The notes: generated by a model not told the origin, from the letters alone. Counted from the first letter of the stretch, positions 1 to 64,000 are shown. The stretch is DNA of 64,000 bases from Oscillochloris sp. ZM17-4 (GCF_019599295.1 NZ_JAIEWN010000017.1:30067-94066); one strand, 5' to 3'. Made by a program: numbers and translations.

Positions 1-1
1 T

Positions 2-280
2 CGTGCCAGCAGCGCGGTCGAGAACTGGCACAGTATCCTGCGCCCCCATCTGGCCGTGCATCGGACGTTGTCGGCGGGTCTGCTGGCCTTGTTGGCGGTC
101 TGGCACAATCATCGCGTCTTCACCCGTGGGGTGCATAAGGGCACGAGCCCGCTCCACCTCAGCGGGATGGTGGATGCGCCCACCAATTGGTTGGTGGCCT
201 TGGGCTACGGGCCAGCCGCATCTGCTGCGCCCGCTCTGCCACCGGAGCCGCCACCCGCAATCCTGACGCTGGTGGCCTGA
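2..280 (+). CDS. Transposase, C-terminal fragment (5' end outside window)
   Basis: The reading frame is open from the window edge to a TGA at 278-280 and gives about 92 residues. It starts with an S-A-V-E-N-W-H-S-I-L-R-P-H-L stretch and continues with LLALLAVWHNHRVF, the kind of E-containing C-terminal helix and N-H-R segment found at the end of DDE transposases. The proline-rich tail (PALPPEPPP) is ordinary for such ends. The family cannot be assigned because the catalytic core lies outside the window. A GC-rich hairpin at 357-384 may belong to the element's end. The call rests on pattern recognition of a short fragment. Confidence 0.5.
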   Translation, partial: RASSAVENWHSILRPHLAVHRTLSAGLLALLAVWHNHRVFTRGVHKGTSPLHLSGMVDAPTNWLVALGYGPAASAAPALPPEPPPAILTLVA

Positions 281-356
281 GGCCCAAACTGTCAAGTGCG
301 TTTGAAACATGCCTAAGGGGTTGTTTTGGGGTTTAGCGCACCAGAATAAGCTAAAT

Positions 357-384
357 GGTGGGGGCGCGATGATCGCGCCCCACC
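357..384. repeat. GC-rich inverted repeat after transposase fragment
   Basis: Two 12-13-base arms (GGTGGGGGCGCGA / TCGCGCCCCACC, one bulged G) almost touch. It lies between the transposase fragment and a convergent gene, so it could be a transposon end or a bidirectional terminator. There is no T-run. Confidence 0.4.
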
Positions 385-464
385 GATGAACGACGCCATG
401 CTCAGAGCGGCGTGGTTCTGGAATCATCAATAGGATAGGTCGTACCATAGGGCATAGGCATACG

Positions 465-501
465 CAAGGGCGCGGGCCAGCAACGCTGACCCGCGCCCTT
501 G
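465..501 (-). terminator. Hairpin downstream of the 530-aa secreted protein gene
   Basis: Perfect 12-base arms (CAAGGGCGCGGG / CCCGCGCCCTTG) enclose a 13-base loop, 24 bases past the stop codon of the minus-strand gene. No clear T-run follows on the minus strand, so it may stabilise the 3' end rather than terminate strongly. Confidence 0.5.
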
Positions 502-524
502 TGCGATCACCTCGCCTCACCCGC

Positions 525-2117
525 TCAGCGCGCCCAGATAGCGACATCCTGCACATGCCAATCAGCGCCCCACCACCTCTGGCCGCGGAACTGCACCTGG
601 CTCGTGCCTGCGGGAACGGGCGTCCAATATGAGCGGAAGTGCTCATCCTTAAAGTAGCTTGGGTCCTGGGCTTGAGTCTTCGCAGCCTGCCAGCTCTGCC
701 CCCCATCAAAGCTAACCTCCAGGCCCGGCCCGATCCCGGCAAAGCGAAGGTTGGCCCCGGCAGGGGCCGGCTGGGAGAAGCTGATCGCCGAGGATGTGCG
801 ATCGGCATAGCGGCGGCTCGCCTTTATGATCGTGAACGGCTTCGCCGGGCTGATGCTCACGTTATCCCAGTGCCAAGTATTCGGCGAGCAGGGGCCAGCA
901 CAGTCCTTCAGCGGGTTATAGGAGTGGTGGCCAAACTGCACCACACCCTGCTCCCAACCCAGGTCGGCAATCGCGGTGTCAACCCAGCTGAAGCCGTAGG
1001 CTGGCATGCCGGCGCGCAGATGGGTGCGCGAAATCCCAATCTCAAAGGTATCACGCCGTGCCGCATCAGGGGTGAGGAAGCTATCATAGGCCGTGTACGC
1101 CATCGCACCGCTCAGCGTCGTCGGCTGATAATTACGATAGACCGTCACCTGAAAGGTATTGCGGGCGAGATCCATATGAACCTGCACTGCATTCTGAGGC
1201 GGGCCGCTCAAATCAACCACCATATCGAGCGGCAGCGCCAGATTCTGGTCATAGGGAGTGATCCAGACATCGACCCAGTCACGCAGCGTCGTACGCAGGG
1301 TGGACATATCCCAGCGGATCACGGCCTCGCCCTGTGAGAAGTCCGCCATCTGGTTGGGGGTCAGATAAATGACTCCGTAGCCGCTGGCGCGGATCGCGGT
1401 CATCATATGGTTGCGGCAGGAGAAGACGGTGTCTTCGTAGCTGCGAATGGTGTGGGTGGCCGGAGGGGCGCCGCAGTCAGCGCCGTGCTGCGCCGCCATT
1501 GACTCCAGCTGGTACCAGGTGTCCACATCGCGTGAGTGAACCGCAACGTCCCAGTTCGCCCCATTCCAGGGCTGAGGGCTTGCCGGCGCGCCATCGAAGG
1601 TCTCGACAAAAGAGTTAGCCAGCTGGGGCTGCGTCGTCGGCTGCGTCGTCGGCTGTGTCGTCGGCTGCGTCGTCGGCTGCGTCGTCGGCTGTGCTTGGGC
1701 GGCACTCGCGTTCGCGACTGTAAAATTCACCCGCTTCGTCTCGCGAGCGCCATGGCTATCGGTAAGCGTTACCCGTAGCGTGTAGCGCCCATCAGGTACC
1801 GCAGCCGTATCCCAGCCTCTGGGCGTGCCCTGGCTATCCCCATAGAAGAAGAAAGGAGCCGAGCGATCAGTGAACGAGGCAGTAGCCGCGCCGGTGAGGC
1901 GGAACGCCACACGCGAGGCATTCCCGCTCACCAGCGCCTGGATAGCAACCACGCCGCTGACGCTCCCTCCATCCACAACACCGACAAGGCCATCGAGGCT
2001 CGCCGTCTGCGCGCCCGTTCTATGTGTCGCAAACGGCAGAGCGATCACTGCGAGTAGGACAAGGGCGAAGATGCCGGCGAAGAGCCGGGTGGGGAGTTGA
2101 CGGTGCGTGTGTTTCAT
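525..2117 (-). CDS. Secreted protein of unknown function with Thr-Gln-Pro linker (paralogue of 2556-3815)
   Basis: The 530-residue protein has a typical signal peptide (basic MKHTHRQ, hydrophobic core about 12-28, cleavage near 'GAQT'). An Ig-like N-terminal part of about 35-130 follows (R-Y-T-L-R-V-T-L-T-D-S). Next comes a (TTQP)n linker near 143-165, then a C-terminal module of about 360 residues that aligns closely with the gene across the intergenic region. Shared landmarks are DVDTWYQLE, CGAPPATHTIRSY, VFSCRNHMMTAIRASGYG, WDMSTLR, FGHHSYNPLKDCAGPCSPNTWHWDN. The cysteines in these motifs are conserved in both paralogues, which suggests disulfides. The module may be a beta-sandwich of the concanavalin-like type, but no catalytic residues were recognised. 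The two genes are divergent and may share regulation through a palindrome at 2269-2298. Confidence 0.85.
   Translation of the reverse strand: MKHTHRQLPTRLFAGIFALVLLAVIALPFATHRTGAQTASLDGLVGVVDGGSVSGVVAIQALVSGNASRVAFRLTGAATASFTDRSAPFFFYGDSQGTPRGWDTAAVPDGRYTLRVTLTDSHGARETKRVNFTVANASAAQAQPTTQPTTQPTTQPTTQPTTQPQLANSFVETFDGAPASPQPWNGANWDVAVHSRDVDTWYQLESMAAQHGADCGAPPATHTIRSYEDTVFSCRNHMMTAIRASGYGVIYLTPNQMADFSQGEAVIRWDMSTLRTTLRDWVDVWITPYDQNLALPLDMVVDLSGPPQNAVQVHMDLARNTFQVTVYRNYQPTTLSGAMAYTAYDSFLTPDAARRDTFEIGISRTHLRAGMPAYGFSWVDTAIADLGWEQGVVQFGHHSYNPLKDCAGPCSPNTWHWDNVSISPAKPFTIIKASRRYADRTSSAISFSQPAPAGANLRFAGIGPGLEVSFDGGQSWQAAKTQAQDPSYFKDEHFRSYWTPVPAGTSQVQFRGQRWWGADWHVQDVAIWAR
1627..1692 (-). repeat. 12-bp tandem repeat coding (TTQP)n linker
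   Basis: About 5.5 copies of a 12-base unit (GGCTGCGTCGTC on the + strand, with occasional T changes) encode the Thr-Thr-Gln-Pro linker. Because the unit is in frame, copy-number change would lengthen or shorten the linker without a frameshift. Confidence 0.85.
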
Positions 2118-2268
2118 GGTGTAGGCGGTGAACGCCTGTGGGTGTCCTTTCTTTTTTAACCTTTTATTAACTTTCGTTCACGTCTGTTATATAGCACAGC
2201 CGCTCTCTCTGCGACCATAGGCCAGAGGTACCGCCTGGAACAGGGATAGGTCATACCACGTACTAAGA

Positions 2269-2298
2269 CAGGTCAGGAATGAGCTCATTCCTGACCTG
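2269..2298. promoter_or_regulatory. 30-bp perfect palindrome between divergent paralogues
   Basis: Arms of 15 bases (CAGGTCAGGAATGAG and its exact complement) meet with no loop at a SacI-like GAGCTC centre. It lies in the 438-base region (2118-2555) between two divergently transcribed paralogous secreted-protein genes. The lack of a T-run and the perfect symmetry fit a dimeric-regulator operator better than a terminator. The rest of the intergenic region contains a small GCCGTATACGGC palindrome (2486-2497) and no recognisable gene. Confidence 0.5.
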
Positions 2299-2555
2299 CG
2301 TAATAGCAACCGTATGCGATTCATAATACAGGGATGCGGAGAAACAGGAGAGTCTATAGCGGGGGGCAGAACAGCTGAGCCAGCATTGGTGCGCCTCTGA
2401 TGCGATCCTGTTCTTCGCTCTGCGATCAACCGCTCTGCGCTCGGCTATAGCGCACAATACGCTAATCAGGGACCATCGGGCTATGGCCGTATACGGCGCT
2501 GGCTGCTAGATTGTGCGAGAAAGATCAAATAACCCAAGAAGAGGAAACACAACAC

Positions 2556-3815
2556 ATGACATGGTCTCGGCAGCTCAGACATCACCCATCGCGAATGCTC
2601 CTGCCGCTTCTACTCGCCATACTCATCGTGTTTAGCAGCTCCTCAGCATCCCAAGCCCAGACAAACACCGCGCACTCGATCACCTATCTTCCCCTCATCA
2701 AAACTCAGCACATAAGCACACCATTTCTCGCGACCTTTGACGGGGATCCAGCAAGCCCACAGGCCTGGGATGAACCAGGCTGGGAGGTCACCGTCCACTC
2801 ACGCGATGGAGAAACCTGGTATCAGCTGGAGCCGATGGAGGCAATGCACGGCACCGACTGCGGCGCCCCTCCGGCCACCCACACCATTCGCAGCTACCAG
2901 GACACCGTCTTCTCCTGCCGCAACCATATGATGACCGCGATCCGCGCCAGCGGCTACGGCATGATCTATCTGACCCCCAACCAGATGGCGGACTTCTCAC
3001 AGGGCGAGGCCGTGATCCGCTGGGATATGTCCACCCTGCGCACAAGCGGGCGTGACTGGGTCGATGTCTGGATCACCCCCTATGACCAGAATCTCCAGCT
3101 CGCGCTCGACTTCCAGGTAGACGGCAACGGACCGCCGCGCAATGCCGTACATATACGGATGGACTTTAACGAAAACACCTTCCTCGCAGCGATCTATAAG
3201 GAGTTCAGTGCATATCATCTCGACAGCCCAATCCACTGGATCACCTACGACGACGTGCTAGACCAAGACGCAAAGCGACGCGACACCTTCGAGCTACGGA
3301 TCTCACGCACCCACATCGCATTCGGCATGCCGAGCTATAACCTGTGGTGGTACGATACGGCAATACCAGACCTCGGATGGGATCAGGGGGTTGTACAATT
3401 CGGACACCACTCCTATAACCCAATGAAGGACTGTGCTGGCCCCTGCTCACCGAACACCTGGCACTGGGATAACATCAGCATCAGCCCGGCAGTGCCGTTC
3501 ACGATCATCAAAGGCAACCAGTACGTTGTCAATAAGGACAGCGAGGGCACTCCGGTTCGCCTATCAAGCCCGGCACCCTCCAGGGCGAGCCTACGCTTCA
3601 CCGGAATGTATGACGGCATCGAGGTGAGTTTTGATAACGGTACAACGTGGCGTCCAGCTTCGCTCCAGCAGATCGATACCAGCCAGGCCAACATGTACCA
3701 CTTCCAATCCTACTGGATGCCGATCCCCGCCGGCACCACACAAGTGTACTTCCGCAACACCCAAGAGGCCCAGTGGCTTGTGCGCTCGATCTCTGTCTGG
3801 GCGCCCCCTGCCTAA
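2556..3815 (+). CDS. Secreted protein of unknown function (paralogue of 525-2117)
   Basis: The chosen start is the ATG at 2556, preceded by GAAGAGG; an upstream TTG at 2511 would add an unlikely acidic leader. The 419-residue product has a basic N-terminus, a strong hydrophobic segment (MLLPLLLAILIVF) and an Ala-Ser-Gln-Ala-Gln cleavage region. A short 'ITYLPLIKTQ' segment follows, a motif common in secreted Chloroflexota proteins. The rest matches the divergent paralogue's C-terminal module throughout (CGAPPATHTIRSY, FSCRNHMM, FGHHSYNP, PCSPNTWHWDN). It lacks the Ig-like part and the TQP linker. The enzyme or binding activity is unknown. A strong hairpin terminator follows at 3858-3906. Confidence 0.85.
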   Translation: MTWSRQLRHHPSRMLLPLLLAILIVFSSSSASQAQTNTAHSITYLPLIKTQHISTPFLATFDGDPASPQAWDEPGWEVTVHSRDGETWYQLEPMEAMHGTDCGAPPATHTIRSYQDTVFSCRNHMMTAIRASGYGMIYLTPNQMADFSQGEAVIRWDMSTLRTSGRDWVDVWITPYDQNLQLALDFQVDGNGPPRNAVHIRMDFNENTFLAAIYKEFSAYHLDSPIHWITYDDVLDQDAKRRDTFELRISRTHIAFGMPSYNLWWYDTAIPDLGWDQGVVQFGHHSYNPMKDCAGPCSPNTWHWDNISISPAVPFTIIKGNQYVVNKDSEGTPVRLSSPAPSRASLRFTGMYDGIEVSFDNGTTWRPASLQQIDTSQANMYHFQSYWMPIPAGTTQVYFRNTQEAQWLVRSISVWAPPA

Positions 3816-3857
3816 CGCCAGACAAGGCAGCACCATTACAAAACAGCCGATGACAAC

Positions 3858-3906
3858 AAACCAGCAGGCGAGGGGATGCTCTTGGCATCCCCTCGCCTGC
3901 TGGTTT
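3858..3906 (+). terminator. Strong intrinsic terminator-like hairpin
   Basis: Perfect 22-base arms (3858-3879 and 3885-3906) flank a 5-base loop, starting 42 bases after the stop codon. The right arm ends in TTT and is followed by CCTT. This isolates the secreted-protein gene from the polysaccharide block that starts at 4203. Confidence 0.75.
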
Positions 3907-4202
3907 CCTTCTGCCAGACGATGTTGGTTACAGCAATGCGATACAGTATAGTACCATGGCACCAAGAGGGCGGGTGACGACAACTATATCTGCAAATATC
4001 AAAAAACAGAAATGTTACGTTCATAATACGCGCTGTTACCGCGCCACCACGCGGAAATCCTACACCTTCAAGCGCCACCATCTCGGTGAACTAATATTCA
4101 CACGTATACTTCAGAGATGTAAGGCAATTGTTCACTGGCACTGATACAGTTCATTGTGTAAAAGATATTGCCTCAGATGAGAGATAGCACACGAGGTGCC
4201 TG
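3907..4202. other. Intergenic region ahead of polysaccharide block
   Basis: This AT-richer stretch has no convincing gene. It must hold the promoter for the phosphoglycosyltransferase gene at 4203. No clear -35/-10 pair could be fixed by eye. Confidence 0.5.
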
Positions 4203-4943
4203 ATGCGTCCAGCCGATATGGAACAGCAGCTCGACCCAAAAACTCTCCGCATGCTGGAGAAGTTCGCGAACCGCCGTTTCCAAAGTACGCGAGCAAACCA
4301 GCGCCTACGTTTCGTCATGTCCTGGTGGGTGATCCGCAACAAGATCGTAGGAAACCTCAAGCGTGCGCTCGACATCACCGTATCGCTCGTCGCAATTGCC
4401 CTGAGCTCACCGATCATGCTGCTCACCATCATCGCTATCAAGCTCGACTCGCCCGGCCCTGTGCTCTTCCGCCAGACTCGCGTCGGGAAAGATGGGGAGC
4501 ACTTCCCCTGCTACAAGTTCCGCTCGATGTATATCGATGCCGAGCAGCGTAAGGCGGAGCTGATGGCCAAGAACGAAGCTGATGGCCCTGTCTTCAAGAT
4601 GAAGCACGACCCACGTATCACCAAGGTGGGCAGGATCATTCGCAAGTTGAGCATCGACGAGCTACCACAGCTGTTCAACGTGCTCAAAGGCGAGATGAGC
4701 CTTGTTGGGCCTCGCCCGGCACTGCCAAGCGAGGTGGCAAAGTATAACTACGACCAGATCGGCCGGCTCCACGCCATCCCTGGGATCACCGGCCTCCAGC
4801 AGGTCTCTGGCCGCAGCAATGTGGACTTCAAGCGCTGGGTTGAGCTCGATCTGCAATATATCTCCGAGCAGAGTATCTGGAAAGACCTCGAGATTCTGAT
4901 CAAGACGATTCCGGCTGTACTGTTCAGCAAAGGCGCGTATTGA
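4203..4943 (+). CDS. Initiating phosphoglycosyltransferase (bacterial sugar transferase family)
   Basis: The 246-residue protein belongs to the WbaP/PglC-type family that moves a sugar-1-phosphate from a UDP-sugar to undecaprenyl phosphate on the inner membrane face. One hydrophobic re-entrant segment lies near residues 58-82 (DITVSLVAIALSSPIMLLTI). It is followed by GPVLFRQTRVGKDG, the KFRSMY motif, the catalytic Asp-Glu pair (D152-E153 in SIDELPQLFNVLKGEMS) and VGPRPALP. It is the short form, without the four-helix N-terminal domain of WbaP. An upstream CGAGGTG serves as ribosome site. It is the first gene of the block, followed after an inverted heptamer repeat by a WecG-STAS gene, and probably starts the repeat-unit assembly. 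Confidence 0.92.
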   Translation: MRPADMEQQLDPKTLRMLEKFANRRFQSTRANQRLRFVMSWWVIRNKIVGNLKRALDITVSLVAIALSSPIMLLTIIAIKLDSPGPVLFRQTRVGKDGEHFPCYKFRSMYIDAEQRKAELMAKNEADGPVFKMKHDPRITKVGRIIRKLSIDELPQLFNVLKGEMSLVGPRPALPSEVAKYNYDQIGRLHAIPGITGLQQVSGRSNVDFKRWVELDLQYISEQSIWKDLEILIKTIPAVLFSKGAY

Positions 4944-4948
4944 GTGAT

Positions 4949-5016
4949 GTTGAATGCTGAATGCTGAATGCTGAATGTAGCTCCATTCAACATTCAACAT
5001 TCAACATTCAGCATTC
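4949..5016. repeat. Inverted array of TGAATGC-like heptamers
   Basis: Four TGAATG(C) heptamers (about 4949-4977) face four CATTCAA/CATTCAG heptamers (4984-5016) across a 6-base loop. A long hairpin could therefore form between two co-directional genes. It sits just before the ribosome site of the next gene. It may limit read-through or translation, and the short unit makes slippage likely. Confidence 0.7.
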
Positions 5017-5033
5017 GATATAGAGGGGCTCTG

Positions 5034-6713
5034 ATGCGCAAGCTGCTCGTTGTTCTGGGAGTGCCGGTCGACAACCTGACAATGGATGAGGCGCTAGACC
5101 GCTGCGATGAGTTTGTCGCCGTGGGCCGAGCATCCGGGCGTACCCACCAGATCGCGACCGTAAACGCCGACTTTGTAGTGAACTCAATACACGACCCAGA
5201 GCTCCAGCGGATCTTGCAAGAGTCTGACATGGCCACGGCCGACGGCATGCCACTGGTGTGGGGAGCCCGCCTACTTGGCGGCCGGCTCCCCGGACGTGTT
5301 ACCGGCGCCGACATGGTGCCGGCCTTAGCCCAGCGCGCAGCGCAGAAGGGCTACTCGATCTTCTTCTTAGGGGCGCGCGAGGGGGTGGCCGCGAAGGCCG
5401 CCGCAATCCTCCAGGAGCGCAACCCAGGGATGATCATCGCCGGAGTGCTCTCGCCACCGCCACGCTCCCTTTTCGATATGGATCGCTCTGTGCTCGATGC
5501 GGTGAAAGCAGCCAAGCCAGATATCTTGCTCGTAGCGTTTGGCAACCCCAAGCAGGAAAAATGGATCCGCATGCACGCCCACGAGCTCCACGTGCCGATC
5601 TGCATCGGCGTGGGCGGCACCTTCGATATGATCGTCGGGGTCACGAAGCGCGCCCCATCGTGGGTGCAGAAGATCGGCCTTGAGTGGGCCTACCGACTCT
5701 CACAAGAGCCGCGCCGCCTCGCAAAACGCTACCTGCACGACTTCGGCTACTTCGGCTACTTCTTCGCGCGCCAGTGGTGGGGCATGCGTCGGGGCACCGC
5801 TGTCTCGATGACACCAACGACTGCGCCTGAGCCCGCTCAGGCACCACCGATTACCCTCGCGCCGACTCCTGAGGTTGCCCTCGCGCCAACTCCTGCCCCC
5901 CCGATCGCCCCCATCGCCCCGACGGCACTGGTGGATAGACCAGAGGATGCCGAGCCGCTGGCCGTAGAAGGACAGGCCGAGCCACATGTCTCAGATACAC
6001 AGCAAACGCTCAACAGCACCCCAGTGCTCTACCTGCGCGGACGACTCGACATCAACAACCACGAGGAGTTCACCACGCAGGCGCATATCATGCTGGATGA
6101 ATCTCCCTACCTGATTATTAACATGTCAGATGCCACCTTCCTGGATAGCTCAGCGCTCGGAACGCTTGTCGCACTCGCAAACCGAGCGCGAACCGACGGC
6201 GGGGCGCTCTGGCTCGTCGAGATGCCTCCGCAGATCAAGAGCCTGCTTTCGCTGGTGCGCCTGGAGAGCTTTTTTGAAGTCTACCCCGACGCCGAGGCCG
6301 CAGAGTTCAAGCGCCGCCAAGCCCCACAGCCTGTGGCCCCACGCGCTGCGGACAACGGATGGAGCGTTGTTCATATGCCGCGAATATTTGACGGCAACAA
6401 CATCGGGCTGATTGTCGAGCGCTGCCTCGCTGGCATTGAGACAAACCCGCATCTCGTGATGGACTTTAGCGAAACCTCTTTTATGTCAAGCGCTGGCATG
6501 GCAGCACTCCTCAAGCTAGACAAGGCAGCCCGCGCAAAGAATGGCGCTCTGCGAATAGCCAGCTGCTCCCATGACCTGATCCGAACGCTGAAGCTGATAA
6601 AGCTCGACAATATTCTGACGGTGATGCAAGATGTAGCTACCGCAACCAGAGATCCCATCGCGACAGCGCCAGATCTCTCGGGGTTACGGATCATGCCTGC
6701 CGGTCAGCAATAG
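5034..6713 (+). CDS. WecG/TagA/CpsF-family glycosyltransferase fused to two STAS domains
   Basis: The start ATG at 5034 follows TAGAGGGG; an earlier in-frame start would translate the heptamer repeat. Residues about 1-245 are a complete WecG/TagA/CpsF transferase (GT26), with ATVNADFVV, TADGMPLVWG, RVTGADM, FLGA, GNPKQEKW, GVGGTFDMIVG and EWAYRLSQEPRRLAKRY. A Pro/Ala-rich linker (about 265-320) leads to STAS domain 1 (about 328-425, with D371-S372-S373 in FLDSSALG). STAS domain 2 follows (about 440-545, FMSSAGM with S485-S486). STAS domains act as phosphorylatable antagonists of RsbW-type kinases. Such a kinase and its phosphatase are encoded downstream (10382, 8838). The fusion places a partner-switch target on a cell-envelope glycosyltransferase. 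Family assignments are firm; the regulatory link is inferred. Confidence 0.9.
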   Translation: MRKLLVVLGVPVDNLTMDEALDRCDEFVAVGRASGRTHQIATVNADFVVNSIHDPELQRILQESDMATADGMPLVWGARLLGGRLPGRVTGADMVPALAQRAAQKGYSIFFLGAREGVAAKAAAILQERNPGMIIAGVLSPPPRSLFDMDRSVLDAVKAAKPDILLVAFGNPKQEKWIRMHAHELHVPICIGVGGTFDMIVGVTKRAPSWVQKIGLEWAYRLSQEPRRLAKRYLHDFGYFGYFFARQWWGMRRGTAVSMTPTTAPEPAQAPPITLAPTPEVALAPTPAPPIAPIAPTALVDRPEDAEPLAVEGQAEPHVSDTQQTLNSTPVLYLRGRLDINNHEEFTTQAHIMLDESPYLIINMSDATFLDSSALGTLVALANRARTDGGALWLVEMPPQIKSLLSLVRLESFFEVYPDAEAAEFKRRQAPQPVAPRAADNGWSVVHMPRIFDGNNIGLIVERCLAGIETNPHLVMDFSETSFMSSAGMAALLKLDKAARAKNGALRIASCSHDLIRTLKLIKLDNILTVMQDVATATRDPIATAPDLSGLRIMPAGQQ

Positions 6714-6749
6714 GCGATGGTTGCTTCACCATCAGAGTGATACGAGACT

Positions 6750-8432
6750 ATGCAAGCGATCATTCTCGCAACACATGAGGAGCGCAAGCTCCCCCCACTC
6801 ACTGACACCATACCTGGGCCGCTCATCCCAGTAATCGACCGACCCGTGATGGCAATGACGGTCGAGATCCTCGCCCGATCTGGCCTCAAACGAATTCTTG
6901 TGAGCCTCTACAACCAGGGAGGACCAATCGCGGCGTACTTTGGGAGCGGCAAGCGGTGGGGCGTTGATCTGGAGTATGTGGCCCAGCGCGAGAGCTGGGG
7001 CTCGGCCGGCTCGCTCAAGTGGGCGGGGCGCCTGCTCGATCAGACATTCCTCGTGATGCCCGGGAACGCCCTCATTGATCTCGATGTCGCAGCGGCGCTC
7101 GCCTTCCACCAAGCCCACGGAGGGCCGGCAACCGTTATTCTGCACAGCCCCGTTCCAGGGAGCACCGCACCACTGATCCACCTCGGAGCCAACGCGCAGC
7201 TCGCAGATACCGGCAAGCCGCTGAGCGCCACAGGTGCATTTATCTTTGAGCCAAGCGTACTCCAGCACATCCCCGCGCGCAGCCACTTCGACATTCTCAC
7301 CGAGCTCCTACCGGCAATCGTCGCCGCCGGTGAGCCAGTACACGGATTCCAGATAGCCGGCTACTGGAGCCCGCTTGACAACCTCGCTTCATTTCAGGAA
7401 GCCCAGCAGGTCGTGCTCTATAGCGCCTTCAAGGAGAAGGCGCCTGAAATGTCCTCCACGGGGCCGAAGGCAACCGTTCGCTACCCCTCGCTGAGCAGCC
7501 GCCAGATCGTGCCGGGCGTCTGGGTGGGGCTCAACCACTCAATCCACCCCAGCGTAAAGATCGCCTCGCCCGTCTACATCGGGGAGAATAGTTACATTGG
7601 CCGCGAGGTCGAGATCGGTGCCGGCACCGTGATCGGCTCGAATGTCGTTATCGATGACGAGGCGACTGTCAGCGGCAGCACCATCATCAGCGAGACCTAC
7701 ATCGGCCAACTGCTGAAGGTCGAGGGCCGCATCGTCACAGATAGAAGCATTAGCGACCCCGAGTCTGGCGAGACAACCGCAGTGCTCGACCCTTTTTTGC
7801 TCAGCCGAGTTGGCACACAATCCGAAGGGCAAAACCAGCTCCTCCGCGCCCTCGGCAGGACAGTAGCCATAGCCCTAACGGTTCTATCTAGCCCACTGAT
7901 GCTCTTCCTCTGGCTGCTCGCACTTATCGGTAGCGCCGGCAAGCCTATCGCCCGCTGCCAGCGAATGGGCCAGCGGATCACCACCGCAGACGGGAGCCCA
8001 GGGCTCTACACCTTCGAGCTGATTCACTTCCAGACTCGTCGGCGCGACGGGAAATACACCGTCGGCGGCCGATGGATGGAGCGATGGGAGCTACACCGCC
8101 TCCCCGAGGTATTCAATGTACTCAGCGGTGATATCGCGCTCGTAGGAGTCAAACCATTGCACCCAGAAGAGGCCGCTCAGCTCAATGAAGAGTGGCACCA
8201 GCGACGCCACGACTCACGGGCAGGGCTAACCGGCCTGTGGTACCAAGAGACAGACCCAAACAGCAACCTCGATGCTGTGATCATCGCCGATGTATACTAC
8301 ACAGCGACACGAACGTGGCGAAGCGATCTGCTCTTGTTCCTGCGCACACCAGCCATCTGGGCGCGTCGAAACGCTCGCCGCAACGCCGTTGCGGAAGCCC
8401 TGCTCCACGCCGATAACGTGGGAAGTATGTAG
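6750..8432 (+). CDS. Nucleotidyltransferase-like / left-handed beta-helix / phosphoglycosyltransferase-like fusion, probable pseudoenzyme
   Basis: This 560-residue protein begins with a sugar-nucleotidyltransferase-like domain (about 1-235). Hexapeptide repeats follow (about 255-335: IHPSVKIASPVYIGENSYIG). A hydrophobic segment (about 370-395) then leads into a phosphoglycosyltransferase-like C-terminus (about 400-545). Both catalytic parts are degraded. The usual GGxGTRL signature reads THEERK at residues 8-13, the conserved Lys of the KP motif is G23, and the metal-binding NGD site reads PGN (104-106). In the second domain the catalytic Asp-Glu before LPQL is H449-R450 and VGPRP reads VGVKP. 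The folds are recognisable but activity is unlikely. It lies between WecG-STAS-STAS and a free STAS protein, which suggests a scaffold or regulatory role (inference). Confidence 0.85.
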   Translation: MQAIILATHEERKLPPLTDTIPGPLIPVIDRPVMAMTVEILARSGLKRILVSLYNQGGPIAAYFGSGKRWGVDLEYVAQRESWGSAGSLKWAGRLLDQTFLVMPGNALIDLDVAAALAFHQAHGGPATVILHSPVPGSTAPLIHLGANAQLADTGKPLSATGAFIFEPSVLQHIPARSHFDILTELLPAIVAAGEPVHGFQIAGYWSPLDNLASFQEAQQVVLYSAFKEKAPEMSSTGPKATVRYPSLSSRQIVPGVWVGLNHSIHPSVKIASPVYIGENSYIGREVEIGAGTVIGSNVVIDDEATVSGSTIISETYIGQLLKVEGRIVTDRSISDPESGETTAVLDPFLLSRVGTQSEGQNQLLRALGRTVAIALTVLSSPLMLFLWLLALIGSAGKPIARCQRMGQRITTADGSPGLYTFELIHFQTRRRDGKYTVGGRWMERWELHRLPEVFNVLSGDIALVGVKPLHPEEAAQLNEEWHQRRHDSRAGLTGLWYQETDPNSNLDAVIIADVYYTATRTWRSDLLLFLRTPAIWARRNARRNAVAEALLHADNVGSM

Positions 8433-8463
8433 CTCTATCTAAGCTGTTAAGGAGGATCTCCAT

Positions 8464-8802
8464 ATGGAGATGAAGACTCGCGTTGCCGGTGACGTGAATA
8501 TCCTGGAGATCTCCGGGCGCTTCGACACAAACACGGTCCCCCCAGTAGCGACCTGGCTTGAGCAGGTCACGTCGGCCCAAAAGGCGCGCGTCCTGGTGAA
8601 CCTCGCGGAGACGACCTTCGTCGACTCGACAGCCCTGGCCACCCTGGTGCAGGCCCTCAAACGATGTCATCAGGTGCAGGGCGACCTCTGTGTCTGCAGC
8701 CTGAGGCGCCCTGTGTACATGATCTTCGAACTGACCCGGCTCGACAAGGCATTTAACATTTTTGTCGATGAAGAGCACGCCCTCCAGTCGTTCAATAGCT
8801 GA
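8464..8802 (+). CDS. STAS-domain protein (anti-sigma factor antagonist-like)
   Basis: This 112-residue single STAS domain of the RsbV/SpoIIAA type has the core strand VLVNLAETTFVDSTALATLV. The Asp-Ser-Thr holds the residue normally phosphorylated by an RsbW-type kinase. A strong AAGGAGG ribosome site precedes the ATG. It is followed 35 bases later by an RsbU-like phosphatase gene and then an RsbW-like ATPase gene, completing a textbook partner-switching set. No sigma factor gene is visible nearby, so its effector may be something other than transcription initiation. Confidence 0.93.
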   Translation: MEMKTRVAGDVNILEISGRFDTNTVPPVATWLEQVTSAQKARVLVNLAETTFVDSTALATLVQALKRCHQVQGDLCVCSLRRPVYMIFELTRLDKAFNIFVDEEHALQSFNS

Positions 8803-8837
8803 TCGGGAGTTGAGGGGGCCTTCAAGGAGGGTGCTTC

Positions 8838-10385
8838 TTGAAGGCCAGCCCGACACATGTTATGCTCGTCACACTACTCAGCTCACAATATCAGCGTTTC
8901 GCAAGCCTAGCTGAGGCGTGGCTCGCCCAAGGGGCGAGTGCCTTTGGGGTCTTTCAAGATAACCGCCCCCTGGTGTATTGGCCGTCCGGACACCGGCTCA
9001 TGAGACCCAGTATCACGGCACCGATCACCAAGAACGATGAGGACATCGCCGATCTCCGCGTGGCCGGGATCAGCGGAATGAGCGCAGAGCTCCGACTCAA
9101 GGCTGACGCAGCCATGATCAGCTACATGCTCCAGCTCGAAAGCGAGCTTCAGCACATGACAGCTGACCTCGTAACAAGCCAAGACCAACAGCTCGCACTG
9201 TACCGGCTGACCCAGACCATGCGCGACCACATGACGGTCGTTGAGACGCTCCAGGCACTGGTGATCGAAGCCCTACGCATGACGAAGTTCCAGGTGGGTT
9301 TCGCCGTGTTTGTATCAAGTACCGGGCAGGAGCCACTGCTCATCCAGTCATCCGAGAATTTCTTTGATGACGACATCGCCTGGCGCATCTACTGGCACAC
9401 CTTCTCGCTCGAACATGATGTGATCTTACCCAACCCGGAGAGTGAGTTCCCATGCCCGAAAGGAATCGAGAACTTACTATCAGTGCCAATCTGGGTGCGA
9501 GGCAGCATCATGGCCGGAATGGGCCTGGCAAACCGGCCTGGAGGGTTTGGGAGCCCCGACATCAAGCTCGTACGGGCGATAGCTGATCAGGCCAGCGCAC
9601 AGATCGAGCGCATGCTGCTCTACCAGGAGATGTTTGACCAGGCGAAGCTGCGGACTGAGATGGATCTGGCACGACGCGTCCAGCTTGACCTGATGCCGCG
9701 CCAGCTGCCCAAGATAGACGGCCTGGACATCTTCGCAAACTCACGACCAGCACTCCAGGTGGGGGGAGACTTTTTCGACTTCATCCTCGGCGATGGCCGG
9801 CCAATGCTCTTCTCACTAGGCGATGTGACCGGTAAAGGGCTCTCAGCAGCCCTGCTGATGACAATGACCCGCTCGGCCATCCACAGCAAGGCCCAGTTTA
9901 TGCCGTTCCCGACACCTGAGGCAGTTATGCGCCAATCGAACGAAGACCTCTACAACGACTTCACACGGGTGGGGGTCTTCGCCACCGCCTTTGTCGGTCA
10001 GTATGAGCCAGGCAGCCAGAAGATGCTCTACGCCAATGCCGGACATGCGCCCGTGATCTATCGGCCCTTCGACGGTAGCCCAGAGCTCCTCCGGGCAGAC
10101 AGCACCGCGATCGGGATCCTCCCGATAAGCCACTGTCGAAATCAAACGCTGAATATGCGCCCCGGCGATCTGTTAATTGTCGCCACCGATGGATTCAGCG
10201 ACGCCCGAAACGCACACGATGAGACATTTGATATCGAACGCCTCATCGAGCTCGTTGATCAACTCGCTCCACGAACTGCACGCGAAATCGCTGATGCGAT
10301 GTTTGAGACGGTTGATCGCTTCGGAGGGGGGCGCAACCAGGATGATGATCAGACCCTCGTGGTGATCAAAGGAGCAGCATCGTGA
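8838..10385 (+). CDS. GAF-domain PP2C (RsbU/SpoIIE-type) serine phosphatase
   Basis: This 515-residue protein uses a TTG start at 8838 placed 7 bases after an AAGGAGG site; an ATG at 8862 is the alternative. An N-terminal region of unknown type is followed by a GAF-like sensor (about 130-255). A helical linker (ARRVQLDLMPRQLP) joins it to a complete PP2C-type phosphatase domain (about 275-510). Its metal ligands are present: VGGDFFDF, LGDVTGKGLSAALLM, NAGHAP, ATDGFSDA, and a final NQDDDQTLVV. Known members dephosphorylate STAS antagonists and release them to bind the kinase. The stop codon overlaps the GTG start of the ATPase gene by four bases, so the two are translationally coupled. The ligand of the sensor part is unknown. 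Confidence 0.93.
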   Translation: MKASPTHVMLVTLLSSQYQRFASLAEAWLAQGASAFGVFQDNRPLVYWPSGHRLMRPSITAPITKNDEDIADLRVAGISGMSAELRLKADAAMISYMLQLESELQHMTADLVTSQDQQLALYRLTQTMRDHMTVVETLQALVIEALRMTKFQVGFAVFVSSTGQEPLLIQSSENFFDDDIAWRIYWHTFSLEHDVILPNPESEFPCPKGIENLLSVPIWVRGSIMAGMGLANRPGGFGSPDIKLVRAIADQASAQIERMLLYQEMFDQAKLRTEMDLARRVQLDLMPRQLPKIDGLDIFANSRPALQVGGDFFDFILGDGRPMLFSLGDVTGKGLSAALLMTMTRSAIHSKAQFMPFPTPEAVMRQSNEDLYNDFTRVGVFATAFVGQYEPGSQKMLYANAGHAPVIYRPFDGSPELLRADSTAIGILPISHCRNQTLNMRPGDLLIVATDGFSDARNAHDETFDIERLIELVDQLAPRTAREIADAMFETVDRFGGGRNQDDDQTLVVIKGAAS

Positions 10386-10816
10386 GCCTGCAGCACCCAG
10401 AGGTTATCCGGCTAGATCTGCCGGCCCGCTACGCCTACCTTCATATCCTCAGCGACTGCATCGCCGATATGCTGCGCCAGATCGACGGAGTCGAAGACCA
10501 CGAGATGCTTACCTACAATATGCAGCTAGCCGCGCACGAGGCCTGCACGAATATTGTCGGCCACGCGTACGACGGCGCAACAGACGGTAACGAGCGTATT
10601 GTCATTTCGCTCTCCCTCTTCCCACAACCGCGCCGGCTAGAGATCGAACTACACGACACAGGAAAGCCCTTTAATCCTGAGGTAGTCCCATCGCCAAGCC
10701 TGGAGCAGGCGCAAGTCCACGGCTACGGGCTCTTCCTCATGCGCAATCTGATGGATACGGTGACCTATAAGGCCCAGGTGGGGGATAACTACTGGTGCCT
10801 GGTAAAAAATCTCTAA
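10382..10816 (+). CDS. RsbW-like anti-sigma/serine kinase (HATPase_c_2)
   Basis: The 144-residue GHKL ATPase has the N box HEACTNIVGHAY, the G1-like box HDTGKPFNP and the G2 box GYGLFLMRN, all intact. Proteins of this family bind a partner such as a sigma factor and phosphorylate STAS antagonists on Ser/Thr. The GTG start overlaps the phosphatase stop. The downstream response-regulator gene starts 13 bases later with a strong ribosome site. Its likely substrates are the free STAS protein at 8464 and the two STAS domains on the glycosyltransferase at 5034 (inference). Confidence 0.92.
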   Translation: MSLQHPEVIRLDLPARYAYLHILSDCIADMLRQIDGVEDHEMLTYNMQLAAHEACTNIVGHAYDGATDGNERIVISLSLFPQPRRLEIELHDTGKPFNPEVVPSPSLEQAQVHGYGLFLMRNLMDTVTYKAQVGDNYWCLVKNL

Positions 10817-10829
10817 AGGAGGGGCGCTT

Positions 10830-11249
10830 GTGACAACGATCCTGATCGTCGATGACTACGCGCCCAACCACCGGCTGATGAGCTTTATTCTTGAGCAGCA
10901 TGGGTATGCAGTTGTGGCCGCCTTCGACGGACAGCAAGCGCTTGACCGACTGAATAACGCAGCTGTTGATCTGGTATTGACCGACCTCACCATGCCGAAA
11001 ATAGATGGCCTGGCCTTAGCCCGTGCAATCCGCGCCGATGCCCGTTTTACAAGCACGCCAATTCTTATGGTCACCGCAAGCACTCGCGAGCAAGATCATG
11101 TGCGCGCCAGCGGCATTGGCATCGACTCATTCCTGACAAAGCCAGTCGACTCGGAAGATCTGGTGCGCGAGGTGGCCCGGCTGATTAGCCAGTGTCCCCC
11201 CCCCGAAGACACTGCTCCGATCAAAATGTTCGAGCACAGCGCAGCATAA
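10830..11249 (+). CDS. Single-domain response regulator
   Basis: The 139-residue receiver domain starts at GTG 10830 behind AAAGGAGGGG. Conserved residues are visible: the acidic pair in ILIVDDYAPN, the phospho-acceptor Asp in LVLTDLTMPKIDG, the Thr in MVTAS and the Lys in FLTKPVD. There is no output domain, as in CheY or Spo0F types. It closes the STAS/phosphatase/kinase operon and is followed by an intrinsic terminator. No histidine kinase is encoded nearby, so its phosphodonor is elsewhere. Confidence 0.93.
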   Translation: MTTILIVDDYAPNHRLMSFILEQHGYAVVAAFDGQQALDRLNNAAVDLVLTDLTMPKIDGLALARAIRADARFTSTPILMVTASTREQDHVRASGIGIDSFLTKPVDSEDLVREVARLISQCPPPEDTAPIKMFEHSAA

Positions 11250-11365
11250 CCGTCACGCGGGAACGCTCAGGTATGCACTATCAACCCTCGCTCTTGATCG
11301 AATTGACACCAAGATCACGCGCCCATTCACATAAGGTTTATACGACCCAGATACTCTACAATGGG

Positions 11366-11410
11366 GATCGAGGGAGATCGGGGGATCTCTCTCGATCTTT
11401 ACTTTTTTTG
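11366..11410 (+). terminator. Intrinsic terminator of the partner-switch operon
   Basis: Arms of 14 bases (11366-11379 and 11384-11397, one G-T pair) enclose a 4-base loop and are followed by TTTACTTTTTTTG. It separates the regulatory genes from the glycosyltransferase genes that start at 11432. Confidence 0.8.
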
Positions 11411-11431
11411 TAGTAAGGGAAGCAGCATCTT

Positions 11432-12547
11432 ATGGGCATCTACAATATCGGCTTCATCATGGAACAGGCGCTCGGACATGTCACCCACACCAAAAACCTC
11501 CAGGCGAATGTCCCAAATGACCCCGAGGTGCGCGCCTATTGGGGGCTGATCCCGTTTGAGACTACCGGTATCGCCAGCCGGATCCCGATCTATAAGAGTA
11601 ACTGGACGGTGCGCGCCGGGCTACGGGCACGCGGGGAGGTGGCACGTATCGCCCGCCAGACAAAGCTTAACGCGCTATTCTTTCATACACAGGTTCCGGC
11701 CATCCTTGCCACAAGCTGGCTCCAGAAGATCCCAGGAATCGTCTCACTCGACGCAACGCCGATGCAGTATGACCAGCTCGGCACCTTCTATCAGCACGAG
11801 CAGGGGCCAGACTGGCTCGAAGGCCTGAAGTGGCGACTGAACCGCGACTGCTACCGCGCCGCGCGCCACATTGTGGCATGGGGCGAATGGACGAAGCGCG
11901 GTCTCGTCGATGACTATGAAGTGCCCGCCGATAAGATTACCGTTATCCCGCCCGGCGTGAATGTGCGAGATTGGAAGCGGCCCACCCCGCGCATGCGGCA
12001 CGATGGCCCTGTGAAAATACTTTTTGTCGGTGCGAACCTTGAGCGCAAGGGCGGCCTGCTACTGCTCGACGCCTTCCGCGCCCTACGCCCGCTTGGAGTC
12101 GAGCTCCATCTTGTGACGAAAGATAAAGTAGCAACGGAGCCAGGACTCTTCGTTTATAACAATATGCAGCCGAACAGCCAGCCGCTCAAGGATCTGTACC
12201 ACAGCTGTGATATTTTTGCGCTGCCGACCTTCGGAGACTGCCTGCCCATGGTGCTCTCTGAGGCAGGTGCCGCCGGCATGGCGGTGGTCTCGACACATGT
12301 GGCAGCCATCCCTGAGATCGTTCGTAATGGCGAAACCGGGCTGACAGTGCCAGCCGGCGATACCGCTGCGCTCACCGAGGCCATACGCCAACTGGTCATG
12401 AGCCCCAACCTGCGGATGAGCCTAGCCGAGCGGGCGATGGCGCATGTCGCCCGTGAGTACGACGCCCAGAAAAACGCTGGCCGCCTGCTCGATCTGCTCA
12501 AGGGAGAGGCCGACTTGTCCCGTATAAAAATGAAAGTTGCCACATGA
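11432..12547 (+). CDS. Glycosyltransferase, GT4 family
   Basis: This 371-residue GT-B glycosyltransferase shows the GT4 C-terminal signature: a donor-binding stretch ILFVGANLERKGG, FALPTFGDCLPMVLSEAGAAG with the E-x7-type pair, and PEIVRNGETGLTVPAGD. N-terminal acceptor-side features include the H-x-E-Q-G segment around residues 125-130. The donor and acceptor sugars cannot be read from sequence. Its ATGA end overlaps the next glycosyltransferase start by four bases, so the pair is co-translated. Confidence 0.9.
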   Translation: MGIYNIGFIMEQALGHVTHTKNLQANVPNDPEVRAYWGLIPFETTGIASRIPIYKSNWTVRAGLRARGEVARIARQTKLNALFFHTQVPAILATSWLQKIPGIVSLDATPMQYDQLGTFYQHEQGPDWLEGLKWRLNRDCYRAARHIVAWGEWTKRGLVDDYEVPADKITVIPPGVNVRDWKRPTPRMRHDGPVKILFVGANLERKGGLLLLDAFRALRPLGVELHLVTKDKVATEPGLFVYNNMQPNSQPLKDLYHSCDIFALPTFGDCLPMVLSEAGAAGMAVVSTHVAAIPEIVRNGETGLTVPAGDTAALTEAIRQLVMSPNLRMSLAERAMAHVAREYDAQKNAGRLLDLLKGEADLSRIKMKVAT

Positions 12548-13647
12548 ATAACCAAGTTCTTCTGACTGTCTCCGGCACAATCGCCGCCGACATCGACACG
12601 AAGATCGCTGCAGGGTCACGGCCACGGGCCGACTACCGCGCTCTCGCAGAGGCATTTGGGGCCGACTTGCTCGACTACCCTGCAGCTAGGGGGGTGGCCG
12701 GCTCTTTTGGAAAAGCGCTCGAGCGGATCGGCGGGCCAGATCTGATGCTCGCCTGGGCATGCTTCATGCTTCGCCACCGCTACAAGGTCATCGTCACCGA
12801 CGGTGAGCAGATCGGGCTACCGCTGGCCACACTGCTCAAGTTCTTGGGGCCTGGGCGCCGCCCACGGCACCTAATGATCGCTCATATCATCTCGGTGCCG
12901 AAGAAGATGATCTTCCTCGACCGGCTCGGCGTACAGAGCCACATCGACCGCTTCCTCGTCTACGCAACAGCGCAGAAGCAGTTCATCGAGCGACGCTGGA
13001 AGATCCCAAGCGCGCGCGTCGTCTTCACACCCTTCATGGTCGACAGCGACTTCTTCGCGCCTGACCATGTGCAAGCCAACGATGCGGAGCCGATGATCTG
13101 CGCGGTAGGGCTCGAGCGGCGCGACTACCCGACGCTCCTGAAAGCGGTTGCTGGCCTACCGGCGAAGGTGATCATCGCCGCCGCCAGCCCCTGGTCGAAG
13201 CGCAGCGACACCACCGAGGGCCAGGACATCCCATCAAATGTGGAAGTGCGCCGTTTCACACAGTACGAGCTGCGCCAGCTCTATGCCGATAGCCGATTCC
13301 TGGTGATGCCACTGGAGAATGTAGAGTTCCAGGCCGGGATCACCGCAATCCTAGAGGCAATGTCGATGGAGCGAGCGGTCGTCTGCTCGCGGACAACCGG
13401 ACAGACGGACGCGATCATCGAGGGTGAGACCGGCACCTATGTGCCGCCGAAAGACCCTGAATCGCTACGGGCAGCCATGGAGCACCTGCTGTGGCACCCC
13501 GAGGAGGCCGAGCGCATGGGCAAGGCGGGCCGCCGAATCGTCTTACAGCACATGAGCCTCGATAGCTACGCCGAACGGCTAGGCCAGCTTGTCCGCGAGG
13601 TGCTCGCCGAAGCAGAGGGCGGCACATCGAAGATGATGCGTGTGTAA
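12544..13647 (+). CDS. Glycosyltransferase, GT4-like
   Basis: The 367-residue protein has a divergent N-terminal half (LMIAHIISVPKKMIF) and a recognisable GT4-type C-terminal half: ICAVGLERRDYPTLLKAV, FLVMPLENVEFQAGITAILEAMSMERAVV, and GETGTYVPPKDPESL. It starts inside the stop of the preceding glycosyltransferase gene. Its sugar specificity is unknown. The residue spacing in the E-containing motif (QAGITAILEAM) is standard, so it is probably active. Confidence 0.85.
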   Translation: MNNQVLLTVSGTIAADIDTKIAAGSRPRADYRALAEAFGADLLDYPAARGVAGSFGKALERIGGPDLMLAWACFMLRHRYKVIVTDGEQIGLPLATLLKFLGPGRRPRHLMIAHIISVPKKMIFLDRLGVQSHIDRFLVYATAQKQFIERRWKIPSARVVFTPFMVDSDFFAPDHVQANDAEPMICAVGLERRDYPTLLKAVAGLPAKVIIAAASPWSKRSDTTEGQDIPSNVEVRRFTQYELRQLYADSRFLVMPLENVEFQAGITAILEAMSMERAVVCSRTTGQTDAIIEGETGTYVPPKDPESLRAAMEHLLWHPEEAERMGKAGRRIVLQHMSLDSYAERLGQLVREVLAEAEGGTSKMMRV

Positions 13648-13711
13648 TGGCGGATCAAGACTGAATCGCTACTCTGCGTCGCTACTCTGCGTTCGCCATG
13701 ATGGAGGCCGC

Positions 13712-14905
13712 GTGGCATCACTTCTTTCGACCCTGACACGCCTGCTCATCGCCGGCGAGGTAGGGCTCGCGCTGATTATCGACTATCTGCTCCTGCTGAC
13801 CGCAGCGGCACTCTTCGCAAAGCGGCAGACGCCTCTGCGTGACGGCAGCCCATCTCACCGATTCGTGATCATGGTGCCCGCCCACAATGAGGAGCTGCTG
13901 CTGCCTCAGCTCCTGGAGAATCTGGATCAGCTCGACTACCCTCATGATCTCTACGCCGTGCATGTGGTGGCTGACAACTGTAGCGACCGTACGGCGGAGC
14001 TAGGCCGCGCCCACGGGGCGACCGTCCATGAACGGTTCAACACCGAGCTCATTGGCAAGGGCTACGCATTAGAGTGGCTGCTCCAACAGATCTGGGAGCG
14101 GGGCGACACCCATGACGCCGTCATTATCCTTGATGCAGACTCGGTTGTCTCGCCAAACTTCTTGCGGGTGATGGACACGCGCCTCGCGCGGGGCGAGCGC
14201 GTGATCCAGGCATACTACGCAGTGCGCGCACCCGAGAACGCCCGCAGCGCAGGGATCCGCGCGGTGGCGCTGACGGTGCTCCACTACCTACGGCCCCAGG
14301 GTCGGATGGTGCTGGGCGGCTCGACTGGTCTCAAAGGGAATGGCATGGTCTTCGCCGCCGATATCTTGCATAAGCACCGATGGACAGCCTCGCTCACTGA
14401 AGACATTGAGTACCACATGGAGCTGATCCGCGCCGGCGAGCGAGCAATGTTTGCGCCTGATGCGGTGGTATGGGCAGAGATGCCAGATAGCCTGAAGGCC
14501 TCGCAGACACAGAACGAGCGCTGGGAGCGCGGGCGTATGGAGATGATCAAAACCTACGTGCCCAGCCTGATCAGCGATGGACTACGACGTCGCAACTTCT
14601 TACTGCTGGATGCAGCTATCGAACAACTGATACCTCCCTTCTCAGTGGTGGCAGGGCTCAGCGTGATAGCACTAATAGCCGCCCTGCTGCTGCGAAGCCC
14701 TCGGGCTATCGCTCTGGCAGTAGCGATCATCATCGGCCAGATCATCTACATCTTCGCGGGGCTCGTCCTCGCACGCGCGCCACGCGCAGTCTACCAGGCA
14801 CTGCTCTTCGCCCCGGCATTCATGTTCTGGAAGATCTGGCTCTATGTGCGGATGCTGCTGGGGATCAAGCCTGGCGGCTGGATCCGCACCGCTCGTAACG
14901 GATAG
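13712..14905 (+). CDS. Membrane GT2 glycosyltransferase (cellulose-synthase/hyaluronan-synthase-like)
   Basis: I chose the GTG at 13712, which has GGAGG 5 bases upstream and begins directly with a membrane segment; the longer frame from 13640 has no ribosome site. The roughly 397-residue protein has an N-terminal membrane helix and the GT2 core (MVPAHNEELLLPQLL, DNCSDRT, ILDADSVVSPNF with the DxD-type motif). TEDIEYHMEL and NERWERGR correspond to the ED and (Q/R)xxRW motifs of processive enzymes. Two or three C-terminal helices (about 310-385) complete it. It could polymerise or act on a lipid-linked acceptor. A hairpin follows at 14926. Confidence 0.88.
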   Translation: MASLLSTLTRLLIAGEVGLALIIDYLLLLTAAALFAKRQTPLRDGSPSHRFVIMVPAHNEELLLPQLLENLDQLDYPHDLYAVHVVADNCSDRTAELGRAHGATVHERFNTELIGKGYALEWLLQQIWERGDTHDAVIILDADSVVSPNFLRVMDTRLARGERVIQAYYAVRAPENARSAGIRAVALTVLHYLRPQGRMVLGGSTGLKGNGMVFAADILHKHRWTASLTEDIEYHMELIRAGERAMFAPDAVVWAEMPDSLKASQTQNERWERGRMEMIKTYVPSLISDGLRRRNFLLLDAAIEQLIPPFSVVAGLSVIALIAALLLRSPRAIALAVAIIIGQIIYIFAGLVLARAPRAVYQALLFAPAFMFWKIWLYVRMLLGIKPGGWIRTARNG

Positions 14906-14925
14906 ATCACCCCTTCGCGGTGGCA

Positions 14926-14980
14926 GAGTGCGGCGTATATGATAGTTCAGCCTCGCTGAGTTATTGCACACGCCGCACTC
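14926..14980. terminator. Nested hairpin at the end of the first glycosyltransferase block
   Basis: Outer arms GAGTGCGGCGT / ACGCCGCACTC enclose an inner TCAGC-CTC-GCTGA hairpin. There is no strong T-run. It lies between convergent genes (ends at 14905 and 15131) and could serve both. The remaining bases up to 15130 include a weaker GCGTTGC/GCAACGC repeat (15039-15064) and no gene. Confidence 0.55.
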
Positions 14981-15130
14981 CTGATTCTGCTGCCCAAAAT
15001 TACGGGTGTATGGACATTTTTAAGCTACACGAACCTGAGCGTTGCCTTTTTGGCAGCGCAACGCGAGCAGTCATCACATCTGTGTCGGCCAGAGAAACCG
15101 TGTTTCTGAGCAAGATCCTCTTGCTACGAG

Positions 15131-18100
15131 CTAATCAGGCGGGCCTGTCGAGCACGGATGATAGCGCCGCCTATATCTATGCGCATGGCGGTAGGGCCAT
15201 GTGACCCGATGGAATAAGCGTGTAACATAAATCATGTTACGCGCTAAAAACAACGATTTTACGCTTGTGGAAGCTTGTGGTGGTGGTTCTGCTACCTGTC
15301 TCGGTTCTTTCTTTGGCGGAACGATGCGCCCTCGGCGGATCAGAATCTTTCTTCGGTAGGATCGTTGCTGTTCGGCCGACGAACAAACATCGTGTCGTAT
15401 TTGGTGCCCATGGCGTAGCCGCAGGCGTATCGCAACATACTCCCAGTACTTTCGCACCGTTGCGTAGCTCACATTTGATGCGTGAGCGAGATCATCGATG
15501 CTGAACCAGCGCTTTCCTGCCGTGAGCAGACGTTCGGCCGCTTCAATGATACTAGCTCGGGCTGCCTCTTGCCGCCCTATGTTGCTCGTGGGCGAGGCAT
15601 TGCCTTCTCTGACAGTGGTTGGCAAGAGCCCTGGCAGAGGCATACCGAAGAGCAGGGTGATCTGAGCTTCTGGGTGGTCGAGTGGGCGTCCCCGCAGCGC
15701 GCACTGCACCATCTCAGCCTCGCGTCTGCTCTCAAGGAGGGCGGTCAGTCGGTCGTCGGCGAAGATCGGCACTTGTACAGACCAGCGTGCGCCGGTCGCA
15801 TCTTCGAGTATCCGCTCGGTAGCGATGATCTCCTCGTTGAGTGGGTCTCTGTCATGGGCGAAGAGCGCCCTCCCTTCGCGGACAATCGCCTCAAGATTGG
15901 GGTGATATATCTGGGCGAGGATGACGTCGTAGCCTTTATAGGCGTTTGAACCGCGTAGCGCCCCGTAGTGGGCGACCTCGATCTGCTGGTGTCCGTGTGC
16001 GGTCAGGAATTGGCGAAGGTCGTTCACACACGCTTGCGTGCAGACCACGAGTGTCGGTCGGTCAGGGCGAATCTGGGCCGACACCTCGGCATACCAGTTT
16101 GTGCGCCGTGTTCCGCGAAGGGTTGATTTTGCCCAGTCGCGGGTGATGATTTGATGTACCTGTGCGCCGCTCGTGATGTCTGGGCGCTGGATCTGGATCG
16201 GTGCGTCTGGGAAGATCGCGCGCAGCAGGCTATCGCTCACGGTCGCGTCGAGGATGATCTTTGGCTGCTCTGGGTTCGCCAGCTGGGCGATCAGGTGCTC
16301 GATGCGTAGGAAGAGGAGCAGGCGTCCGCTGCTGAGCTCGATCCGGCTGGTGAAGGGTATCCCGGTGAGGTGAAGCCGTCGCTCGTGGGCGATCTGCTGG
16401 AGGAGTATGGCAAGGTAGTTCGGCGGCAGCGCCTCGTATGCGCTGAGCCCGGCGCCTTGGGGAAGTCCTGGGAGTATTGAATGCTCATCGTCGGTCGGTA
16501 GGTTCGCACAGGCCGTGTTGAGGATTGTATCAAGACTGAGGCCCTCGGCGCGTGCAGTGCTCTCCAGATCGGCTAGGAGCATGACTCCTGTGAGGAGCCG
16601 ATCAGTTGTTCCGGCTAGCACGAGGCTGATCCAGCGGAGCACCACGTGGGTATGTGGGCATGTACTGGTGCGGCCCATAGCGGCGAGATCGGCGCTGGTC
16701 AGGTGTACGATCCGGGTGAGGCGCGCGGGGTCAAACTCGTCGAGGACGATGACTCCAGCGCGCTCCCACCATCCGGTGGCCTGAAGCAGCGGCATCGGCG
16801 CGAAGAAGTGGGCGTCCTGGCTGAACTGGCGTAGGTAGATGCAGTGGTCGACGTAGGGGCAGCGGCGTCGGCAGAGGGTGTCGCGTACGCTGTAGCCCTT
16901 TGCGCTGAGCACTTGCGCCTCACCGAACTTGCGGCAGTTTCCGGGGTTCCTCCCGTGAAGCGGGGTCAGCTCTAGCCCATCTTGGTCACGAATCTGCTCT
17001 TTGCGCAGGGCTGTCCAGACGATCCTCCCTGGCTCGTTATCGCTGCCCTCAAGGTAGGATTGCAGGCCGGCGATGGTGTTGTGGCCTTTGCCTGAGCCGG
17101 GTGGGTGGGCGAGGACGAGGAATCCCTGTCCGGCCTGCGCGTGCTCGCGTACCTGTACCGCGATTTGCGCCCTGACATCGCTTAGGCGTATTGTGGGTCT
17201 ATGCGTTGCTGTTGGGGCGCTCGTGGACTCTTCAAGGCGCTTTGGGCGGGCGCGACGGGTCGGGTATGTCTGTAGCTGGGGGAGCTTGGCTGCTGTGAGG
17301 AGGTTGCGCGGCAGTGCGCGATGAAAGTCACGTAGGGTCGGCGCAGTATCAATCAGGTGCTGGAGTCGTGTGGCGCTGTGGTCGAGCAGGAAGGCGTCAA
17401 GGTCGGCCTTCTGCTGACCTGGTGCGATCGGGAGGCGCAGAACACGCACCTCCAGCCCGGCTTCGGCGAGGCGTTGCCCATGGCGGATGCTCCATGTCTC
17501 TTCGGGGGCGAGCTGGGGCAGGTCATCCTTGATGGGGCGTGGCCCGCTGTCGTAGGCCAGGATAATGGTGCGGACGCCGCGGCTGCGCAATTGGTTGGCC
17601 CATTCCTCGCGGATGTATGAGAGGCCTGGGTGGGCCATCGCGGGGATGCTCAGTTGACCCGCTTGATAGGCCTGGGTGACAGCGAGTGCCTTGAACTCAC
17701 CCTCTGTGAGGATGATTGTATCTGCGTCGTCGAGGTCGTCCCAGCCGAAGGGGAATGTCGCACCGCGATCAGTGTAGCCGCCCGGGAGTGATTTGTAGCC
17801 CTTTCCGGGGTAGCTGCGAGCGCGTAGGTCGACGATCTCTCCGTCGGCGATGTAGGGGAAGATCAGGGCACCGCAGAGATTTGGGTGTGCGCGCAGATCG
17901 CCGGCGTGATCTTGTACGAGTACGCCAGCCTCTTCGGCATAGGCTATCAGCTCGGGGCAGTCGCGGCGCAGTAGCTCCGGGATGGCCTGTGGGTCGCGCA
18001 GGGTGGCCCCAAGGATGTGTCGGCTGACTGTGCTGCGGTCAATACCGCGCTGTCTGATGTAGTCTAGCGGCTCGGGGTTGGCCGGATCGCACAGAATGGT

Positions 18101-18433
18101 ATGTGCCCAGAGCGCGATGGTGGCGTAGATCTGGCGGTAGTGCTCCTGTCGATCCTGTGTGGCTGGCGGAGATAGGTGCCGGGCTGAGGGACGGCGGGAC
18201 GTGCCCATTCTGGGCCTGATCTCTTCGCCGAGGAGCTTCGTCAGCGGCCCCTTTGCGTCACAGCTGCGGCACCAGTAGCGCTCGTGGCCGGGCTCCATCC
18301 AGACATGGAAGCGGTCGCTGCGCTGGTCTCCGCCGCAGAAGGGGCACGCGCCAACATGCTCCTTGGTGCGGCGACTCACCAGCCGCAGCGGCGGGAGTTT
18401 GTTTGGGAGGGTTATGGTTGGCTGTCGGTCCAT
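15131..18433 (-). CDS. Zinc-finger/TOPRIM primase-like protein with DinG/XPD-like helicase region
   Basis: This 1100-residue protein has a CHC2-type zinc finger (C30-x2-C33 ... C55-x2-C58) and a TOPRIM region (ILTEGEFKAL 241-250 and ILAYDSG 291-297). A P-loop ATPase core follows, with PPGSGKG 444-450 and DEFD 565-568. A motif-VI-like VQCALRGRP sits near 909-917. Between Walker A and B sit four cysteines, C500-x20-C521-x3-C525-x5-C531. This is the position and spacing style of the Fe-S cluster in DinG/XPD helicases. A helix-turn-helix-like stretch (about 978-995) and a basic tail end the protein. The combination fits a plasmid- or phage-type replication protein that binds origin DNA, unwinds it and supports priming. 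It is divergent from a strong promoter and lies beside iteron-like repeats. No separate polymerase-type primase domain was recognised, so primase activity is not certain. Confidence 0.8.
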   Translation of the reverse strand: MDRQPTITLPNKLPPLRLVSRRTKEHVGACPFCGGDQRSDRFHVWMEPGHERYWCRSCDAKGPLTKLLGEEIRPRMGTSRRPSARHLSPPATQDRQEHYRQIYATIALWAHTILCDPANPEPLDYIRQRGIDRSTVSRHILGATLRDPQAIPELLRRDCPELIAYAEEAGVLVQDHAGDLRAHPNLCGALIFPYIADGEIVDLRARSYPGKGYKSLPGGYTDRGATFPFGWDDLDDADTIILTEGEFKALAVTQAYQAGQLSIPAMAHPGLSYIREEWANQLRSRGVRTIILAYDSGPRPIKDDLPQLAPEETWSIRHGQRLAEAGLEVRVLRLPIAPGQQKADLDAFLLDHSATRLQHLIDTAPTLRDFHRALPRNLLTAAKLPQLQTYPTRRARPKRLEESTSAPTATHRPTIRLSDVRAQIAVQVREHAQAGQGFLVLAHPPGSGKGHNTIAGLQSYLEGSDNEPGRIVWTALRKEQIRDQDGLELTPLHGRNPGNCRKFGEAQVLSAKGYSVRDTLCRRRCPYVDHCIYLRQFSQDAHFFAPMPLLQATGWWERAGVIVLDEFDPARLTRIVHLTSADLAAMGRTSTCPHTHVVLRWISLVLAGTTDRLLTGVMLLADLESTARAEGLSLDTILNTACANLPTDDEHSILPGLPQGAGLSAYEALPPNYLAILLQQIAHERRLHLTGIPFTSRIELSSGRLLLFLRIEHLIAQLANPEQPKIILDATVSDSLLRAIFPDAPIQIQRPDITSGAQVHQIITRDWAKSTLRGTRRTNWYAEVSAQIRPDRPTLVVCTQACVNDLRQFLTAHGHQQIEVAHYGALRGSNAYKGYDVILAQIYHPNLEAIVREGRALFAHDRDPLNEEIIATERILEDATGARWSVQVPIFADDRLTALLESRREAEMVQCALRGRPLDHPEAQITLLFGMPLPGLLPTTVREGNASPTSNIGRQEAARASIIEAAERLLTAGKRWFSIDDLAHASNVSYATVRKYWEYVAIRLRLRHGHQIRHDVCSSAEQQRSYRRKILIRRGRIVPPKKEPRQVAEPPPQASTSVKSLFLARNMIYVTRLFHRVTWPYRHAHRYRRRYHPCSTGPPD

Positions 18434-18498
18434 ACTGGCTCTTGTCTACCTCTACCCCAAATACAGGCAACAAAAAGACAACTTGTCACGGAATACCG

Positions 18499-18528
18499 TT
18501 GACAGAGGGAGTCCAAGGATGTTATAGT
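18499..18528 (+). promoter_or_regulatory. Strong sigma-70-type promoter
   Basis: A perfect TTGACA (18499-18504) is followed after 18 bases by TATAGT (18523-18528). It points away from the primase-like gene and towards the iterons. No protein gene lies on this strand downstream, which suggests an RNA product. Confidence 0.7.
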
Positions 18529-18534
18529 AGCAAC

Positions 18535-18665
18535 GGCGATACTGTTATTTCGCGATGGCACTCCTTTCTTGCTATTGCGATGGGGCCTTCGACTACGTGC
18601 TTGGCGGCGTGGTAGTCGAGGGCCTTTGCCATGCCCGCGTGCCATTTCCGGCTCGCGGGTTTTTC
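18535..18665 (+). ncRNA. Candidate small RNA divergent from the replication gene
   Basis: This transcript of about 130 bases is predicted from the promoter at 18499-18528 to a terminator at 18634-18665. It contains a stable stem (18584-18596 with 18612-18624, 13 pairs with one G-T), then a GC-rich terminator stem. A 78-codon frame from 18555 runs through the terminator and lacks a ribosome site, so coding is unlikely. If the primase-like mRNA begins upstream of about 18540 on the other strand, this RNA would be antisense to its leader, as in plasmid copy-number control. That is inference; no family match is claimed. Confidence 0.45.
18634..18665 (+). terminator. Intrinsic terminator of the candidate small RNA
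   Basis: CCCGCG (18634-18639) pairs with CGCGGG (18654-18659) and is followed at once by TTTTT. It has the classic order for the + strand. Confidence 0.55.
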
Positions 18666-18712
18666 TATTCGTCTCACATCTTCAGGTGCAGACGGGAACT
18701 ATTGTACTATAT

Positions 18713-18721
18713 TTATCCACT
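18713..18721 (+). promoter_or_regulatory. DnaA-box-like site
   Basis: TTATCCACT differs at only the last base from the TTATCCACA consensus. It follows an AT-rich stretch (18700-18713) and lies 93 bases before an array of short repeats, as in iteron-type plasmid origins. A single near-match can occur by chance. Confidence 0.4.
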
Positions 18722-18813
18722 TTCGTGTAGCTCGACTCTGGGCGCGTATCTATGCGCTGAGTCTATCAAAATCTCGCGCCATACTCAATAGGTTTGCGCG
18801 CCAGTATGCGCGA

Positions 18814-18895
18814 ATCTCGCGCCAATCTCGCGCCACTCGCGCCACTCGCGCCACTCGCGCCACGTTCGCGCCACGTTCGCGCCACGTCTGCGCCA
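18814..18895 (+). repeat. Eight iteron-like direct repeats (core TCGCGCCA)
   Basis: Eight head-to-tail units of 11 or 9 bases were read: two ATCTCGCGCCA, three CTCGCGCCA, two CGTTCGCGCCA and one CGTCTGCGCCA. A further partial copy lies at 18771-18780. The 11-base period is about one helical turn, as expected for binding sites lined up on one DNA face. Together with the DnaA-box-like site and the adjacent replication-type gene this resembles an origin. No spacers are present, so it is not a CRISPR array. Confidence 0.7.
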
Positions 18896-18910
18896 GTGTC
18901 GTATGCGGGA

Positions 18911-18955
18911 AACGATCAAGCGCGCCGTATCACCGGCGCGCTTGATCGTTTTTTC
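18911..18955 (+). terminator. Strong intrinsic terminator after the iterons
   Basis: Perfect 16-base arms (18911-18926 and 18935-18950) enclose an 8-base loop and are followed by TTTT. The T-run is on the + strand, where no gene is seen upstream. It may end a second short transcript across the iterons or act on both strands for the convergent gene ending at 18965. Confidence 0.75.
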
Positions 18956-18964
18956 TTGGTGGGG

Positions 18965-19945
18965 CTACTTGCGTGCGAGGCGGTAGCGCGCCCGTGAGGT
19001 CGGCCCATCCATCTGAACCAGGCCAAGCTTGAGCATGATCTGGAGGTCACGCTGGACATTGCGCCGGGCCTCGCCTATTGCGTCAGCCAGCTCGGCGCTC
19101 GTGGCCGCACGACGCCCGCCGATTTCGGCCAGGATCCGCTCCTGGCGTAGAGTTAGGGTCAGATCATCGACACCCTCAGTCTGACTCATCGGCCGGGCGA
19201 ACACCTGGAAGGTGAAGAATGTCGTGTCGTCGTGGTAGATCGGTGGCTCGCAGCCCATGCTGGCAAGGGTGTCGAGCACGGTATCGATACCCATGCCGAA
19301 CTTCTCTACCAGGCCGCCATGGTAGAGAAGCTGGGCCAGCGCCGGGTTGCGCGAGACCTGGGCGACTCGGATGTTCTCCACAGTGACGCCTGCGGGTAGG
19401 CCTCCCGGCGTCACCCAGCGGATGAAGCCGGGGTGCATTTCGATGCGGGCGATTGCCCCGGCCAGGCCCCAATCGCGGTGGCAGAGGGTGTTGACTGTTA
19501 GCTCACGCAGCACTGTGGTGTTGAAGGCATGCTCTTCAACGCGCTCTGCGCCCTCTAGGCGGTAGCGGTGTTCGGATCGTGCCCAGAGCAGATCGACGGT
19601 GCGGTTGATCACGTCAATGATCGGCCCGCGGATCTGGCGCGAAAAGACCATGGCGGTCGAGTGGGCGTTTGGTCCGCTGAACTGGGCGATGTCGACGCCT
19701 GCGGTGTCGAGCCAGCGATCCGGCTCGGCGGCGAAGACCAGCATGCCCGCAATCGTTGGTCGTAGCGCGTCTTCTTCGGAAGTGAGGCAGTGGTAGCGCT
19801 GGAGATATGCGATCGAATCGGTGGTCCCCTCGTAGCCGCGTCGCTCGACGGCGGTGCGGATGTGGCGCCGCACGAGGTCGAGGTCGAGATCCTCGATGCG
19901 CGCGCCAGCGACTGTCTGGCGCTCATTGAGTCTCTGGTCGATCAT
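18965..19945 (-). CDS. HATPase_c_4/AlbA-family regulator lacking its N-terminal domain
   Basis: The 326-residue protein matches the C-terminal two thirds of Schlafen/AlbA_2-type transcriptional regulators (also called RecG-like ATP-binding proteins). Visible landmarks are LRELTVNTLCHRDW, a sandwich with TPGGLPAGVTVENI, RNPALAQLLYHGGLVEKFGMGI, and a C-terminal winged-helix-like region (RQERILAEIGGRRAATSAELADAIG). The usual N-terminal AlbA_2 domain of about 120 residues is absent. The sequence begins where that domain would end (TVAGARIEDLDLDLVRRHI). rfbC lies only 12 bases upstream, so the missing part is not encoded there. It is probably a truncated or rearranged regulator co-transcribed with rfbC. 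Confidence 0.75.
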   Translation of the reverse strand: MIDQRLNERQTVAGARIEDLDLDLVRRHIRTAVERRGYEGTTDSIAYLQRYHCLTSEEDALRPTIAGMLVFAAEPDRWLDTAGVDIAQFSGPNAHSTAMVFSRQIRGPIIDVINRTVDLLWARSEHRYRLEGAERVEEHAFNTTVLRELTVNTLCHRDWGLAGAIARIEMHPGFIRWVTPGGLPAGVTVENIRVAQVSRNPALAQLLYHGGLVEKFGMGIDTVLDTLASMGCEPPIYHDDTTFFTFQVFARPMSQTEGVDDLTLTLRQERILAEIGGRRAATSAELADAIGEARRNVQRDLQIMLKLGLVQMDGPTSRARYRLARK

Positions 19946-19957
19946 GCCTGTGGTCCT

Positions 19958-20488
19958 CTAGCCCCCAAAGTCCGGCCATTGTGTGTCCTTCGGGCTCATC
20001 TCAGTGGGCTCCAGGGGCCATGTGATGCCGAAGGCTGGGTCGTTGTGGCGCACGCCGCCCTCTGCGCTTGGCATGTAGGGCTGAGAGACCTGGTACATCA
20101 CCTCGACGTCATCCACGAGGGTCTGGAATCCGTGGGCGAAGCCCTCTGGCACGTACAGGGCGCGGCGGTTCTCATCGGTGAGCTCGACGCCGATCCAGCG
20201 CTTGAAGGATGGTGACTCGGGGCGCAGGTCGATGATCACGTCGAGGATGGCTCCGCGTATACATCGAACGAGCTTCGTCTCGGCATAGGGATGGTGCTTA
20301 AAGTGCATCCCACGCAGCGTGCCCTTCACGCGGTTGTACGAGAGGTTCATCTGCGCGATGTGAGAGCTCAGGCCGCGGCTCTCAAAATCATCGGGCGACC
20401 AGGAGCGGGCGAAGAATCCGCGGTTGTCCTCGAAACGCTGTACGTCGATGATGAATGCGCCTACGAGCTCGGTGGGCGTAAAGAACAT
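19958..20488 (-). CDS. rfbC: dTDP-4-dehydrorhamnose 3,5-epimerase
   Basis: The 176-residue cupin enzyme converts dTDP-4-keto-6-deoxyglucose to the rhamno form. Family motifs are clear: an early F.DNRGFF.RSW, RGMHFKHHPYAETKLVRCIRG with the catalytic His, LYVPEGFAHGFQTL, and the final EGGVRHNDPAFGITWP. The length is normal. The dehydratase that makes its substrate (rfbB) is at 25328 on the opposite strand; rfbA and rfbD are not in the window. It is followed 12 bases later by the truncated AlbA-type regulator. Confidence 0.93.
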   Translation of the reverse strand: MFFTPTELVGAFIIDVQRFEDNRGFFARSWSPDDFESRGLSSHIAQMNLSYNRVKGTLRGMHFKHHPYAETKLVRCIRGAILDVIIDLRPESPSFKRWIGVELTDENRRALYVPEGFAHGFQTLVDDVEVMYQVSQPYMPSAEGGVRHNDPAFGITWPLEPTEMSPKDTQWPDFGG

Positions 20489-20624
20489 GCTGCTACCTCT
20501 AGCTGCCGTCGGCGCGTCGCGCTATGGCGTGAGCGAGTTGCCGATCTGTGATCAGGCTGATGTCATGGCTGCTAGGATACTCTTGATCCTCAGGTATTGT
20601 CCAGCCGGGGCGGCCAGATCGTTA

Positions 20625-20660
20625 GCCGCTATCCGCCAGCACGTGCTGGCGGATAGCGGC
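20625..20660 (-). terminator. 36-bp perfect palindrome after lhgO
   Basis: Two 18-base arms meet without a loop (GCCGCTATCCGCCAGCAC and its complement), starting 7 bases past the lhgO stop. It forms a strong cruciform-type hairpin without a T-run. It separates lhgO from rfbC. Confidence 0.55.
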
Positions 20661-20666
20661 TCGCTC

Positions 20667-21884
20667 TTAGGCCGTCAAGAGCGTGCGTCGCTCGGGCGCG
20701 GGGATGCGCTCGACGATAGCCTTGCCGATCTCGATCGATGCGGTCGCCGCCGGCGATGGCGCGTTACAGATGTGGATGGAGCGCTCTCCGTTGATGATCA
20801 CAAAGTCGTCCATGAGCGTGCCATCATGCATAAGCGCTTGGGCGCGCACGCCGGCGTGGGTTGGCACGACATCTTTGGGCTTGATATCGGGGATGATCTG
20901 CTGCATGCTGCGGACGAAGAGCGCCTTGCTGGCCGAGCGCAGCATCTCTTTCACGCCCTCGCCCATATACTTCCCTGCGAGCTTCCAGAAGGCAGGGTAG
21001 CTCAGCACCTCGCCGAGGTCGCGCAGGTCGATGTCCGTCTTCCGGTAGCCCTCACGCTTGAGCGCCAGCACTGCGTTGGGGCCGGCGTGTACCGTGCCGT
21101 CGATCATCCGGGTGAAGTGGACGCCGAGGAAGGGGAAGTTTGGATTTGGCACCGGGTAGATCAGCCCCTTCACCATGTGGCGCTTCTCGGGGACGAGCTC
21201 ATAGTACTCGCCGCGGAAGGGGATGATCTTCATTCCGGTGCGGGCTCCAGACATGTCGGCGACACGGTCGCTGTGGAGGCCCGCGCAGTTGATCAGAAAG
21301 CGCGCCTGCATTGCCCCTCTGCTGGTCTCCACGGTCACCAGATCGCCGCGCTCGGTGATCGATAGCACCCTGGTGCTCAGGTGGAGCTCACCGCCCTGCT
21401 CGCGGACGATCCGCGCGTAGGCCTCGCTCACCTGGGTGTAGTTGACGATCCCGGTGCTGGGGATGTAGATCCCGGCGACTGCCCGCACGTGGGGCTCGCG
21501 CTCGCGGATCTGCTCAGGTCCGATTTTTTGCGCCTCCAGACCGTTCGCCAGGGCGCGCTGGTAGAGGTTCTCCAGCCGCTCTCGCTCGCTCTGTGCGGTG
21601 GCGACGATCAGCTTGCCGCATACCTCATAGGCGATCCCCTGCTCTTGGCAGAATGCGACCATTGAACGCTGCCCCGCGCGGGCGAATTGGGCCTTTAGGC
21701 TGCCTGGCTTGTAGTAGACGCCGGCATGGATCACGCCGCTGTTGTTGCCGGTCTGGTGGGCCGCCCAGCGCGACTCCTTCTCGCAGACGGCGATCTTTGC
21801 CTGCGGGTGCTGCGTTCCGAGCGCCATGGCTGTGGAGAGGCCAACGATCCCGCCTCCGACGATAAGGTAGTCATAGGTTGGCAT
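20667..21884 (-). CDS. lhgO: L-2-hydroxyglutarate oxidase
   Basis: This 405-residue FAD-dependent oxidoreductase of the DAO family has the dinucleotide-binding N-terminus YLIVGGGIVGLSTAMAL. It also shows the LhgO-specific HQTGNNSGVIHAGVYYKPGS motif. GLHSDRVADMSG, FRGEYYELVPEKRHMVKGLIYPVP and a C-terminal HICNAPSPAATASIEIGK segment follow. The family oxidises L-2-hydroxyglutarate to 2-oxoglutarate and passes electrons to the membrane quinone pool. It sits among polysaccharide genes without an obvious functional link; a hairpin on each side suggests an independent unit. Confidence 0.92.
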   Translation of the reverse strand: MPTYDYLIVGGGIVGLSTAMALGTQHPQAKIAVCEKESRWAAHQTGNNSGVIHAGVYYKPGSLKAQFARAGQRSMVAFCQEQGIAYEVCGKLIVATAQSERERLENLYQRALANGLEAQKIGPEQIREREPHVRAVAGIYIPSTGIVNYTQVSEAYARIVREQGGELHLSTRVLSITERGDLVTVETSRGAMQARFLINCAGLHSDRVADMSGARTGMKIIPFRGEYYELVPEKRHMVKGLIYPVPNPNFPFLGVHFTRMIDGTVHAGPNAVLALKREGYRKTDIDLRDLGEVLSYPAFWKLAGKYMGEGVKEMLRSASKALFVRSMQQIIPDIKPKDVVPTHAGVRAQALMHDGTLMDDFVIINGERSIHICNAPSPAATASIEIGKAIVERIPAPERRTLLTA

Positions 21885-21940
21885 GGTGGTTGCTCAGCTC
21901 TTGATCTTCTAGGGTGCAAGTCTGCTTTGTCATGTATAAA

Positions 21941-21980
21941 GAGGGTAGAAGGAGGGCGATATCCCGCCCTCCTCTCACCC
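21941..21980 (-). terminator. Terminator-like hairpin after the UDP-glucuronate decarboxylase gene
   Basis: GGAGGGCG (21951-21958) pairs with CGCCCTCC (21965-21972), with further imperfect pairing outside (GAGGGT / ACCCTC). It lies just past the minus-strand stop at 21987, which points to the end of that gene. Confidence 0.6.
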
Positions 21981-21986
21981 TCGCTG

Positions 21987-22937
21987 CTAGATCTCTCCGA
22001 GCCGCTGGAGCTCCTCGCGAAACCAGGGTATGGTGCGCTCCAGGCCCTCCTGTAGGCTTACTTGTGGCCCCCAGCCGAGGATCGTGCTGGCCTTGGTGAT
22101 GTCGGGCTGGCGCACCTGTGGGTCGTCCTTGGTGCGTAGATCTTTTGTGATGGTGCCGGCTTTGTTCCCTACGAGATCATTCACCAGGTGGGCGAACTCT
22201 TTGATCGTGAACTCGCCGGGGTTGCCAATATTTACCGGCTCGACCTCGTCAGAGGCCAGCAGCCGGTAGATCCCGTCCACCAGGTCGCTCACATACTGGA
22301 ACGAGCGGGTCTGCATCCCGTCGCCATAGAGGGTCAGTGCTTCGCCGCGTAGGGCTTGCGCGATGAAGTTGGGCACGACACGCCCATCACGCAGGCGCAT
22401 GCGCGGCCCGTAGGTGTTGAAGATTCGTACGATACGAGTCTCGACGCCGTGAAAGGTGTGGTAGGCCATCGTGATGGCCTCGGCGAAGCGCTTGGCCTCG
22501 TCGTACACGCCGCGCGGGCCGACCGGGTTCACGTGGCCGTAGTAGCTCTCGGGCTGCGGGTGTACCTGCGGGTCGCCGTAGACCTCTGATGTTGAGGCGA
22601 GCAGAAAGCGGGCCTTCTTCTCTTTGGCCAGGCCGAGGGCCTTGTGGGTGCCTAATGCTCCTACCTTCAGCGTCTGGATGGGAAGCTCCAGGTAGTCGAT
22701 CGGCGAGGCCGGCGAGGCGAAGTGGAGGATTGCGTCTAGGGGGCCGTCAACATAGATATAGTTGGTGACGTCATGCTTGATGAAGGTGAAGCGCTCGTGG
22801 CCGGCCAGGTGGGCGATGTTGTCGGTGGTCCCGGTGATCAGGTTGTCCATCGCGATAACCGTGTGGCCCTCCGCCAGGAATCGGTCGCTGAGATGTGAAC
22901 CGAGGAACCCGGCCCCGCCCGTGATCAGAACGCGCAT
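21987..22937 (-). CDS. UDP-glucuronate decarboxylase (UXS-type SDR)
   Basis: The ATG at 22937 is preceded by GGAGAGGAGAA; a longer frame exists but begins with a Gly/Met-rich leader. The 316-residue extended SDR has [14 protein letters not shown], a substrate-site [13 protein letters not shown] and [29 protein letters not shown]. The catalytic YDEAK and [11 protein letters not shown] complete it. The [16 protein letters not shown] region is typical of enzymes making UDP-xylose from UDP-glucuronate. It is divergent from the aminotransferase gene at 23190 across about 250 bases that must hold both promoters. Confidence 0.88.
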
Positions 22938-23189
22938 ATCAAGGTTCTCCTCTCCCTGTGCGGCCATTCCGCCCAGGCCCAAGTCTGTGTCGCAGATGAC
23001 TGTAGCGCTCGTCTATGAATGCTTGATGATATTTAGCATGCGCTGCGCTACCGAGTTCGTCACATCAGGCTCATTGTACACTACGCGCTCATCTGCACCA
23101 TACCACGCTGCGCTCAGGGACAGCTCAGCCGGCCTCAGATCACGCCGTGGTACAATCCCCCGCAGGAATCAAACCCTACGAGGCACTCG

Positions 23190-24317
23190 ATGGAATCTCC
23201 CGCTGTCCCATTTGGTGATCTGCGTCGCCAGAATGCGGTGATGCGCGCTGAGCTTGATGCGGCCATGGCCCGTGTTATCGAGAGCGGTTGGTATATCCTC
23301 GGCCGTGAGGTGGCGTCTTTCGAGGAGGAGTTCGCCGCCTACTGCGGGGCTGCGTTGTGTGTCGGCGTGGCGAGCGGTGCTGAGGCGCTCTATCTGGCTC
23401 TGGCCGCCCTTGATGCCGTCGGCCCGGACGCTGAGGTGATCACGGTCGCTAACGCTTGCATGTACCAGGTTGCCGCCATCCTCCAGGCCGGAGCGCGACC
23501 GGTGCTGATCGATGTGGATCCGATGACTCACACGATGGATCCGCAGGCGCTTGAGGCGGCGATCTCGTCGCGCACTCGGGCGATTATGCCCGTTCATCTC
23601 TTCGGCCGTCTCGCTGATATGCCTGCGATTATGGCGATTGCAGATCGCCATGGGATCCCGGTCGTTGAGGATGCGGCGCAGGCCCATGGAGCCTGGCTGT
23701 TCGGCACCGATGGGCACCCGCGTAAGGCCGGGGTCTGGGGGGCTATCGCCTGCTTTAGCTTCTACCCCTCGAAGAATCTTGGCGCCCTTGGCGACGGCGG
23801 TGCGCTCACCACGAGCGATCCGGAGATCGCCGCTCGCCTGCGCCGCCTCCGCATGTACGGCTGGGGCAGCAAGTATCACACCCGCGAGCCTGGCGGTCGG
23901 AACTCGCGCCTGGATGAGCTACAGGCGGCGCTGCTGCGGGTGAAGCTGCGCTATCTCGATGCGGGTAACGCCGCGCGTCGCGAGCGGGCCTCATGGTATG
24001 CCGAGCTTCTCGCCGCTGCGCCGCTGACTCTCCCGTCTCCTGATCATGGACACGTCTACCATCTGTATGTGATCGAGTCTTCGCAGCGCGATCTGCTACG
24101 CTCCCATCTCCAGGCTCGTGGTGTCGGCTGCGATGTCCACTACCCCGAGCCGGCTCACCTCCAGCCGGCCTATGCCGATCTGGGCTACGCTCCTGGCAGC
24201 CTGCCCCATACCGAGACACTCGCCGGGAGAATCCTCTCGCTGCCGATGTTTCCCGAGCTGAGTCGTGTCGAGGTCGAGCGGGTGGCCGCCGTTGTGATTG
24301 AGGGGGTATCTCGATGA
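23190..24317 (+). CDS. DegT/DnrJ/EryC1/StrS sugar aminotransferase
   Basis: The 375-residue PLP enzyme has the family signature: [41 protein letters not shown], and the PLP lysine in [36 protein letters not shown] also fits. The sequence is closest in style to 3-amino-sugar forming enzymes (FdtB/DesV type). The stop overlaps the next gene by four bases and rfbB follows. A dTDP-3-amino-3,6-dideoxyhexose is a reasonable but unproven product. Confidence 0.9.
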
Positions 24318-25318
24318 GTGACACGCGCAGCATCGCCGAGCACTTCGCTGGTGCCCACGTCTTGATCACTGGCGGTATTGGCTTCGTCGGCGCGAACTTG
24401 GCCCGGCGTCTGGTTGCCCTTGGCTCGGAGGTGACTCTGGTTGACTCGTTGATCCCTGAGTACGGCGGCAACCTCTACAATATCAGCGGCATTGATGATC
24501 GGGTGAAGGTGAACATCGCCGATGTGCGCGATGAGTACTCCATGAACTTTCTTGTCCAGGGGAAGGACTACTTGTTCAACCTCGCTGGTCAGACAAGTCA
24601 TATGGATTCGATGCGAGACCCCTATACGGACCTAGAGATCAATTGTCGCGCCCAGCTTTCTATTCTGGAGGCCTGCCATAAGTACAACTCGGCCATTAAG
24701 GTCGTCTACGCGAGCACCCGCCAGATCTATGGCAAGCCCGACTATCTGCCGGTTGATGAGCGCCATTTGCTGCATCCCACTGATGTCAATGGCATTAACA
24801 AGATGGCTGGCGAGTGGTATCACATCCTGTACAACAATGTCTATGGGGTGCGCGCCTGCGCGCTGCGCCTAACCAATACCTATGGTCCGCGTATGCGGGT
24901 GAAGGACGCGCGCCAGACCTTTCTGGGCATCTGGATCAAGAATTTGCTCGATGGCGTGCCCATCCAGATCTGGGGCGATGGCATGCAGATCCGCGACTTC
25001 ACCTATGTCGATGACTGTGTCGAGGCGCTGCTGCTCGCGGCGGCGACGCCGAGCGCCCACGGCCAGATCTTTAACCTCGGCAGCGATGAGACGATCAACC
25101 TGAAGCATTTGGCCGCCCTTCTGGTTGAGATCGCTGGCTCTGGCAGCTATGAGATAATCCCCTATCCGGCTGACCGCAAGCCGATTGATATCGGTGACTA
25201 CTACGGCGACTACCGCTTTATCCAGGGGCGTCTCGGCTGGCGTCCGCAGATCGGCCTGCGAGATGGCCTCGCTCGTACGATCGACTTCTACCGTGAGAAT
25301 AAGCAGTTTTATTGGTGA
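24314..25318 (+). CDS. NAD-dependent epimerase/dehydratase with substituted catalytic Tyr
   Basis: This 334-residue extended SDR has the nucleotide-binding VLITGGIGFVGANLARRL and the downstream [15 protein letters not shown] and DFTYVDDCVEALLLA segments. The conserved YxxxK reads N159-G-I-N-K163 (DVNGINKMAGEW), so the catalytic tyrosine is an asparagine while the lysine is kept. The Ser/Thr site is YASTRQIYG. An altered enzyme or one using another general acid is possible. It is co-translated with the aminotransferase upstream and lies 10 bases before rfbB, so it probably acts on the same nucleotide sugar. Confidence 0.82.
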   Translation: MSDTRSIAEHFAGAHVLITGGIGFVGANLARRLVALGSEVTLVDSLIPEYGGNLYNISGIDDRVKVNIADVRDEYSMNFLVQGKDYLFNLAGQTSHMDSMRDPYTDLEINCRAQLSILEACHKYNSAIKVVYASTRQIYGKPDYLPVDERHLLHPTDVNGINKMAGEWYHILYNNVYGVRACALRLTNTYGPRMRVKDARQTFLGIWIKNLLDGVPIQIWGDGMQIRDFTYVDDCVEALLLAAATPSAHGQIFNLGSDETINLKHLAALLVEIAGSGSYEIIPYPADRKPIDIGDYYGDYRFIQGRLGWRPQIGLRDGLARTIDFYRENKQFYW

Positions 25319-25327
25319 GGCATACTG

Positions 25328-26338
25328 ATGCAGAACCTGCTCGTCACCGGCGGTGCCGGATTCATTGGTTCGAACTTCGTCCACTATATGCTGGAGAAGT
25401 ATCCTGCGTACCGGATTGTTGTCTATGATGTGCTCACCTACGCTGGGCGTATGGAGAACCTGGCGCTTGCGCAGGGCAACCCGCAGCTGTCTTTTGTGCG
25501 GGGCGATATCTGTGATATCGATGCCGTGCGCGCTGCCGTGGACACGTACCAGATCGATACGATCATCAACTTTGCCGCCGAGACCCATGTCGATCGCTCG
25601 ATCCTCGCTCCTGATGCTGTGGTGCGTACCAATGTCAATGGCACCTGGGCTCTGCTTGAGGTGGCCCGCGAGCGCCAGCTGGAGCGATTTCATCAGATCA
25701 GCACCGATGAGGTCTATGGGGCTATTCCTGCGCCGCAGCGATCAACGGAGGGCGACCCCCTGGAGCCGCGTAGCCCGTACTCGGCGAGTAAGGCTGGTGC
25801 CGAGCATCTGGTCTATGCCTATTTCATCACCTATGGCCTGCCGGTGACGATGACCCGCGGCTCGAACAATATTGGCCCCTTCCACTACCCCGAGAAGGCC
25901 GTCCCGCTCTTCACCACGAACGCGATCGATGATATCCCGCTGCCTATTTATGGCGATGGGCTTCAGATGCGCGACTACCAGTTTGTCCTTGATCACTGTG
26001 AGGGCATTGATCTGGTGCTGCACAAGGGCGCGCTCGGTGAGACATACAATGTTGGCACTGGGGTGGAGACGGCCAATATCGACATGGCCCACAAGATTCT
26101 GCGCATCCTCGGTAAGCCCGAGAGCCTGCTGCAGCATGTGACGGATCGCGCCGGCCATGATCGGCGCTACGCGCTGGATTGTAGCAAGCTACGGGCGCTC
26201 GGCTGGAGCTCGCGCCACAGCTTTGATCAGGCGCTAGAGCGTACGGTGCGCTGGTATGTGGAGCATGAGGGCTGGTGGCGGCCGATTAAGTCTGGGGAGT
26301 ATCTGGAGTACTACAAGCAGCAGTACGGCGCTCGTTAG
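25328..26338 (+). CDS. rfbB: dTDP-glucose 4,6-dehydratase
   Basis: This 336-residue extended SDR makes dTDP-4-keto-6-deoxyglucose from dTDP-glucose. It carries LLVTGGAGFIGSNFVHYML, NFAAETHVDRSI, the active-site STDEVYGAI, SPYSASKAGAEHLV with the YxxxK, and NNIGPFHYPEKAVPLF. Its length and motif order are canonical. It ends a three-gene unit with the aminotransferase and the altered epimerase and is followed by a hairpin. rfbC is encoded on the other strand at 19958. Confidence 0.94.
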   Translation: MQNLLVTGGAGFIGSNFVHYMLEKYPAYRIVVYDVLTYAGRMENLALAQGNPQLSFVRGDICDIDAVRAAVDTYQIDTIINFAAETHVDRSILAPDAVVRTNVNGTWALLEVARERQLERFHQISTDEVYGAIPAPQRSTEGDPLEPRSPYSASKAGAEHLVYAYFITYGLPVTMTRGSNNIGPFHYPEKAVPLFTTNAIDDIPLPIYGDGLQMRDYQFVLDHCEGIDLVLHKGALGETYNVGTGVETANIDMAHKILRILGKPESLLQHVTDRAGHDRRYALDCSKLRALGWSSRHSFDQALERTVRWYVEHEGWWRPIKSGEYLEYYKQQYGAR

Positions 26339-26345
26339 GGTTTCT

Positions 26346-26372
26346 GTAGGGGCGCATTATGTGCGCCCCTAC
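26346..26372 (+). terminator. Hairpin after rfbB
   Basis: GTAGGGGCGCA and TGCGCCCCTAC form perfect 11-base arms around TTATG, 7 bases past the stop. It has the look of a dispersed palindromic element that is also used as a transcript end. Confidence 0.6.
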
Positions 26373-26645
26373 GGCTGTTCCTCAATCTTTTTGGCTGGGA
26401 GCCCCTCTCTCTCCCTCTCCCCCCTCTCCTCCCCCGCGCATACATGGTGCGATCTGAGCTGACATTTTTGTCACGTTATTACATAGTATGTGTACTCCAA
26501 TTCTCAGCACAAACCCGTACTTCTGCTATATACTGATCTCTGCGTGGTCTCCAATATATCTCGTATTATAGTTTAAATATCTTCTTAAGTGTGTATATGT
26601 CAGATGTTGATCATTGGTCAGGTGCTCGTACGGGAGGTTCTTCTT
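26373..26645 (+). other. Intergenic region with polypyrimidine tract
   Basis: A run of almost pure C/T (about 26400-26436) is followed by AT-rich sequence (26460-26590) that probably contains the promoter for the glycosyltransferase gene at 26646. No gene was recognised. Confidence 0.5.
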
Positions 26646-27896
26646 GTGATGTCTCTCTCTTCTCATGACTCTTCAGTGTCTGGCAGTATGAAGACGCAGC
26701 ACCGCGCCGGCGATGTGCGCGTGCTATTCATCCATGCCTCCCAGGATCATCTCTCTGCTGAATATAAAGTCCACAAGATCTTTGCGGAAAGCGCCACCGC
26801 CTATGGGGTTGAGAGTCACTTTGTCTGGCAGCGAGGATTACAATCGACGAGCGATAATACGATGGTCTTCCCCTGGCCTGAGCGCGTGCGTTACATTGAT
26901 TTTGGGCGCGATCTCTCTCTCGGTCTCCATGGAGGGCGCCTGCGGCGTGCTCGGATGATGCTGCGTAGTATGCCGAGCGCTTTGCGCGAGACAATCACCT
27001 ATGTCCGTGTTATCCGGCCCGATCTCATCTATACGTCACAGCAGGTCTATGATGTGAGGGTCGCTCGCTTCATCACGCAGATGACTCGTGTGCCCCATGT
27101 GATACATATTCACTATACCGTTGGGAAATGGCTGGGCGGCGATGTCTTGCGCGCTATACAGAAGACTCCGCGCCTTATCGCAGTCTCTGAGTTTATCCGC
27201 CAGAATGCTATGCTCCAGGGCGTCTCTCCTACGACGGTGAGCACGGTGCCAAACCCAATAAGCCCAGAGGTGTTCCTTCAGGGCTCTGTCCAAGAGGGCG
27301 ATGCGCGCGCGGCCATGCGGGCTGAGTTCGGCTGGGCCCCTGATACCCCTGTGATAATCGCAGCTGGCCGCCTTGATCCGATGAAAGGCCACCACAAGCT
27401 GATCGAGGCGTTTGCTGCGCTGCTCACGCATGTGCCTCATGCTCGGTTGCTGATCTGTGGGCGTACCTTTAACAGCTCTACCTACCCAGATATGCTCAAG
27501 CGGCGTGTTGCTGAGCTCGGTATCCAACACGCGGTCGTTTTTGCTGGGCACCGCTATGATGTCGCTGCGCTTATGCGTGCGGCTGATGTCTTTTCGCTGC
27601 TCTCAGAGATGGAGCCCTTTGGCCTCGTCTTCCTGGAGGCAATGGCTGCCCGCCTTCCGGTGGTGGCATATTATTCGGGTGCTGTCCCCGAGATTGTGGC
27701 CGATGGTGTCACTGGCCTGCTCTCCTATCCTGATCAAGTAGAGCCGCTGGCGCATAATATGGCGCGGCTGCTCTCAGATCGCACGCTTGCCGCGCAGATG
27801 GGGAAGGCTGGCTATGAGCGTGCCTCTAGCACATTCTCGTCTACGGTGATCGTTCCTTCTTGGGCTGCGCATCTCCACCGGTTTGCTGGCTGCTGA
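26646..27896 (+). CDS. Glycosyltransferase, GT4 family
   Basis: The likely start is GTG 26646 (8 bases after GGGAGG) or ATG 26649; a longer frame from 26589 lacks a ribosome site. The product of about 415 residues has the GT4 C-terminal domain: PVIIAAGRLDPMKGHHKLIEAF, EMEPFGLVFLEAMAARLPVVAY, SGAVPEIVADGVTG. The N-terminal half carries HIHYTVGKW. It is monocistronic in appearance, with lower GC than the genes before it. Confidence 0.88.
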   Translation: MMSLSSHDSSVSGSMKTQHRAGDVRVLFIHASQDHLSAEYKVHKIFAESATAYGVESHFVWQRGLQSTSDNTMVFPWPERVRYIDFGRDLSLGLHGGRLRRARMMLRSMPSALRETITYVRVIRPDLIYTSQQVYDVRVARFITQMTRVPHVIHIHYTVGKWLGGDVLRAIQKTPRLIAVSEFIRQNAMLQGVSPTTVSTVPNPISPEVFLQGSVQEGDARAAMRAEFGWAPDTPVIIAAGRLDPMKGHHKLIEAFAALLTHVPHARLLICGRTFNSSTYPDMLKRRVAELGIQHAVVFAGHRYDVAALMRAADVFSLLSEMEPFGLVFLEAMAARLPVVAYYSGAVPEIVADGVTGLLSYPDQVEPLAHNMARLLSDRTLAAQMGKAGYERASSTFSSTVIVPSWAAHLHRFAGC

Positions 27897-27991
27897 TGAT
27901 CTTCACCAATAGCGATCCGAGTTCGGTTGTGAAATCTATCAGGTGTGGCTAGTGATAGATGTACCGCATTTCAGTAAAGGTGTCTGTTTTT

Positions 27992-29692
27992 ATGCGACGA
28001 ACGTTTGTGATGCTCATGCTTGTGGCGGGTATGGTGGCTACGGCCGCTTGCTCTCGCTCTGCCCCGATACGCCCTGCCCCTGCGGCTGACGCCAGTCCGC
28101 TGCCGACTTCGTCATTGGTCCAAGTTCCTATTGACGATGCCCCCGCCCCTACAGATGATGTGCCTGTTAGCACGCCGCTGCCGTCTTCTCCCGACGGTCG
28201 TCCCCTGATCACGGTTCATGTCGATGGTGACACGCGTCCGCTCGATGATCGCCTCTTTGGGACGAACATACCTGCTTGGCTCGGCCCAAGCAATCTTGGG
28301 AGCAGAGATGTACGCACGCTGACCACGGCTCTGGGCGCGTCGGTGCTGCGTCTTCCCGGTGGTAGCTGGAGCAATGCTTATAGCTGGCTGGCGTGTGAGA
28401 CCGGAGATAGCGACGGCTGTTACTGGACGTGGGCTGCTCGACCGACGGACTTTCTGAACTTTGTGCGCGCCACTGGGCAGCAGGCCATGTGGACGGTCTC
28501 GATCAATGGGACGTCTAAGGAGGCTGCTGCCCTCGTCGCCTTCTTTAACGGCTCAGTAGATGACACTACTGTGATTGGGGTAGATGTTCGTGGCAAGGAT
28601 TGGAAGACGGTTGGCGACTGGGCGAAGCTTCGTGCGGAGAACGGTAACCCTGAACCGCTGCCGATCAAGCTTTGGGAGGTTGGGAACGAGGTCTATGGCG
28701 GCAAGCCCGATGGCGGCGGCCCCGAGTGTGCTGATTGGGGCTGGGAGGATGTTTGGACCTGCGATGGCAAGGAATATATGCTTGGCAAGGGTGCGGGGGC
28801 AGAACGCCACGAGGGCTACCTGGAGTTTCGTGCCGCGATGCGCGCCGTCGACCCGACGATTATGGTGGGGGCGGTCGGCGTGCCGCATCCGAGCGACTGG
28901 TCAAACTGGGGGAATGAAGTCATTGTTGAGGGGGGTGCGAACCTCGACTTTTATGTCGTTCATTACTATGCATTTGACCGTCAGCCCGAGAGCGCTGAGT
29001 CTATCCTTGTCACTCCCCAGCAGATCTGGGCGGGGATTATGGACTCAACCAACGCCGCCTTCGATGCGCTCGCAGGCGGGCGTCGTGCCCCCGTCGCTGT
29101 GACTGAATATAATCTGGTGGCCTTCCAGGAGATCGATAACGAGCAGATCATGACCCGCGCTGCCAATGCGCTCTTTGTTGCCGATATGGTTGGGCAGATG
29201 GCAGTGCATGGCGTCACACTGGCAAACCAGTGGGATCTTGCCAATGGTAAGGCTGGGAATGGCACTGACTATGGTTTGATCAATGTCGATACGAAGGAGC
29301 GTTCGCCGCAGTACTACGCGCTCGTTCTCTGGAGCCGTTTTGCTAACACGCTTCTCTTGGTTGATTCTCCCCTCTCCGATACGACGACGCTGAGCCTCTA
29401 TGCTGGGCGTGCTGATGATGGCACCCTTAGCATCATGGCGATCAATAAGACTGGTGAGCCGCTTGATGCTCAGCTCCGGCTTGACGGTGCATCCGGCACA
29501 TTCAGCGTCTCTGCTGATACGTTCGCTGCGCAGAGTCTGGACTCCACCGACATTACCTTTAATGGGGTCGCCGATCCAGCTATCGATCTCTCCGATGCGC
29601 CAGCAGCGAAGGTAGGGGATGTTGATGAGGCGCTAGATTATGTCTTTGCGCCATATTCGATCACACTGCTCCATCTTGTGCCGACACCATGA
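27992..29692 (+). CDS. Lipoprotein glycoside hydrolase, clan GH-A (arabinofuranosidase-like)
   Basis: Start 27992 gives a lipoprotein signal (MRRTFVML ... ATAAC with Cys about 20); an ATG at 27959 would add 11 residues. A Pro/Ala-rich linker precedes a (beta/alpha)8 domain: FGTNIPAW, LRLPGGSWSNAY, the acid/base motif WEVGNEVYG with E233, and VVHYYAFD. The nucleophile motif VAVTEYN (E372) follows. A beta-sandwich C-terminal domain (MAINKTGEPLDAQLRLDG) is typical of GH51/GH39-like enzymes. It would be anchored outside the membrane and cut or trim a polysaccharide, perhaps the one made by this locus. The exact GH family and substrate are uncertain. Confidence 0.82.
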   Translation: MRRTFVMLMLVAGMVATAACSRSAPIRPAPAADASPLPTSSLVQVPIDDAPAPTDDVPVSTPLPSSPDGRPLITVHVDGDTRPLDDRLFGTNIPAWLGPSNLGSRDVRTLTTALGASVLRLPGGSWSNAYSWLACETGDSDGCYWTWAARPTDFLNFVRATGQQAMWTVSINGTSKEAAALVAFFNGSVDDTTVIGVDVRGKDWKTVGDWAKLRAENGNPEPLPIKLWEVGNEVYGGKPDGGGPECADWGWEDVWTCDGKEYMLGKGAGAERHEGYLEFRAAMRAVDPTIMVGAVGVPHPSDWSNWGNEVIVEGGANLDFYVVHYYAFDRQPESAESILVTPQQIWAGIMDSTNAAFDALAGGRRAPVAVTEYNLVAFQEIDNEQIMTRAANALFVADMVGQMAVHGVTLANQWDLANGKAGNGTDYGLINVDTKERSPQYYALVLWSRFANTLLLVDSPLSDTTTLSLYAGRADDGTLSIMAINKTGEPLDAQLRLDGASGTFSVSADTFAAQSLDSTDITFNGVADPAIDLSDAPAAKVGDVDEALDYVFAPYSITLLHLVPTP

Positions 29693-29766
29693 CGATGTCG
29701 TGTATCCCTTCTGGGTGAGCAAAGATTTCTGAGACCCTACGTGGCGTATGCACATCTGTAAGATCA

Positions 29767-31116
29767 ATGAGGCTCCTGATGATGAGCAATAGTCGCTACA
29801 TGGTACTCTTCTGTCTCCTCGTAGTGCCTCTGCTACACTTCGGAGGCACCCCCGCTCACGGGTTCAATCTCGCTGCTACCACGGTTGTCCCTAAGGGTCA
29901 GTCAGGCTGTGTGACGGGTACAGTTGTCGCTGGCTCCAATAAGGTTTTCAACGGCGACTTTAGTATTCCGGCAGGGAATGGCCCAGAGATTAATCCTGGA
30001 GCTGGGTTCGATAGCGATTTGCCAAATGTCGGTCCTGACACCTACCCTTACGATGAGAACGGTGGAGGATTTTCGATTATTAGCACTGGCGTTTTTACTG
30101 TCGCTAACCGCTCTCTGATATATGGCCGGCCTTTTCCTGGCGACCCTCGCCGTGCTGTCGCGGCTTCACAGCCTTACTTTTATACTAAGCCGAACAAAGA
30201 CAGAAGCGGCAATGATATTTACGGTACGAAAGGCTATGCGCTCCTCTGGACTCAGCAGGTCACCCTGACGATCGGCACGACCTACAATTTTTTTGCCTAC
30301 TTTAATAATATGCTTCTCCCCAGCGTAGGCGATAACAATTTCGTAGATCCGCAGATTAAGCTGCTTGTCAACGATGTGCCCGCTGGTGATTCTATCTTTG
30401 TGCCGGAAACTCCTGATGAGTGGGTTCCTGTGCAGTTCTCTTTTTCCCTCAGCGGTGAGGTTGGTGCTCAGGTTCCGGTGACCCTTCAGATTCGTGACTA
30501 TGCGGCACAACGTCTCACCTATGCCGGCGATGACTTCACGATGACTGGGGTCAATTTGAAGCAGTGTGTTTCTGGGCTAGGGGTTGCCTTCGCCAACCTG
30601 AAACCTGTCGATAATGGTGACGGGATCTACGATATTCCTTTTGTTGTCACTTTGCGTAATTATGGGGTGGATCCCCTCCCGATCACTGGTGTTCAAGTGG
30701 TCGCTGATCTCTCTTCGATTGCGCAAGCTGTTGACACATTCCATATCTTGAATTTGAGTAGCCCATCCCTGAGTGTAAATAGTGGCTTTAATGGGGTAAG
30801 TGATACAAAGCTGCTCTCTAGTGCTCTGAACGTGCTCCATTCGGGCTCGACGGCGACGATCACATTTACTGCACGTATCAAGTTGCTGCCGGGATCAACT
30901 ATTGTTGGCCCGTTTAATATCCAGGTTACTGCCTCTGGCCAGGCTGGAACAGAGGATAGTGGATCTGGTGGAGGGGTGCCGATTATCGTCGAAGATGTAT
31001 CTGCACCTGGGCTGGATCCTGGCCCTGATGATGATTTTAAAGATCCTGTCCAGGATACTCCAACACCAGTGTATATTACGCCAATGAAAATATATATTCC
31101 AATGGTGCAATTGTAA
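29767..31116 (+). CDS. Secreted surface protein of unknown function with 'YIPM' tail
   Basis: The 449-residue protein has a signal peptide (MVLFCLLVVPLLHF) and a module beginning with a cysteine and NGDFSIPAGNGPEINPGAGFD, which resembles carbohydrate-binding-like beta-sandwiches. A repeat-protein-like beta domain follows (GVAFANLKPVDNGDGIYDIPFVVTLRNYG). This part is like DUF11-type conserved-repeat domains, which occur in cell-wall adhesins. The C-terminus ends in an acidic linker and KIYIPMVQL, a tail seen in secreted Chloroflexota proteins. No catalytic motif was recognised. A long hairpin terminator follows. Confidence 0.75.
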   Translation: MRLLMMSNSRYMVLFCLLVVPLLHFGGTPAHGFNLAATTVVPKGQSGCVTGTVVAGSNKVFNGDFSIPAGNGPEINPGAGFDSDLPNVGPDTYPYDENGGGFSIISTGVFTVANRSLIYGRPFPGDPRRAVAASQPYFYTKPNKDRSGNDIYGTKGYALLWTQQVTLTIGTTYNFFAYFNNMLLPSVGDNNFVDPQIKLLVNDVPAGDSIFVPETPDEWVPVQFSFSLSGEVGAQVPVTLQIRDYAAQRLTYAGDDFTMTGVNLKQCVSGLGVAFANLKPVDNGDGIYDIPFVVTLRNYGVDPLPITGVQVVADLSSIAQAVDTFHILNLSSPSLSVNSGFNGVSDTKLLSSALNVLHSGSTATITFTARIKLLPGSTIVGPFNIQVTASGQAGTEDSGSGGGVPIIVEDVSAPGLDPGPDDDFKDPVQDTPTPVYITPMKIYIPMVQL

Positions 31117-31144
31117 AATATATATTTGAGGCCTTTAATGTAAA

Positions 31145-31204
31145 TCGTATGCATATCAAGCGTTGCTAGTGAGACTAGCGAGTTTTGATGTGTATGCGAT
31201 TTTT
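31145..31204. terminator. Long hairpin between convergent genes
   Basis: Outer arms TCGTATGCATATCAA and TTGATGTGTATGCGA pair with G-T wobbles. They enclose an inner GCTAGT-GAG-ACTAGC hairpin and are followed by TTTTTCTT. It ends the + strand gene and could work in both directions. Confidence 0.65.
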
Positions 31205-31245
31205 CTTGTGCAATTTGGGGTTACGTAGAAATCTCACTCTTTGTG

Positions 31246-31797
31246 TCATTCATTGATCGCCCGAATCATCCGTGCTGGAACCCCACCAACCAGGGTGTTT
31301 GGCGGTACATTTTTTGTTACAATCGCGCCTGCTCCAACCACGCTTCCTGATCCTACTGTCACACCGGGCATGATCACACTGCGTGCGCCAATCCACGCCC
31401 CGTTCTCAATACAAACAGGTGCCGTAAAGAGTGGGCCTGCGCGATGGACTGTCTGGTCGATGTGGTGCGATGATGTTAAAATCATCACTTCATGGCCAAT
31501 GGCAACGTGATCTCCAATATTGATATGCTCGTTGAGCTCAAAGGTGCAGCCGATATTGATGACGACGTTATCTCCGATGCATAGACGGTGATAAATATCC
31601 CCAGATCCGTAGAGAAATGGTGTGCCCATGATAGTGCTGCCATGACCGACGTGAATTCCGAATACTTTCAAGATCCGTGCTCGTGCTCGAATGCCTGTAT
31701 ATCGCGGTATCAGGCTTGTGATGATGTGCATAAGGATAATGCGGGGCTGAAGTGCGTTGATTTCCTCACGCAGGACTCGTTCAAGCTTTGCTGTCAA
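31246..31797 (-). CDS. Left-handed beta-helix O-acetyltransferase (WcaF/VatB type)
   Basis: This 183-residue hexapeptide-repeat acyltransferase has IGDNVVINIGCTFELNEHINIGDHVAIGHEV, then SSHHIDQTVHRAG with the catalytic His pair. The C-terminal block IGARSVIMPGVTVGSGSVVGAGAIVTKNVPPNTLVGGVPARMI is diagnostic of the maltose/colanic-acid acetyltransferase group. It would use acetyl-CoA to modify a sugar or a repeat unit. It is the only minus-strand gene in the main polysaccharide block and stands alone. Confidence 0.9.
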   Translation of the reverse strand: MTAKLERVLREEINALQPRIILMHIITSLIPRYTGIRARARILKVFGIHVGHGSTIMGTPFLYGSGDIYHRLCIGDNVVINIGCTFELNEHINIGDHVAIGHEVMILTSSHHIDQTVHRAGPLFTAPVCIENGAWIGARSVIMPGVTVGSGSVVGAGAIVTKNVPPNTLVGGVPARMIRAINE

Positions 31798-32378
31798 CTT
31801 TGCCCTCCTTGGATATGTGCGGTGAGTATGTATTCTGTCATGGTAACGTGAACTGAATGCTATTTCTCTGCTGTGGGTGTTACGCTATCCCATAGAGTTG
31901 TCATTCGTTGGATATGTCGGATATGTAAAGATGTGTCATATGTATTGTTCCTGGCAGGGCCCTTAGTGGAATGAAATCCCTGTTGCTGCGCTTGAGTTGG
32001 ATGTAGTGTGAATGTTCGGCTAACAAGAAGCCTCTATCGGCGTTTGTGTTTCAATCTAGCAGTTATCTTTTATTTTATGCGTATGACGAAACTGTTAGGA
32101 GATATTTGGGTTACGACTGGCTGTCGTTTTAGCGATAGGGCCCTCAATTATGAGCTCTGTGCCTCATCTCCGTGCAGGATTTCGCGGCTTTCTCACCTAT
32201 TCTTTATGTTGTCAGATGAATATTTGCAAACGTGGTAATTCATATCCTGTATGCTCAATCCTGATAGGATTTCCTTAGCTTGACGTCATGAGCCTTCTAT
32301 TCTCCCCTTGACTTTCACCGGGCTCTGTTCTTATGATGAAGCAGTGTCGTCACAGTATATCCCGAGGATGAAACAGTT
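31798..32378. other. AT-rich intergenic region between divergent genes
   Basis: 581 bases of clearly lower GC separate the minus-strand acetyltransferase from the Wzz-like gene. A 76-codon frame at 32008-32238 has no ribosome site and no recognisable content. The region should contain promoters for both neighbours. Its composition suggests a recombination joint inside the polysaccharide locus. Confidence 0.5.
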
Positions 32379-33458
32379 ATGGTACGGATTGTTCTACTAA
32401 GGCTTTTGGAGAGCTACTTCCGCCATCGCTGGCTGTATGTCCTTCCCATCGTGATTGCCGTTGGGGCGGGCGCAGTATTTGTCTCTAGCACGCCGCCCGA
32501 GTATTCGGCTAGCGGTCGTCTCTATGTGTCACAGCAGAACCTTCTCGCCGATCTGACATCCAGTAATACTGGAGGCTCGTGGTGGGTCTCAGCTGCACAG
32601 TCTACTGTCACCGAGATCAACGAGCTGCTTGGCACGCAGGCATTTATTCGCACCGTTATCCAGAAGACTGATCTCGAGCAGGGCATGTCAGGTGGGCCTG
32701 ATGCTGTAGATGAGACTATCTCATATGCTCGTAGCATCCTGAGCCTCCAGGCTGCTGGTGATAAGCTAGTGGACATCAGCGCCACCGGCGATGATCCTAC
32801 GATTGTGTATCAGATCGTGGTCTCGACGATGGATGCGTATGTCCAGTGGAAGATCAACAACGGCTATCAAGAGAGCATCGCCGCCCGCACCTTCTTCGAT
32901 AACCTGATGAAGCCGTATCAGGACGATGTCGATCAGGCGCGGAGTGATCTTATCACGTTTCTGAATGCCCATCCGTCGCCGGTTCGCGGTGATCGTCCTC
33001 CGGCGGAGCAACTTGAGCTTGATCGCCTTCAGGCTTCAGTTCAGCGCGCTGAGGATCGCTTGAACAGTGCCCGCGATAATGAGGAGAGCGCTCGTCTCTC
33101 TCAGGTGCAGTCCGAGAGTGTCACCAAGCAGACATACATGGTGATCGATCAGCCTCAGGTTCCCCAGGAGGCTAAAGTATCGACGAAGACGATCGCGACC
33201 AATATGATTATCTTTTTGGTCGTAGGGGTCTTCCTCTCCGTGGCTGGTATTGCAGGTGGGGCGCTGATCGACCGGAGCTTGCGCTTCCCGATTGATGTGC
33301 GCCACGGCCTGAGTCTGCCGGTGCTGGCGATGGTTCCGGTTGCTCAGTTTATCGTCCTGCCTGCCCCTGCCGAGCAGGCGCTACCCACGCCAACGTTAGG
33401 TGCCACCTCTGCGGAGGCTGGGAAGAGTGAATCGTCGCTGCTTCAGCCGCAGATCTGA
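32379..33458 (+). CDS. Wzz/YveK-type polysaccharide chain-length protein
   Basis: The 359-residue protein has an N-terminal membrane helix (about 18-34: LYVLPIVIAVGAGAVFVSS) after a short cytoplasmic end. A periplasmic-type region follows with YSASGRLYVSQQ and a coiled-coil stretch (ELDRLQASVQRAEDRLNSARDNEE). A second helix (about 275-300) comes after the PQVPQEAKVSTKT motif, the usual Pro-rich approach to TM2. A cytoplasmic tail of about 50 residues contains no kinase domain. The partner ATPase is encoded separately 71 bases downstream, as in Gram-positive YveK/YveL pairs. The protein would set chain length or couple polymerisation to export. Confidence 0.85.
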   Translation: MVRIVLLRLLESYFRHRWLYVLPIVIAVGAGAVFVSSTPPEYSASGRLYVSQQNLLADLTSSNTGGSWWVSAAQSTVTEINELLGTQAFIRTVIQKTDLEQGMSGGPDAVDETISYARSILSLQAAGDKLVDISATGDDPTIVYQIVVSTMDAYVQWKINNGYQESIAARTFFDNLMKPYQDDVDQARSDLITFLNAHPSPVRGDRPPAEQLELDRLQASVQRAEDRLNSARDNEESARLSQVQSESVTKQTYMVIDQPQVPQEAKVSTKTIATNMIIFLVVGVFLSVAGIAGGALIDRSLRFPIDVRHGLSLPVLAMVPVAQFIVLPAPAEQALPTPTLGATSAEAGKSESSLLQPQI

Positions 33459-33529
33459 CAGCTGTCGCCAAGCCGATTTCTCAGAGGGTGTAGCTCGTTG
33501 CGACCTACCCATCTATAAGGCACGTATCT

Positions 33530-34321
33530 ATGTCGAAGCGACAGAAGAAGAACCAAGGTGTTGATGTCGATCACGTCCTCACCGTACGCTCTACAGATGG
33601 CATTCTTCAGCGCACGTTTGACGCTGATGTGATCCAGAGCTTTCGCTATATGTCAACGGAGCTGACCCTGAATGGCGACCTCCCTCGCAGTGTCGCGGTG
33701 ATAGCTGCCCTTCGTGGTGAGGGTGTCACTCATACGGCGGTGGCGTTAGGTGCGACTCTCGCGCACGATACGGGCGCCAGCGTTTGTGTGGTCGAGCTGA
33801 ATTGGTGGTCTCCTGGGCAGATTGCTCTGCTCGACCCAAAGGTGATCGCAGAGGCTGCGAGTAAGAAGCGTCGTAAAACGAGTTCCCCATCATCTGCTGA
33901 GCCCGCTCTTGCTAGCCACCCAGGCTTGGCTATGGTTGTCTCTGGTGAGGTGAGCCTCGATGATGCCATAATCCACAGCGATATGCCCAACTTTGATCTG
34001 CTCCCTGCGGGCGAACTCTCCGTTGCTAAGCGCCCTTCGATGGCGCGGAGCGCCGCGCTTCGTGAGCTCATGAAGCAGCTGTCAGCTCGCTATGATCACC
34101 TGATCCTGGATGTTCCCGCTGTGCGCACGACGAGTGACTCTATTGTCCTTGCGTCGTTGGGCGATGCCTGCATTGTTGTCACACGTCAGGGTGCCACCTC
34201 CACTGCGAGCGTGCAGCAGGCGCTTGATGATGTCAAAAGCCTGACGATGCTTGGCGTGGTTCTCAACAAGGTCACCATCAAGACACCAGGCTGGATCCGT
34301 GCGCTGGTACCACAAGAGTAA
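33530..34321 (+). CDS. CpsD/BY-kinase-like ATPase lacking P-loop lysine
   Basis: The 263-residue protein has the arrangement of MinD/CpsD-type ATPases that partner Wzz proteins. The Walker A region reads ALRGEGVTHTAVALG: the Lys of GEGKT/S is V66. The Walker A' strand, normally hhhDxDxR, reads VVELNWWSP. The Walker B-like LILDVPAVRTTSD is retained. No C-terminal tyrosine cluster was seen. It is probably inactive as a kinase and may act as a structural partner of the chain-length protein upstream. Overall fold assignment is good and the loss of activity is inferred from the visible substitutions. Confidence 0.82.
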   Translation: MSKRQKKNQGVDVDHVLTVRSTDGILQRTFDADVIQSFRYMSTELTLNGDLPRSVAVIAALRGEGVTHTAVALGATLAHDTGASVCVVELNWWSPGQIALLDPKVIAEAASKKRRKTSSPSSAEPALASHPGLAMVVSGEVSLDDAIIHSDMPNFDLLPAGELSVAKRPSMARSAALRELMKQLSARYDHLILDVPAVRTTSDSIVLASLGDACIVVTRQGATSTASVQQALDDVKSLTMLGVVLNKVTIKTPGWIRALVPQE

Positions 34322-34344
34322 CTGCGTGTGGAGGAGGGCTACTG

Positions 34345-34488
34345 ATGAAAGTCTTTATGGGGTTCTTGCTTGTCTGCTTCTTCTCCGGGTGGCTGATGAA
34401 TAAGGTGAGCCTGAAAATCATGGCGCTCTTGTTGATCGGACTCAGCGTTATGGTGACAGCGGGCTACTTCTTCCTAAACCTCATCTAG
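34345..34488 (+). CDS. Small membrane protein, 47 residues
   Basis: An ATG at 34345 follows GGAGGAGGGC-type ribosome sequence (34329-34340) and opens a 47-residue frame. The protein is almost all hydrophobic: a first helix (VFMGFLLVCFFSGWLM), a short polar turn (NKVSLK) and a second helix (IMALLLIGLSVMVTAGYFFL). It starts 23 bases after the CpsD-like gene, so it is probably part of the same operon. The function is unknown. Two tight helices and its place between a chain-length ATPase and the polymerase gene suggest a small subunit of the assembly complex. Confidence 0.65.
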   Translation: MKVFMGFLLVCFFSGWLMNKVSLKIMALLLIGLSVMVTAGYFFLNLI

Positions 34489-34623
34489 CACAGATCCTGG
34501 GGGCTGTTGGACAAAATGTTCTATTGTAGACTTTGCCCAGATATGCTGTGCCGAATCTGTACTCTATGATCGCACGAGGCGGTATCGGGCTGTCCGCCCA
34601 AATCGCCAGAGGTCTATGTCGTT

Positions 34624-36306
34624 ATGGCGGTTGATGCGTTTCTCCCCAAGCGAGTACCCACTGTCACCGAGTATATGCGGCGATCACAGATCGCATGGTG
34701 GCTCTTATTTCTGGGCCTGCTCGGGCTCAGTGGGGTAGTCGGCTTTTTGATGAATAGCAATGGTCCTTCCTGGTCGGTAATCGCATGGATCATCTACTTC
34801 GTCGGCATTGTTGCTATCTTCTATAACCCGCGCTACGGCGTCTATATGATCCTTGGCTTTACGCTGATGGGCGACCAGGTCATGCTCTACTGGTACCCGT
34901 TCACTAAGAATTTTTCAAGCGCCGAGTCGATCATGTTTCTCAGCCGCGCGGTGAATCTGAGCCCGCTAGAGAGCTACATGGTCTTCACGCTTTTCTCGTG
35001 GTTTGGCCGGATGGCAATGGAGCGGCGGATTCGCTTTCGTGCCGGGCCGCTCTTCTGGCCTGCGGCCATGTTTACATTCTTCATAACGGTTGGTCTGGCC
35101 TATGGAGTCTCTCGTGGTGGTGCGTTTAAGATCGCGCTCTGGGAGGTTCGTTCGATCTATTATCTGCCAATTGCGCTAATTCTTACCGGAAATCTGATAC
35201 AGACCCGTGATCAGCTCAATAAGCTGATCTGGATTATGGCATTGGCAATTGGCTATAAGGGCCTCGCTGGTGTTTTTTATATCGGGATTGCGCTCAATTG
35301 GGATATTGGGAGTGTTGAGCAGATCGGCGAGCACTCCTTGTCTATCCACTACAATGCTTTTTTTATCCTGGCGATCACTGTCTGGTTTTACCATGACTCG
35401 GTTCTCAAGCGGCTGATCTTGCCTATCTTGACGCCGTTCATGCTGTATAGCTTTTTGGCGAACCATCGACGCGCCGGCTTCCTTACACTTGGGTTGGGTA
35501 TTGGTATTGTTGTATCTATGCTCTACCGTGAGAACCGCAAGCTGTTCTTCACGCTTGCGCCGACTGGTCTTGTCGTTTTTCTTGCCTACCTCGCTGCTTT
35601 CTGGAATAACACCGGCTCGATCGGTATGATCGCCCGAGCTGTGCGCTCCGTGGTTGGTCAGCCCACAGCGCGTGATGCTGCCTCAAATGTCTACCGCGAT
35701 CTCGAAAACATCAACTCGATGTTTAATATTAAGAGCTCGCCGATATTTGGCCTTGGATTTGGTAATAAGTTTCATATCGTCGCTCCGATGCCAGATATTA
35801 GCTTTTTCGAGTGGTGGGAGTACATTACCCATAACTCGATCATGTGGATCTGGATGGAGGCAGGCGTCGGGGCATTTTTTGCCATGCTGCTGCTTACTGG
35901 CATGACGATGATTGTCGGCGGGCGGGCGGTTTGGAATGTGCCGCGTGGCCCATTGCGGGCGGTTGCGCTTACCGCGACACTCTATGTGTTTATGCACTTC
36001 ACCTATGCATATGCTGATATGTCTTGGGAGGGTATCAGCATGACATTTGTTGGCACGATGATGGGCCTGATCAATAGCATCGAGCTGATCGCCTCGCGGC
36101 CGCTGCCTGCTCAGGTGAAGCGCTGGCCATGGGTGCCTGATCGTGATGCGCCGCTTGAGAAGCGCTGGCCATGGGTGCCTGACTCAGGAGTTCTCCCTCC
36201 CTACCGCCAGCCGAAGGTTTGGCCTATGCCTGTCCCTGCTTATCGCGCAGCTCAGGCCTCGCGTGAGGCGGCGCGTCGTGAGGCGGCGCGTGTGTCTCAG
36301 CATTGA
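34624..36306 (+). CDS. O-antigen ligase/polymerase-like membrane protein (Wzy candidate)
   Basis: The 560-residue polytopic protein has about eleven hydrophobic segments between residues 25 and 485. A larger polar loop (about 330-400: GQPTARDAASNVYRDLENINSMFNIKSSPIFGLGFGNKF) includes the GLGFGN segment typical of the Wzy_C/O-antigen ligase family. Its place after the Wzz-like and CpsD-like genes and before the flippase supports a repeat-unit polymerase. The cytosolic tail contains KRWPWVPD twice, encoded by a recent DNA duplication, and ends in a basic Arg/Ala-rich stretch. No sequence alone separates polymerase from ligase here. Confidence 0.82.
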   Translation: MAVDAFLPKRVPTVTEYMRRSQIAWWLLFLGLLGLSGVVGFLMNSNGPSWSVIAWIIYFVGIVAIFYNPRYGVYMILGFTLMGDQVMLYWYPFTKNFSSAESIMFLSRAVNLSPLESYMVFTLFSWFGRMAMERRIRFRAGPLFWPAAMFTFFITVGLAYGVSRGGAFKIALWEVRSIYYLPIALILTGNLIQTRDQLNKLIWIMALAIGYKGLAGVFYIGIALNWDIGSVEQIGEHSLSIHYNAFFILAITVWFYHDSVLKRLILPILTPFMLYSFLANHRRAGFLTLGLGIGIVVSMLYRENRKLFFTLAPTGLVVFLAYLAAFWNNTGSIGMIARAVRSVVGQPTARDAASNVYRDLENINSMFNIKSSPIFGLGFGNKFHIVAPMPDISFFEWWEYITHNSIMWIWMEAGVGAFFAMLLLTGMTMIVGGRAVWNVPRGPLRAVALTATLYVFMHFTYAYADMSWEGISMTFVGTMMGLINSIELIASRPLPAQVKRWPWVPDRDAPLEKRWPWVPDSGVLPPYRQPKVWPMPVPAYRAAQASREAARREAARVSQH

Positions 36307-36319
36307 GGCGCTCTTCTCT

Positions 36320-37156
36320 ATGATGAAACGCAACCACGCTCGCATAGCAATTCTCGGCTTACTGCTTTCTACCGTTTACATCGCTGCGTGTGGTCCTCAG
36401 CGGCCAGTTATTTCGCCTGATCAGGCTGCCTCTCAGGTTGCCCCGACGGTGTCTTCAGTCTTTGGCGCGCAGCCGAGCCCCGTGCTTGTCCCTACCCGTA
36501 GGCCGACCTCTGTCTCTAACTCGATCTTGGCTGCGACGCCTAATCCTACGGCGGTGGCCCAGGCTACTATTGCAGCTATGGGAGAGGATCAGTTTCGTGT
36601 CGTTACTGTCTATGGTGATACACTGAGCTCTGATTGGTCTGTGAAGAACAGCTTTCAGATAAATATCGATCTAACTAACAGAGAGTATATTGATCAGGGC
36701 CGATCTGCTATCAAATCGCAGCCGCTGTACACGACGGGTATCCTCTATTTCACGTTAGATAGAGCCGCAAAGGAGACATTTCTCCGCTCGAAAGTTCAGG
36801 CTGTACGCTTCTATTTGAGCGGCGGCGCAAACCCAATTAATAACGATGCTATTGCGGTCGCGGTTGTGGGCAGCAATACACAGCCCTATTGGGTCGATGG
36901 TGATACCTCGGTGAAAATCGAGGGTCGAGTCACCGATAACCAGCCTGTATTCTCTGAGACGAGGCTCTCGTTCCTGGGCATTAATACGGCGATCCCGCCA
37001 AAGACATATGTGGAGGTTACGGTCTGGCTTGATAGCCTTATCTATGATCCGCTCTACACCTATGTCACAGGCTTTTATCTGAAGACTGATAAGGCTGATG
37101 CGCCCACATTTTATGTGGATCAAGTAAGCCTGCTGTTGCTGCCAGATAAGCCGTAG
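36320..37156 (+). CDS. Lipoprotein of unknown function in the polymerase-flippase gap
   Basis: The ATG at 36320 gives a 278-residue product with a lipoprotein signal (MMKRNHARIAILGLLLSTVYIAAC, Cys at 24); the frame further upstream overlaps the polymerase gene and is spurious. After a Pro/Ala/Thr linker (TPNPTAVAQ) comes a beta-rich domain of about 190 residues with YGDTLSSDWSVKNSFQINID and DGDTSVKIEGRV. It resembles carbohydrate-binding-like sandwiches, but no family was recognised. Its position between Wzy and Wzx suggests a role in export or attachment. Confidence 0.72.
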   Translation: MMKRNHARIAILGLLLSTVYIAACGPQRPVISPDQAASQVAPTVSSVFGAQPSPVLVPTRRPTSVSNSILAATPNPTAVAQATIAAMGEDQFRVVTVYGDTLSSDWSVKNSFQINIDLTNREYIDQGRSAIKSQPLYTTGILYFTLDRAAKETFLRSKVQAVRFYLSGGANPINNDAIAVAVVGSNTQPYWVDGDTSVKIEGRVTDNQPVFSETRLSFLGINTAIPPKTYVEVTVWLDSLIYDPLYTYVTGFYLKTDKADAPTFYVDQVSLLLLPDKP

Positions 37157-37220
37157 CATCGCTTCAGTATCGTGTCGCTTATTTACGCAACGCGTCTATT
37201 CTCTAAAGGAAGTTGCCCCT

Positions 37221-38711
37221 ATGATCAGTGGAAAGACTATCGCCAAGAATGTCGGCGTGATGATGGCCTCGCAGCTGATAACCTGGGTGATGGCGTTTAT
37301 TCTGGCGATCTTCTTGCCGCGCTATGTGGGGGCTGAAGCGATTGGTGCAATCACAATCGCTACCTCGGTGTGGTTGATCATGAGCGTGTTGTATACATTT
37401 GGCATGGATACACACCTCACGAAGAGCATCGCACGCGATCCTTCAAAGACATCGGAGTTACTTAGCACGAGTTTGGTGCTTCGAACGATATTCTTTCTGA
37501 TTGGCTGTGTCATCGTAGCTCTCTACGCGAGAATCATGCAGTATGATCTGCAACTTACTACGGTGATCTGGATCATGGGTTCCTACTTTCTTACGTCATC
37601 TTATGCCGCTGCGTTCAATGCCTCGCTTATTGGCTTAGAACGTATGGAATTCATCTCGATCTCAAACATTGTTGGCAAGACCTTGCTCACAGCCGTTAGC
37701 TTGCTGATGATCTACTTAAATGCTGGGCTCTATCTTGTGATCTCCGTCATGACATTCTCGTCGCTGGTCTCCTGCACTATCCTCTTTATCTCTCTTAACC
37801 GCCAGCAGCCTCTCCGATTCCAGGTGGACTTTTCCAACATGCGAGCTGTCGCACGGGATTCATCAGTCTACCTTGTCTCTGGCCTAGCCATGGTGATCTA
37901 TCAGCAGATCGACAAGCCTTTCATATCTGCCCTTGTTGATACAACTACTGTTGGTTGGTACGGTACAGCTATGAATCTGTTTGGCACGCTGATGTTCCTC
38001 CCGGTTGTTTTCAGCTCAGTAGTATTTCCGGCGATGGCACGTAGCTACGCATCCGGAAACAATAAGCTGAATATCATAGCCCAACGCAGCTTCGATTTGA
38101 TGTTTCTCATCAGCATCCCTGTAGGCCTTGGCCTGGTCGTTATTGGCCAACCGCTAGTGGATCTCCTCTATGGGCCGCAGTTTAGGCCAAGTGGTGGCAT
38201 TTTGATGATGCTTGGCGTCGTTCTGATCTTCACGTATCTCAACACGATCCTCGGACAGTTGTTGATCTCAACGGATCGCACTAGTCGGTGGAATATTGTG
38301 ATGATAGTGGCGATTGTGGTGACCTTGCCGATCGACTATGTGATGGTGCCTTGGACTCATCAGGTCTATGGGAATGGCGGTCTGGGTGGCACTTTTGCCT
38401 TTCTCATCACTGAGTTTGCCATGGTTGTGGCTGCTATTCTTCTTCTTCCGCCGAAGACCTTGCAGTGGTCGAATGTGCGAACTGCATCACTCACGCTGCT
38501 CTCTGGGCTGTTGATGATGGCAACGAGTTGGTGGTTCCGTGAGACGATGATGCTTGTGTCGATCGGCATCGCGGCGGTCACCTATATTGGGGCGGTGGCG
38601 CTTCTGCGGATTGTTCCGAGTGAGGATGTCCTCCTGATCAAGAATGCGGTGATGGGGATTATTGGCCGGCTGCGCCGTCGTAAGGATGCTTCAGCAAGCC
38701 TTGGTAATTAG
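37221..38711 (+). CDS. Polysaccharide flippase (Wzx/MATE-like)
   Basis: The 496-residue protein has twelve or more hydrophobic segments and the N-terminal pattern of the polysaccharide biosynthesis export family (ISGKTIAKNVGVMMASQLITWVMAFILAIFLPRYVGAEAIG). Central segments such as IYQQIDKPFISALVDTTTVGWYG and VFSSVVFPAMARSYASGN match the lipid-linked repeat-unit flippase group. It has a good ribosome site (AAAGGAAG). It follows the Wzz/CpsD/Wzy genes and would move undecaprenyl-linked repeat units across the membrane. Confidence 0.9.
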   Translation: MISGKTIAKNVGVMMASQLITWVMAFILAIFLPRYVGAEAIGAITIATSVWLIMSVLYTFGMDTHLTKSIARDPSKTSELLSTSLVLRTIFFLIGCVIVALYARIMQYDLQLTTVIWIMGSYFLTSSYAAAFNASLIGLERMEFISISNIVGKTLLTAVSLLMIYLNAGLYLVISVMTFSSLVSCTILFISLNRQQPLRFQVDFSNMRAVARDSSVYLVSGLAMVIYQQIDKPFISALVDTTTVGWYGTAMNLFGTLMFLPVVFSSVVFPAMARSYASGNNKLNIIAQRSFDLMFLISIPVGLGLVVIGQPLVDLLYGPQFRPSGGILMMLGVVLIFTYLNTILGQLLISTDRTSRWNIVMIVAIVVTLPIDYVMVPWTHQVYGNGGLGGTFAFLITEFAMVVAAILLLPPKTLQWSNVRTASLTLLSGLLMMATSWWFRETMMLVSIGIAAVTYIGAVALLRIVPSEDVLLIKNAVMGIIGRLRRRKDASASLGN

Positions 38712-38764
38712 GAGACCAGGGTCATCCGATAAGATAGGGAGGGGCACCGCATTTACTGAAAGGC

Positions 38765-39328
38765 ATGTCATACATGGCGACCATCCATTCGACCGCCGAT
38801 GTCTCACCGCAGGCGGAAATTGGCGATGGCACTCGGGTATGGGCCAATGTGCAGATCCGTGAGCGCGCGAAGCTGGGTCGCAACTGTATTGTTGGCCGGA
38901 ATAGCTATATTGAGTTTGATGTTTCCGTCGGCGATAACGTCAAGATCCAGAATAACGCCTCCCTCTATGTTGGCCTCACGGTCGAAGACGGAGTCTTCAT
39001 TGGCCCCCACGTCATCTTCACTAACGACAAGCTCCCTCGTGCGATTAATCCTGACGGTAGCCTGAAGAGCGCCGCCGACTGGCATGTTGGGGAGACCCTC
39101 GTGCAATACGGGGCGGCGATAGGTGCCGGTGCTGTGATTGTCACGGGCGTCACGATTGGCCGTTGGGCGATGGTTGGCTCCGGTTCGGTCGTTACGAAGG
39201 ATGTGCCTGACCATGCGCTGGTTGTTGGCAATCCAGCTCGTGTCATTGGCTATGTGAGCGCCACCGGTGTTCGCTGCGCTTCTTTGGAAGAGGCGGCGTC
39301 CTTGACGCAAGACGAGGGTGGCGTCTGA
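38765..39328 (+). CDS. WbpD/WlbB-type sugar N-acetyltransferase
   Basis: The 187-residue left-handed beta-helix acyltransferase starts at ATG 38765 or 38774. Its IHSTADVSPQAEIGDGTRVWANVQIRERAKLG and VYVGLTVEDGVFIGPHVIFTNDKLPRAINPDG segments are typical of enzymes that acetylate UDP-2-acetamido-3-amino-2,3-dideoxyglucuronate. The final GAVIVTGVTIGRWAMVGSGSVVTKDVPDHALVVGNPARVIG is also diagnostic. The oxidoreductase and aminotransferase of the same pathway are encoded next (39685, 40727), so the three make a functional set. Confidence 0.9.
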   Translation: MSYMATIHSTADVSPQAEIGDGTRVWANVQIRERAKLGRNCIVGRNSYIEFDVSVGDNVKIQNNASLYVGLTVEDGVFIGPHVIFTNDKLPRAINPDGSLKSAADWHVGETLVQYGAAIGAGAVIVTGVTIGRWAMVGSGSVVTKDVPDHALVVGNPARVIGYVSATGVRCASLEEAASLTQDEGGV

Positions 39329-39684
39329 CGCTCTCTGTGGCTCACCAGCTCACACCTCCCCCCATTCTGTCGCACCGATCTCGTTCCTCTTCCTCCCTCC
39401 CCTTCGGTCGGCAAGCCTCTTCTGAAAGCCAATACGCGATGGGTGCATTCCATGCTGCATCTTCATTCGCAGGTGGCTGCTGGTATGATTGCTACGTGAG
39501 CATGTAAGAGCGTGAGATATTCCAACTGGTTTTTTGTGGTTTAGCCTCACCTAAGTTATTTCTTATATGTCGTACGGGGATTGGTCATCGTATCCTCATC
39601 TCCATATACAACTATGGTGACGTAATAGGGAATACATCAGGCAACGTTTTTCCTTGGGTCTACTCATCATAAGGACGGACCACT
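39329..39684. other. Intergenic region before the Wlb-type operon
   Basis: 356 bases without a gene. The second half (39520-39680) is AT-rich and should hold the promoter of the oxidoreductase operon, whose start has AAGGACGG. No terminator stem or repeat was recognised. Confidence 0.5.
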
Positions 39685-40692
39685 ATGGTAAGCATTGGTG
39701 TTATTGGCTACGGCTACTGGGGCCCGAACCTTGTTCGGAACTTCTCACAGGCAAAGGGGGCTCACGTCACCGCTGTTTGCGATCAGCGCCCCGAGCGGCG
39801 CGCGCTCGTCGAGAAGGTCTACCCCTCGGTGAAGACCTTCTCCGATATAGATGAGATGCTGCATAACCCTGATGTCGAAGCGGTCGCTATTGCTACCCCC
39901 GTCTCCTCGCACTTTCCGCTGGCAATGCGCGCCATCCAAGCAGGCAAGCATGTCTTTGTCGAGAAGCCTTTTGCTGCGACGGTGGCCGAGGGTGAGCAGC
40001 TGGTGGCCGAGGCTGAGCGCCGCAAGCTCACCCTCATGGTCGACCATACCTTTATCTACACAAGCGCAGTGCGTAAGATCAAGGAGCTGCTCTCCAATGG
40101 GTCTTTGGGTGATCTTTACTACTATGACTCGGTGCGGGTCAACCTTGGTCTCTTCCAGAGTGATGTGAGCGTCCTCTGGGATCTGGCGGTTCACGATCTA
40201 TCAATTATGGATTTCCTGATCGGGCGGAGCCCGACGATGGTGGCCGCCACAGGTATGTCGCACGTCCCAGGTCGGCCTGAGAATATGGCCTACCTGACCT
40301 GCTTCTTCACGAATAATCTGATTGCTCACTTCCATGTGAACTGGCTCGCCCCTGTGAAGATTCGTCAGACCCTGATCGGCGGCTCTGAGAAGATGATCGT
40401 CTACGATGACATTGAGATGAGCGAGAAGATCAAGGTCTATGACAGCGGTATCACCGTCAACCAGGATGAGGACTCGGTCTACCAGCGCCACGTGGGCTAT
40501 CGAACCGGGGATATGTGGGCACCGCGCCTCGATAATATTGAGGCCTTGAAGATCGAGGCTGAGCATTTTGTCGAGTGTGTCGAGACGGGCCAGCAGCCGC
40601 TTTCGAGCGGCCACGCTGGGCTGCGTGTCGTCCGGATCCTTGAGGCCGCCTCTCGTTCGATGGCTAATCATGGACAGCCCGTAGAGCTGTAG
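39685..40692 (+). CDS. Gfo/Idh/MocA sugar-nucleotide oxidoreductase (WlbA/WbpB type)
   Basis: The 335-residue NAD-dependent enzyme has [19 protein letters not shown] at the dinucleotide site and [28 protein letters not shown], with the conserved EKP motif. [12 protein letters not shown] carries the catalytic His/Asp region. It fits oxidation of the 3-OH of UDP-GlcNAc-uronate as the step before the aminotransferase. It is followed 34 bases later by a DegT enzyme gene and preceded by the acetyltransferase. The 6-dehydrogenase that would supply its substrate was not seen in the window. Confidence 0.9.
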
Positions 40693-40726
40693 GGCGCAGC
40701 GTGCTGATACCACTAGGAGGACTTCT

Positions 40727-41827
40727 ATGGTTCCGTTTGTTGACCTAAAGGTACAGTATCTCTCTATCAAGGAGGAGATCGATACCGCTGTGCTCGGTGT
40801 GCTGGAGAGCACGCAGTTCGTACTTGGCAAAGAGGTCGCCGCCTTTGAGGAGCTGTTTACTGCGTACACCCAGACGAGCCATGTGATGGGGGTGAACACT
40901 GGTACCAGCGCGCTGCACCTCTCCCTTCTTGCCGCCGGCATTGGCCGCGGCGATGAAGTGATCACGACTCCCTTCACGTTTATTGCCACGGTCTCGGCCA
41001 TCGACTACACCGGTGCCACCCCGGTCTTTGTTGATATTGACCCGGCATCGTTCACGATCGACCCGGCAAAGATTGAGGCGGCGATCACGCCGCGAACGAA
41101 GGCTATCTTGCCGGTGCATCTCTATGGCCAGCCCGCCGACATGGATCCGATCATGGAGATCGCGAAGCGTCACGGGCTGGTGGTGATCGAAGACGCCGCG
41201 CAGGCCCACGGCGCTGAGTATAAGGGCCGTCGTGTCGGTAGCATCGGCGACCTCGGCTGCTTCAGCTTCTACCCTGGCAAGAACCTTGGTGCCTATGGCG
41301 AGGGTGGCGCGGTGACGACGAATAACCCCGAGTTTGCCCGCACGGTGAAGATGCTGCGTGACTGGGGGGCTGAGCGAAAGTACTACCACGACCTGAAGGG
41401 CTTTAACTACCGGCTGGAGGGTATCCAGGGCGCGGTGCTTAAGGTCAAGATGAAGTATATCGAGGGTTGGACCGAGGCCCGCCGCGCGGTGGCTGCGCGC
41501 TACGACGAGGCGCTTGCCGGTACCAGCATCCGTACTCCGACCGCCCTGCCCGACCGCCGCCATGTCTATCATGTCTACGCGATCCGCGATGCCCAGCGCG
41601 ATACGCTCCAGACCTTCTTGCACGACCATGGGGTGAGCACGGGCATCCACTACCCGATCCCGGTCCACCTCCAGCGCGCGTTCGCCGAGCTTGGGCACAA
41701 GGAGGGAGACTTCCCGCACTCCGAGGCTGCCGCTCGCGAGGTGCTCTCGATCCCGATGTACCCCGAGCTGCCTGAGGATCAGCAGGATCTGGTGATCGCT
41801 GCCCTTAAGGCATGGCCGCTTCAGTAA
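40727..41827 (+). CDS. DegT-family sugar 3-aminotransferase (WbpE/WlbC type)
   Basis: The 366-residue PLP enzyme follows an AGGAGG site. It shows [49 protein letters not shown], the PLP lysine in [21 protein letters not shown], and [17 protein letters not shown]. These match enzymes that transaminate the 3-keto product of the Gfo/Idh oxidoreductase. It is upstream of a UDP-sugar epimerase gene by 28 bases. The function is assigned with the neighbours rather than from sequence alone. Confidence 0.9.
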
Positions 41828-41854
41828 TCCCTTCTTACTAGGAGAACTCATACT

Positions 41855-42838
41855 ATGAGCACAACCCCCCAGCGTGTTCTCGTCACCGGCGGCGCGGGCC
41901 TGATCGGCTCGCATATCGTCGATTTACTGATGGATGGCCGCGAGCAGGGCAAGTACGGCGAGATTGTGATCGTCGATAACTTCGTGCGCGGCCGGATGGA
42001 GAACGTGGCAGCAGCGAAGGCCCGCGGCGACCTGACGATTGTTGAGGGCGATATCACCGACCGCAAGCTGATGGCTGAGGTGATGCAGGGTATCGATCTG
42101 GTCTTCCACCTGGCCGCCATCCGTATCACCCAGTGTGCGGAAGACCCGCGCCTGGCGGTTGATGTGCTGGGTAATGGCACCTTCAATGTGCTTGAGGCCG
42201 CCGTGCAGGCCAACGTGAAGAAGGTGGTTGCTTCATCGTCGGCCTCGGTCTATGGCCTGGCTGAAGTGTTCCCGACCACGGAGAAGCACCACCCCTACAA
42301 CAACCGCACGATCTATGGTGCGATCAAGGTCTTCAACGAGGGTCTTCTGCGTAGCTTCAACGATATGTATGGCCTGAACTATGTGGCCCTGCGCTACTTC
42401 AACGTCTACGGCCCGCGCATGGATATCTACGGGGCTTACACCGAGGTGCTCATCCGCTGGATGGATCGAATCATCGACGGCAAGTCGCCGCTGATCTTCG
42501 GCGACGGCAAGCAGACGATGGATTTCGTCTATGCTCCCGACATCGCCCGCGCCAACATCCTCGCCGCCGAGGCCGATGTTTCTGACGAGGTGTTTAACGT
42601 AGCCTCCGGCGTCGAGACGAGCCTGGAGGATCTGGCCCACGCCCTGATGCGCGCGATGGATGTGGACATGCCGCTTGAGTATGGCCCCGAGCGCAAGACG
42701 AACCCGGTGCCCCGGCGTCTGGCCGATATCAGCACGGCCCGCGAGAAGCTCGGCTTTGTGGCTCAGGTGGGCCTTGAGGATGGCCTGCGGGACCTGGTGG
42801 CCTGGTGGAAGTCGCAGAAGAGTGGGGTGTCAGCATGA
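41855..42838 (+). CDS. NAD-dependent sugar epimerase (UDP-glucose 4-epimerase type)
   Basis: The 327-residue extended SDR has VLVTGGAGLIGSHIVDLLM, VFHLAAIRITQC, the catalytic ASSSASVYG and TIYGAIKVFNE (YxxxK intact), and LRYFNVYGPRMDIYGAYTEV. Its GDGKQTMDFVYAPDIARANILA stretch is typical of the 4-epimerase group. An upstream AGGAGA serves as ribosome site. Its stop overlaps the next aminotransferase by four bases. Confidence 0.9.
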   Translation: MSTTPQRVLVTGGAGLIGSHIVDLLMDGREQGKYGEIVIVDNFVRGRMENVAAAKARGDLTIVEGDITDRKLMAEVMQGIDLVFHLAAIRITQCAEDPRLAVDVLGNGTFNVLEAAVQANVKKVVASSSASVYGLAEVFPTTEKHHPYNNRTIYGAIKVFNEGLLRSFNDMYGLNYVALRYFNVYGPRMDIYGAYTEVLIRWMDRIIDGKSPLIFGDGKQTMDFVYAPDIARANILAAEADVSDEVFNVASGVETSLEDLAHALMRAMDVDMPLEYGPERKTNPVPRRLADISTAREKLGFVAQVGLEDGLRDLVAWWKSQKSGVSA

Positions 42839-44022
42839 CCACAGATCTGAAGCGCCGCACGATCCCGCTCGCCCGCCCGCTGATCGGCGAGGCCGAGGCC
42901 GAGGCCTCGCGCCGGCCCATCATGTCCGGCTGGCTCACCCAGGGTCCGGAGGTCGCCGCCTTCGAGCAGGAGTTCGCCGCCTACACTGGCGCTAAGCACG
43001 CCACCGCCGTCTCGAACTGTACCACCGCGCTGCACCTGGCCCTGCTGGCCGTCGGCGTCGGCGCCGATGACGAGGTGATCACCGTGAGCCACTCCTATGT
43101 GGCCACGGCCAACGTGGTGCGCTACTGCAACGCCACCCCGGTCTTCGTTGATATCGAGGCTGCCACCAGCAACATGGATCCGGCCACGATTGCGGCGGCG
43201 ATCACCCCGCGCACCAAGGCTATCCTCTGCGTGCATCAGATGGGCATGCCCTGCGACCTCGCGGCGATCACGGCGATTGCGAAAGCGCATGGCCTGCCGC
43301 TGATTGAGGATGCTGCCTGCGCCAGCGGCAGCGAGATCTGCTGGGACGGCCAGTGGGAGAAGGTCGGCAAGGCCCACGGCGACATCACCTGCTTCTCGTT
43401 CCACCCGCGCAAGGTGATCACCACCGGCGACGGCGGCATGCTCACCACGAATAACCCGGACTATGACAAGCAGTTCCGCCTGCTGCGCCAGCACGGCATG
43501 AGCGTGAGCGACCGGGTGCGCCATAGCGCCAACCAGGTGATCTTCGAGGAGCATGCGGTGATCGGCTACAACTACCGCATGACCGATGTGCAGGCGGCGA
43601 TCGGGCGCGAGCAGCTCAAGCGTCTGCCTGAGATCGTCGCGACGCGACGCAGGCTGGGCGACCGCTACCGTCAGCTGCTGGCCGCCATCCCCGGCCTGAC
43701 CATGCCTCACGAGCCGGAGTGGGCGCGCACGAACTGGCAGAGCTTCTGGGTGCGCCTGCCGGATGCGCTCGACCAGCGTGAGGTGATGCAGGGCATGCTC
43801 GACCGGGGCGTGGCCACCCGGCGCGGCATTATGTGCGCCCATCGCGAGGTGCCCTACCAGCGCGAGGGCGGCTACGACCTGCCCGAGTCCGAGCGGGCGC
43901 AGGATCGGAATATCATCCTGCCGCTCTACCCGCAGATGACCGATGAGGAGCAGGATTACGTTGTCGAGATGCTCAGTGAGGTATGTGCATCCTCGGATGC
44001 ACATACCTCCAATATTGTCTGA
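42835..44022 (+). CDS. DegT-family aminotransferase (PglE/perosamine-synthase type)
   Basis: The ATG at 42835 overlaps the preceding stop; an in-frame upstream start is less likely. The 395-residue PLP enzyme has MSGWLTQGPEVAAFEQEFAAYTG, VSNCTTALHLALLA, and LIEDAACASGSE. The PLP lysine lies in CFSFHPRKVITTGDGGMLTT, and YNYRMTDVQAAIGREQL follows. This pattern is common in 4-amino-sugar forming enzymes. The last dozen codons contain a perfect hairpin (43978-44009), so its C-terminus (CASSDAHTSNIV) is unusual and may have been added by a rearrangement. GC is higher here than in the neighbours. Confidence 0.9.
   Translation: MTTDLKRRTIPLARPLIGEAEAEASRRPIMSGWLTQGPEVAAFEQEFAAYTGAKHATAVSNCTTALHLALLAVGVGADDEVITVSHSYVATANVVRYCNATPVFVDIEAATSNMDPATIAAAITPRTKAILCVHQMGMPCDLAAITAIAKAHGLPLIEDAACASGSEICWDGQWEKVGKAHGDITCFSFHPRKVITTGDGGMLTTNNPDYDKQFRLLRQHGMSVSDRVRHSANQVIFEEHAVIGYNYRMTDVQAAIGREQLKRLPEIVATRRRLGDRYRQLLAAIPGLTMPHEPEWARTNWQSFWVRLPDALDQREVMQGMLDRGVATRRGIMCAHREVPYQREGGYDLPESERAQDRNIILPLYPQMTDEEQDYVVEMLSEVCASSDAHTSNIV
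43978..44009 (+). repeat. Perfect hairpin inside the aminotransferase C-terminus
   Basis: Two 15-base arms (GAGGTATGTGCATCC and its complement) enclose a 2-base loop, ending 13 bases before the stop codon. It overlaps coding sequence and lies close to the next ribosome site, so it could slow ribosomes or act in mRNA decay. Confidence 0.7.
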
Positions 44023-44033
44023 GGGGTACGTCG

Positions 44034-45062
44034 TTGCGCATTCTTCGAAACGTTTCAGATGAGTTCTGGTGGGAGGTGGCGCGGAAGTGTAGCTATGCCA
44101 CCTTCTACCAGACACCGATCTGGAAGGAGTTGGCAGAGCGCTCTTTCCCTGACCGCTACCGTAATGAGACATTCGGTGCGATCTTGCCGAGCGGGGTGCA
44201 TGTCGTATTCCCTATGATGAGCACACGGCGGCTAGGCCCAGTACGCTGGCTTGAATCTACCTTTGCGGGGTGTTACGGCGGATTCATCGCGGATGGGCCC
44301 GTCTCTTCTGATGAGGCGACAGCGATCTATAAGCATGCGTGCGCCTCCTCGACATACTCGTTCTATGTCCTCGAGAACCCGCTGGGGCCTCAACTCCCAG
44401 ATGCGATCAAGCCCCAGCTGAACCTCGTGGTCAGTGAAGACACGTATGTCATCACGCTAGATGCCGACTTCGACACCCTCTTCGCGCGCTTCAGCCGTAG
44501 CCGACGAGCCGCCTATCGACGCGGGATCAAGAAGGGGGTCAAGGTTCGCTTGGCGACCACACTTGATGACTACCGGGCGTACTATGTGAGCTATCGGGAC
44601 GCGGTTGCACGTTGGGGAGAGGACGAGAACTACGGTTATCTGTGGCCCCTGTTCGAGCAGATCTACCAGCTGAGCCAAAACCACCCTGAGCAGATCAAGC
44701 TCTGGGTGATGACCGTGAGCGATCAGGTTGTGGGCGGACGCCTCTTCTTCTACTGGAATCAGCAGGTGTCATTCTGGACGGGCACGGCGCATCGCGACTT
44801 CTTACACCACAATGCGATCCCTGTAGCTGACACCGAAATCTTGCGCGACGCCATTGCGCAAGGCTATCGTCACTTCGACTTCAACACGAGTGGCCTTAAC
44901 CAAGGGATGGTGGAGTACAAGCGACGCTTCGGGGCAACAGGCGTAAATGTGAATGCCTGGTATTTTGAGAACGCACTGATTACATCTGCACGATCTATAT
45001 CCAAGGGCGTGCGTACCCGACTCACATCGATGCTTCGCCCCAGAGCGTCATCTGGTGCTTAG
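44034..45062 (+). CDS. FemAB/GNAT-like acyltransferase (BioF2-like)
   Basis: A TTG at 44034 follows GAGGGGT by 6 bases; an earlier frame start would overlap the aminotransferase. The 342-residue protein has FYQTPIWKELAERS and VFPMMSTRRLG near the N-terminus. A basic helix-rich segment SRSRRAAYRRGIKKGVKVR and a GNAT-type core VVGGRLFFYWNQQVSFWTG follow. The family includes enzymes that add amino acids or acyl groups to sugars, peptidoglycan or polysaccharide. Its donor here is unknown. It lies between an aminotransferase and a glycosyltransferase gene, so it may acylate the amino sugar. Confidence 0.75.
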   Translation: MRILRNVSDEFWWEVARKCSYATFYQTPIWKELAERSFPDRYRNETFGAILPSGVHVVFPMMSTRRLGPVRWLESTFAGCYGGFIADGPVSSDEATAIYKHACASSTYSFYVLENPLGPQLPDAIKPQLNLVVSEDTYVITLDADFDTLFARFSRSRRAAYRRGIKKGVKVRLATTLDDYRAYYVSYRDAVARWGEDENYGYLWPLFEQIYQLSQNHPEQIKLWVMTVSDQVVGGRLFFYWNQQVSFWTGTAHRDFLHHNAIPVADTEILRDAIAQGYRHFDFNTSGLNQGMVEYKRRFGATGVNVNAWYFENALITSARSISKGVRTRLTSMLRPRASSGA

Positions 45063-45088
45063 CATAGTGATCTAGGGAGGCGATAAGC

Positions 45089-46123
45089 ATGGCTACCAAG
45101 AAACCTCTGTTATCTGTCACCGTCCTTAACTACAACTACGCGCACTATCTGCCAATCTGCCTGGACTCGATCCTGAAGCAGACGTTCCAGGACTTTGAGC
45201 TGATCTTGATTAACGATAAGTCCACTGATAACTCGCTAGAGGTCATCGAACCCTACCTGAGAGACTCGCGGGTGCGGCTAGTGGATCATGTCGAAAACAA
45301 AGGATTCATGCGATCCCTGATTGAGGGTGCAGATATCTCACAGGGGCCTTATATCACCGTGATCTCAGCTGATGACTGGATCCTTGAGCCGACAGCCTTT
45401 GAGCAGCAGATCGCGGTGATGGAGCGTGATAAAGAGGTCGCGTTCACGTTTACCGATTACGGCTGCTACACCAGCAACGAGACCTGCACCTATCTGATGC
45501 ACCCGGCGCCCGAGAGCTATATAAAGCCGGGGTTGGAAGCATTCAAAGACATCATCATCTCACGCTCGCCGCTGCACAGCGGTACGATCATTCGTAAAAC
45601 GGCCTATACGGAGATCGGCGGCTACGACCCAGACACGCTCTATGCGGTTGATACGAAGATGTGGGCTGGGCTATGCCTCGTCGGCAAGGTGGCCTATATT
45701 AACGAAGTGCTGTATGCCTACCGCATCCATAACCAGAACATGTCGCGGAGCAAAGAGGTTGTGCGCAAGAGCATCACCGAGGTGCTAGATCTGATCGATT
45801 GGTCGTTTGGGCTGATGACAAAAGAGCAGCGCGACTCGCTCGGCTGGCTCTATAAGAAGGCGGTACGTCGGGCGCTGGCCAGCTACACGATCCTATTCAC
45901 CTTCCAGTTCAACAATCTCAAGCTTGGCTGGTACTACTTCTGGATCGCGTTTAGGATGCGCCCAGCAGAGACACTCTTGCAGAATACTATTTTGGTTTTG
46001 CTCCTGCGCACCATTCTTGGAGCCCGCGGCTATCGCTGGTTTGAGAAGATGAAGTCGCTCTTTAGCAGCCGAACCCGCAAACGTCTGACGACCGAGGCCA
46101 TTCATGTTGGCACGAATAGCTAA
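45089..46123 (+). CDS. Glycosyltransferase, GT2 family
   Basis: The 344-residue GT-A enzyme has LSVTVLNYNYAHYLPICLDSIL, INDKSTDNSLE and VISADDWI (metal-binding DxD-type DD). A variable C-terminal half contains no strong membrane segment until about 275-300 (LLQNTILVLLLRTIL). An upstream GGGAGGCG site matches the ATG. It is in the same direction and close to the deacetylase gene, 12 bases downstream. Confidence 0.9.
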   Translation: MATKKPLLSVTVLNYNYAHYLPICLDSILKQTFQDFELILINDKSTDNSLEVIEPYLRDSRVRLVDHVENKGFMRSLIEGADISQGPYITVISADDWILEPTAFEQQIAVMERDKEVAFTFTDYGCYTSNETCTYLMHPAPESYIKPGLEAFKDIIISRSPLHSGTIIRKTAYTEIGGYDPDTLYAVDTKMWAGLCLVGKVAYINEVLYAYRIHNQNMSRSKEVVRKSITEVLDLIDWSFGLMTKEQRDSLGWLYKKAVRRALASYTILFTFQFNNLKLGWYYFWIAFRMRPAETLLQNTILVLLLRTILGARGYRWFEKMKSLFSSRTRKRLTTEAIHVGTNS

Positions 46124-46135
46124 GGTGGATTTCTC

Positions 46136-46864
46136 ATGAGTACGCTCAACCCGAGGCAGGTTGCGAAGAAGATCATCGACACGACCGGAAATGCAGTTCT
46201 TAGCCCACCCTATGGGGGCTTCGGCTTCTTTCATAACCACGGCCCGCGCAACCAGCGTAAGATCGCGCTCACATTCGATGATGGCCCAAGTAAGCCGAGC
46301 ACCACCAATCTGCTCGACGCCATGGACGATCTCAATGTGAAGGGCACCTTCTTCTGCGTCGGGATGCACGTGACGTTCCATCCCGAGGTGCTACAGCGGC
46401 TGGATGCGGCAGGGCATATTATCGGCAACCACTCAATGCTGCACGCCCGCAAGGATGGGCTCCTGCTGAACAGTGGCCCGCACATCGACGACAGCGCGGA
46501 TGCGATCGCCAAGGTGATTGGTCGTCGCCCACGGCTCTACCGCCCGCCGTGGGGATGGCTCACTCCATGGGAGGGCCAGCGCCTGACTCAGCGCGGCTAC
46601 GCAGTGATTGGTTGGGATGTGTACACCCTTGACTGGCAGACACCTGAGGTTGACAGCGATCTGATCGCGGCCGGGATTCTCCGCGATGTGCGGCCAGGAT
46701 CGATCATCCTGCTCCACGACTCCGGCGCGGTGGTGTCCGAGTGCCATAAAACAAACACCTTACATACGGTGCAGAAGATTGTCCCGCAGCTTCGCGCGCA
46801 GGGGTACGAGTTTGTCACCATCCCTGATCTCTTAGGGCTGCCAGCATATGGGCCGCTGGAATAG
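46136..46864 (+). CDS. Polysaccharide deacetylase (NodB-homology, CE4)
   Basis: The 242-residue enzyme has the NodB motifs in order: TFDDGPSKPST (catalytic and metal Asp), IIGNHSMLHARK (metal His pair), YRPPWGWLTPW, and the C-terminal IILLHDSG. All key residues are present. No signal peptide was recognised at the N-terminus (STLNPRQVAKKIIDTTG), so an inner-face or membrane-associated role is possible. It would remove N-acetyl groups from a polysaccharide or precursor. It is grouped with GT2 genes on both sides. Confidence 0.9.
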   Translation: MSTLNPRQVAKKIIDTTGNAVLSPPYGGFGFFHNHGPRNQRKIALTFDDGPSKPSTTNLLDAMDDLNVKGTFFCVGMHVTFHPEVLQRLDAAGHIIGNHSMLHARKDGLLLNSGPHIDDSADAIAKVIGRRPRLYRPPWGWLTPWEGQRLTQRGYAVIGWDVYTLDWQTPEVDSDLIAAGILRDVRPGSIILLHDSGAVVSECHKTNTLHTVQKIVPQLRAQGYEFVTIPDLLGLPAYGPLE

Positions 46865-46899
46865 GAGATACTTACCTCTCGCGTAGTGGCGCAGCTCAG

Positions 46900-47868
46900 A
46901 TGGGAGCTTCCTTGACCCATATATCAGTAATCATCCCTACCCGTAATCGCACAGCGCTTGTGCAACAGGCTATCGAGAGTGTCCTGGCGAGCTGTAGCGA
47001 GGCGCTTCAGGTAGAGATTCTGCTCATCGATGATGGGGAGAACGATGAGACCAAGCTGATCGCACATCGCTACCCGCTCAACTATCTGCGCGGCCCGGGG
47101 CGCGGCGTCTCGGCCGCACGAAATGTCGGGCTTAGGGAGGCCACCGGCAGCTACATCACCTTCCTCGATGATGATGACACCTGGCCAGCGAACAATCTCA
47201 TGCGCCAGATCAGGTTTCTTGATGAGAACCCATCCTATGGCGCGGTCTGCTCCCAAGTGGTGCTGACCGACGATGCGGGAGAGATCTGCTCACCGCCGTA
47301 CCCCAACCCGCCCTTCGCCTCCGGCTGGATGTTCAACGACTTTCTGAGCTATATCCCGCAGGTTGGCTCGCTCCTGGTTCGCCACGATATTGCGATGGCA
47401 GTCGGCGACTTCGACCCTAACCTTCAGGGCGGCGAGGATTGGGACTGGGCGCTACGCCTGGCGCGCATCTGCCAGATCGGATTTGTTGCAGAGGTGGTGC
47501 TGCACTGGCGCATGCATAACACAGCGCGCTTCGATGGCGCGGGGAACCGGCGGATAGAGGATATCACCTGGCGGCGCTACACCGATGTTATGGATGTGGC
47601 ACATCGCCATATCGAGGGCGGCCCGCCACGCAGCTGGCTGGCGAAACAGCGCATTTTGCTCAAGCATAAGGGGCACTACATCCCGCTCTTTACAAGGTAT
47701 GCGATTGGGTATGCGCGTAAGGGCAAGCTGAGGCAAGCGGCGATCTGTTACTGGCTCGCCATCCGCATCTCCCCGCTGCATATCGTAAGCAGCACTGCAA
47801 AGACAGCACTGAGGCAGCTGCAAAGCAATCTGTCTCGGCTGAGGGCTAGCGAGAGACTGCCCAGGTAG
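46900..47868 (+). CDS. Glycosyltransferase, GT2 family
   Basis: The 322-residue GT-A enzyme has ISVIIPTRNRTALVQQAI, IDDGENDETKLIAH, AARNVGLREATGSYITFLDDDDTW with the DDD metal site, and QGGEDWDWALRLA (the ED motif). A WRMHNTARFDG segment follows. It has about 90 basic and hydrophobic C-terminal residues without clear transmembrane helices. It ends the run of genes that started at 39685. Confidence 0.9.
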   Translation: MGASLTHISVIIPTRNRTALVQQAIESVLASCSEALQVEILLIDDGENDETKLIAHRYPLNYLRGPGRGVSAARNVGLREATGSYITFLDDDDTWPANNLMRQIRFLDENPSYGAVCSQVVLTDDAGEICSPPYPNPPFASGWMFNDFLSYIPQVGSLLVRHDIAMAVGDFDPNLQGGEDWDWALRLARICQIGFVAEVVLHWRMHNTARFDGAGNRRIEDITWRRYTDVMDVAHRHIEGGPPRSWLAKQRILLKHKGHYIPLFTRYAIGYARKGKLRQAAICYWLAIRISPLHIVSSTAKTALRQLQSNLSRLRASERLPR

Positions 47869-48073
47869 CCGGCGCACAAAACGTCGTAATAGCTCAGCTC
47901 GCAATGATACACGAGAGTGGCTCAGCTCCCCAAGTCCTGGCTAGAAGCCAGACACCGGGGAGTTGCTATATCCGCTGCGGTTCGCATGACAACGCAATGT
48001 ATATAGATGTCTCAGGCGAAGCAGCCGCGCCAGTTATATCAAATCTGGCAAGATACGGTGCACCTGCGGCCTC

Positions 48074-48146
48074 GTCCCTCACCCCCGCCTCGCTGCGCTC
48101 GGCACCCCCTCTCCCTTTAAGGGAGAGGGGGCAGGGGGTGAGGGAC
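48074..48146. repeat. Imperfect palindromic element
   Basis: A long GC-rich palindrome is centred on CTCCCTTTAAGGGAG with outer arms GTCCCTCACCCC / GGGGTGAGGGAC. It lies in the 472-base gap 47869-48340 with no recognised gene. It has the appearance of a dispersed palindromic repeat. Confidence 0.65.
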
Positions 48147-48179
48147 AAATGCCCACGATCAAACAGGATTTGATATTAC

Positions 48180-48218
48180 AGAAATATCCCGTAAAGCCCA
48201 GCAGCTTTAGCGCTGGGA
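48180..48218 (+). mobile_element. Solo left end of an IS200/IS605-type element
   Basis: Thirty-one consecutive bases (48188-48218) are identical to the reverse complement of 61692-61722, the left end of a 329-bp element at 61402-61730. The match extends with one or two changes to the base after a TTAC at 48176-48179. TTAC also precedes the left end of the second copy. The segment contains the hairpin CCCAGC-AGCTTTA-GCGCTGGG. No matching right end was seen before 48340, so this is probably a remnant. Confidence 0.65.
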
Positions 48219-48340
48219 GCCGTTACGCATTTCTCATCTATAGCTGATACACTTACGGTGGATCTCGAGGCGCGCAGGCCGCAGCTCTGGCGGCAGAAGA
48301 GCTGTATTTCGAGCGAGCGGATGCAGATGGAGTTAGCCCG

Positions 48341-48940
48341 ATGAGTAAGTTAGCACAGCAGGTTCGACAGGGCGTAGCGGAGCCGGCGCAACGACCGAAC
48401 TACGGCTCGATCCGGGGGCTCTGGGATAACGGGCGGGCCGTACTGCGCGCACGCTGGTACTTTCGTACCGCAACCCACGTGGGCCCACGCGTCAGACTCT
48501 GGGGACGCGCGTCGGTGCAGAACTATGGGAAGATGATCATCGGCAACCGGGCTCGCCTCGTCTCGACAATCGTCCCCCTGGAGATCGTTGCCGGGTCGCA
48601 GGGCACGCTCGTCATCGGTGAGGGCAGCTTCATCAACTACGGTTGCTCGATCGCGGCAACAGAGCTGGTGCAGATTGGCCCCAACTGTCACATCGGGACC
48701 TATGTGATCATGATGGATAATGACTTTCATCGGATTGAGCCTGAGCGGCGCACTGAGAGTCCCCCGTCGGCGCCTATCATCTTGGAAGAGAATGTCTGGC
48801 TAGGCGCACGGGTGACGGTATTGAGCGGGGTGACGATCGGGGCCGGCAGTGTCGTCGGCGCGGGCAGCGTTGTGACAAGAGATATCCCCCCGCGATCGCT
48901 GGCCGTCGGCATGCCCGCCCGCGTCATCAGGCAGATCTGA
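48341..48940 (+). CDS. Left-handed beta-helix acyltransferase
   Basis: The 199-residue hexapeptide-repeat protein has VRLWGRASVQNYGKMIIGNRARLVS and ITVVPLEIV-like strands. EGSFINYGCSIAATELVQIGPNCHIG and MDNDFHRIEPERR with the catalytic His follow. The C-terminal GARVTVLSGVTIGAGSVVGAGSVVTRDIPPRSLAVGMPARVI is standard for acetyltransferases of surface polysaccharides. It follows a mobile-element remnant and may be in its own transcript. Confidence 0.88.
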   Translation: MSKLAQQVRQGVAEPAQRPNYGSIRGLWDNGRAVLRARWYFRTATHVGPRVRLWGRASVQNYGKMIIGNRARLVSTIVPLEIVAGSQGTLVIGEGSFINYGCSIAATELVQIGPNCHIGTYVIMMDNDFHRIEPERRTESPPSAPIILEENVWLGARVTVLSGVTIGAGSVVGAGSVVTRDIPPRSLAVGMPARVIRQI

Positions 48941-49055
48941 GAGGGCGAGAGCCCTCCGTCTCCCAGGCGGAGGGAATGAGCGGCGCGCACCCTTCACCCC
49001 AAAGCAGATGACCGAATACTTGAGCGCTCTGCCCCTTTCTAGTGGAGATGCCCTC

Positions 49056-50075
49056 ATGGCCAATGTCAGCATTGTCATCCCAACCTACAATCGGATAGCG
49101 CGCCTCAAACAGGTGATCGCCGCTATCGAGCAGCAGACCTACCCGCTCGACAAGGTTGAGGTGATCATTGTCTCCGATGGCTCGACCGACGGGACACACG
49201 AGTACCTCGCAAACATCCAGACACCGCTCAACCTACGGTTTGTGCCGCAGGAGAACGCAGGCCCGGCCGCCGCACGGAACAACGGCTTTCGGAACGCCCA
49301 CAGCGAGTATGTGCTCTTCATCGACGACGATGTCGTGCCCAGCCAGCAGCTTGTCACGGAGCATATGCGGTGGCACGCCCGCCGGCCCAACCTGGTGGTC
49401 CTCGGCCCTATGCTCAACCCGCCCGACTTCACACATACGCCGTGGGTGGCCTGGGAGCAGGCAATGCTCGAAAAGCAGTACGCCGCCATGCGCCGTGGTG
49501 ACTGGGAGGCGACCGCGCGGCAGTTCTACACTGGCAACACCTCGCTACCGCGCCAGGTGCTCATCGAATCAGGTGGCTTTGATGAGCGATTCCGGCGGGC
49601 TGAAGACATCGAGCTCGCCTACCGGCTTGAGAAGCAACATGTCGAGTTCTGCTTCACGATGGACGCAGTGGGCTACCACTATGCGGATCGCAGCTTCGCC
49701 TCGTGGCTCCAGATCCCCTATGTCTATGGCCGATATGAGATTGTGTTTGGCCGAGAAGGACAGACTCATCTCTTAGCCTTCGTCCACGAGCAATTCAAAC
49801 AGCGTAACCCGCTGATACACCTGATCGTCGGCATCTGCCTCGACCGCCCGCGGCTCAGCAGTCTCGTGCAGGTCCTGACAAAGCAGATCGCCGACATTGG
49901 CTATCGGATGGGCGGGCCTGGGAAGCGGATCGCCCAGGCTGCATACAGCGCCATCTTTAACCTACGCTACTACCAGGGGGTCGCCGATGAGCTTGGCGGA
50001 CGCAGAGCCTTCTACGGCGGAGCAAGCTCCAGCGCCCTCAGTAAAACAGCTTCATCGTCATTGGATACGGAGTAG
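49056..50075 (+). CDS. Glycosyltransferase, GT2 family
   Basis: The ATG at 49056 begins directly with the family core (MANVSIVIPTYNRIARLKQVI) and has TGGAG upstream; an extended frame to 49008 is less likely. The 339-residue protein has VSDGSTDGTHEYL, NAGPAAARNNGFRNA, FIDDDVVPSQQ (metal site) and FRRAEDIELAYRL (ED motif). A Ser/Ala-rich tail ends it. The next gene starts 2 bases after its stop, so both are co-translated. Confidence 0.88.
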   Translation: MANVSIVIPTYNRIARLKQVIAAIEQQTYPLDKVEVIIVSDGSTDGTHEYLANIQTPLNLRFVPQENAGPAAARNNGFRNAHSEYVLFIDDDVVPSQQLVTEHMRWHARRPNLVVLGPMLNPPDFTHTPWVAWEQAMLEKQYAAMRRGDWEATARQFYTGNTSLPRQVLIESGGFDERFRRAEDIELAYRLEKQHVEFCFTMDAVGYHYADRSFASWLQIPYVYGRYEIVFGREGQTHLLAFVHEQFKQRNPLIHLIVGICLDRPRLSSLVQVLTKQIADIGYRMGGPGKRIAQAAYSAIFNLRYYQGVADELGGRRAFYGGASSSALSKTASSSLDTE

Positions 50076-50077
50076 CC

Positions 50078-50650
50078 ATGTTCGAGGACTTTACGCAAGA
50101 TGCCCGCCGATGGATTGAGCCAAGCAACATAAACGAGGGCGCGCCAGTGAGCCTCTGGCTCATGCTCAGGCTGCTCTTCCGCTATATGCCGCTGCGCGCG
50201 ATGGCCTGGTTTCGCTTCGGGTGCTGGTGTAAGCAGCACCGCATCCCCTACCTGCCCGGCTTCACACAGCGCCAGATCTATAGCCGCTACGGGCTAGAGA
50301 TCTTGGTGGGAGCTGAGATTGGCGGCGGGCTCTATATCGCCCACCCGATCGGGGTCGTCGTCTCGCCAAAGCGCATGGGCCGCAACTGCAGCATCATCGC
50401 GGCGGTGACCATCGGTATGCGCAACACCTGGGACTTCCCGCAGATTGGGGATGAGGTCTTTATCGGCGCGGGCGCGCGGGTGCTGGGCGCTATCACGATC
50501 GGCGATGGAGCGGTGATCGGCGCAAACGCGGTGGTGATTAGTGACCTGCCCGCCGGCGCAACTGCGGTGGGTATTCCGGCGCGGATTACGCGCATCAATG
50601 GCATGCCTGTGCCACCCCAAGAAGTGTCGCCAGAGCGGATCGGGGCCTGA
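50078..50650 (+). CDS. Serine-acetyltransferase-like hexapeptide acyltransferase
   Basis: The 190-residue protein has a helical N-terminal part (LMLRLLFRYMPLRAMAWFRFGCWC). A CysE-like hexapeptide region follows with GAEIGGGLYIAHPIGVVVSPKRMGRNCSIIAAVTIG. This AHP... arrangement replaces the classic DHG of CysE. The IGAGARVLGAITIGDGAVIGANAVVISDLPAGATAVGIPARI end is well preserved. In surface polysaccharide loci such proteins usually O-acetylate sugars rather than make O-acetylserine. It is directly linked to the GT2 gene upstream. Confidence 0.85.
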   Translation: MFEDFTQDARRWIEPSNINEGAPVSLWLMLRLLFRYMPLRAMAWFRFGCWCKQHRIPYLPGFTQRQIYSRYGLEILVGAEIGGGLYIAHPIGVVVSPKRMGRNCSIIAAVTIGMRNTWDFPQIGDEVFIGAGARVLGAITIGDGAVIGANAVVISDLPAGATAVGIPARITRINGMPVPPQEVSPERIGA

Positions 50651-50675
50651 TAACAACCGACCTATGTGGTAGCTA

Positions 50676-51011
50676 TCACTCTCCGGCGGCGTCATCCTGG
50701 AGACTCACGCGTAGCAGATCGAGCACACGCGGGAGAAGATCAGGGCGACGCTCTAGCACACTCAAAACGACCTGAAGACCATCGCTCGCGTAGACGCCCG
50801 GCAAGAAGATTGTCACAGGTCGCCCAAGCAAGCTGGCGGCCTGGATGATGGTACTCACGGACATACTGCGGGTGCCGTTCTCATAGCGAGCGATCGTCGA
50901 GCGGTCCACCCCCAGCTGCACAGCGAGATCGTCCTGTCGAAGCCCGCGTGAGAGACGGGCCGTGCGCAGGGCCGTACCAACCTGAGCGTCGATCGGAGAT
51001 GGCTCGCTCAT
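50676..51011 (-). CDS. XRE-family helix-turn-helix regulator
   Basis: The 111-residue protein has a complete lambda-repressor-like HTH (LRTARLSRGLRQDDLAVQLGVDRSTIARYENG) followed by a short C-terminal region. It starts inside the stop codon of the upstream antirepressor-like gene, so the two form a two-gene operon. The pair looks like a residual phage or transposon control unit. Confidence 0.88.
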   Translation of the reverse strand: MSEPSPIDAQVGTALRTARLSRGLRQDDLAVQLGVDRSTIARYENGTRSMSVSTIIQAASLLGRPVTIFLPGVYASDGLQVVLSVLERRPDLLPRVLDLLRVSLQDDAAGE

Positions 51012-51766
51012 AGCAGGCTCTCCTGAAGCGGCGGCAGCGCATCTGGATCATCGGGAAGATACATCTCCGCCGTGCGGCGCAACCAGGCTAGCGCGGCGTC
51101 ATACTTCGCCTCCGGCAGCGCATCATAGCGCGGCGTGCCCAGATCAATGCAGAACTGGGCGAAGAGCTTGCCAAAGATATCGCGCCCCTCGCGCAGCTCA
51201 AAACGCTTCGCGATACGCTTGATAGCGCGCTGGATATACTCGGACTGTGACGCACTCACCGGCGTGCGCTGCTGGATATCGCCCACAAGCTCTTCGACAA
51301 TGCTGATCCGGCGCTCGTGGTTAAGCTGCGACTCAACTAAGCGGCGGATATCGGCGAGTGCATCATCGACCCGCTGCTGGATCGGAGTCGCCGGCGCATC
51401 GGCACTGCGCAGGTAGATCTGGGCCAGCACATCAACGAGCTCGGTCTGGTAACGTACCAGCTTCGGGCGCGCCTCCTCACTCACCTGATGCGGCGAGATC
51501 GTGGCGAGCCAGAACGGGATGTACTTGTGGAGCAGCACCGCAATCTCACGCGCCTGACCGTCAATAGGCACGCGATCTTTTCGCAGCCCTTGGCGGAGCA
51601 CCTCGTGCCGGCGAATGCGCTCGCTCTGGCTCTTCAGGTCAAGCCCAAGCACAGCACAGATCGTACGCACTGGCACCGCCATGCCCTCGCCGGGGCGATA
51701 CACTGAGAGCAGCGTATCGCCCTCGAATGCGATCTCCTGATACTTCTCTGGCAAAAGCGGATCCAT
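51008..51766 (-). CDS. Phage antirepressor-like protein (P22_AR_N)
   Basis: The 252-residue protein has the N-terminal P22 Ant-type domain (IAFEGDTLLSVYRPGEGMAVPVRTICAVLGLDLKSQ, then LHKYIPFWLATISPHQV). A helical middle part with ERRISIVEELV and a C-terminal part typical of a binding or multimerisation domain follow. In phages such proteins inactivate the CI-type repressor. Here the partner XRE gene overlaps by four bases. It borders the large surface protein gene and may be a phage remnant or a stand-alone regulator pair. Confidence 0.82.
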   Translation of the reverse strand: MDPLLPEKYQEIAFEGDTLLSVYRPGEGMAVPVRTICAVLGLDLKSQSERIRRHEVLRQGLRKDRVPIDGQAREIAVLLHKYIPFWLATISPHQVSEEARPKLVRYQTELVDVLAQIYLRSADAPATPIQQRVDDALADIRRLVESQLNHERRISIVEELVGDIQQRTPVSASQSEYIQRAIKRIAKRFELREGRDIFGKLFAQFCIDLGTPRYDALPEAKYDAALAWLRRTAEMYLPDDPDALPPLQESLL

Positions 51767-51829
51767 CCCTGCGCCCTCTCATCCGTGCCGTAGAGTCACA
51801 AATCACCGTAGCACACACGTACGGTATCG

Positions 51830-54800
51830 TCAAGCATGATTGGCATGATCGGCTGTGCTCGTTAATATCATGGGCAGGTAGAGCCGTGACGGTATCACTG
51901 GTGCCTCTGAAATCACACTCAGCACACCACCAGTGAAGCGGATCGTGTAGTTCGCTGCTGCCAGTGTGCCCTGGGTGATCGGGTACGTGCCCACCGGGCT
52001 CCTCGCGGTCGCCGTCGTCGTGAGCATACCCGTCAGTGCCGTCGTCGCTGTGTCACCGTTCATGAGTCCGCTCACTACGTAGGTCAGCGCCGGCAGTTGT
52101 CCTCCTGCCACTACGGTCTGATTGTTCGCTGCCACCATCAACAGTGCTGGAGTAATAGTGAACACTTCCTCAGTGTAGGTGATCGTGTAGTTAGCCGCTG
52201 CCAGCGTGCCCTGGGTGATCGGGTACGTGCCCACCGAGCTGCTGGCTGTCGCGATGGTGGTGAGCTTGCCAGTCAGGGCAGTGGCCGCCGTATCATTGTT
52301 CACAAGCCCGCTCACACGGTAGGTCAACGCAGGGTTAGCCTCCCCATAGCCCCTGGTCCTTCCATTCGCCTTTACTGCTAATGGGGCCTTGTCGATAACG
52401 AGTGTGAAGGTCTGAGTGGCGGGAGCGCCGGGGCCATTTGCGGCGCTGACGGTGATGCCCACGTAGGTGCCAGCCTTGGTGGGCGTACCACTCAGCACGC
52501 CGGTCATCGGATTCAGGCTCAATCCAGGCGGGAGGGTGTTGGTCGTAACGCTGAAGCTGGGCGCGGGCTCTCCGCTGGCGGTGAAGGTGTGGCTGTAGCT
52601 CGCACCGTAGCTACCTGCGGGTGGTGCGGCGCTGTCGAAGGCCGGGGGCGTGCTGGGGGCAGTGAGTGTAATGTCGTTGCCATCACCGCCGGCATAGCTG
52701 AGGGTCATCGCTATGCTGCCCACCATCACGGTGGTGCCCTCACTCAGGCCGTCAAAGACGCCGCTCACGGCGTCACTACCATCATTGGCGATGAGGAGTA
52801 GCACGTCTCCAGGGGAAGGGGTGTAGTCCGACGCGCTCATCGTGAGGGGGCCGCCAAGGGTGACCGGGCCATTGACACTCACTTGATCGCGCTGGCCATC
52901 GGCGGTGCCATTCACCGTGAGCTGAAGGCCGCCGCTCAGGCTCAGGCTTCCGGTGATGGTGGTGGTGCCGAGCGTCGCACCGCCCGGGGCAAGGGGCGCG
53001 CCCTGTACCGTGACGATGCCGGTGATATCGGTGAGCTCGGCCGCGCCGAGGCCAGCGTAGGTCTTGCCATCCCCGCCGCGCAGATCCACCAGCACAGCAG
53101 CTGTACCTGCGTCGATACGACTGCCGGCCGTCATCTGCACATGGGCATCACCCAGCTCACATTGGGCGTTGACGACACCCCCGGCGAGCGTGTCGTTAGC
53201 GATCAGGATGAGGGGGGCGCTGTCCGTGACGAGATCCGCGTCGAGGTGAATACTGCGCCCTGCGCTCAAGGTGAGCGTGCCGCCTGGGCCATCAGGGTTG
53301 GCGACGGCCAAGGGCGCGGTAAGGCTGAGGTCATTGCTCGCCTGCAGCGTCAGCGCGGCGCCGACCCCAAGGGATTTCGCGAGGAGCTCCGGCCTGACGG
53401 TGAGGCTCTCGGCAGCGGCGCGGGCGTAGATGAGCTGGGCCGCGTCGGTGAAGCCGACGACCACGCGCCCTCCGCTCGCGCTGCTCTGAACGATGAAGGT
53501 CTTGTTCATCGCGTCGGCGTAGAGGCCGGGGCTGGAGCCGGTGTTGAGGATGCTGTTTGCCGCTGAGACCGGGCCGAATGGGCCGCCCGCCCCGCTCCCC
53601 CAGATCACGGCGCCTGCATCTACCACGGCGCCATTGTCCCAGCCGGGGCTCGGGATGATGTAGTCGTCTCCCAGCTCGAAGATATCCTGGTCGCCGACGC
53701 CATCCTGGGAGGTTGTGCCCACGAGAGAGTTGGCGGCGGTGATCGGTCCGACGATGCCGCTGGCCCCGTCCCCCCAGGTGATGGCCCCAGCGTCCACCAG
53801 CGGGCCATTATCCCAGTTCGGGCTTTTGACCAGGTAGTTGCCGTGGCTAATTATGCGCGACATCCGATTGCCGACAAAATCGCCGGGGGAGGATCCGACG
53901 AGGGAGTTGGCGGCGGTGATCGGCCCGACGATGCCGCTGGCCCCGTCCCCCCAGGTGACGGCCCCGACATCCACCAGCGGGCCATTATCCCAACGTGGGC
54001 TTGAAACGACATAGTTGCCGTCGCCGACGGCGGTCGGCCAGCTACTGCAAACCTTGTCGTTGGCGGTTGTACCCACCAGAGAGTTGTCGGCAGAGACAAC
54101 GCCCATAACGCCGCTTGTCCCGCTCCCCCAGGTTGCCGCGCCGGCATCAACTACCGCACCGTTGTCCCACCACGGGCTGCTGACGACATAGTTGCCATTC
54201 TTCAGCGCGGTCAGATAGCCATATCCGACCTGATCAGCAGTCGCGCTGCCGACGAGGGAGTTGGCGGCCGAGATCGGGCCGACGGTGCCGCCCGTGCCGC
54301 TGCCCCAGGTGACGGCCCCGGCGTTCGTGGCAGCGCCGTTATCCCAGTTCGGGCTGCTGATGACATAGTTGCCGTTGCTCAGGGCGATGGCGTGATACTC
54401 GCCGATCCTGTCGCTGGGGCTGCTACCGACGAGGGAGTTAGCGGCCGAGATCGGGCCGACGGTGCCGCCCATCCCGTTGCCCCAGGTGACGGCCCCGGCG
54501 TCCACCACCGCACCGTTGTCCCAGATTCCGCTGCGGACGATATAGTTGCCATTGGTGAGCGCGAAGGTGATGGAGACGTAATCCCCGGGGGATGAGCCGA
54601 CGAGGGAGTTGTCTGCGGAGACGGGGCCGACGGTGCCGCCCATCCCGTTGCCCCAGGTGACGGCCCCGGCGTCCACCACCGCCCCATTGTCCCAGCTGCC
54701 GCTGGGGACGACGTAGTTGCCGTTGCTGAGCGGGATGATCGGGCTATTGCCGACCCGATCACTCGTAGTGGAGCCGACGAGGGAGTTGGCGGCGGAGACG

Positions 54801-57328
54801 GGGCCGACGGTGCCGCCTGTCCCGCTGCCCCAGGTGATCGCACCCGCATCCGCCGCTGCGCCATTCGTCCAGTACGAGCTGAGGACAACGTAGTTACTGT
54901 TGGTGAGCTGGGTCACGCCGCGGTCGCCAATAATATCAAAGCTGGAGGAGCCGATGAGCGAGTTGTCTGCGGAGATGATGCCGGTGACGCCGCTGTCACC
55001 GTTGCCCCAGGTGACGGCGCCTACGTCCATCATCGTGTTGTTATCCCACCATGGGCTACTAACGACGTAGTTTCCGTTGGCGAGGGCGATCGCAACGAGG
55101 CCGCCAACCTGATCCTCGGCGGAGGAGCCAATGAGGGAGTTGTCTGCTGAGATGGGGCCGGTAACGCCGCTGTCCCCGCTGCCCCAGGTCATGGCCCCCA
55201 CATTGGCGAGCGCGCCATTGTCCCAGCTCCAGCTGCCAGCGACGTAGTTGCCGTTCTTCAGGGTGATAATAATGCTGCTCCCGACTCGATCACTCGAAGT
55301 GGAGCCGACGAGAGAGTTCGCGGCTGAGATGGGGCCAGTAATGCCGCTGACCCCGCTGCCCCAGGTGATGGCTCCGGCGTCTAGCACCGTGCCATTGTCC
55401 CACAAGGGGCTGCGGGCGACGAAGTTACCGCTTGGGAGGGCGGTCATACCGCCGCTGCCAATCTGGTCATTGGCGGTGGAGCCGACAAGGGAGTTCGCAG
55501 CCGAGATAGCGCCGAGCGTGCCGCCCGCCCCACTGCCCCAGGTGACAGCCCCGGCGTCCAGCACTGTGCCATTGTCCCACAAGGGGCTGCGGACGACGAA
55601 GTTGCCGCTGCTGAGGGCAGTCACGCCGCCACTGCCGACCTGGTCATTTGCCTTGGAGCCAGTGAGCGTGCTGAGCAGCGCGCCCGTCAGCCCGTCGAAG
55701 AGGTAGACAGCCCCGGCGTCTTTCGCTACAGCGTCATCGCCTACGTCGATAACCACAATACTACCCTGCGTCAGAGGCACGATCCTGTTGCCAAATGTAT
55801 CCCCCACCGCTGGCGTGGGGCTGTGCAGCTCGAACTGCGGCAGGGCCCCGTCAGCGGCAATGGTGAGATTCTTGGGGTCGAGCAATGCTTCCCCGGCGTG
55901 GCCGGCCGGCGCGCTCACGTCAGGTGTGGCCCCCAGACGCAGCTCGGTCTTACCGGACAGCTCCACAAATCCGCCATCCCCGGCCTGCCACCCTCCCCGC
56001 ACGCTCACCGCCCCAGATACCTCGGTCAAGCCGTCCGACCAGACGATAATGCGCCCGCCGTTGCCCTGTTCGATGGCATTCGCTTGCAGCGCAGTCCCCC
56101 TGGCCAACGTCACCGCAGCAGCGTTGATCACGGCCGGGTTGCGCCCCTGGAGGTCTCCGCCCACACGGATGCGCCCACCTCCGGCGGCGCCAGAGGCGTC
56201 GACTGTGGCCGATATCAGCTCCAGCGTGTGGCCCAACAGATCGACCCGCCCGCCTGCCCCGGTAGCACCTGTGGCGGTGATCGCGCCGCTGGTGAACAAG
56301 TGCCCGGTCGGGCCTCCGTCCAGTACCACCACGCCGCCCACATCGCCCCTGGCGTCGAGGCGGGCGGCGGCAGTAGCCTGGTAGATCTCGGCGAAGCGCA
56401 CTGCGATGGAGGGGGCGGTGAGGACACCAGCCTGTACCACGGCGCGGGCATGCGCCGACACCCGTGTGGCGACCAGATCGCCGGTGATGATCAGGGCGTC
56501 GGCGCGCAACGCTGCGGGGCCAGCGACATCCAGGCGTGCGCCTGCGGCAAGGTCGAGCACTCCCGCAGCCGTCAGATCAAGGCTGGCAGCGCTGACCGGC
56601 ACCATCACCGTGAGCCGGTCAACATCCGCGCGAAGCTCGCCCCTGAGGGCCAGGGGGGCGGCGAGCGTCACCGGCCCGTCGCTGCGAAGGTACAGGCTGC
56701 CAAGAACCGGCAGCTCTGCGACCGTCAGCCCGATTGGCCCCTCCACCATCACAGCGCGCAGATCGGCATGGGCGAGGGCAGGTAGAGGGGCGGCAAGGCG
56801 GGTCAGCGCGCCCTCGGGGGCGAGGGTGAGCACTCCGCCTGCGGATGTGAGGCGCAGCGTGTCATAGGCATCGCCGCCGCGTAGCGTGAGGGTGCCGGAG
56901 GCGGAGTCGAAGCTCGCCGAGGGAGCTGCGCCCCGAGGGAAGATGGCGGGGGCACTGTGGGTAACAGTATCAGAGAAGGGGGCGGCCGGCACCTCGACGG
57001 CACAGCCTGTGTCGGGCGAGGTATCGATGTAGTCACCTGACACCTGGTAGCGGCCGTTGCCGGAGGTTGTGGCGCAGCCCTCCACAGGAAAGCTGGAGAG
57101 TCCATCGTGAGGGACCGTCCGGTCACGTGCGCCCGAGGAGGCTCCTGCCATCTGTAGGAGCGAGCGTGGGGTGAGCAGGAGCGGCCAGATGAGCGCAACA
57201 GCGAGGGCACACAGAAGTGTGGGCGAGACTATTGCCGGACGTGGACGGGAAGGAAGAGAAGGAAGCATAGCGGGTTGTGTGGTCCATCTGGCAGTGATGG
57301 AGCGAGTCGTGCTTACGCACGAGAGCAT
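51830..57328 (-). CDS. Large repeat-rich surface protein (12 x about 59-aa repeats, Ig-like and MBG domains)
   Basis: The 1832-residue protein has a hydrophobic segment near residues 33-55 (LLCALAVALIWPLLL), so a signal peptide is likely; the start (57328 or 57268) is uncertain. A beta-helical adhesin-like region (about 130-480; LTLRGGDAYDTLRL, GRIIVWSDGLTEVSGAVSV) precedes twelve repeats at about 560-1268. Each reads approximately NGNYVVxSPxWDNGxxxDAGAVTWGxG...SAANSLVGS. After them come a beta-rich stretch, a putative Ig-like domain (about 1559-1640) and two MBG domains (about 1644-1725 and 1726-1805). The C-terminal SRLYLPMILTS carries the YLPM motif seen in other secreted proteins here. 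It is probably a cell-surface or extracellular adhesin. Confidence 0.85.
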   Translation of the reverse strand: MLSCVSTTRSITARWTTQPAMLPSLPSRPRPAIVSPTLLCALAVALIWPLLLTPRSLLQMAGASSGARDRTVPHDGLSSFPVEGCATTSGNGRYQVSGDYIDTSPDTGCAVEVPAAPFSDTVTHSAPAIFPRGAAPSASFDSASGTLTLRGGDAYDTLRLTSAGGVLTLAPEGALTRLAAPLPALAHADLRAVMVEGPIGLTVAELPVLGSLYLRSDGPVTLAAPLALRGELRADVDRLTVMVPVSAASLDLTAAGVLDLAAGARLDVAGPAALRADALIITGDLVATRVSAHARAVVQAGVLTAPSIAVRFAEIYQATAAARLDARGDVGGVVVLDGGPTGHLFTSGAITATGATGAGGRVDLLGHTLELISATVDASGAAGGGRIRVGGDLQGRNPAVINAAAVTLARGTALQANAIEQGNGGRIIVWSDGLTEVSGAVSVRGGWQAGDGGFVELSGKTELRLGATPDVSAPAGHAGEALLDPKNLTIAADGALPQFELHSPTPAVGDTFGNRIVPLTQGSIVVIDVGDDAVAKDAGAVYLFDGLTGALLSTLTGSKANDQVGSGGVTALSSGNFVVRSPLWDNGTVLDAGAVTWGSGAGGTLGAISAANSLVGSTANDQIGSGGMTALPSGNFVARSPLWDNGTVLDAGAITWGSGVSGITGPISAANSLVGSTSSDRVGSSIIITLKNGNYVAGSWSWDNGALANVGAMTWGSGDSGVTGPISADNSLIGSSAEDQVGGLVAIALANGNYVVSSPWWDNNTMMDVGAVTWGNGDSGVTGIISADNSLIGSSSFDIIGDRGVTQLTNSNYVVLSSYWTNGAAADAGAITWGSGTGGTVGPVSAANSLVGSTTSDRVGNSPIIPLSNGNYVVPSGSWDNGAVVDAGAVTWGNGMGGTVGPVSADNSLVGSSPGDYVSITFALTNGNYIVRSGIWDNGAVVDAGAVTWGNGMGGTVGPISAANSLVGSSPSDRIGEYHAIALSNGNYVISSPNWDNGAATNAGAVTWGSGTGGTVGPISAANSLVGSATADQVGYGYLTALKNGNYVVSSPWWDNGAVVDAGAATWGSGTSGVMGVVSADNSLVGTTANDKVCSSWPTAVGDGNYVVSSPRWDNGPLVDVGAVTWGDGASGIVGPITAANSLVGSSPGDFVGNRMSRIISHGNYLVKSPNWDNGPLVDAGAITWGDGASGIVGPITAANSLVGTTSQDGVGDQDIFELGDDYIIPSPGWDNGAVVDAGAVIWGSGAGGPFGPVSAANSILNTGSSPGLYADAMNKTFIVQSSASGGRVVVGFTDAAQLIYARAAAESLTVRPELLAKSLGVGAALTLQASNDLSLTAPLAVANPDGPGGTLTLSAGRSIHLDADLVTDSAPLILIANDTLAGGVVNAQCELGDAHVQMTAGSRIDAGTAAVLVDLRGGDGKTYAGLGAAELTDITGIVTVQGAPLAPGGATLGTTTITGSLSLSGGLQLTVNGTADGQRDQVSVNGPVTLGGPLTMSASDYTPSPGDVLLLIANDGSDAVSGVFDGLSEGTTVMVGSIAMTLSYAGGDGNDITLTAPSTPPAFDSAAPPAGSYGASYSHTFTASGEPAPSFSVTTNTLPPGLSLNPMTGVLSGTPTKAGTYVGITVSAANGPGAPATQTFTLVIDKAPLAVKANGRTRGYGEANPALTYRVSGLVNNDTAATALTGKLTTIATASSSVGTYPITQGTLAAANYTITYTEEVFTITPALLMVAANNQTVVAGGQLPALTYVVSGLMNGDTATTALTGMLTTTATARSPVGTYPITQGTLAAANYTIRFTGGVLSVISEAPVIPSRLYLPMILTSTADHANHA
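53520..55650 (-). repeat. Twelve tandem coding repeats of about 177 bp
   Basis: The repeats encode the WDNG...GAVTWG...NSLVGS unit of the surface protein. Neighbouring copies are similar at DNA level (for example those near 54600-54800), while outer copies have diverged. Twelve units would suit one or two beta-propellers, but this has not been modelled. Confidence 0.85.
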
Positions 57329-57690
57329 ATTGTAGTATGGCGAGAGCGAGGCCGCTTTGTAGCCGAATCATTCATGCTACCATTAGCGGATCTGCAAAAA
57401 TGACACACTCGTATGTTAGGATGATCAGGTTTGTATGTCAAGAGCAGTGCCCAAGGTACAACAATACTCTGTGTGCAACGGCAGCGCGCATGCAGTGGGC
57501 AACCTTGATCACGAAGCGCTCCATCTGGCGGACGTGCTCCGCGATCAGGCAGATATTGATCAATTCGTGTCTGCGTAAGTCATAACAAAAACAAGCAAAA
57601 GGCGCATGTGAATCGATTAAGCAAACACACGTCGGAGAACGATCAGACTCAGACGTGCCCCCCCCCCGCACTGCATGGTGGAATAAAAAT
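57329..57690. other. Intergenic region between surface protein and recombinase
   Basis: 362 bases with lower GC between the start of the minus-strand surface protein gene and the recombinase. No gene or terminator was recognised. It should carry the promoter of the surface protein gene. Confidence 0.5.
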
Positions 57691-57796
57691 TTGCCCGATA
57701 ATCCCCCTTATGGGGCAAGTACCCGATCTGACTCCGCATCTTGACGCGATCAACAGCCGGTGCTATCCTGGGCGCATCCCTGGATTTATCGGGCAA
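57691..57796. repeat. Repeated TTATCGGGCAA sites before the recombinase gene
   Basis: TTGCCCGATAA (57691-57701) faces TTATGGGGCAA (57708-57718, one mismatch), and TTATCGGGCAA recurs at 57786-57796, 19 bases before the recombinase start. Such repeated sites near an integrase gene are candidates for its binding sites. Chance cannot be excluded. Confidence 0.45.
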
Positions 57797-57814
57797 TATC
57801 TGTGGAGCGCGCCC

Positions 57815-58690
57815 ATGCCGACCCTCGCCACCCTGCTCGGCGACTTCCTCGCCGACCGCCAGCGCCAGTTGCGGCCCAACTCGCTGCGCGCCTATCGCGC
57901 CGACCTGCGCATCGCCGCGGCTGCCCTGCCCCAGCCGCTCGATCAGATCACCCCCCAGCACATCGAGGCCTTCCTGGCCGACCCGAAGGTCGCGCCGAGC
58001 TCCGCCCGCCGGCGGGGAGCCGCGCTCAGCCGATTCTTTCGCTGGGCCGTGCGCGAAGAGTATGTCGACCAGAACCCGCTCGATCGCGTTGAGCCCATCC
58101 CGGGCGAGCGACGCCTGCCCCGGCCGGTGCCCGCCGGCGACCCGCGCCAGGATGTGGCCAAAGCGATCGCCCTTGCCCCGCAGCCCTTCCGGCTGATCTT
58201 CACCCTGCTCCGCGAGACCGGCATGCGCATCGGCGAGGCTCTGGGCCTGAACCTGGGCGATGTGACCATCGAGCCCGGTCGCGAGGGGCTGCGTATCCGC
58301 GAGGCCAAGAATAAGGTCGAGCGGGTGGCGACCCTCGGGCCAAACAGCACGCCGAAGAGTCTGCGCGGCCTGCGCGCCCACACCCGCGCGCTGGCCAGCC
58401 TGCCGCTGACCACGCCACTCTTTTCCTCGAACCGCGGCACCCGCGTGTCTTATGCGGCCGCCCAGTACCAGTGGGCACGGTGCTGCACTAGGGCCGGCCT
58501 GGTTGAGCCCGACGGAAGCCTGCGCTACACACTGCACCAGCTGCGCCACACCCGGGGCACCGAACTGATCGAGGCCGGCCAGCCACTGGAGATTGTCCAG
58601 CGTGTGCTCGGCCACCGCGACATCCGCTCGACCCAGGGCTACGCCGACCTCTCTGAACGCCAGGTGCGCGCCGCACTAGAGGGGGCGTAG
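57815..58690 (+). CDS. Tyrosine recombinase (XerC/XerD-like)
   Basis: I chose ATG 57815, preceded by GGAG; the longer frame would translate a repeat region. The 291-residue protein has an N-terminal SAM-like core-binding domain (about 4-100). A catalytic domain follows with R138 (ETGMRIGEA), a Lys region about 165-167, H241-x2-R244 (HQLRHTRG), H267 (LGHRD) and the nucleophile Y276 (TQGYADLS). All catalytic residues are intact. It could be the recombinase of an integrated element or a dimer-resolution enzyme of a plasmid; the repeats upstream may be its sites. Confidence 0.9.
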   Translation: MPTLATLLGDFLADRQRQLRPNSLRAYRADLRIAAAALPQPLDQITPQHIEAFLADPKVAPSSARRRGAALSRFFRWAVREEYVDQNPLDRVEPIPGERRLPRPVPAGDPRQDVAKAIALAPQPFRLIFTLLRETGMRIGEALGLNLGDVTIEPGREGLRIREAKNKVERVATLGPNSTPKSLRGLRAHTRALASLPLTTPLFSSNRGTRVSYAAAQYQWARCCTRAGLVEPDGSLRYTLHQLRHTRGTELIEAGQPLEIVQRVLGHRDIRSTQGYADLSERQVRAALEGA

Positions 58691-58714
58691 ACAGATAGCT
58701 TCTCTGTGCCCCGC

Positions 58715-58758
58715 AAACCATCACGGTTTCTGCTATACTAGCAAAACCGTGATGGTTT
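58715..58758 (+). promoter_or_regulatory. Promoter of fic gene with two dyad operator sites
   Basis: Two perfect 15-base complementary arms (58715-58729, 58744-58758) each have the form AAACC-N5-GGTTT. They flank an extended -10 promoter TGC-TATACT (58731-58739). Binding at either site would block RNA polymerase. The most likely regulator is the Fic protein itself, whose C-terminus contains an HTH-like region. Confidence 0.65.
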
Positions 58759-58771
58759 GACGAGGTGCTTC

Positions 58772-59737
58772 ATGCAGCCCGATATCCGGATAGACCCGCG
58801 CCTAGAGCGGCGGATCGCCGAGAAGCGCGCCACGCTCGACCGCCAGCGCCCGCTCCCGCCGGCGATCATGGCGAAGCTCGCCGACGATCTGCGCGTGCGC
58901 CTGACCTACCACTCCAACGCGATCGAGGGCAACACTCTCGACCTTGGCGAGACTCAGCTGGTGATCGCCCACGGCATCACGATCGGCGGCCACTCGCTCA
59001 AAGAGCATATGGAGGCGGTCAACCACGCTACCGCCTATGACTTTGTGCTCGACCTGGCCCAGCGCGCGGGGGAGCTCGATGATGCCGCGCTGCTCCATCT
59101 GCACGCGCTAATCATGCACGACCTGATCGACCCGCCCGGGGCCTACCGCCGCAGCGCGGTGTTTATCTCCGGCTCGGAGCATCGCCCACCGCACCACACC
59201 CAGGTGCCCGCGCTTATGGCCGACTGGTTCGATTGGCTGGCCGGCGATGGCCAGGAGTACCCGCCGGTGATCCGGGCGGCGCTGGCCCACGAGATGCTGC
59301 TGGCCATCCATCCCTTCCTCGATGGTAACGGGCGCACTGCCCGACTGGTGCTGAGCCTCCAGCTCATGCGGGCGGGCTATCCGGTGGCGCTCCTGCTCCA
59401 GGGCTGGAGGCTGAGCTACATCCGGGCGCTGGAGCAGGCCCACCACGGGCGATTCAGCCCGCTGGTCAATGTGATCGGCCGCGCCGTCGAGGCCGGGCTG
59501 GATCTGTATTTGGAGGCCTGCGACGCCTTGCCCGACGAGCTGCGCCGGCCGCTGCGGGATGTGGCCGAGGAGTGCGCGATCAACGCGGGCTACCTCGGCT
59601 GGCTGCTGCGGGCGGGCCGGGTGGCCGGGGCCAAGCGCGGCGGGCGCTGGTACGTCTCGGCAGCAGCGGTGCGGCGCTACCAGGACGAGGTCGCCGCTGG
59701 GGCGATCCCACCCGGCCGGCCACGTCGGCGCGGTTGA
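58772..59737 (+). CDS. Fic-domain protein with inhibitory motif and C-terminal DNA-binding-like region
   Basis: The ATG at 58772 follows GACGAGGTG. The 321-residue protein has an N-terminal inhibitory helix motif S48-N-A-I-E52-G53 ((S/T)xxxE(G/N), class II Fic). The Fic core carries HPFLDGNGR (H180 to R188). A C-terminal region of about 50 residues (LRDVAEECAINAGYLGWLLRAGRVAGAKRGGRWYV) resembles a MerR/excisionase-like winged HTH. Fic proteins usually transfer AMP from ATP to protein Ser/Thr/Tyr. Here the intact inhibitory motif implies self-control. Together with the operator this suggests an autoregulated unit. Confidence 0.9.
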   Translation: MQPDIRIDPRLERRIAEKRATLDRQRPLPPAIMAKLADDLRVRLTYHSNAIEGNTLDLGETQLVIAHGITIGGHSLKEHMEAVNHATAYDFVLDLAQRAGELDDAALLHLHALIMHDLIDPPGAYRRSAVFISGSEHRPPHHTQVPALMADWFDWLAGDGQEYPPVIRAALAHEMLLAIHPFLDGNGRTARLVLSLQLMRAGYPVALLLQGWRLSYIRALEQAHHGRFSPLVNVIGRAVEAGLDLYLEACDALPDELRRPLRDVAEECAINAGYLGWLLRAGRVAGAKRGGRWYVSAAAVRRYQDEVAAGAIPPGRPRRRG

Positions 59738-59775
59738 CGACCGGTGGGAATGCTGTTATCCTGGCCGGGACACTG

Positions 59776-59787
59776 CCGGTATACCGG
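59776..59787. promoter_or_regulatory. Candidate operator CCGGTATACCGG
   Basis: A perfect 12-base palindrome lies 36 bases upstream of the GntR-family gene, close to its ribosome site. FCD-subfamily regulators often bind similar short palindromes near their own start. Not experimentally supported. Confidence 0.5.
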
Positions 59788-59822
59788 TTTGCTAAGGCAC
59801 ATACTGGCGGAGGGCGACGACA

Positions 59823-60536
59823 ATGCCCAGAGCACGAGCCGAACACGACACGGGCGCCCCGCCCGAGGAGCGCGGCCTGAACCAGCACGCCTACGCCGAG
59901 ATCCGGCGGCGCATTCTGGAGGGCGAGCTCCTGCCGTCAAGCCCGCTCTCGGAACACCAGCTTGCCGCGGCGCTGCAGCTGAGCCGGACGCCGGTGCGCG
60001 AGGCGATCAAGCGCCTGGAGAAGGAGGGCCTCGTGCGCTCTATCCCGAGTCGCGGCACCTTCATCACCGAGCTGACCGCCCACGACATTCTGGAGATCTA
60101 TCAGGTCCGCGAGCGACTGGAGAGCCTCGCCGCGCGTATCGCCGCCGAGCTGATGTCCCCCGCAGATGTCGCCGCGCTAGAGCAGGAGATCGCCTTCAGC
60201 GAGCAGTGCGCGACCGAAGGGCGTACTGGCGAGACCCTCGAGTCTGACGCGCGCTTCCACAAGCACATCATCACCGCGACCCAGAATCAGCGCCTCGGGG
60301 CCATCCTGGCCACCCTAGACGACCAAATGTACCGCATCCGCGTGCTGCTGCCAGGCGCGGCAGGGTGGCAGGCAGAGGCCACGCAGGAACACCACACGAT
60401 TGTTGCGCGGATCAGCGCGCGCGACGGGGATGGGGCGGAGCAGGCAATGGAGCAACATCTACGCGCCTCCTGTGACCGGGCCGTCCGGCTGGCTCTGCCG
60501 ATTCAGCGCCGATACGTGCGCCCATCTGCTACGTGA
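59823..60536 (+). CDS. GntR-family regulator, FCD subfamily
   Basis: The 237-residue protein has an N-terminal winged HTH (HAYAEIRRRILEGELLPSSPLSEHQLAAALQLSRTPVREAIKRLEKEGLV). A helical FCD effector domain (about 95-230) follows, with the conserved metal-type residues in DARFHKHI, QEHHTIV and MEQHLRA. Members usually respond to small organic acids or sugar acids. The adjacent PQ-loop transporter gene may be its target (inference). Confidence 0.9.
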   Translation: MPRARAEHDTGAPPEERGLNQHAYAEIRRRILEGELLPSSPLSEHQLAAALQLSRTPVREAIKRLEKEGLVRSIPSRGTFITELTAHDILEIYQVRERLESLAARIAAELMSPADVAALEQEIAFSEQCATEGRTGETLESDARFHKHIITATQNQRLGAILATLDDQMYRIRVLLPGAAGWQAEATQEHHTIVARISARDGDGAEQAMEQHLRASCDRAVRLALPIQRRYVRPSAT

Positions 60537-60633
60537 GACCAGCATACCAGCTATACACGCACCACCTGTTGCTCGAAGCCGCCGTGTGCGCGGCATTGCG
60601 CCACCATCCATTGCAGAAAGCGCCTATTACCCT

Positions 60634-61230
60634 ATGACGACTCTCTCGATCCTCGGCGCCCTGGGGACGCTCATCGGTCTCGTTCGGGCCGTGCCGCAGC
60701 TTGCCCGGCTGCTGCGCACCCGACACGCCCACGGAGTATCCGTCGACACGGCGGCCACCAGCGCGATCGTGAGCTTTGGCTGGGCCAGCTACGGGCTGCT
60801 GACGCACCAGCTGTATGTCAGTCTGGCCACCGGCGCATCTGGCCTGGTCTTTGCGCTCATCACGGTGATGGCGCTCCGCTTCGGGCGCCGGGTTCGCGAG
60901 TTAGCCATCACGCCCATCTGGCTGATCGTCATGCTCCTCGCGGGCGGGCTGGCCGGGACGACCGGGCTCGGCATTGTCCTGCCGATCAGCGTGCTGGCCG
61001 CAAACCTCCCCCAGCTCTGGGTCGCATCCCACGAAGGGGATCTCACTGATATGTCGCTGGGCACCTGGCTGCTCTCCATGGCCGATGGTCTGATCTGGGG
61101 CATCTACACGCTGATCCAGCCCGACATAGCGATCATGGTCTTTGCCGGCTTTCAGCTGACGACCAGCGGGCTGATCGTAGCGGTGAAGATCGCACATATA
61201 TGGAACCCATCACGACAGCGGAGCGCCTGA
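60634..61230 (+). CDS. PQ-loop (SWEET/SemiSWEET-like) membrane protein
   Basis: The ATG at 60634 starts the first membrane helix directly; the upstream in-frame extension is not convincing. The 198-residue protein has about six to seven hydrophobic segments and two PQ-loop repeats, VPQLARLLRTRHAHGVSVDT and LPQLWVASHEGDLTDMSLGTW. Two repeats in one chain make it a full SWEET-type rather than a single-repeat SemiSWEET. The solute is unknown; sugars are typical. It lies about 100 bases after the GntR gene. Confidence 0.82.
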   Translation: MTTLSILGALGTLIGLVRAVPQLARLLRTRHAHGVSVDTAATSAIVSFGWASYGLLTHQLYVSLATGASGLVFALITVMALRFGRRVRELAITPIWLIVMLLAGGLAGTTGLGIVLPISVLAANLPQLWVASHEGDLTDMSLGTWLLSMADGLIWGIYTLIQPDIAIMVFAGFQLTTSGLIVAVKIAHIWNPSRQRSA

Positions 61231-61401
61231 TCGGGCAGGCGCGACGGCCTCGTAGATCTGCCAGTAGCCCACGATATGCAGCAACATCGGCTCCTCCTTC
61301 TGTGTGTGCCATCACGGCTGGCGTTCCACGCGCCCCTGGGGAGCTGCCCGCCACGTATCCTCCAGCATACCGAACATCAGCGTGTCCCAATAGCGCCCCT
61401 T

Positions 61402-61730
61402 GTGAAATACCCAAGGCTAAAGCGCTTGGGCTTCCTGCTTCATCGACCCGTGCCAACCACAATGATTGGGCTTACCAAGTCTCCACAGGCATTTTGTGTC
61501 TCGGCGTGTCCCGCCGCGACAAGAGGAACCAGCAGAACGGTGCAGCCAGCTTGGTTATCGCAAGGTCACATCCGCTCTCGTTCGTGTCATGGCTGTAGTA
61601 TACCAGAAAATTAGTTCTATCACAAGGCATTTGCCGTATCAGGAAGCTGTATCGAAGGGCTAAAGCCGCTAAAGCGGGTGAAGCCCGTATATCCCAGCGC
61701 TAAAGCTGCTGGGCTTTACGGGCTATTTCC
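61402..61730 (-). mobile_element. 329-bp non-autonomous IS200/IS605-type element
   Basis: The element lies exactly between TTAC (61734-61731 on the minus strand) and AAGGGG of the interrupted GNAT gene, with no target duplication. Its left end carries a stem CCCAGC-AGCTTTA-GCGCTGGG and a second CCGCTTTAGCGG. Its right end carries CCCAAGCGCTTTAGCCTTGGG. This insertion after a tetranucleotide and the asymmetric subterminal hairpins are the marks of the HUH/IS605 family. Inside is a C-terminal remnant of tnpB. It must have been moved by a transposase encoded elsewhere. Confidence 0.8.
61440..61590 (-). pseudogene. tnpB (IS605 OrfB) remnant
   Basis: An ATG at 61590, with a TATACT box upstream, opens 11 codons and a stop. 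A second frame then runs to the TGA at 61440-61442 and encodes AAGHAETQNACGDLVSP. This resembles the conserved end of TnpB proteins (xETxNACG). The RuvC-like and zinc-finger parts are deleted. The join is out of frame. Confidence 0.65.
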
Positions 61731-61964
61731 GTAACGCTCGTTCTCCGCAGACGCCCCTCCGGGCGCATGCCGAGCTTCTCAAGGACGCGCGCCGAGCCGA
61801 GGTTGTCGGCGATACACCAGGACCAAATGCGGTGGAGCAGAAGCTCGGTGAAGCCAAAGGCGACGATCGCGCGGGCCGCCTCAGTCGCGTAGCCGCGCCG
61901 CAGCATAATCAGTGCAGCCTGTGCATGCTAGACACAAGAGGACGATCTGGTCATACAGTGCCAC

Positions 61965-62024
61965 GTTCCATAGAGTCACACACTAGATGCCGTTTGCCGG
62001 ATGGTGCGTGACTCTATGGAACGA
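61965..62024. terminator. Long-stem hairpin after parB
   Basis: Perfect 16-base arms CGTTCCATAGAGTCAC and GTGACTCTATGGAACG are separated by 28 bases. It lies 98 bases past the parB stop on the minus strand. It may be the end of the parAB transcript or paired ends of a lost element; no T-run is present. Confidence 0.5.
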
Positions 62025-62121
62025 GCCGGATCGGCCCTAGCACGCGCGAGCACACTAGAGAGAATTACAGTCCTCACCAGTTATCTGCGCCTAAAAGCGC
62101 CTAGCAGCGAAGCCCATCTCC

Positions 62122-63255
62122 CTAACGCCCATCGGCTTCCGGAAGCTCACCCCGCACCTCATCGAGCAGCAGCGCGAGATCCTGAATCGCCACACGTAGC
62201 TGCGCTGACTCTACATCGCTCGCGGTCACAATCCGCCGCCGCGCCGTCTTGATGCTACGCCGCGTACGGCCAAGCTGATCGAGCACGGCCTGCACCCATT
62301 GTGCGGTGGCCGGTGCCGCGCCCAGCCCATGATCACGCTTTGCCTTCGCCACCAAGCGCGCGACGGTCGGGCCATCCACTGCCGGCTGTGGAGATGGCCC
62401 CTCGCTGGCAACAGCAGACGATGCGATCTCCGCCATACGCCCAAAGAGAGCATCCACCCGCTCCGCTGGCAGCTCCTTATCGCGCAGAGCCTGATGAAGC
62501 GGACGCACCTGAGTCTCACGCAGGCGCAACTGGGCAACGCGAACCTGCTGCTCAGGAGAGAACGCCAAGAGGCGTAGCAGCTCCTGGCGACGGGTGCGGC
62601 TCATCTGAAAGCGCTCCTCGACCGTCTCCCAAGGTGCATCATCAAGGGCGCGTTTCATCTGAGCGAGCGCCCAGGCCCGCTCCATGTCAGTGAAGTCAGC
62701 CCGATCCTCATTCTCCGCATACTGGAGGCGCACCCGATCCGCCGGCGATGGCGGGTCAATCACAATCGTATCGAGCTCTGGCATGCCGACCAGCTGCGCC
62801 GCCGTCCAGCGGCGATGGCCGACGAGGATCAGATAGCGCGCCGCCGGATAGGCCTCGCTTATCCCATGGTAGGCCACAATCGGCTGGATCTGGCGTTGCT
62901 GGAGTGATCGGCCGAGATCCAGCAGCGTAGCGACAAGATCCGCATAGAGCGGCACAGGCTGACCATCAGCGAGCAGCTCTTCGGGGCGCGGCATGAGCCG
63001 AGGTTGTCGCAGGTCAGGGCGCGTCTCCGGGGCCAGGTGGCCGACCGGGACACGCTGCACGCTCCGCCCTGATGCCACCGCATCGAGCGCAGCGATACCG
63101 AAGTGTGACTCGAGCGGCACCTCGGCGCTCGGCGCTTCTGCATGCTCCAATAGATCGCCGTCAGCATCGAGCGGCGCATCGGCGGGCTGTCGCCTCTTGA
63201 GCGCAGCGGCCCGCTCACGCATCTCGCGCAGACGATCAGACGGCTTGCCCGTCAT
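62122..63255 (-). CDS. parB: ParB-family partition protein
   Basis: The 377-residue protein has the ParB N-terminal CTPase-type motifs GHRRWTAAQLVG (GxRRxxA class) and YAENEDRADFTDMERAWAL (ENxxR class). A central HTH (EERFQMSRTRRQELLRLLAF) and a C-terminal helical part follow. The N-terminus (about 1-90) is unrelated to chromosomal Spo0J proteins and the overall sequence is divergent, closer in style to plasmid ParB/RepB. It overlaps parA by four bases and would bind a parS site not recognised in the window. Confidence 0.88.
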   Translation of the reverse strand: MTGKPSDRLREMRERAAALKRRQPADAPLDADGDLLEHAEAPSAEVPLESHFGIAALDAVASGRSVQRVPVGHLAPETRPDLRQPRLMPRPEELLADGQPVPLYADLVATLLDLGRSLQQRQIQPIVAYHGISEAYPAARYLILVGHRRWTAAQLVGMPELDTIVIDPPSPADRVRLQYAENEDRADFTDMERAWALAQMKRALDDAPWETVEERFQMSRTRRQELLRLLAFSPEQQVRVAQLRLRETQVRPLHQALRDKELPAERVDALFGRMAEIASSAVASEGPSPQPAVDGPTVARLVAKAKRDHGLGAAPATAQWVQAVLDQLGRTRRSIKTARRRIVTASDVESAQLRVAIQDLALLLDEVRGELPEADGR

Positions 63256-64000
63256 GGCTGAGCTCCATCGAGCATTGCCAGCTCATCCACCAGCTGCACA
63301 AACAGCGACCGCACATCGGTGACATCCGGCCCACTGTAGCGGAATATGCTCTGCTGAAGCAGCGCCGAGTCGCGCAACGGCGCACGGATCGGAATGATCG
63401 TCTGAAGCAAGAGCGAGCCATAATCATCACGCAGCATCTGATCGAGGATCTTATCGGCATTGCTGCGCGGAGCATATCGGTTGCGCACCATGCTCACCTG
63501 AAGATCTGCATTCACCTGACGCGAGCGAATCTGCTGCACTGAGGTCATGAGCGCATGCACCGCGCGCACCACGAGATCCTCCGGCTGCACCGGCACGAGG
63601 CAGCGCGTCGCGGCGGCAAGAGCCATCGCCAGCACCGGGCCGCGCGCCGGCGGCAGATCGAGAACAACCACATCAAACGGCGCTGCAGAGCGGTCAAGAT
63701 CAGCAAAGATCTGCTGGAGCAGGAAGAGCCCGCTCATCGGCGCGGCCGCCAGCTGTGCGGGCAGACCAGCCATAAGGTCGTGGGCTGGCAGCACATGAAT
63801 GCCCTCTTCTGTTGGGATCACCCTGCTCAGCACCGACTGCGCGTCCGCCCGATCTTTGATCCCGTCGCTGATCAGGCCAAGCACACTGTCAGTCGCGGAG
63901 ACCTGCTCCGTATCAATGCCGAGCCAGTGCGACGCGCTCGCCTGCGAGTCAAGATCTACCAGGAGCACCTCAAGGCCAAGGCTATGGAAAGCAGCGGACA
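63252..64000 (-). CDS. parA: ParA-family ATPase, C-terminal part (5' end outside window)
   Basis: The frame is open to the window end. Visible are the Walker A' strand VLLVDLDSQASASHWLG, the DVVVLDLPPARGP Walker B region and PVQPEDLVVRAVHAL. The deviant Walker A lies outside the window. The motif order matches plasmid-type ParA proteins that drive segregation with ParB. The stop overlaps the parB start by four bases, as in classic parAB operons. Confidence 0.92.
   Translation of the reverse strand, partial: SAAFHSLGLEVLLVDLDSQASASHWLGIDTEQVSATDSVLGLISDGIKDRADAQSVLSRVIPTEEGIHVLPAHDLMAGLPAQLAAAPMSGLFLLQQIFADLDRSAAPFDVVVLDLPPARGPVLAMALAAATRCLVPVQPEDLVVRAVHALMTSVQQIRSRQVNADLQVSMVRNRYAPRSNADKILDQMLRDDYGSLLLQTIIPIRAPLRDSALLQQSIFRYSGPDVTDVRSLFVQLVDELAMLDGAQP

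Follow-up and report, generated by a model that had tools for sequence, protein, structure and literature searches.

Helicases of the XPD/DinG type are familiar as motors of repair, transcription, and CRISPR systems. In CasDinG, encoded by type IV CRISPR plasmids, the cluster domain is vestigial, with three of the four Cys residues missing (PMC10450177). Some cyanobacterial plasmids encode the replication (Rep) proteins CyRepA1 and CyRepA2, which combine DUF3854 with a DEXDc domain, and CyRepA1 is reportedly needed for the replication of pSYSA (PMC9978351, PMC10079941). In mobile elements, primases are fused to DnaB, D5, RepA, MCM, VirE, DUF927/DUF3987, or UL9-like motors, and DinG is absent from the text of the survey that describes these fusions (PMC5862659). 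A 2025 review sorts DinG-like proteins into ten groups, with primase and TOPRIM unmentioned (PMC11981726). Our literature search, which had most subscription journals outside its reach, found no primase-DinG fusion.

In a 64,000-nucleotide stretch of DNA from Oscillochloris sp. ZM17-4 (hereafter the window), one gene encodes a protein with a primase-like N-terminal half and a helicase-like C-terminal half. The gene is probably part of a plasmid-like or integrative element, chromosomal here, with the primase-helicase as its Rep protein. Its features are given below, with conservation either in the close family, which comprises ten full-length or nearly full-length proteins of Chloroflexales, or family-wide, over 34 sequences with divergent plasmid and chromosomal relatives, the farthest of which are about 20-25% identical to the window protein.

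15131-18433, minus strand: primase-helicase gene (P0001), 1100 aa, ATG start, 0 internal stops.
18260-18346, minus strand: C4 zinc ribbon, residues 30-58 (C30, C33, C55, C58), invariant in 10/10; weak matches to Pfam CHC2/primase zinc ribbon.
17309-18166, minus strand: predicted DnaG-type RNA polymerase core and TOPRIM, about residues 90-375 (E244, D295), from phrog_47, TIGR01391, DNAG_N, and DnaG structures in PDB.
17075-17101, minus strand: Walker A (motif I), variant PGxGKG[HF]N; G448 and K449 100% family-wide.
16823-16954, minus strand: four-Cys DinG/XPD-like module, GRN..C500...C521..C525.....C531xYxxQ, whose Cys residues align with the four of host-lineage DinG.
16730-16750, minus strand: Walker B (motif II), VLDEFDP; D565 and E566 0.97 family-wide.
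16259-16726, minus strand: predicted helical insert between motif II and the LDAT motif, at the position of the XPD/DinG arch, from the secondary structure of the model.
15599-16261, minus strand: second RecA-like domain with LDAT, HYGALRGSN, and REAEMVQCALRGRP (motif VI); Q910, R914, and R916 100% family-wide; Foldseek.
15419-15574, minus strand: C-terminal HTH, about residues 954-1005, with a Pfam HTH_15 match in 3/10 members and TetR HTH 2fq4 found by profile search.
15134-15346, minus strand: basic tail, poorly conserved (57% identity to the orthologue, pN/pS 0.51).

This layout agrees well with the first-pass annotation, which had described a CxxC...CxxC finger, a P-loop/DEFD helicase core, four Cys residues between Walker A and B, and an HTH followed by a basic tail. 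The core motifs are PPGSGKGH (residues 444-451) and VLDEFD (residues 563-568, with the DE box at 565-566), and the four Cys residues follow exactly the claimed spacing, C500-x20-C521-x3-C525-x5-C531. The close family has an unusual Walker A, GKG[HF]N, without Thr or Ser directly after Lys, while distant relatives have GKT or GKS. Compared with the orthologue at the same locus in Chloroflexales bacterium ZM16-3, which belongs to the same genus as the window genome, the gene has a dN of 0.171 and a dS of 0.91 (dN/dS about 0.19) and is under purifying selection over its whole length. Two further copies occur in the window genome, one full (56% identity) and one with a disrupted frame (L088), and ZM16-3 holds three full copies and one fragment. 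The spread is patchy, with some match in 16 of 41 near relatives, several of which match ordinary DnaG only.

The finger and the TOPRIM region together resemble a primase. The N-terminal half matches the DNA primase family phrog_47 of PHROG (E = 7.2e-18, residues 22-299) and TIGR01391 dnaG (3.5e-6, residues 20-364), a profile search of PDB returned the DnaG structures 4e2k (1.3e-4) and 5guj, and Pfam DNAG_N was found in four of the ten members (best 1.1e-6). The zinc ribbon, the DNAG_N/RNA polymerase core, and TOPRIM are present in the order of DnaG. This half is accordingly predicted to be a DnaG-type primase, and we assign it as a divergent member since the TIGR01391 score is far under the NCBIfam cut-off. 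The TOPRIM motifs of the earlier description stand in part: TEGE (residues 243-246) and YDS (294-296) are present, with E244 and D295 invariant, but the E...DxD set is incomplete, as its second acid is replaced (D-S-[GQ]) in 10/10 members. Several distant relatives, unlike the close family, have DxD. The changes in Walker A and TOPRIM of the close family may have weakened either active site, or they may be compensated.

The window protein contains 18 Cys residues, and exactly the eight predicted metal ligands, including the four Cys residues of the helicase half, are Cys in 10/10 aligned homologues. Among the other Cys residues, C798 is kept in 9/9 and the remainder in 1-8 homologues, and 185 of 546 columns across the helicase domain are invariant in the ten close homologues. 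In the 34-sequence family, conservation computed among the rows with a residue at the position is 1.00 for C500, 0.91 for C521, 1.00 for C525, and 0.97 for C531, level with Walker A, the DE box, and motif VI. Whole-protein searches, without selection for Cys, had yielded the plasmid and Chloroflexota relatives, and those that cover the site keep four Cys residues in all rows except three; in the Chlorohelix protein L121, a long insert precedes the last Cys, whose register is uncertain. Judged from these alignments, the Cys pattern is more than chance.

The three exceptions (L074, L073, and L098), whose Ktedonobacteria-like class is inferred, have C-x19/20-H-x1/2-H-x3/5-C at this site. On the tree, this CHHC trio and the Chloroflexales clade are sister groups (97/89), and the CCCC row L072, on a long branch, lies outside both clades. 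A search of the class of G116 for further CHHC members recovered only the same three. Metal binding thereby seems to be kept with changed ligands in this small clade (n = 3). Since the outgroup and the wider family are CCCC, CHHC looks derived.

Pfam, NCBIfam, and PHROG offered no helicase family for the C-terminal half. DEAD_2 (PF06733) was not matched in Pfam at E-values up to 1 for the window protein and up to 0.1 for the homologues, and a PDB sequence search gave weak P-loop matches only, XPD among them (E 0.3-0.65). We compared the protein with chromosomal DinG from 21 related genomes, the host's own included, gathered via PF06733. The DinG site in these genomes reads LKGRxNYLC - x58 - C-x4-C-x5-CFFFxARRxAExAHIVVVNHALL - IIDEAHNL, that of the window protein reads LHGRNPGNC - x20 - C-x3-C-x5-CIYLRQF - VLDEFDP, and that of relatives such as L075 reads CPYLTSLERARNADVVFAVHQSFL. 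HHalign against 16 DinG proteins of related genomes gave a probability of 95.8 (E = 7e-9) with the four Cys columns aligned. Since the P-loop alone scores equally with an SF1-type family (96.5), it was cut away, after which DinG gave a probability of 92.5 (score 52.5) and the SF1-type control 67.5 (37.9); reversed DinG gave 0.2, and column-shuffled profiles scored 16.8 or less. When the Cys residues were also masked, DinG dropped to 26.7 and the SF1 control rose to 77.7, so the kinship signal in the sequence is specific but leans on the Cys residues.

Support for DinG kinship that is independent of the Cys pattern comes from the predicted fold. An AlphaFold2 model of the helicase region from 22 sequences had a pLDDT of 79.9 and a pTM of 0.80, and the top 13 PDB matches in Foldseek were all XPD, DinG, CasDinG, or TFIIH-XPD (E 1.6e-9 to 1.1e-4, probability 1.00). 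The next fold families, Prp43 and UvrB, began at E 2.5e-4 with TM 0.25-0.29. The query-normalised TM of the top 13 was 0.42-0.48 with an rmsd of about 10 Å, values at which the modelled domain placement is different or uncertain. An earlier model from 8 sequences was poor (pLDDT 61.6), and its top six matches were CasDinG, DinG, and XPD (E 3e-3 to 3e-2). Alignment A5, in which the DE box of the phage rows is misplaced, was retained because the model was good. In the model, the helical insert is probably equivalent to the arch of XPD/DinG, and the two RecA-like domains with this fold place the protein in SF2. The Cys residues and the model together provide good evidence that the C-terminal motor is an XPD/DinG-type helicase, as the first-pass annotation had supposed.

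The cofactor at the four Cys residues is most likely a 4Fe-4S cluster. A structural zinc ion in an otherwise identical protein is unlikely, although CHHC, as found in the trio, is a typical zinc ligand set and the four ligands fall within 32 residues. The fold itself does not demand a cluster, since the CasDinG domain stands without one (PMC10450177). However, the spacing and the pattern GRxxxxC...C-x3/4-C-x5-C-x-[YF] match the DinG cluster site of the related genomes, and the trio's apparent descent from CCCC ancestors argues in the same direction.

The candidate origin that had been proposed to adjoin the gene proved to be a real iteron array, a short direct-repeat array beside the rep gene as in iteron plasmids. 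The following features lie upstream of the gene.

18584-18624, minus strand: leader hairpin GGCCCTCGAC...GCCGCCAAGCA...GTCGAAGGCC, recurring in several copies; no Rfam family at threshold.
18760-18788: promoter-like TTGAGT-N17-TAGACT, read by eye, whose spacer holds the last iteron.
18774-18884, minus strand: iteron array, 8 copies of TGGCGCGA, mostly 9-11 bp apart; 8 of the 11 copies in the window fall within these 111 bp.
18965-19945, minus strand: upstream regulator, 326 aa, HATPase_c_4 and winged HTH (Pfam PF13749, 6.8e-12).

Eight copies have a regulator gene close to the rep gene (window, L005, L009, L089, L010, L086, L088, and L081). The repeat array is located between the regulator and rep, and its sequence differs from copy to copy: TGGCGCGA in the window, L005, and L086, GCGTGACA in L009, GCGCGACA in L089, AACCGCGCCA in L010, and ATAAACGACA in L088. 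The copies with the same repeat have regulators that are 70-91% identical, with the same recognition helix, ARRNVQRDLQ. In iteron plasmids, the Rep protein itself is usually the iteron binder, and the primase-helicase does carry a C-terminal HTH; binding of the iterons by this HTH, rather than by the neighbouring regulator, is nevertheless doubtful. The window and L086 have the same iterons and regulators that are 70% identical, but their Rep HTH regions are only 44% identical, and the Rep HTH of L086 is closest to that of L009 (62%), whose iterons differ. Since the iterons track the regulator sequence and not the Rep HTH, the HTH was set aside as the iteron reader, and the regulator is the likelier binder. 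We therefore infer that the regulator at 18965-19945 binds the iterons, and, as the last iteron lies in the promoter spacer, the same binding likely represses the rep promoter.

The rep gene and its regulator in the window lie among exopolysaccharide genes, at the same site in ZM16-3, and next to the rep gene the window showed no partition gene, integrase, or relaxase. Elsewhere, ParA/ParB adjoin the homologues L089, L086, and L088, ParA is near L010, P22_AR/ORF6C antirepressor-like genes are near several copies, and the wider family includes plasmid records. These surroundings bear on whether the chromosomal copy is a domesticated gene or a remnant that no longer drives replication and serves repair, replication restart, or local regulation. 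Such a fate would fit the lack of partition or transfer genes beside it, its shared exopolysaccharide-gene site in two species, the retention of rep and regulator alone, and the frame disruption of L088 in the same genome. However, the purifying selection extends over the whole length of the gene, and the iteron array is almost base-for-base unchanged in L005 despite a synonymous dS of 0.9, which suggests that the replication/control circuit is still in use, and we regard loss of the replication role as quite unlikely. Selection on the gene and the unchanged iterons together indicate that the copy is kept by selection, as a resident replicon module or in domesticated form. The first-pass annotation had named two refuting outcomes, lack of conservation of the four Cys residues in homologues and a non-helicase ATPase as the match of the P-loop part, and neither was found. 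It is extremely improbable that the P-loop part is a non-helicase ATPase, since the aberrant Walker A and the lack of a Pfam helicase domain in the window protein are outweighed by two RecA-like domains, the arginine motif VI, the DE box, closest solved folds of XPD, DinG, and CasDinG, and relatives that carry a DEAD-type helicase annotation or score weakly as such.

If the protein is a Rep protein, as we favour, the regulator would bind the iterons, thereby both repressing the rep promoter and marking the origin. The fused primase-helicase would load on the opened strand, and its XPD/DinG-type motor would move 5'-3', a direction borrowed from characterised DinG and CasDinG. The duplex may be split at a pore formed by the cluster domain and the arch, and the zinc ribbon would guide the primase as it lays primers on the exposed strand.

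The helicase extends well beyond Chloroflexales. A profile of 16 helicase regions (A2) matches alphaproteobacterial plasmid proteins along its length (E 1e-22 to 1e-88), as well as a Candidatus Chlorohelix plasmid, other Chloroflexota, and one viral contig. Phage records gave no tblastn match, and viral contigs yielded few helicase relatives until the search used an alignment built from phage-plasmid relatives. The helicase is present on twenty further viral contigs, and TOPRIM-helicase fusions occur among the viral contigs; the twenty were found by patterns holding one Cys block and are not independent evidence for that block. The relatives are annotated as hypothetical protein, toprim protein, or DEAD/DEAH helicase, and the family to which the window protein belongs, made up of replication proteins of plasmids and phages, has hardly any annotation.

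The primase partner of this helicase varies. It is a DnaG/TOPRIM primase in Chloroflexales, a DUF3854 primase in L075 and L121, a Toprim_3 primase in L129, L134, and L163, Prim-Pol in L132 (and in L123 by annotation), and an NrS-1-type polymerase domain in L074 and L098. In L072 and L133, the TOPRIM primase is a separate gene at the same locus as the helicase, and the Chloroflexaceae G008, G017, and G283 have the primase half only. The helicase module, with at least three primase types, is common to alphaproteobacterial plasmids and phages. The partner types are interleaved on the helicase tree, which argues that primases were exchanged while the motor was retained, as fits a replication module and not a repair gene.

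These observations suggest that a fold of the repair type was also co-opted for initiating or driving DNA replication. The broader proposal, for which we see an even chance, is that plasmid, phage, and integrated replicons use a four-Cys, probably Fe-S, XPD/DinG-type replicative motor with interchangeable primases, and that one branch went from CCCC to CHHC, perhaps exchanging Fe-S for zinc. If so, replication of such elements could hinge on Fe-S supply or redox state. In Chloroflexota and Alphaproteobacteria, plasmids and phages carry the fold either fused to primases or encoded next to them, and its annotation is scarce. If it drives replication, an Fe-S helicase would join the few replicative motors that mobile elements use, and a phylum for which genetic tools are scarce would gain a Rep and iteron set. 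The CCCC/CHHC pair would be a natural experiment on why such helicases carry a cluster.

Among the known systems, the window protein shares with the Rad3 group (E. coli DinG and archaeal XPD) two RecA-like domains, an aligned four-Cys module, and the closest solved folds. Unlike these, it is fused to a primase, has the GKG[HF]N Walker A, and gives no DEAD_2 PF06733 match; its C1-C2 gap is 20 residues versus 58 in DinG of the related genomes, and its family resides on replicons, whereas a DinG of the host repair-gene type is also present in the window genome. CasDinG is likewise a plasmid-borne helicase of the DinG fold but has no primase linkage. CyRepA1 resembles the window protein as a plasmid replication protein in which a TOPRIM-type primase is fused to an SF2-type helicase. 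Membership in the CyRepA1 family was rejected, as the window protein has no DUF3854 match at E-values up to 1; DUF3854 is matched in the relatives L075 and L121, and the cyanobacterial plasmid protein L122, of CyRepA-like layout, is without the four-Cys insert. Phage primase-helicases and AEP-helicase fusions resemble the window protein in that a single polypeptide, encoded on a mobile replicon, unites a primase with a helicase, and the NrS-1-type polymerase domain and Prim-Pol of such fusions also partner the helicase type of the window.

The primase-helicase (rep) gene is repeatedly preceded on its 5′ side by a leader hairpin, including in copies with differing iterons. Its stem is GGCC(C/T)TCGAC / GTCGAAGGCC and its loop resembles GCCGCCAAGCA, and no family for it was found in Rfam. 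The hairpin could act in copy control, as an attenuator, or as a priming site.

Window 18584-18624: leader hairpin upstream of the rep gene; also at the homologous loci L005, L009, L010, L086, and L087
Window 18774-18884: iteron array; counterparts at L005, L009, L089, L010, L086, and L088

The repeat sequence of the iteron arrays varies among these seven copies, following the adjoining regulator, and the arrays and regulators together form a natural set for deciphering the DNA-recognition code of the regulator.

Primase-helicase copies with a broken frame occur in three genomes, reflecting either sequencing error or real decay.

L088 9585-11702 and 10778-11536 (G000:C35, the genome of the window): frame-disrupted primase-helicase
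L084 5775-8934: frame-disrupted primase-helicase
L071 7795-10894: frame-disrupted primase-helicase

The N-terminal half stands alone (primase-only, about 440-570 aa) at L080, L082, and L083 (genomes G008, G017, and G283), where the conserved neighbours are different ones: proteins of 270 aa and of 439-514 aa, for which Pfam gave no match. In a Ktedonobacteria-like clade (L074, L073, and L098; G116, G252, and G288), the four-cysteine helicase metal site is changed from CCCC to CHHC, and in two members TOPRIM is replaced by an NrS-1-type polymerase domain. Elsewhere in the window, a 1832-aa ORF (51830-57328, minus strand) runs without interruption.

A gene row adjoins the ParA/ParB-rep copy at L089.

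L089 11344-18062 (ZM16-3 scaffold 42): consecutive genes for a PLD-like protein, a protein with an MrfA zinc-binding domain, and a large helicase

This row resembles the core of the DISARM defence system.
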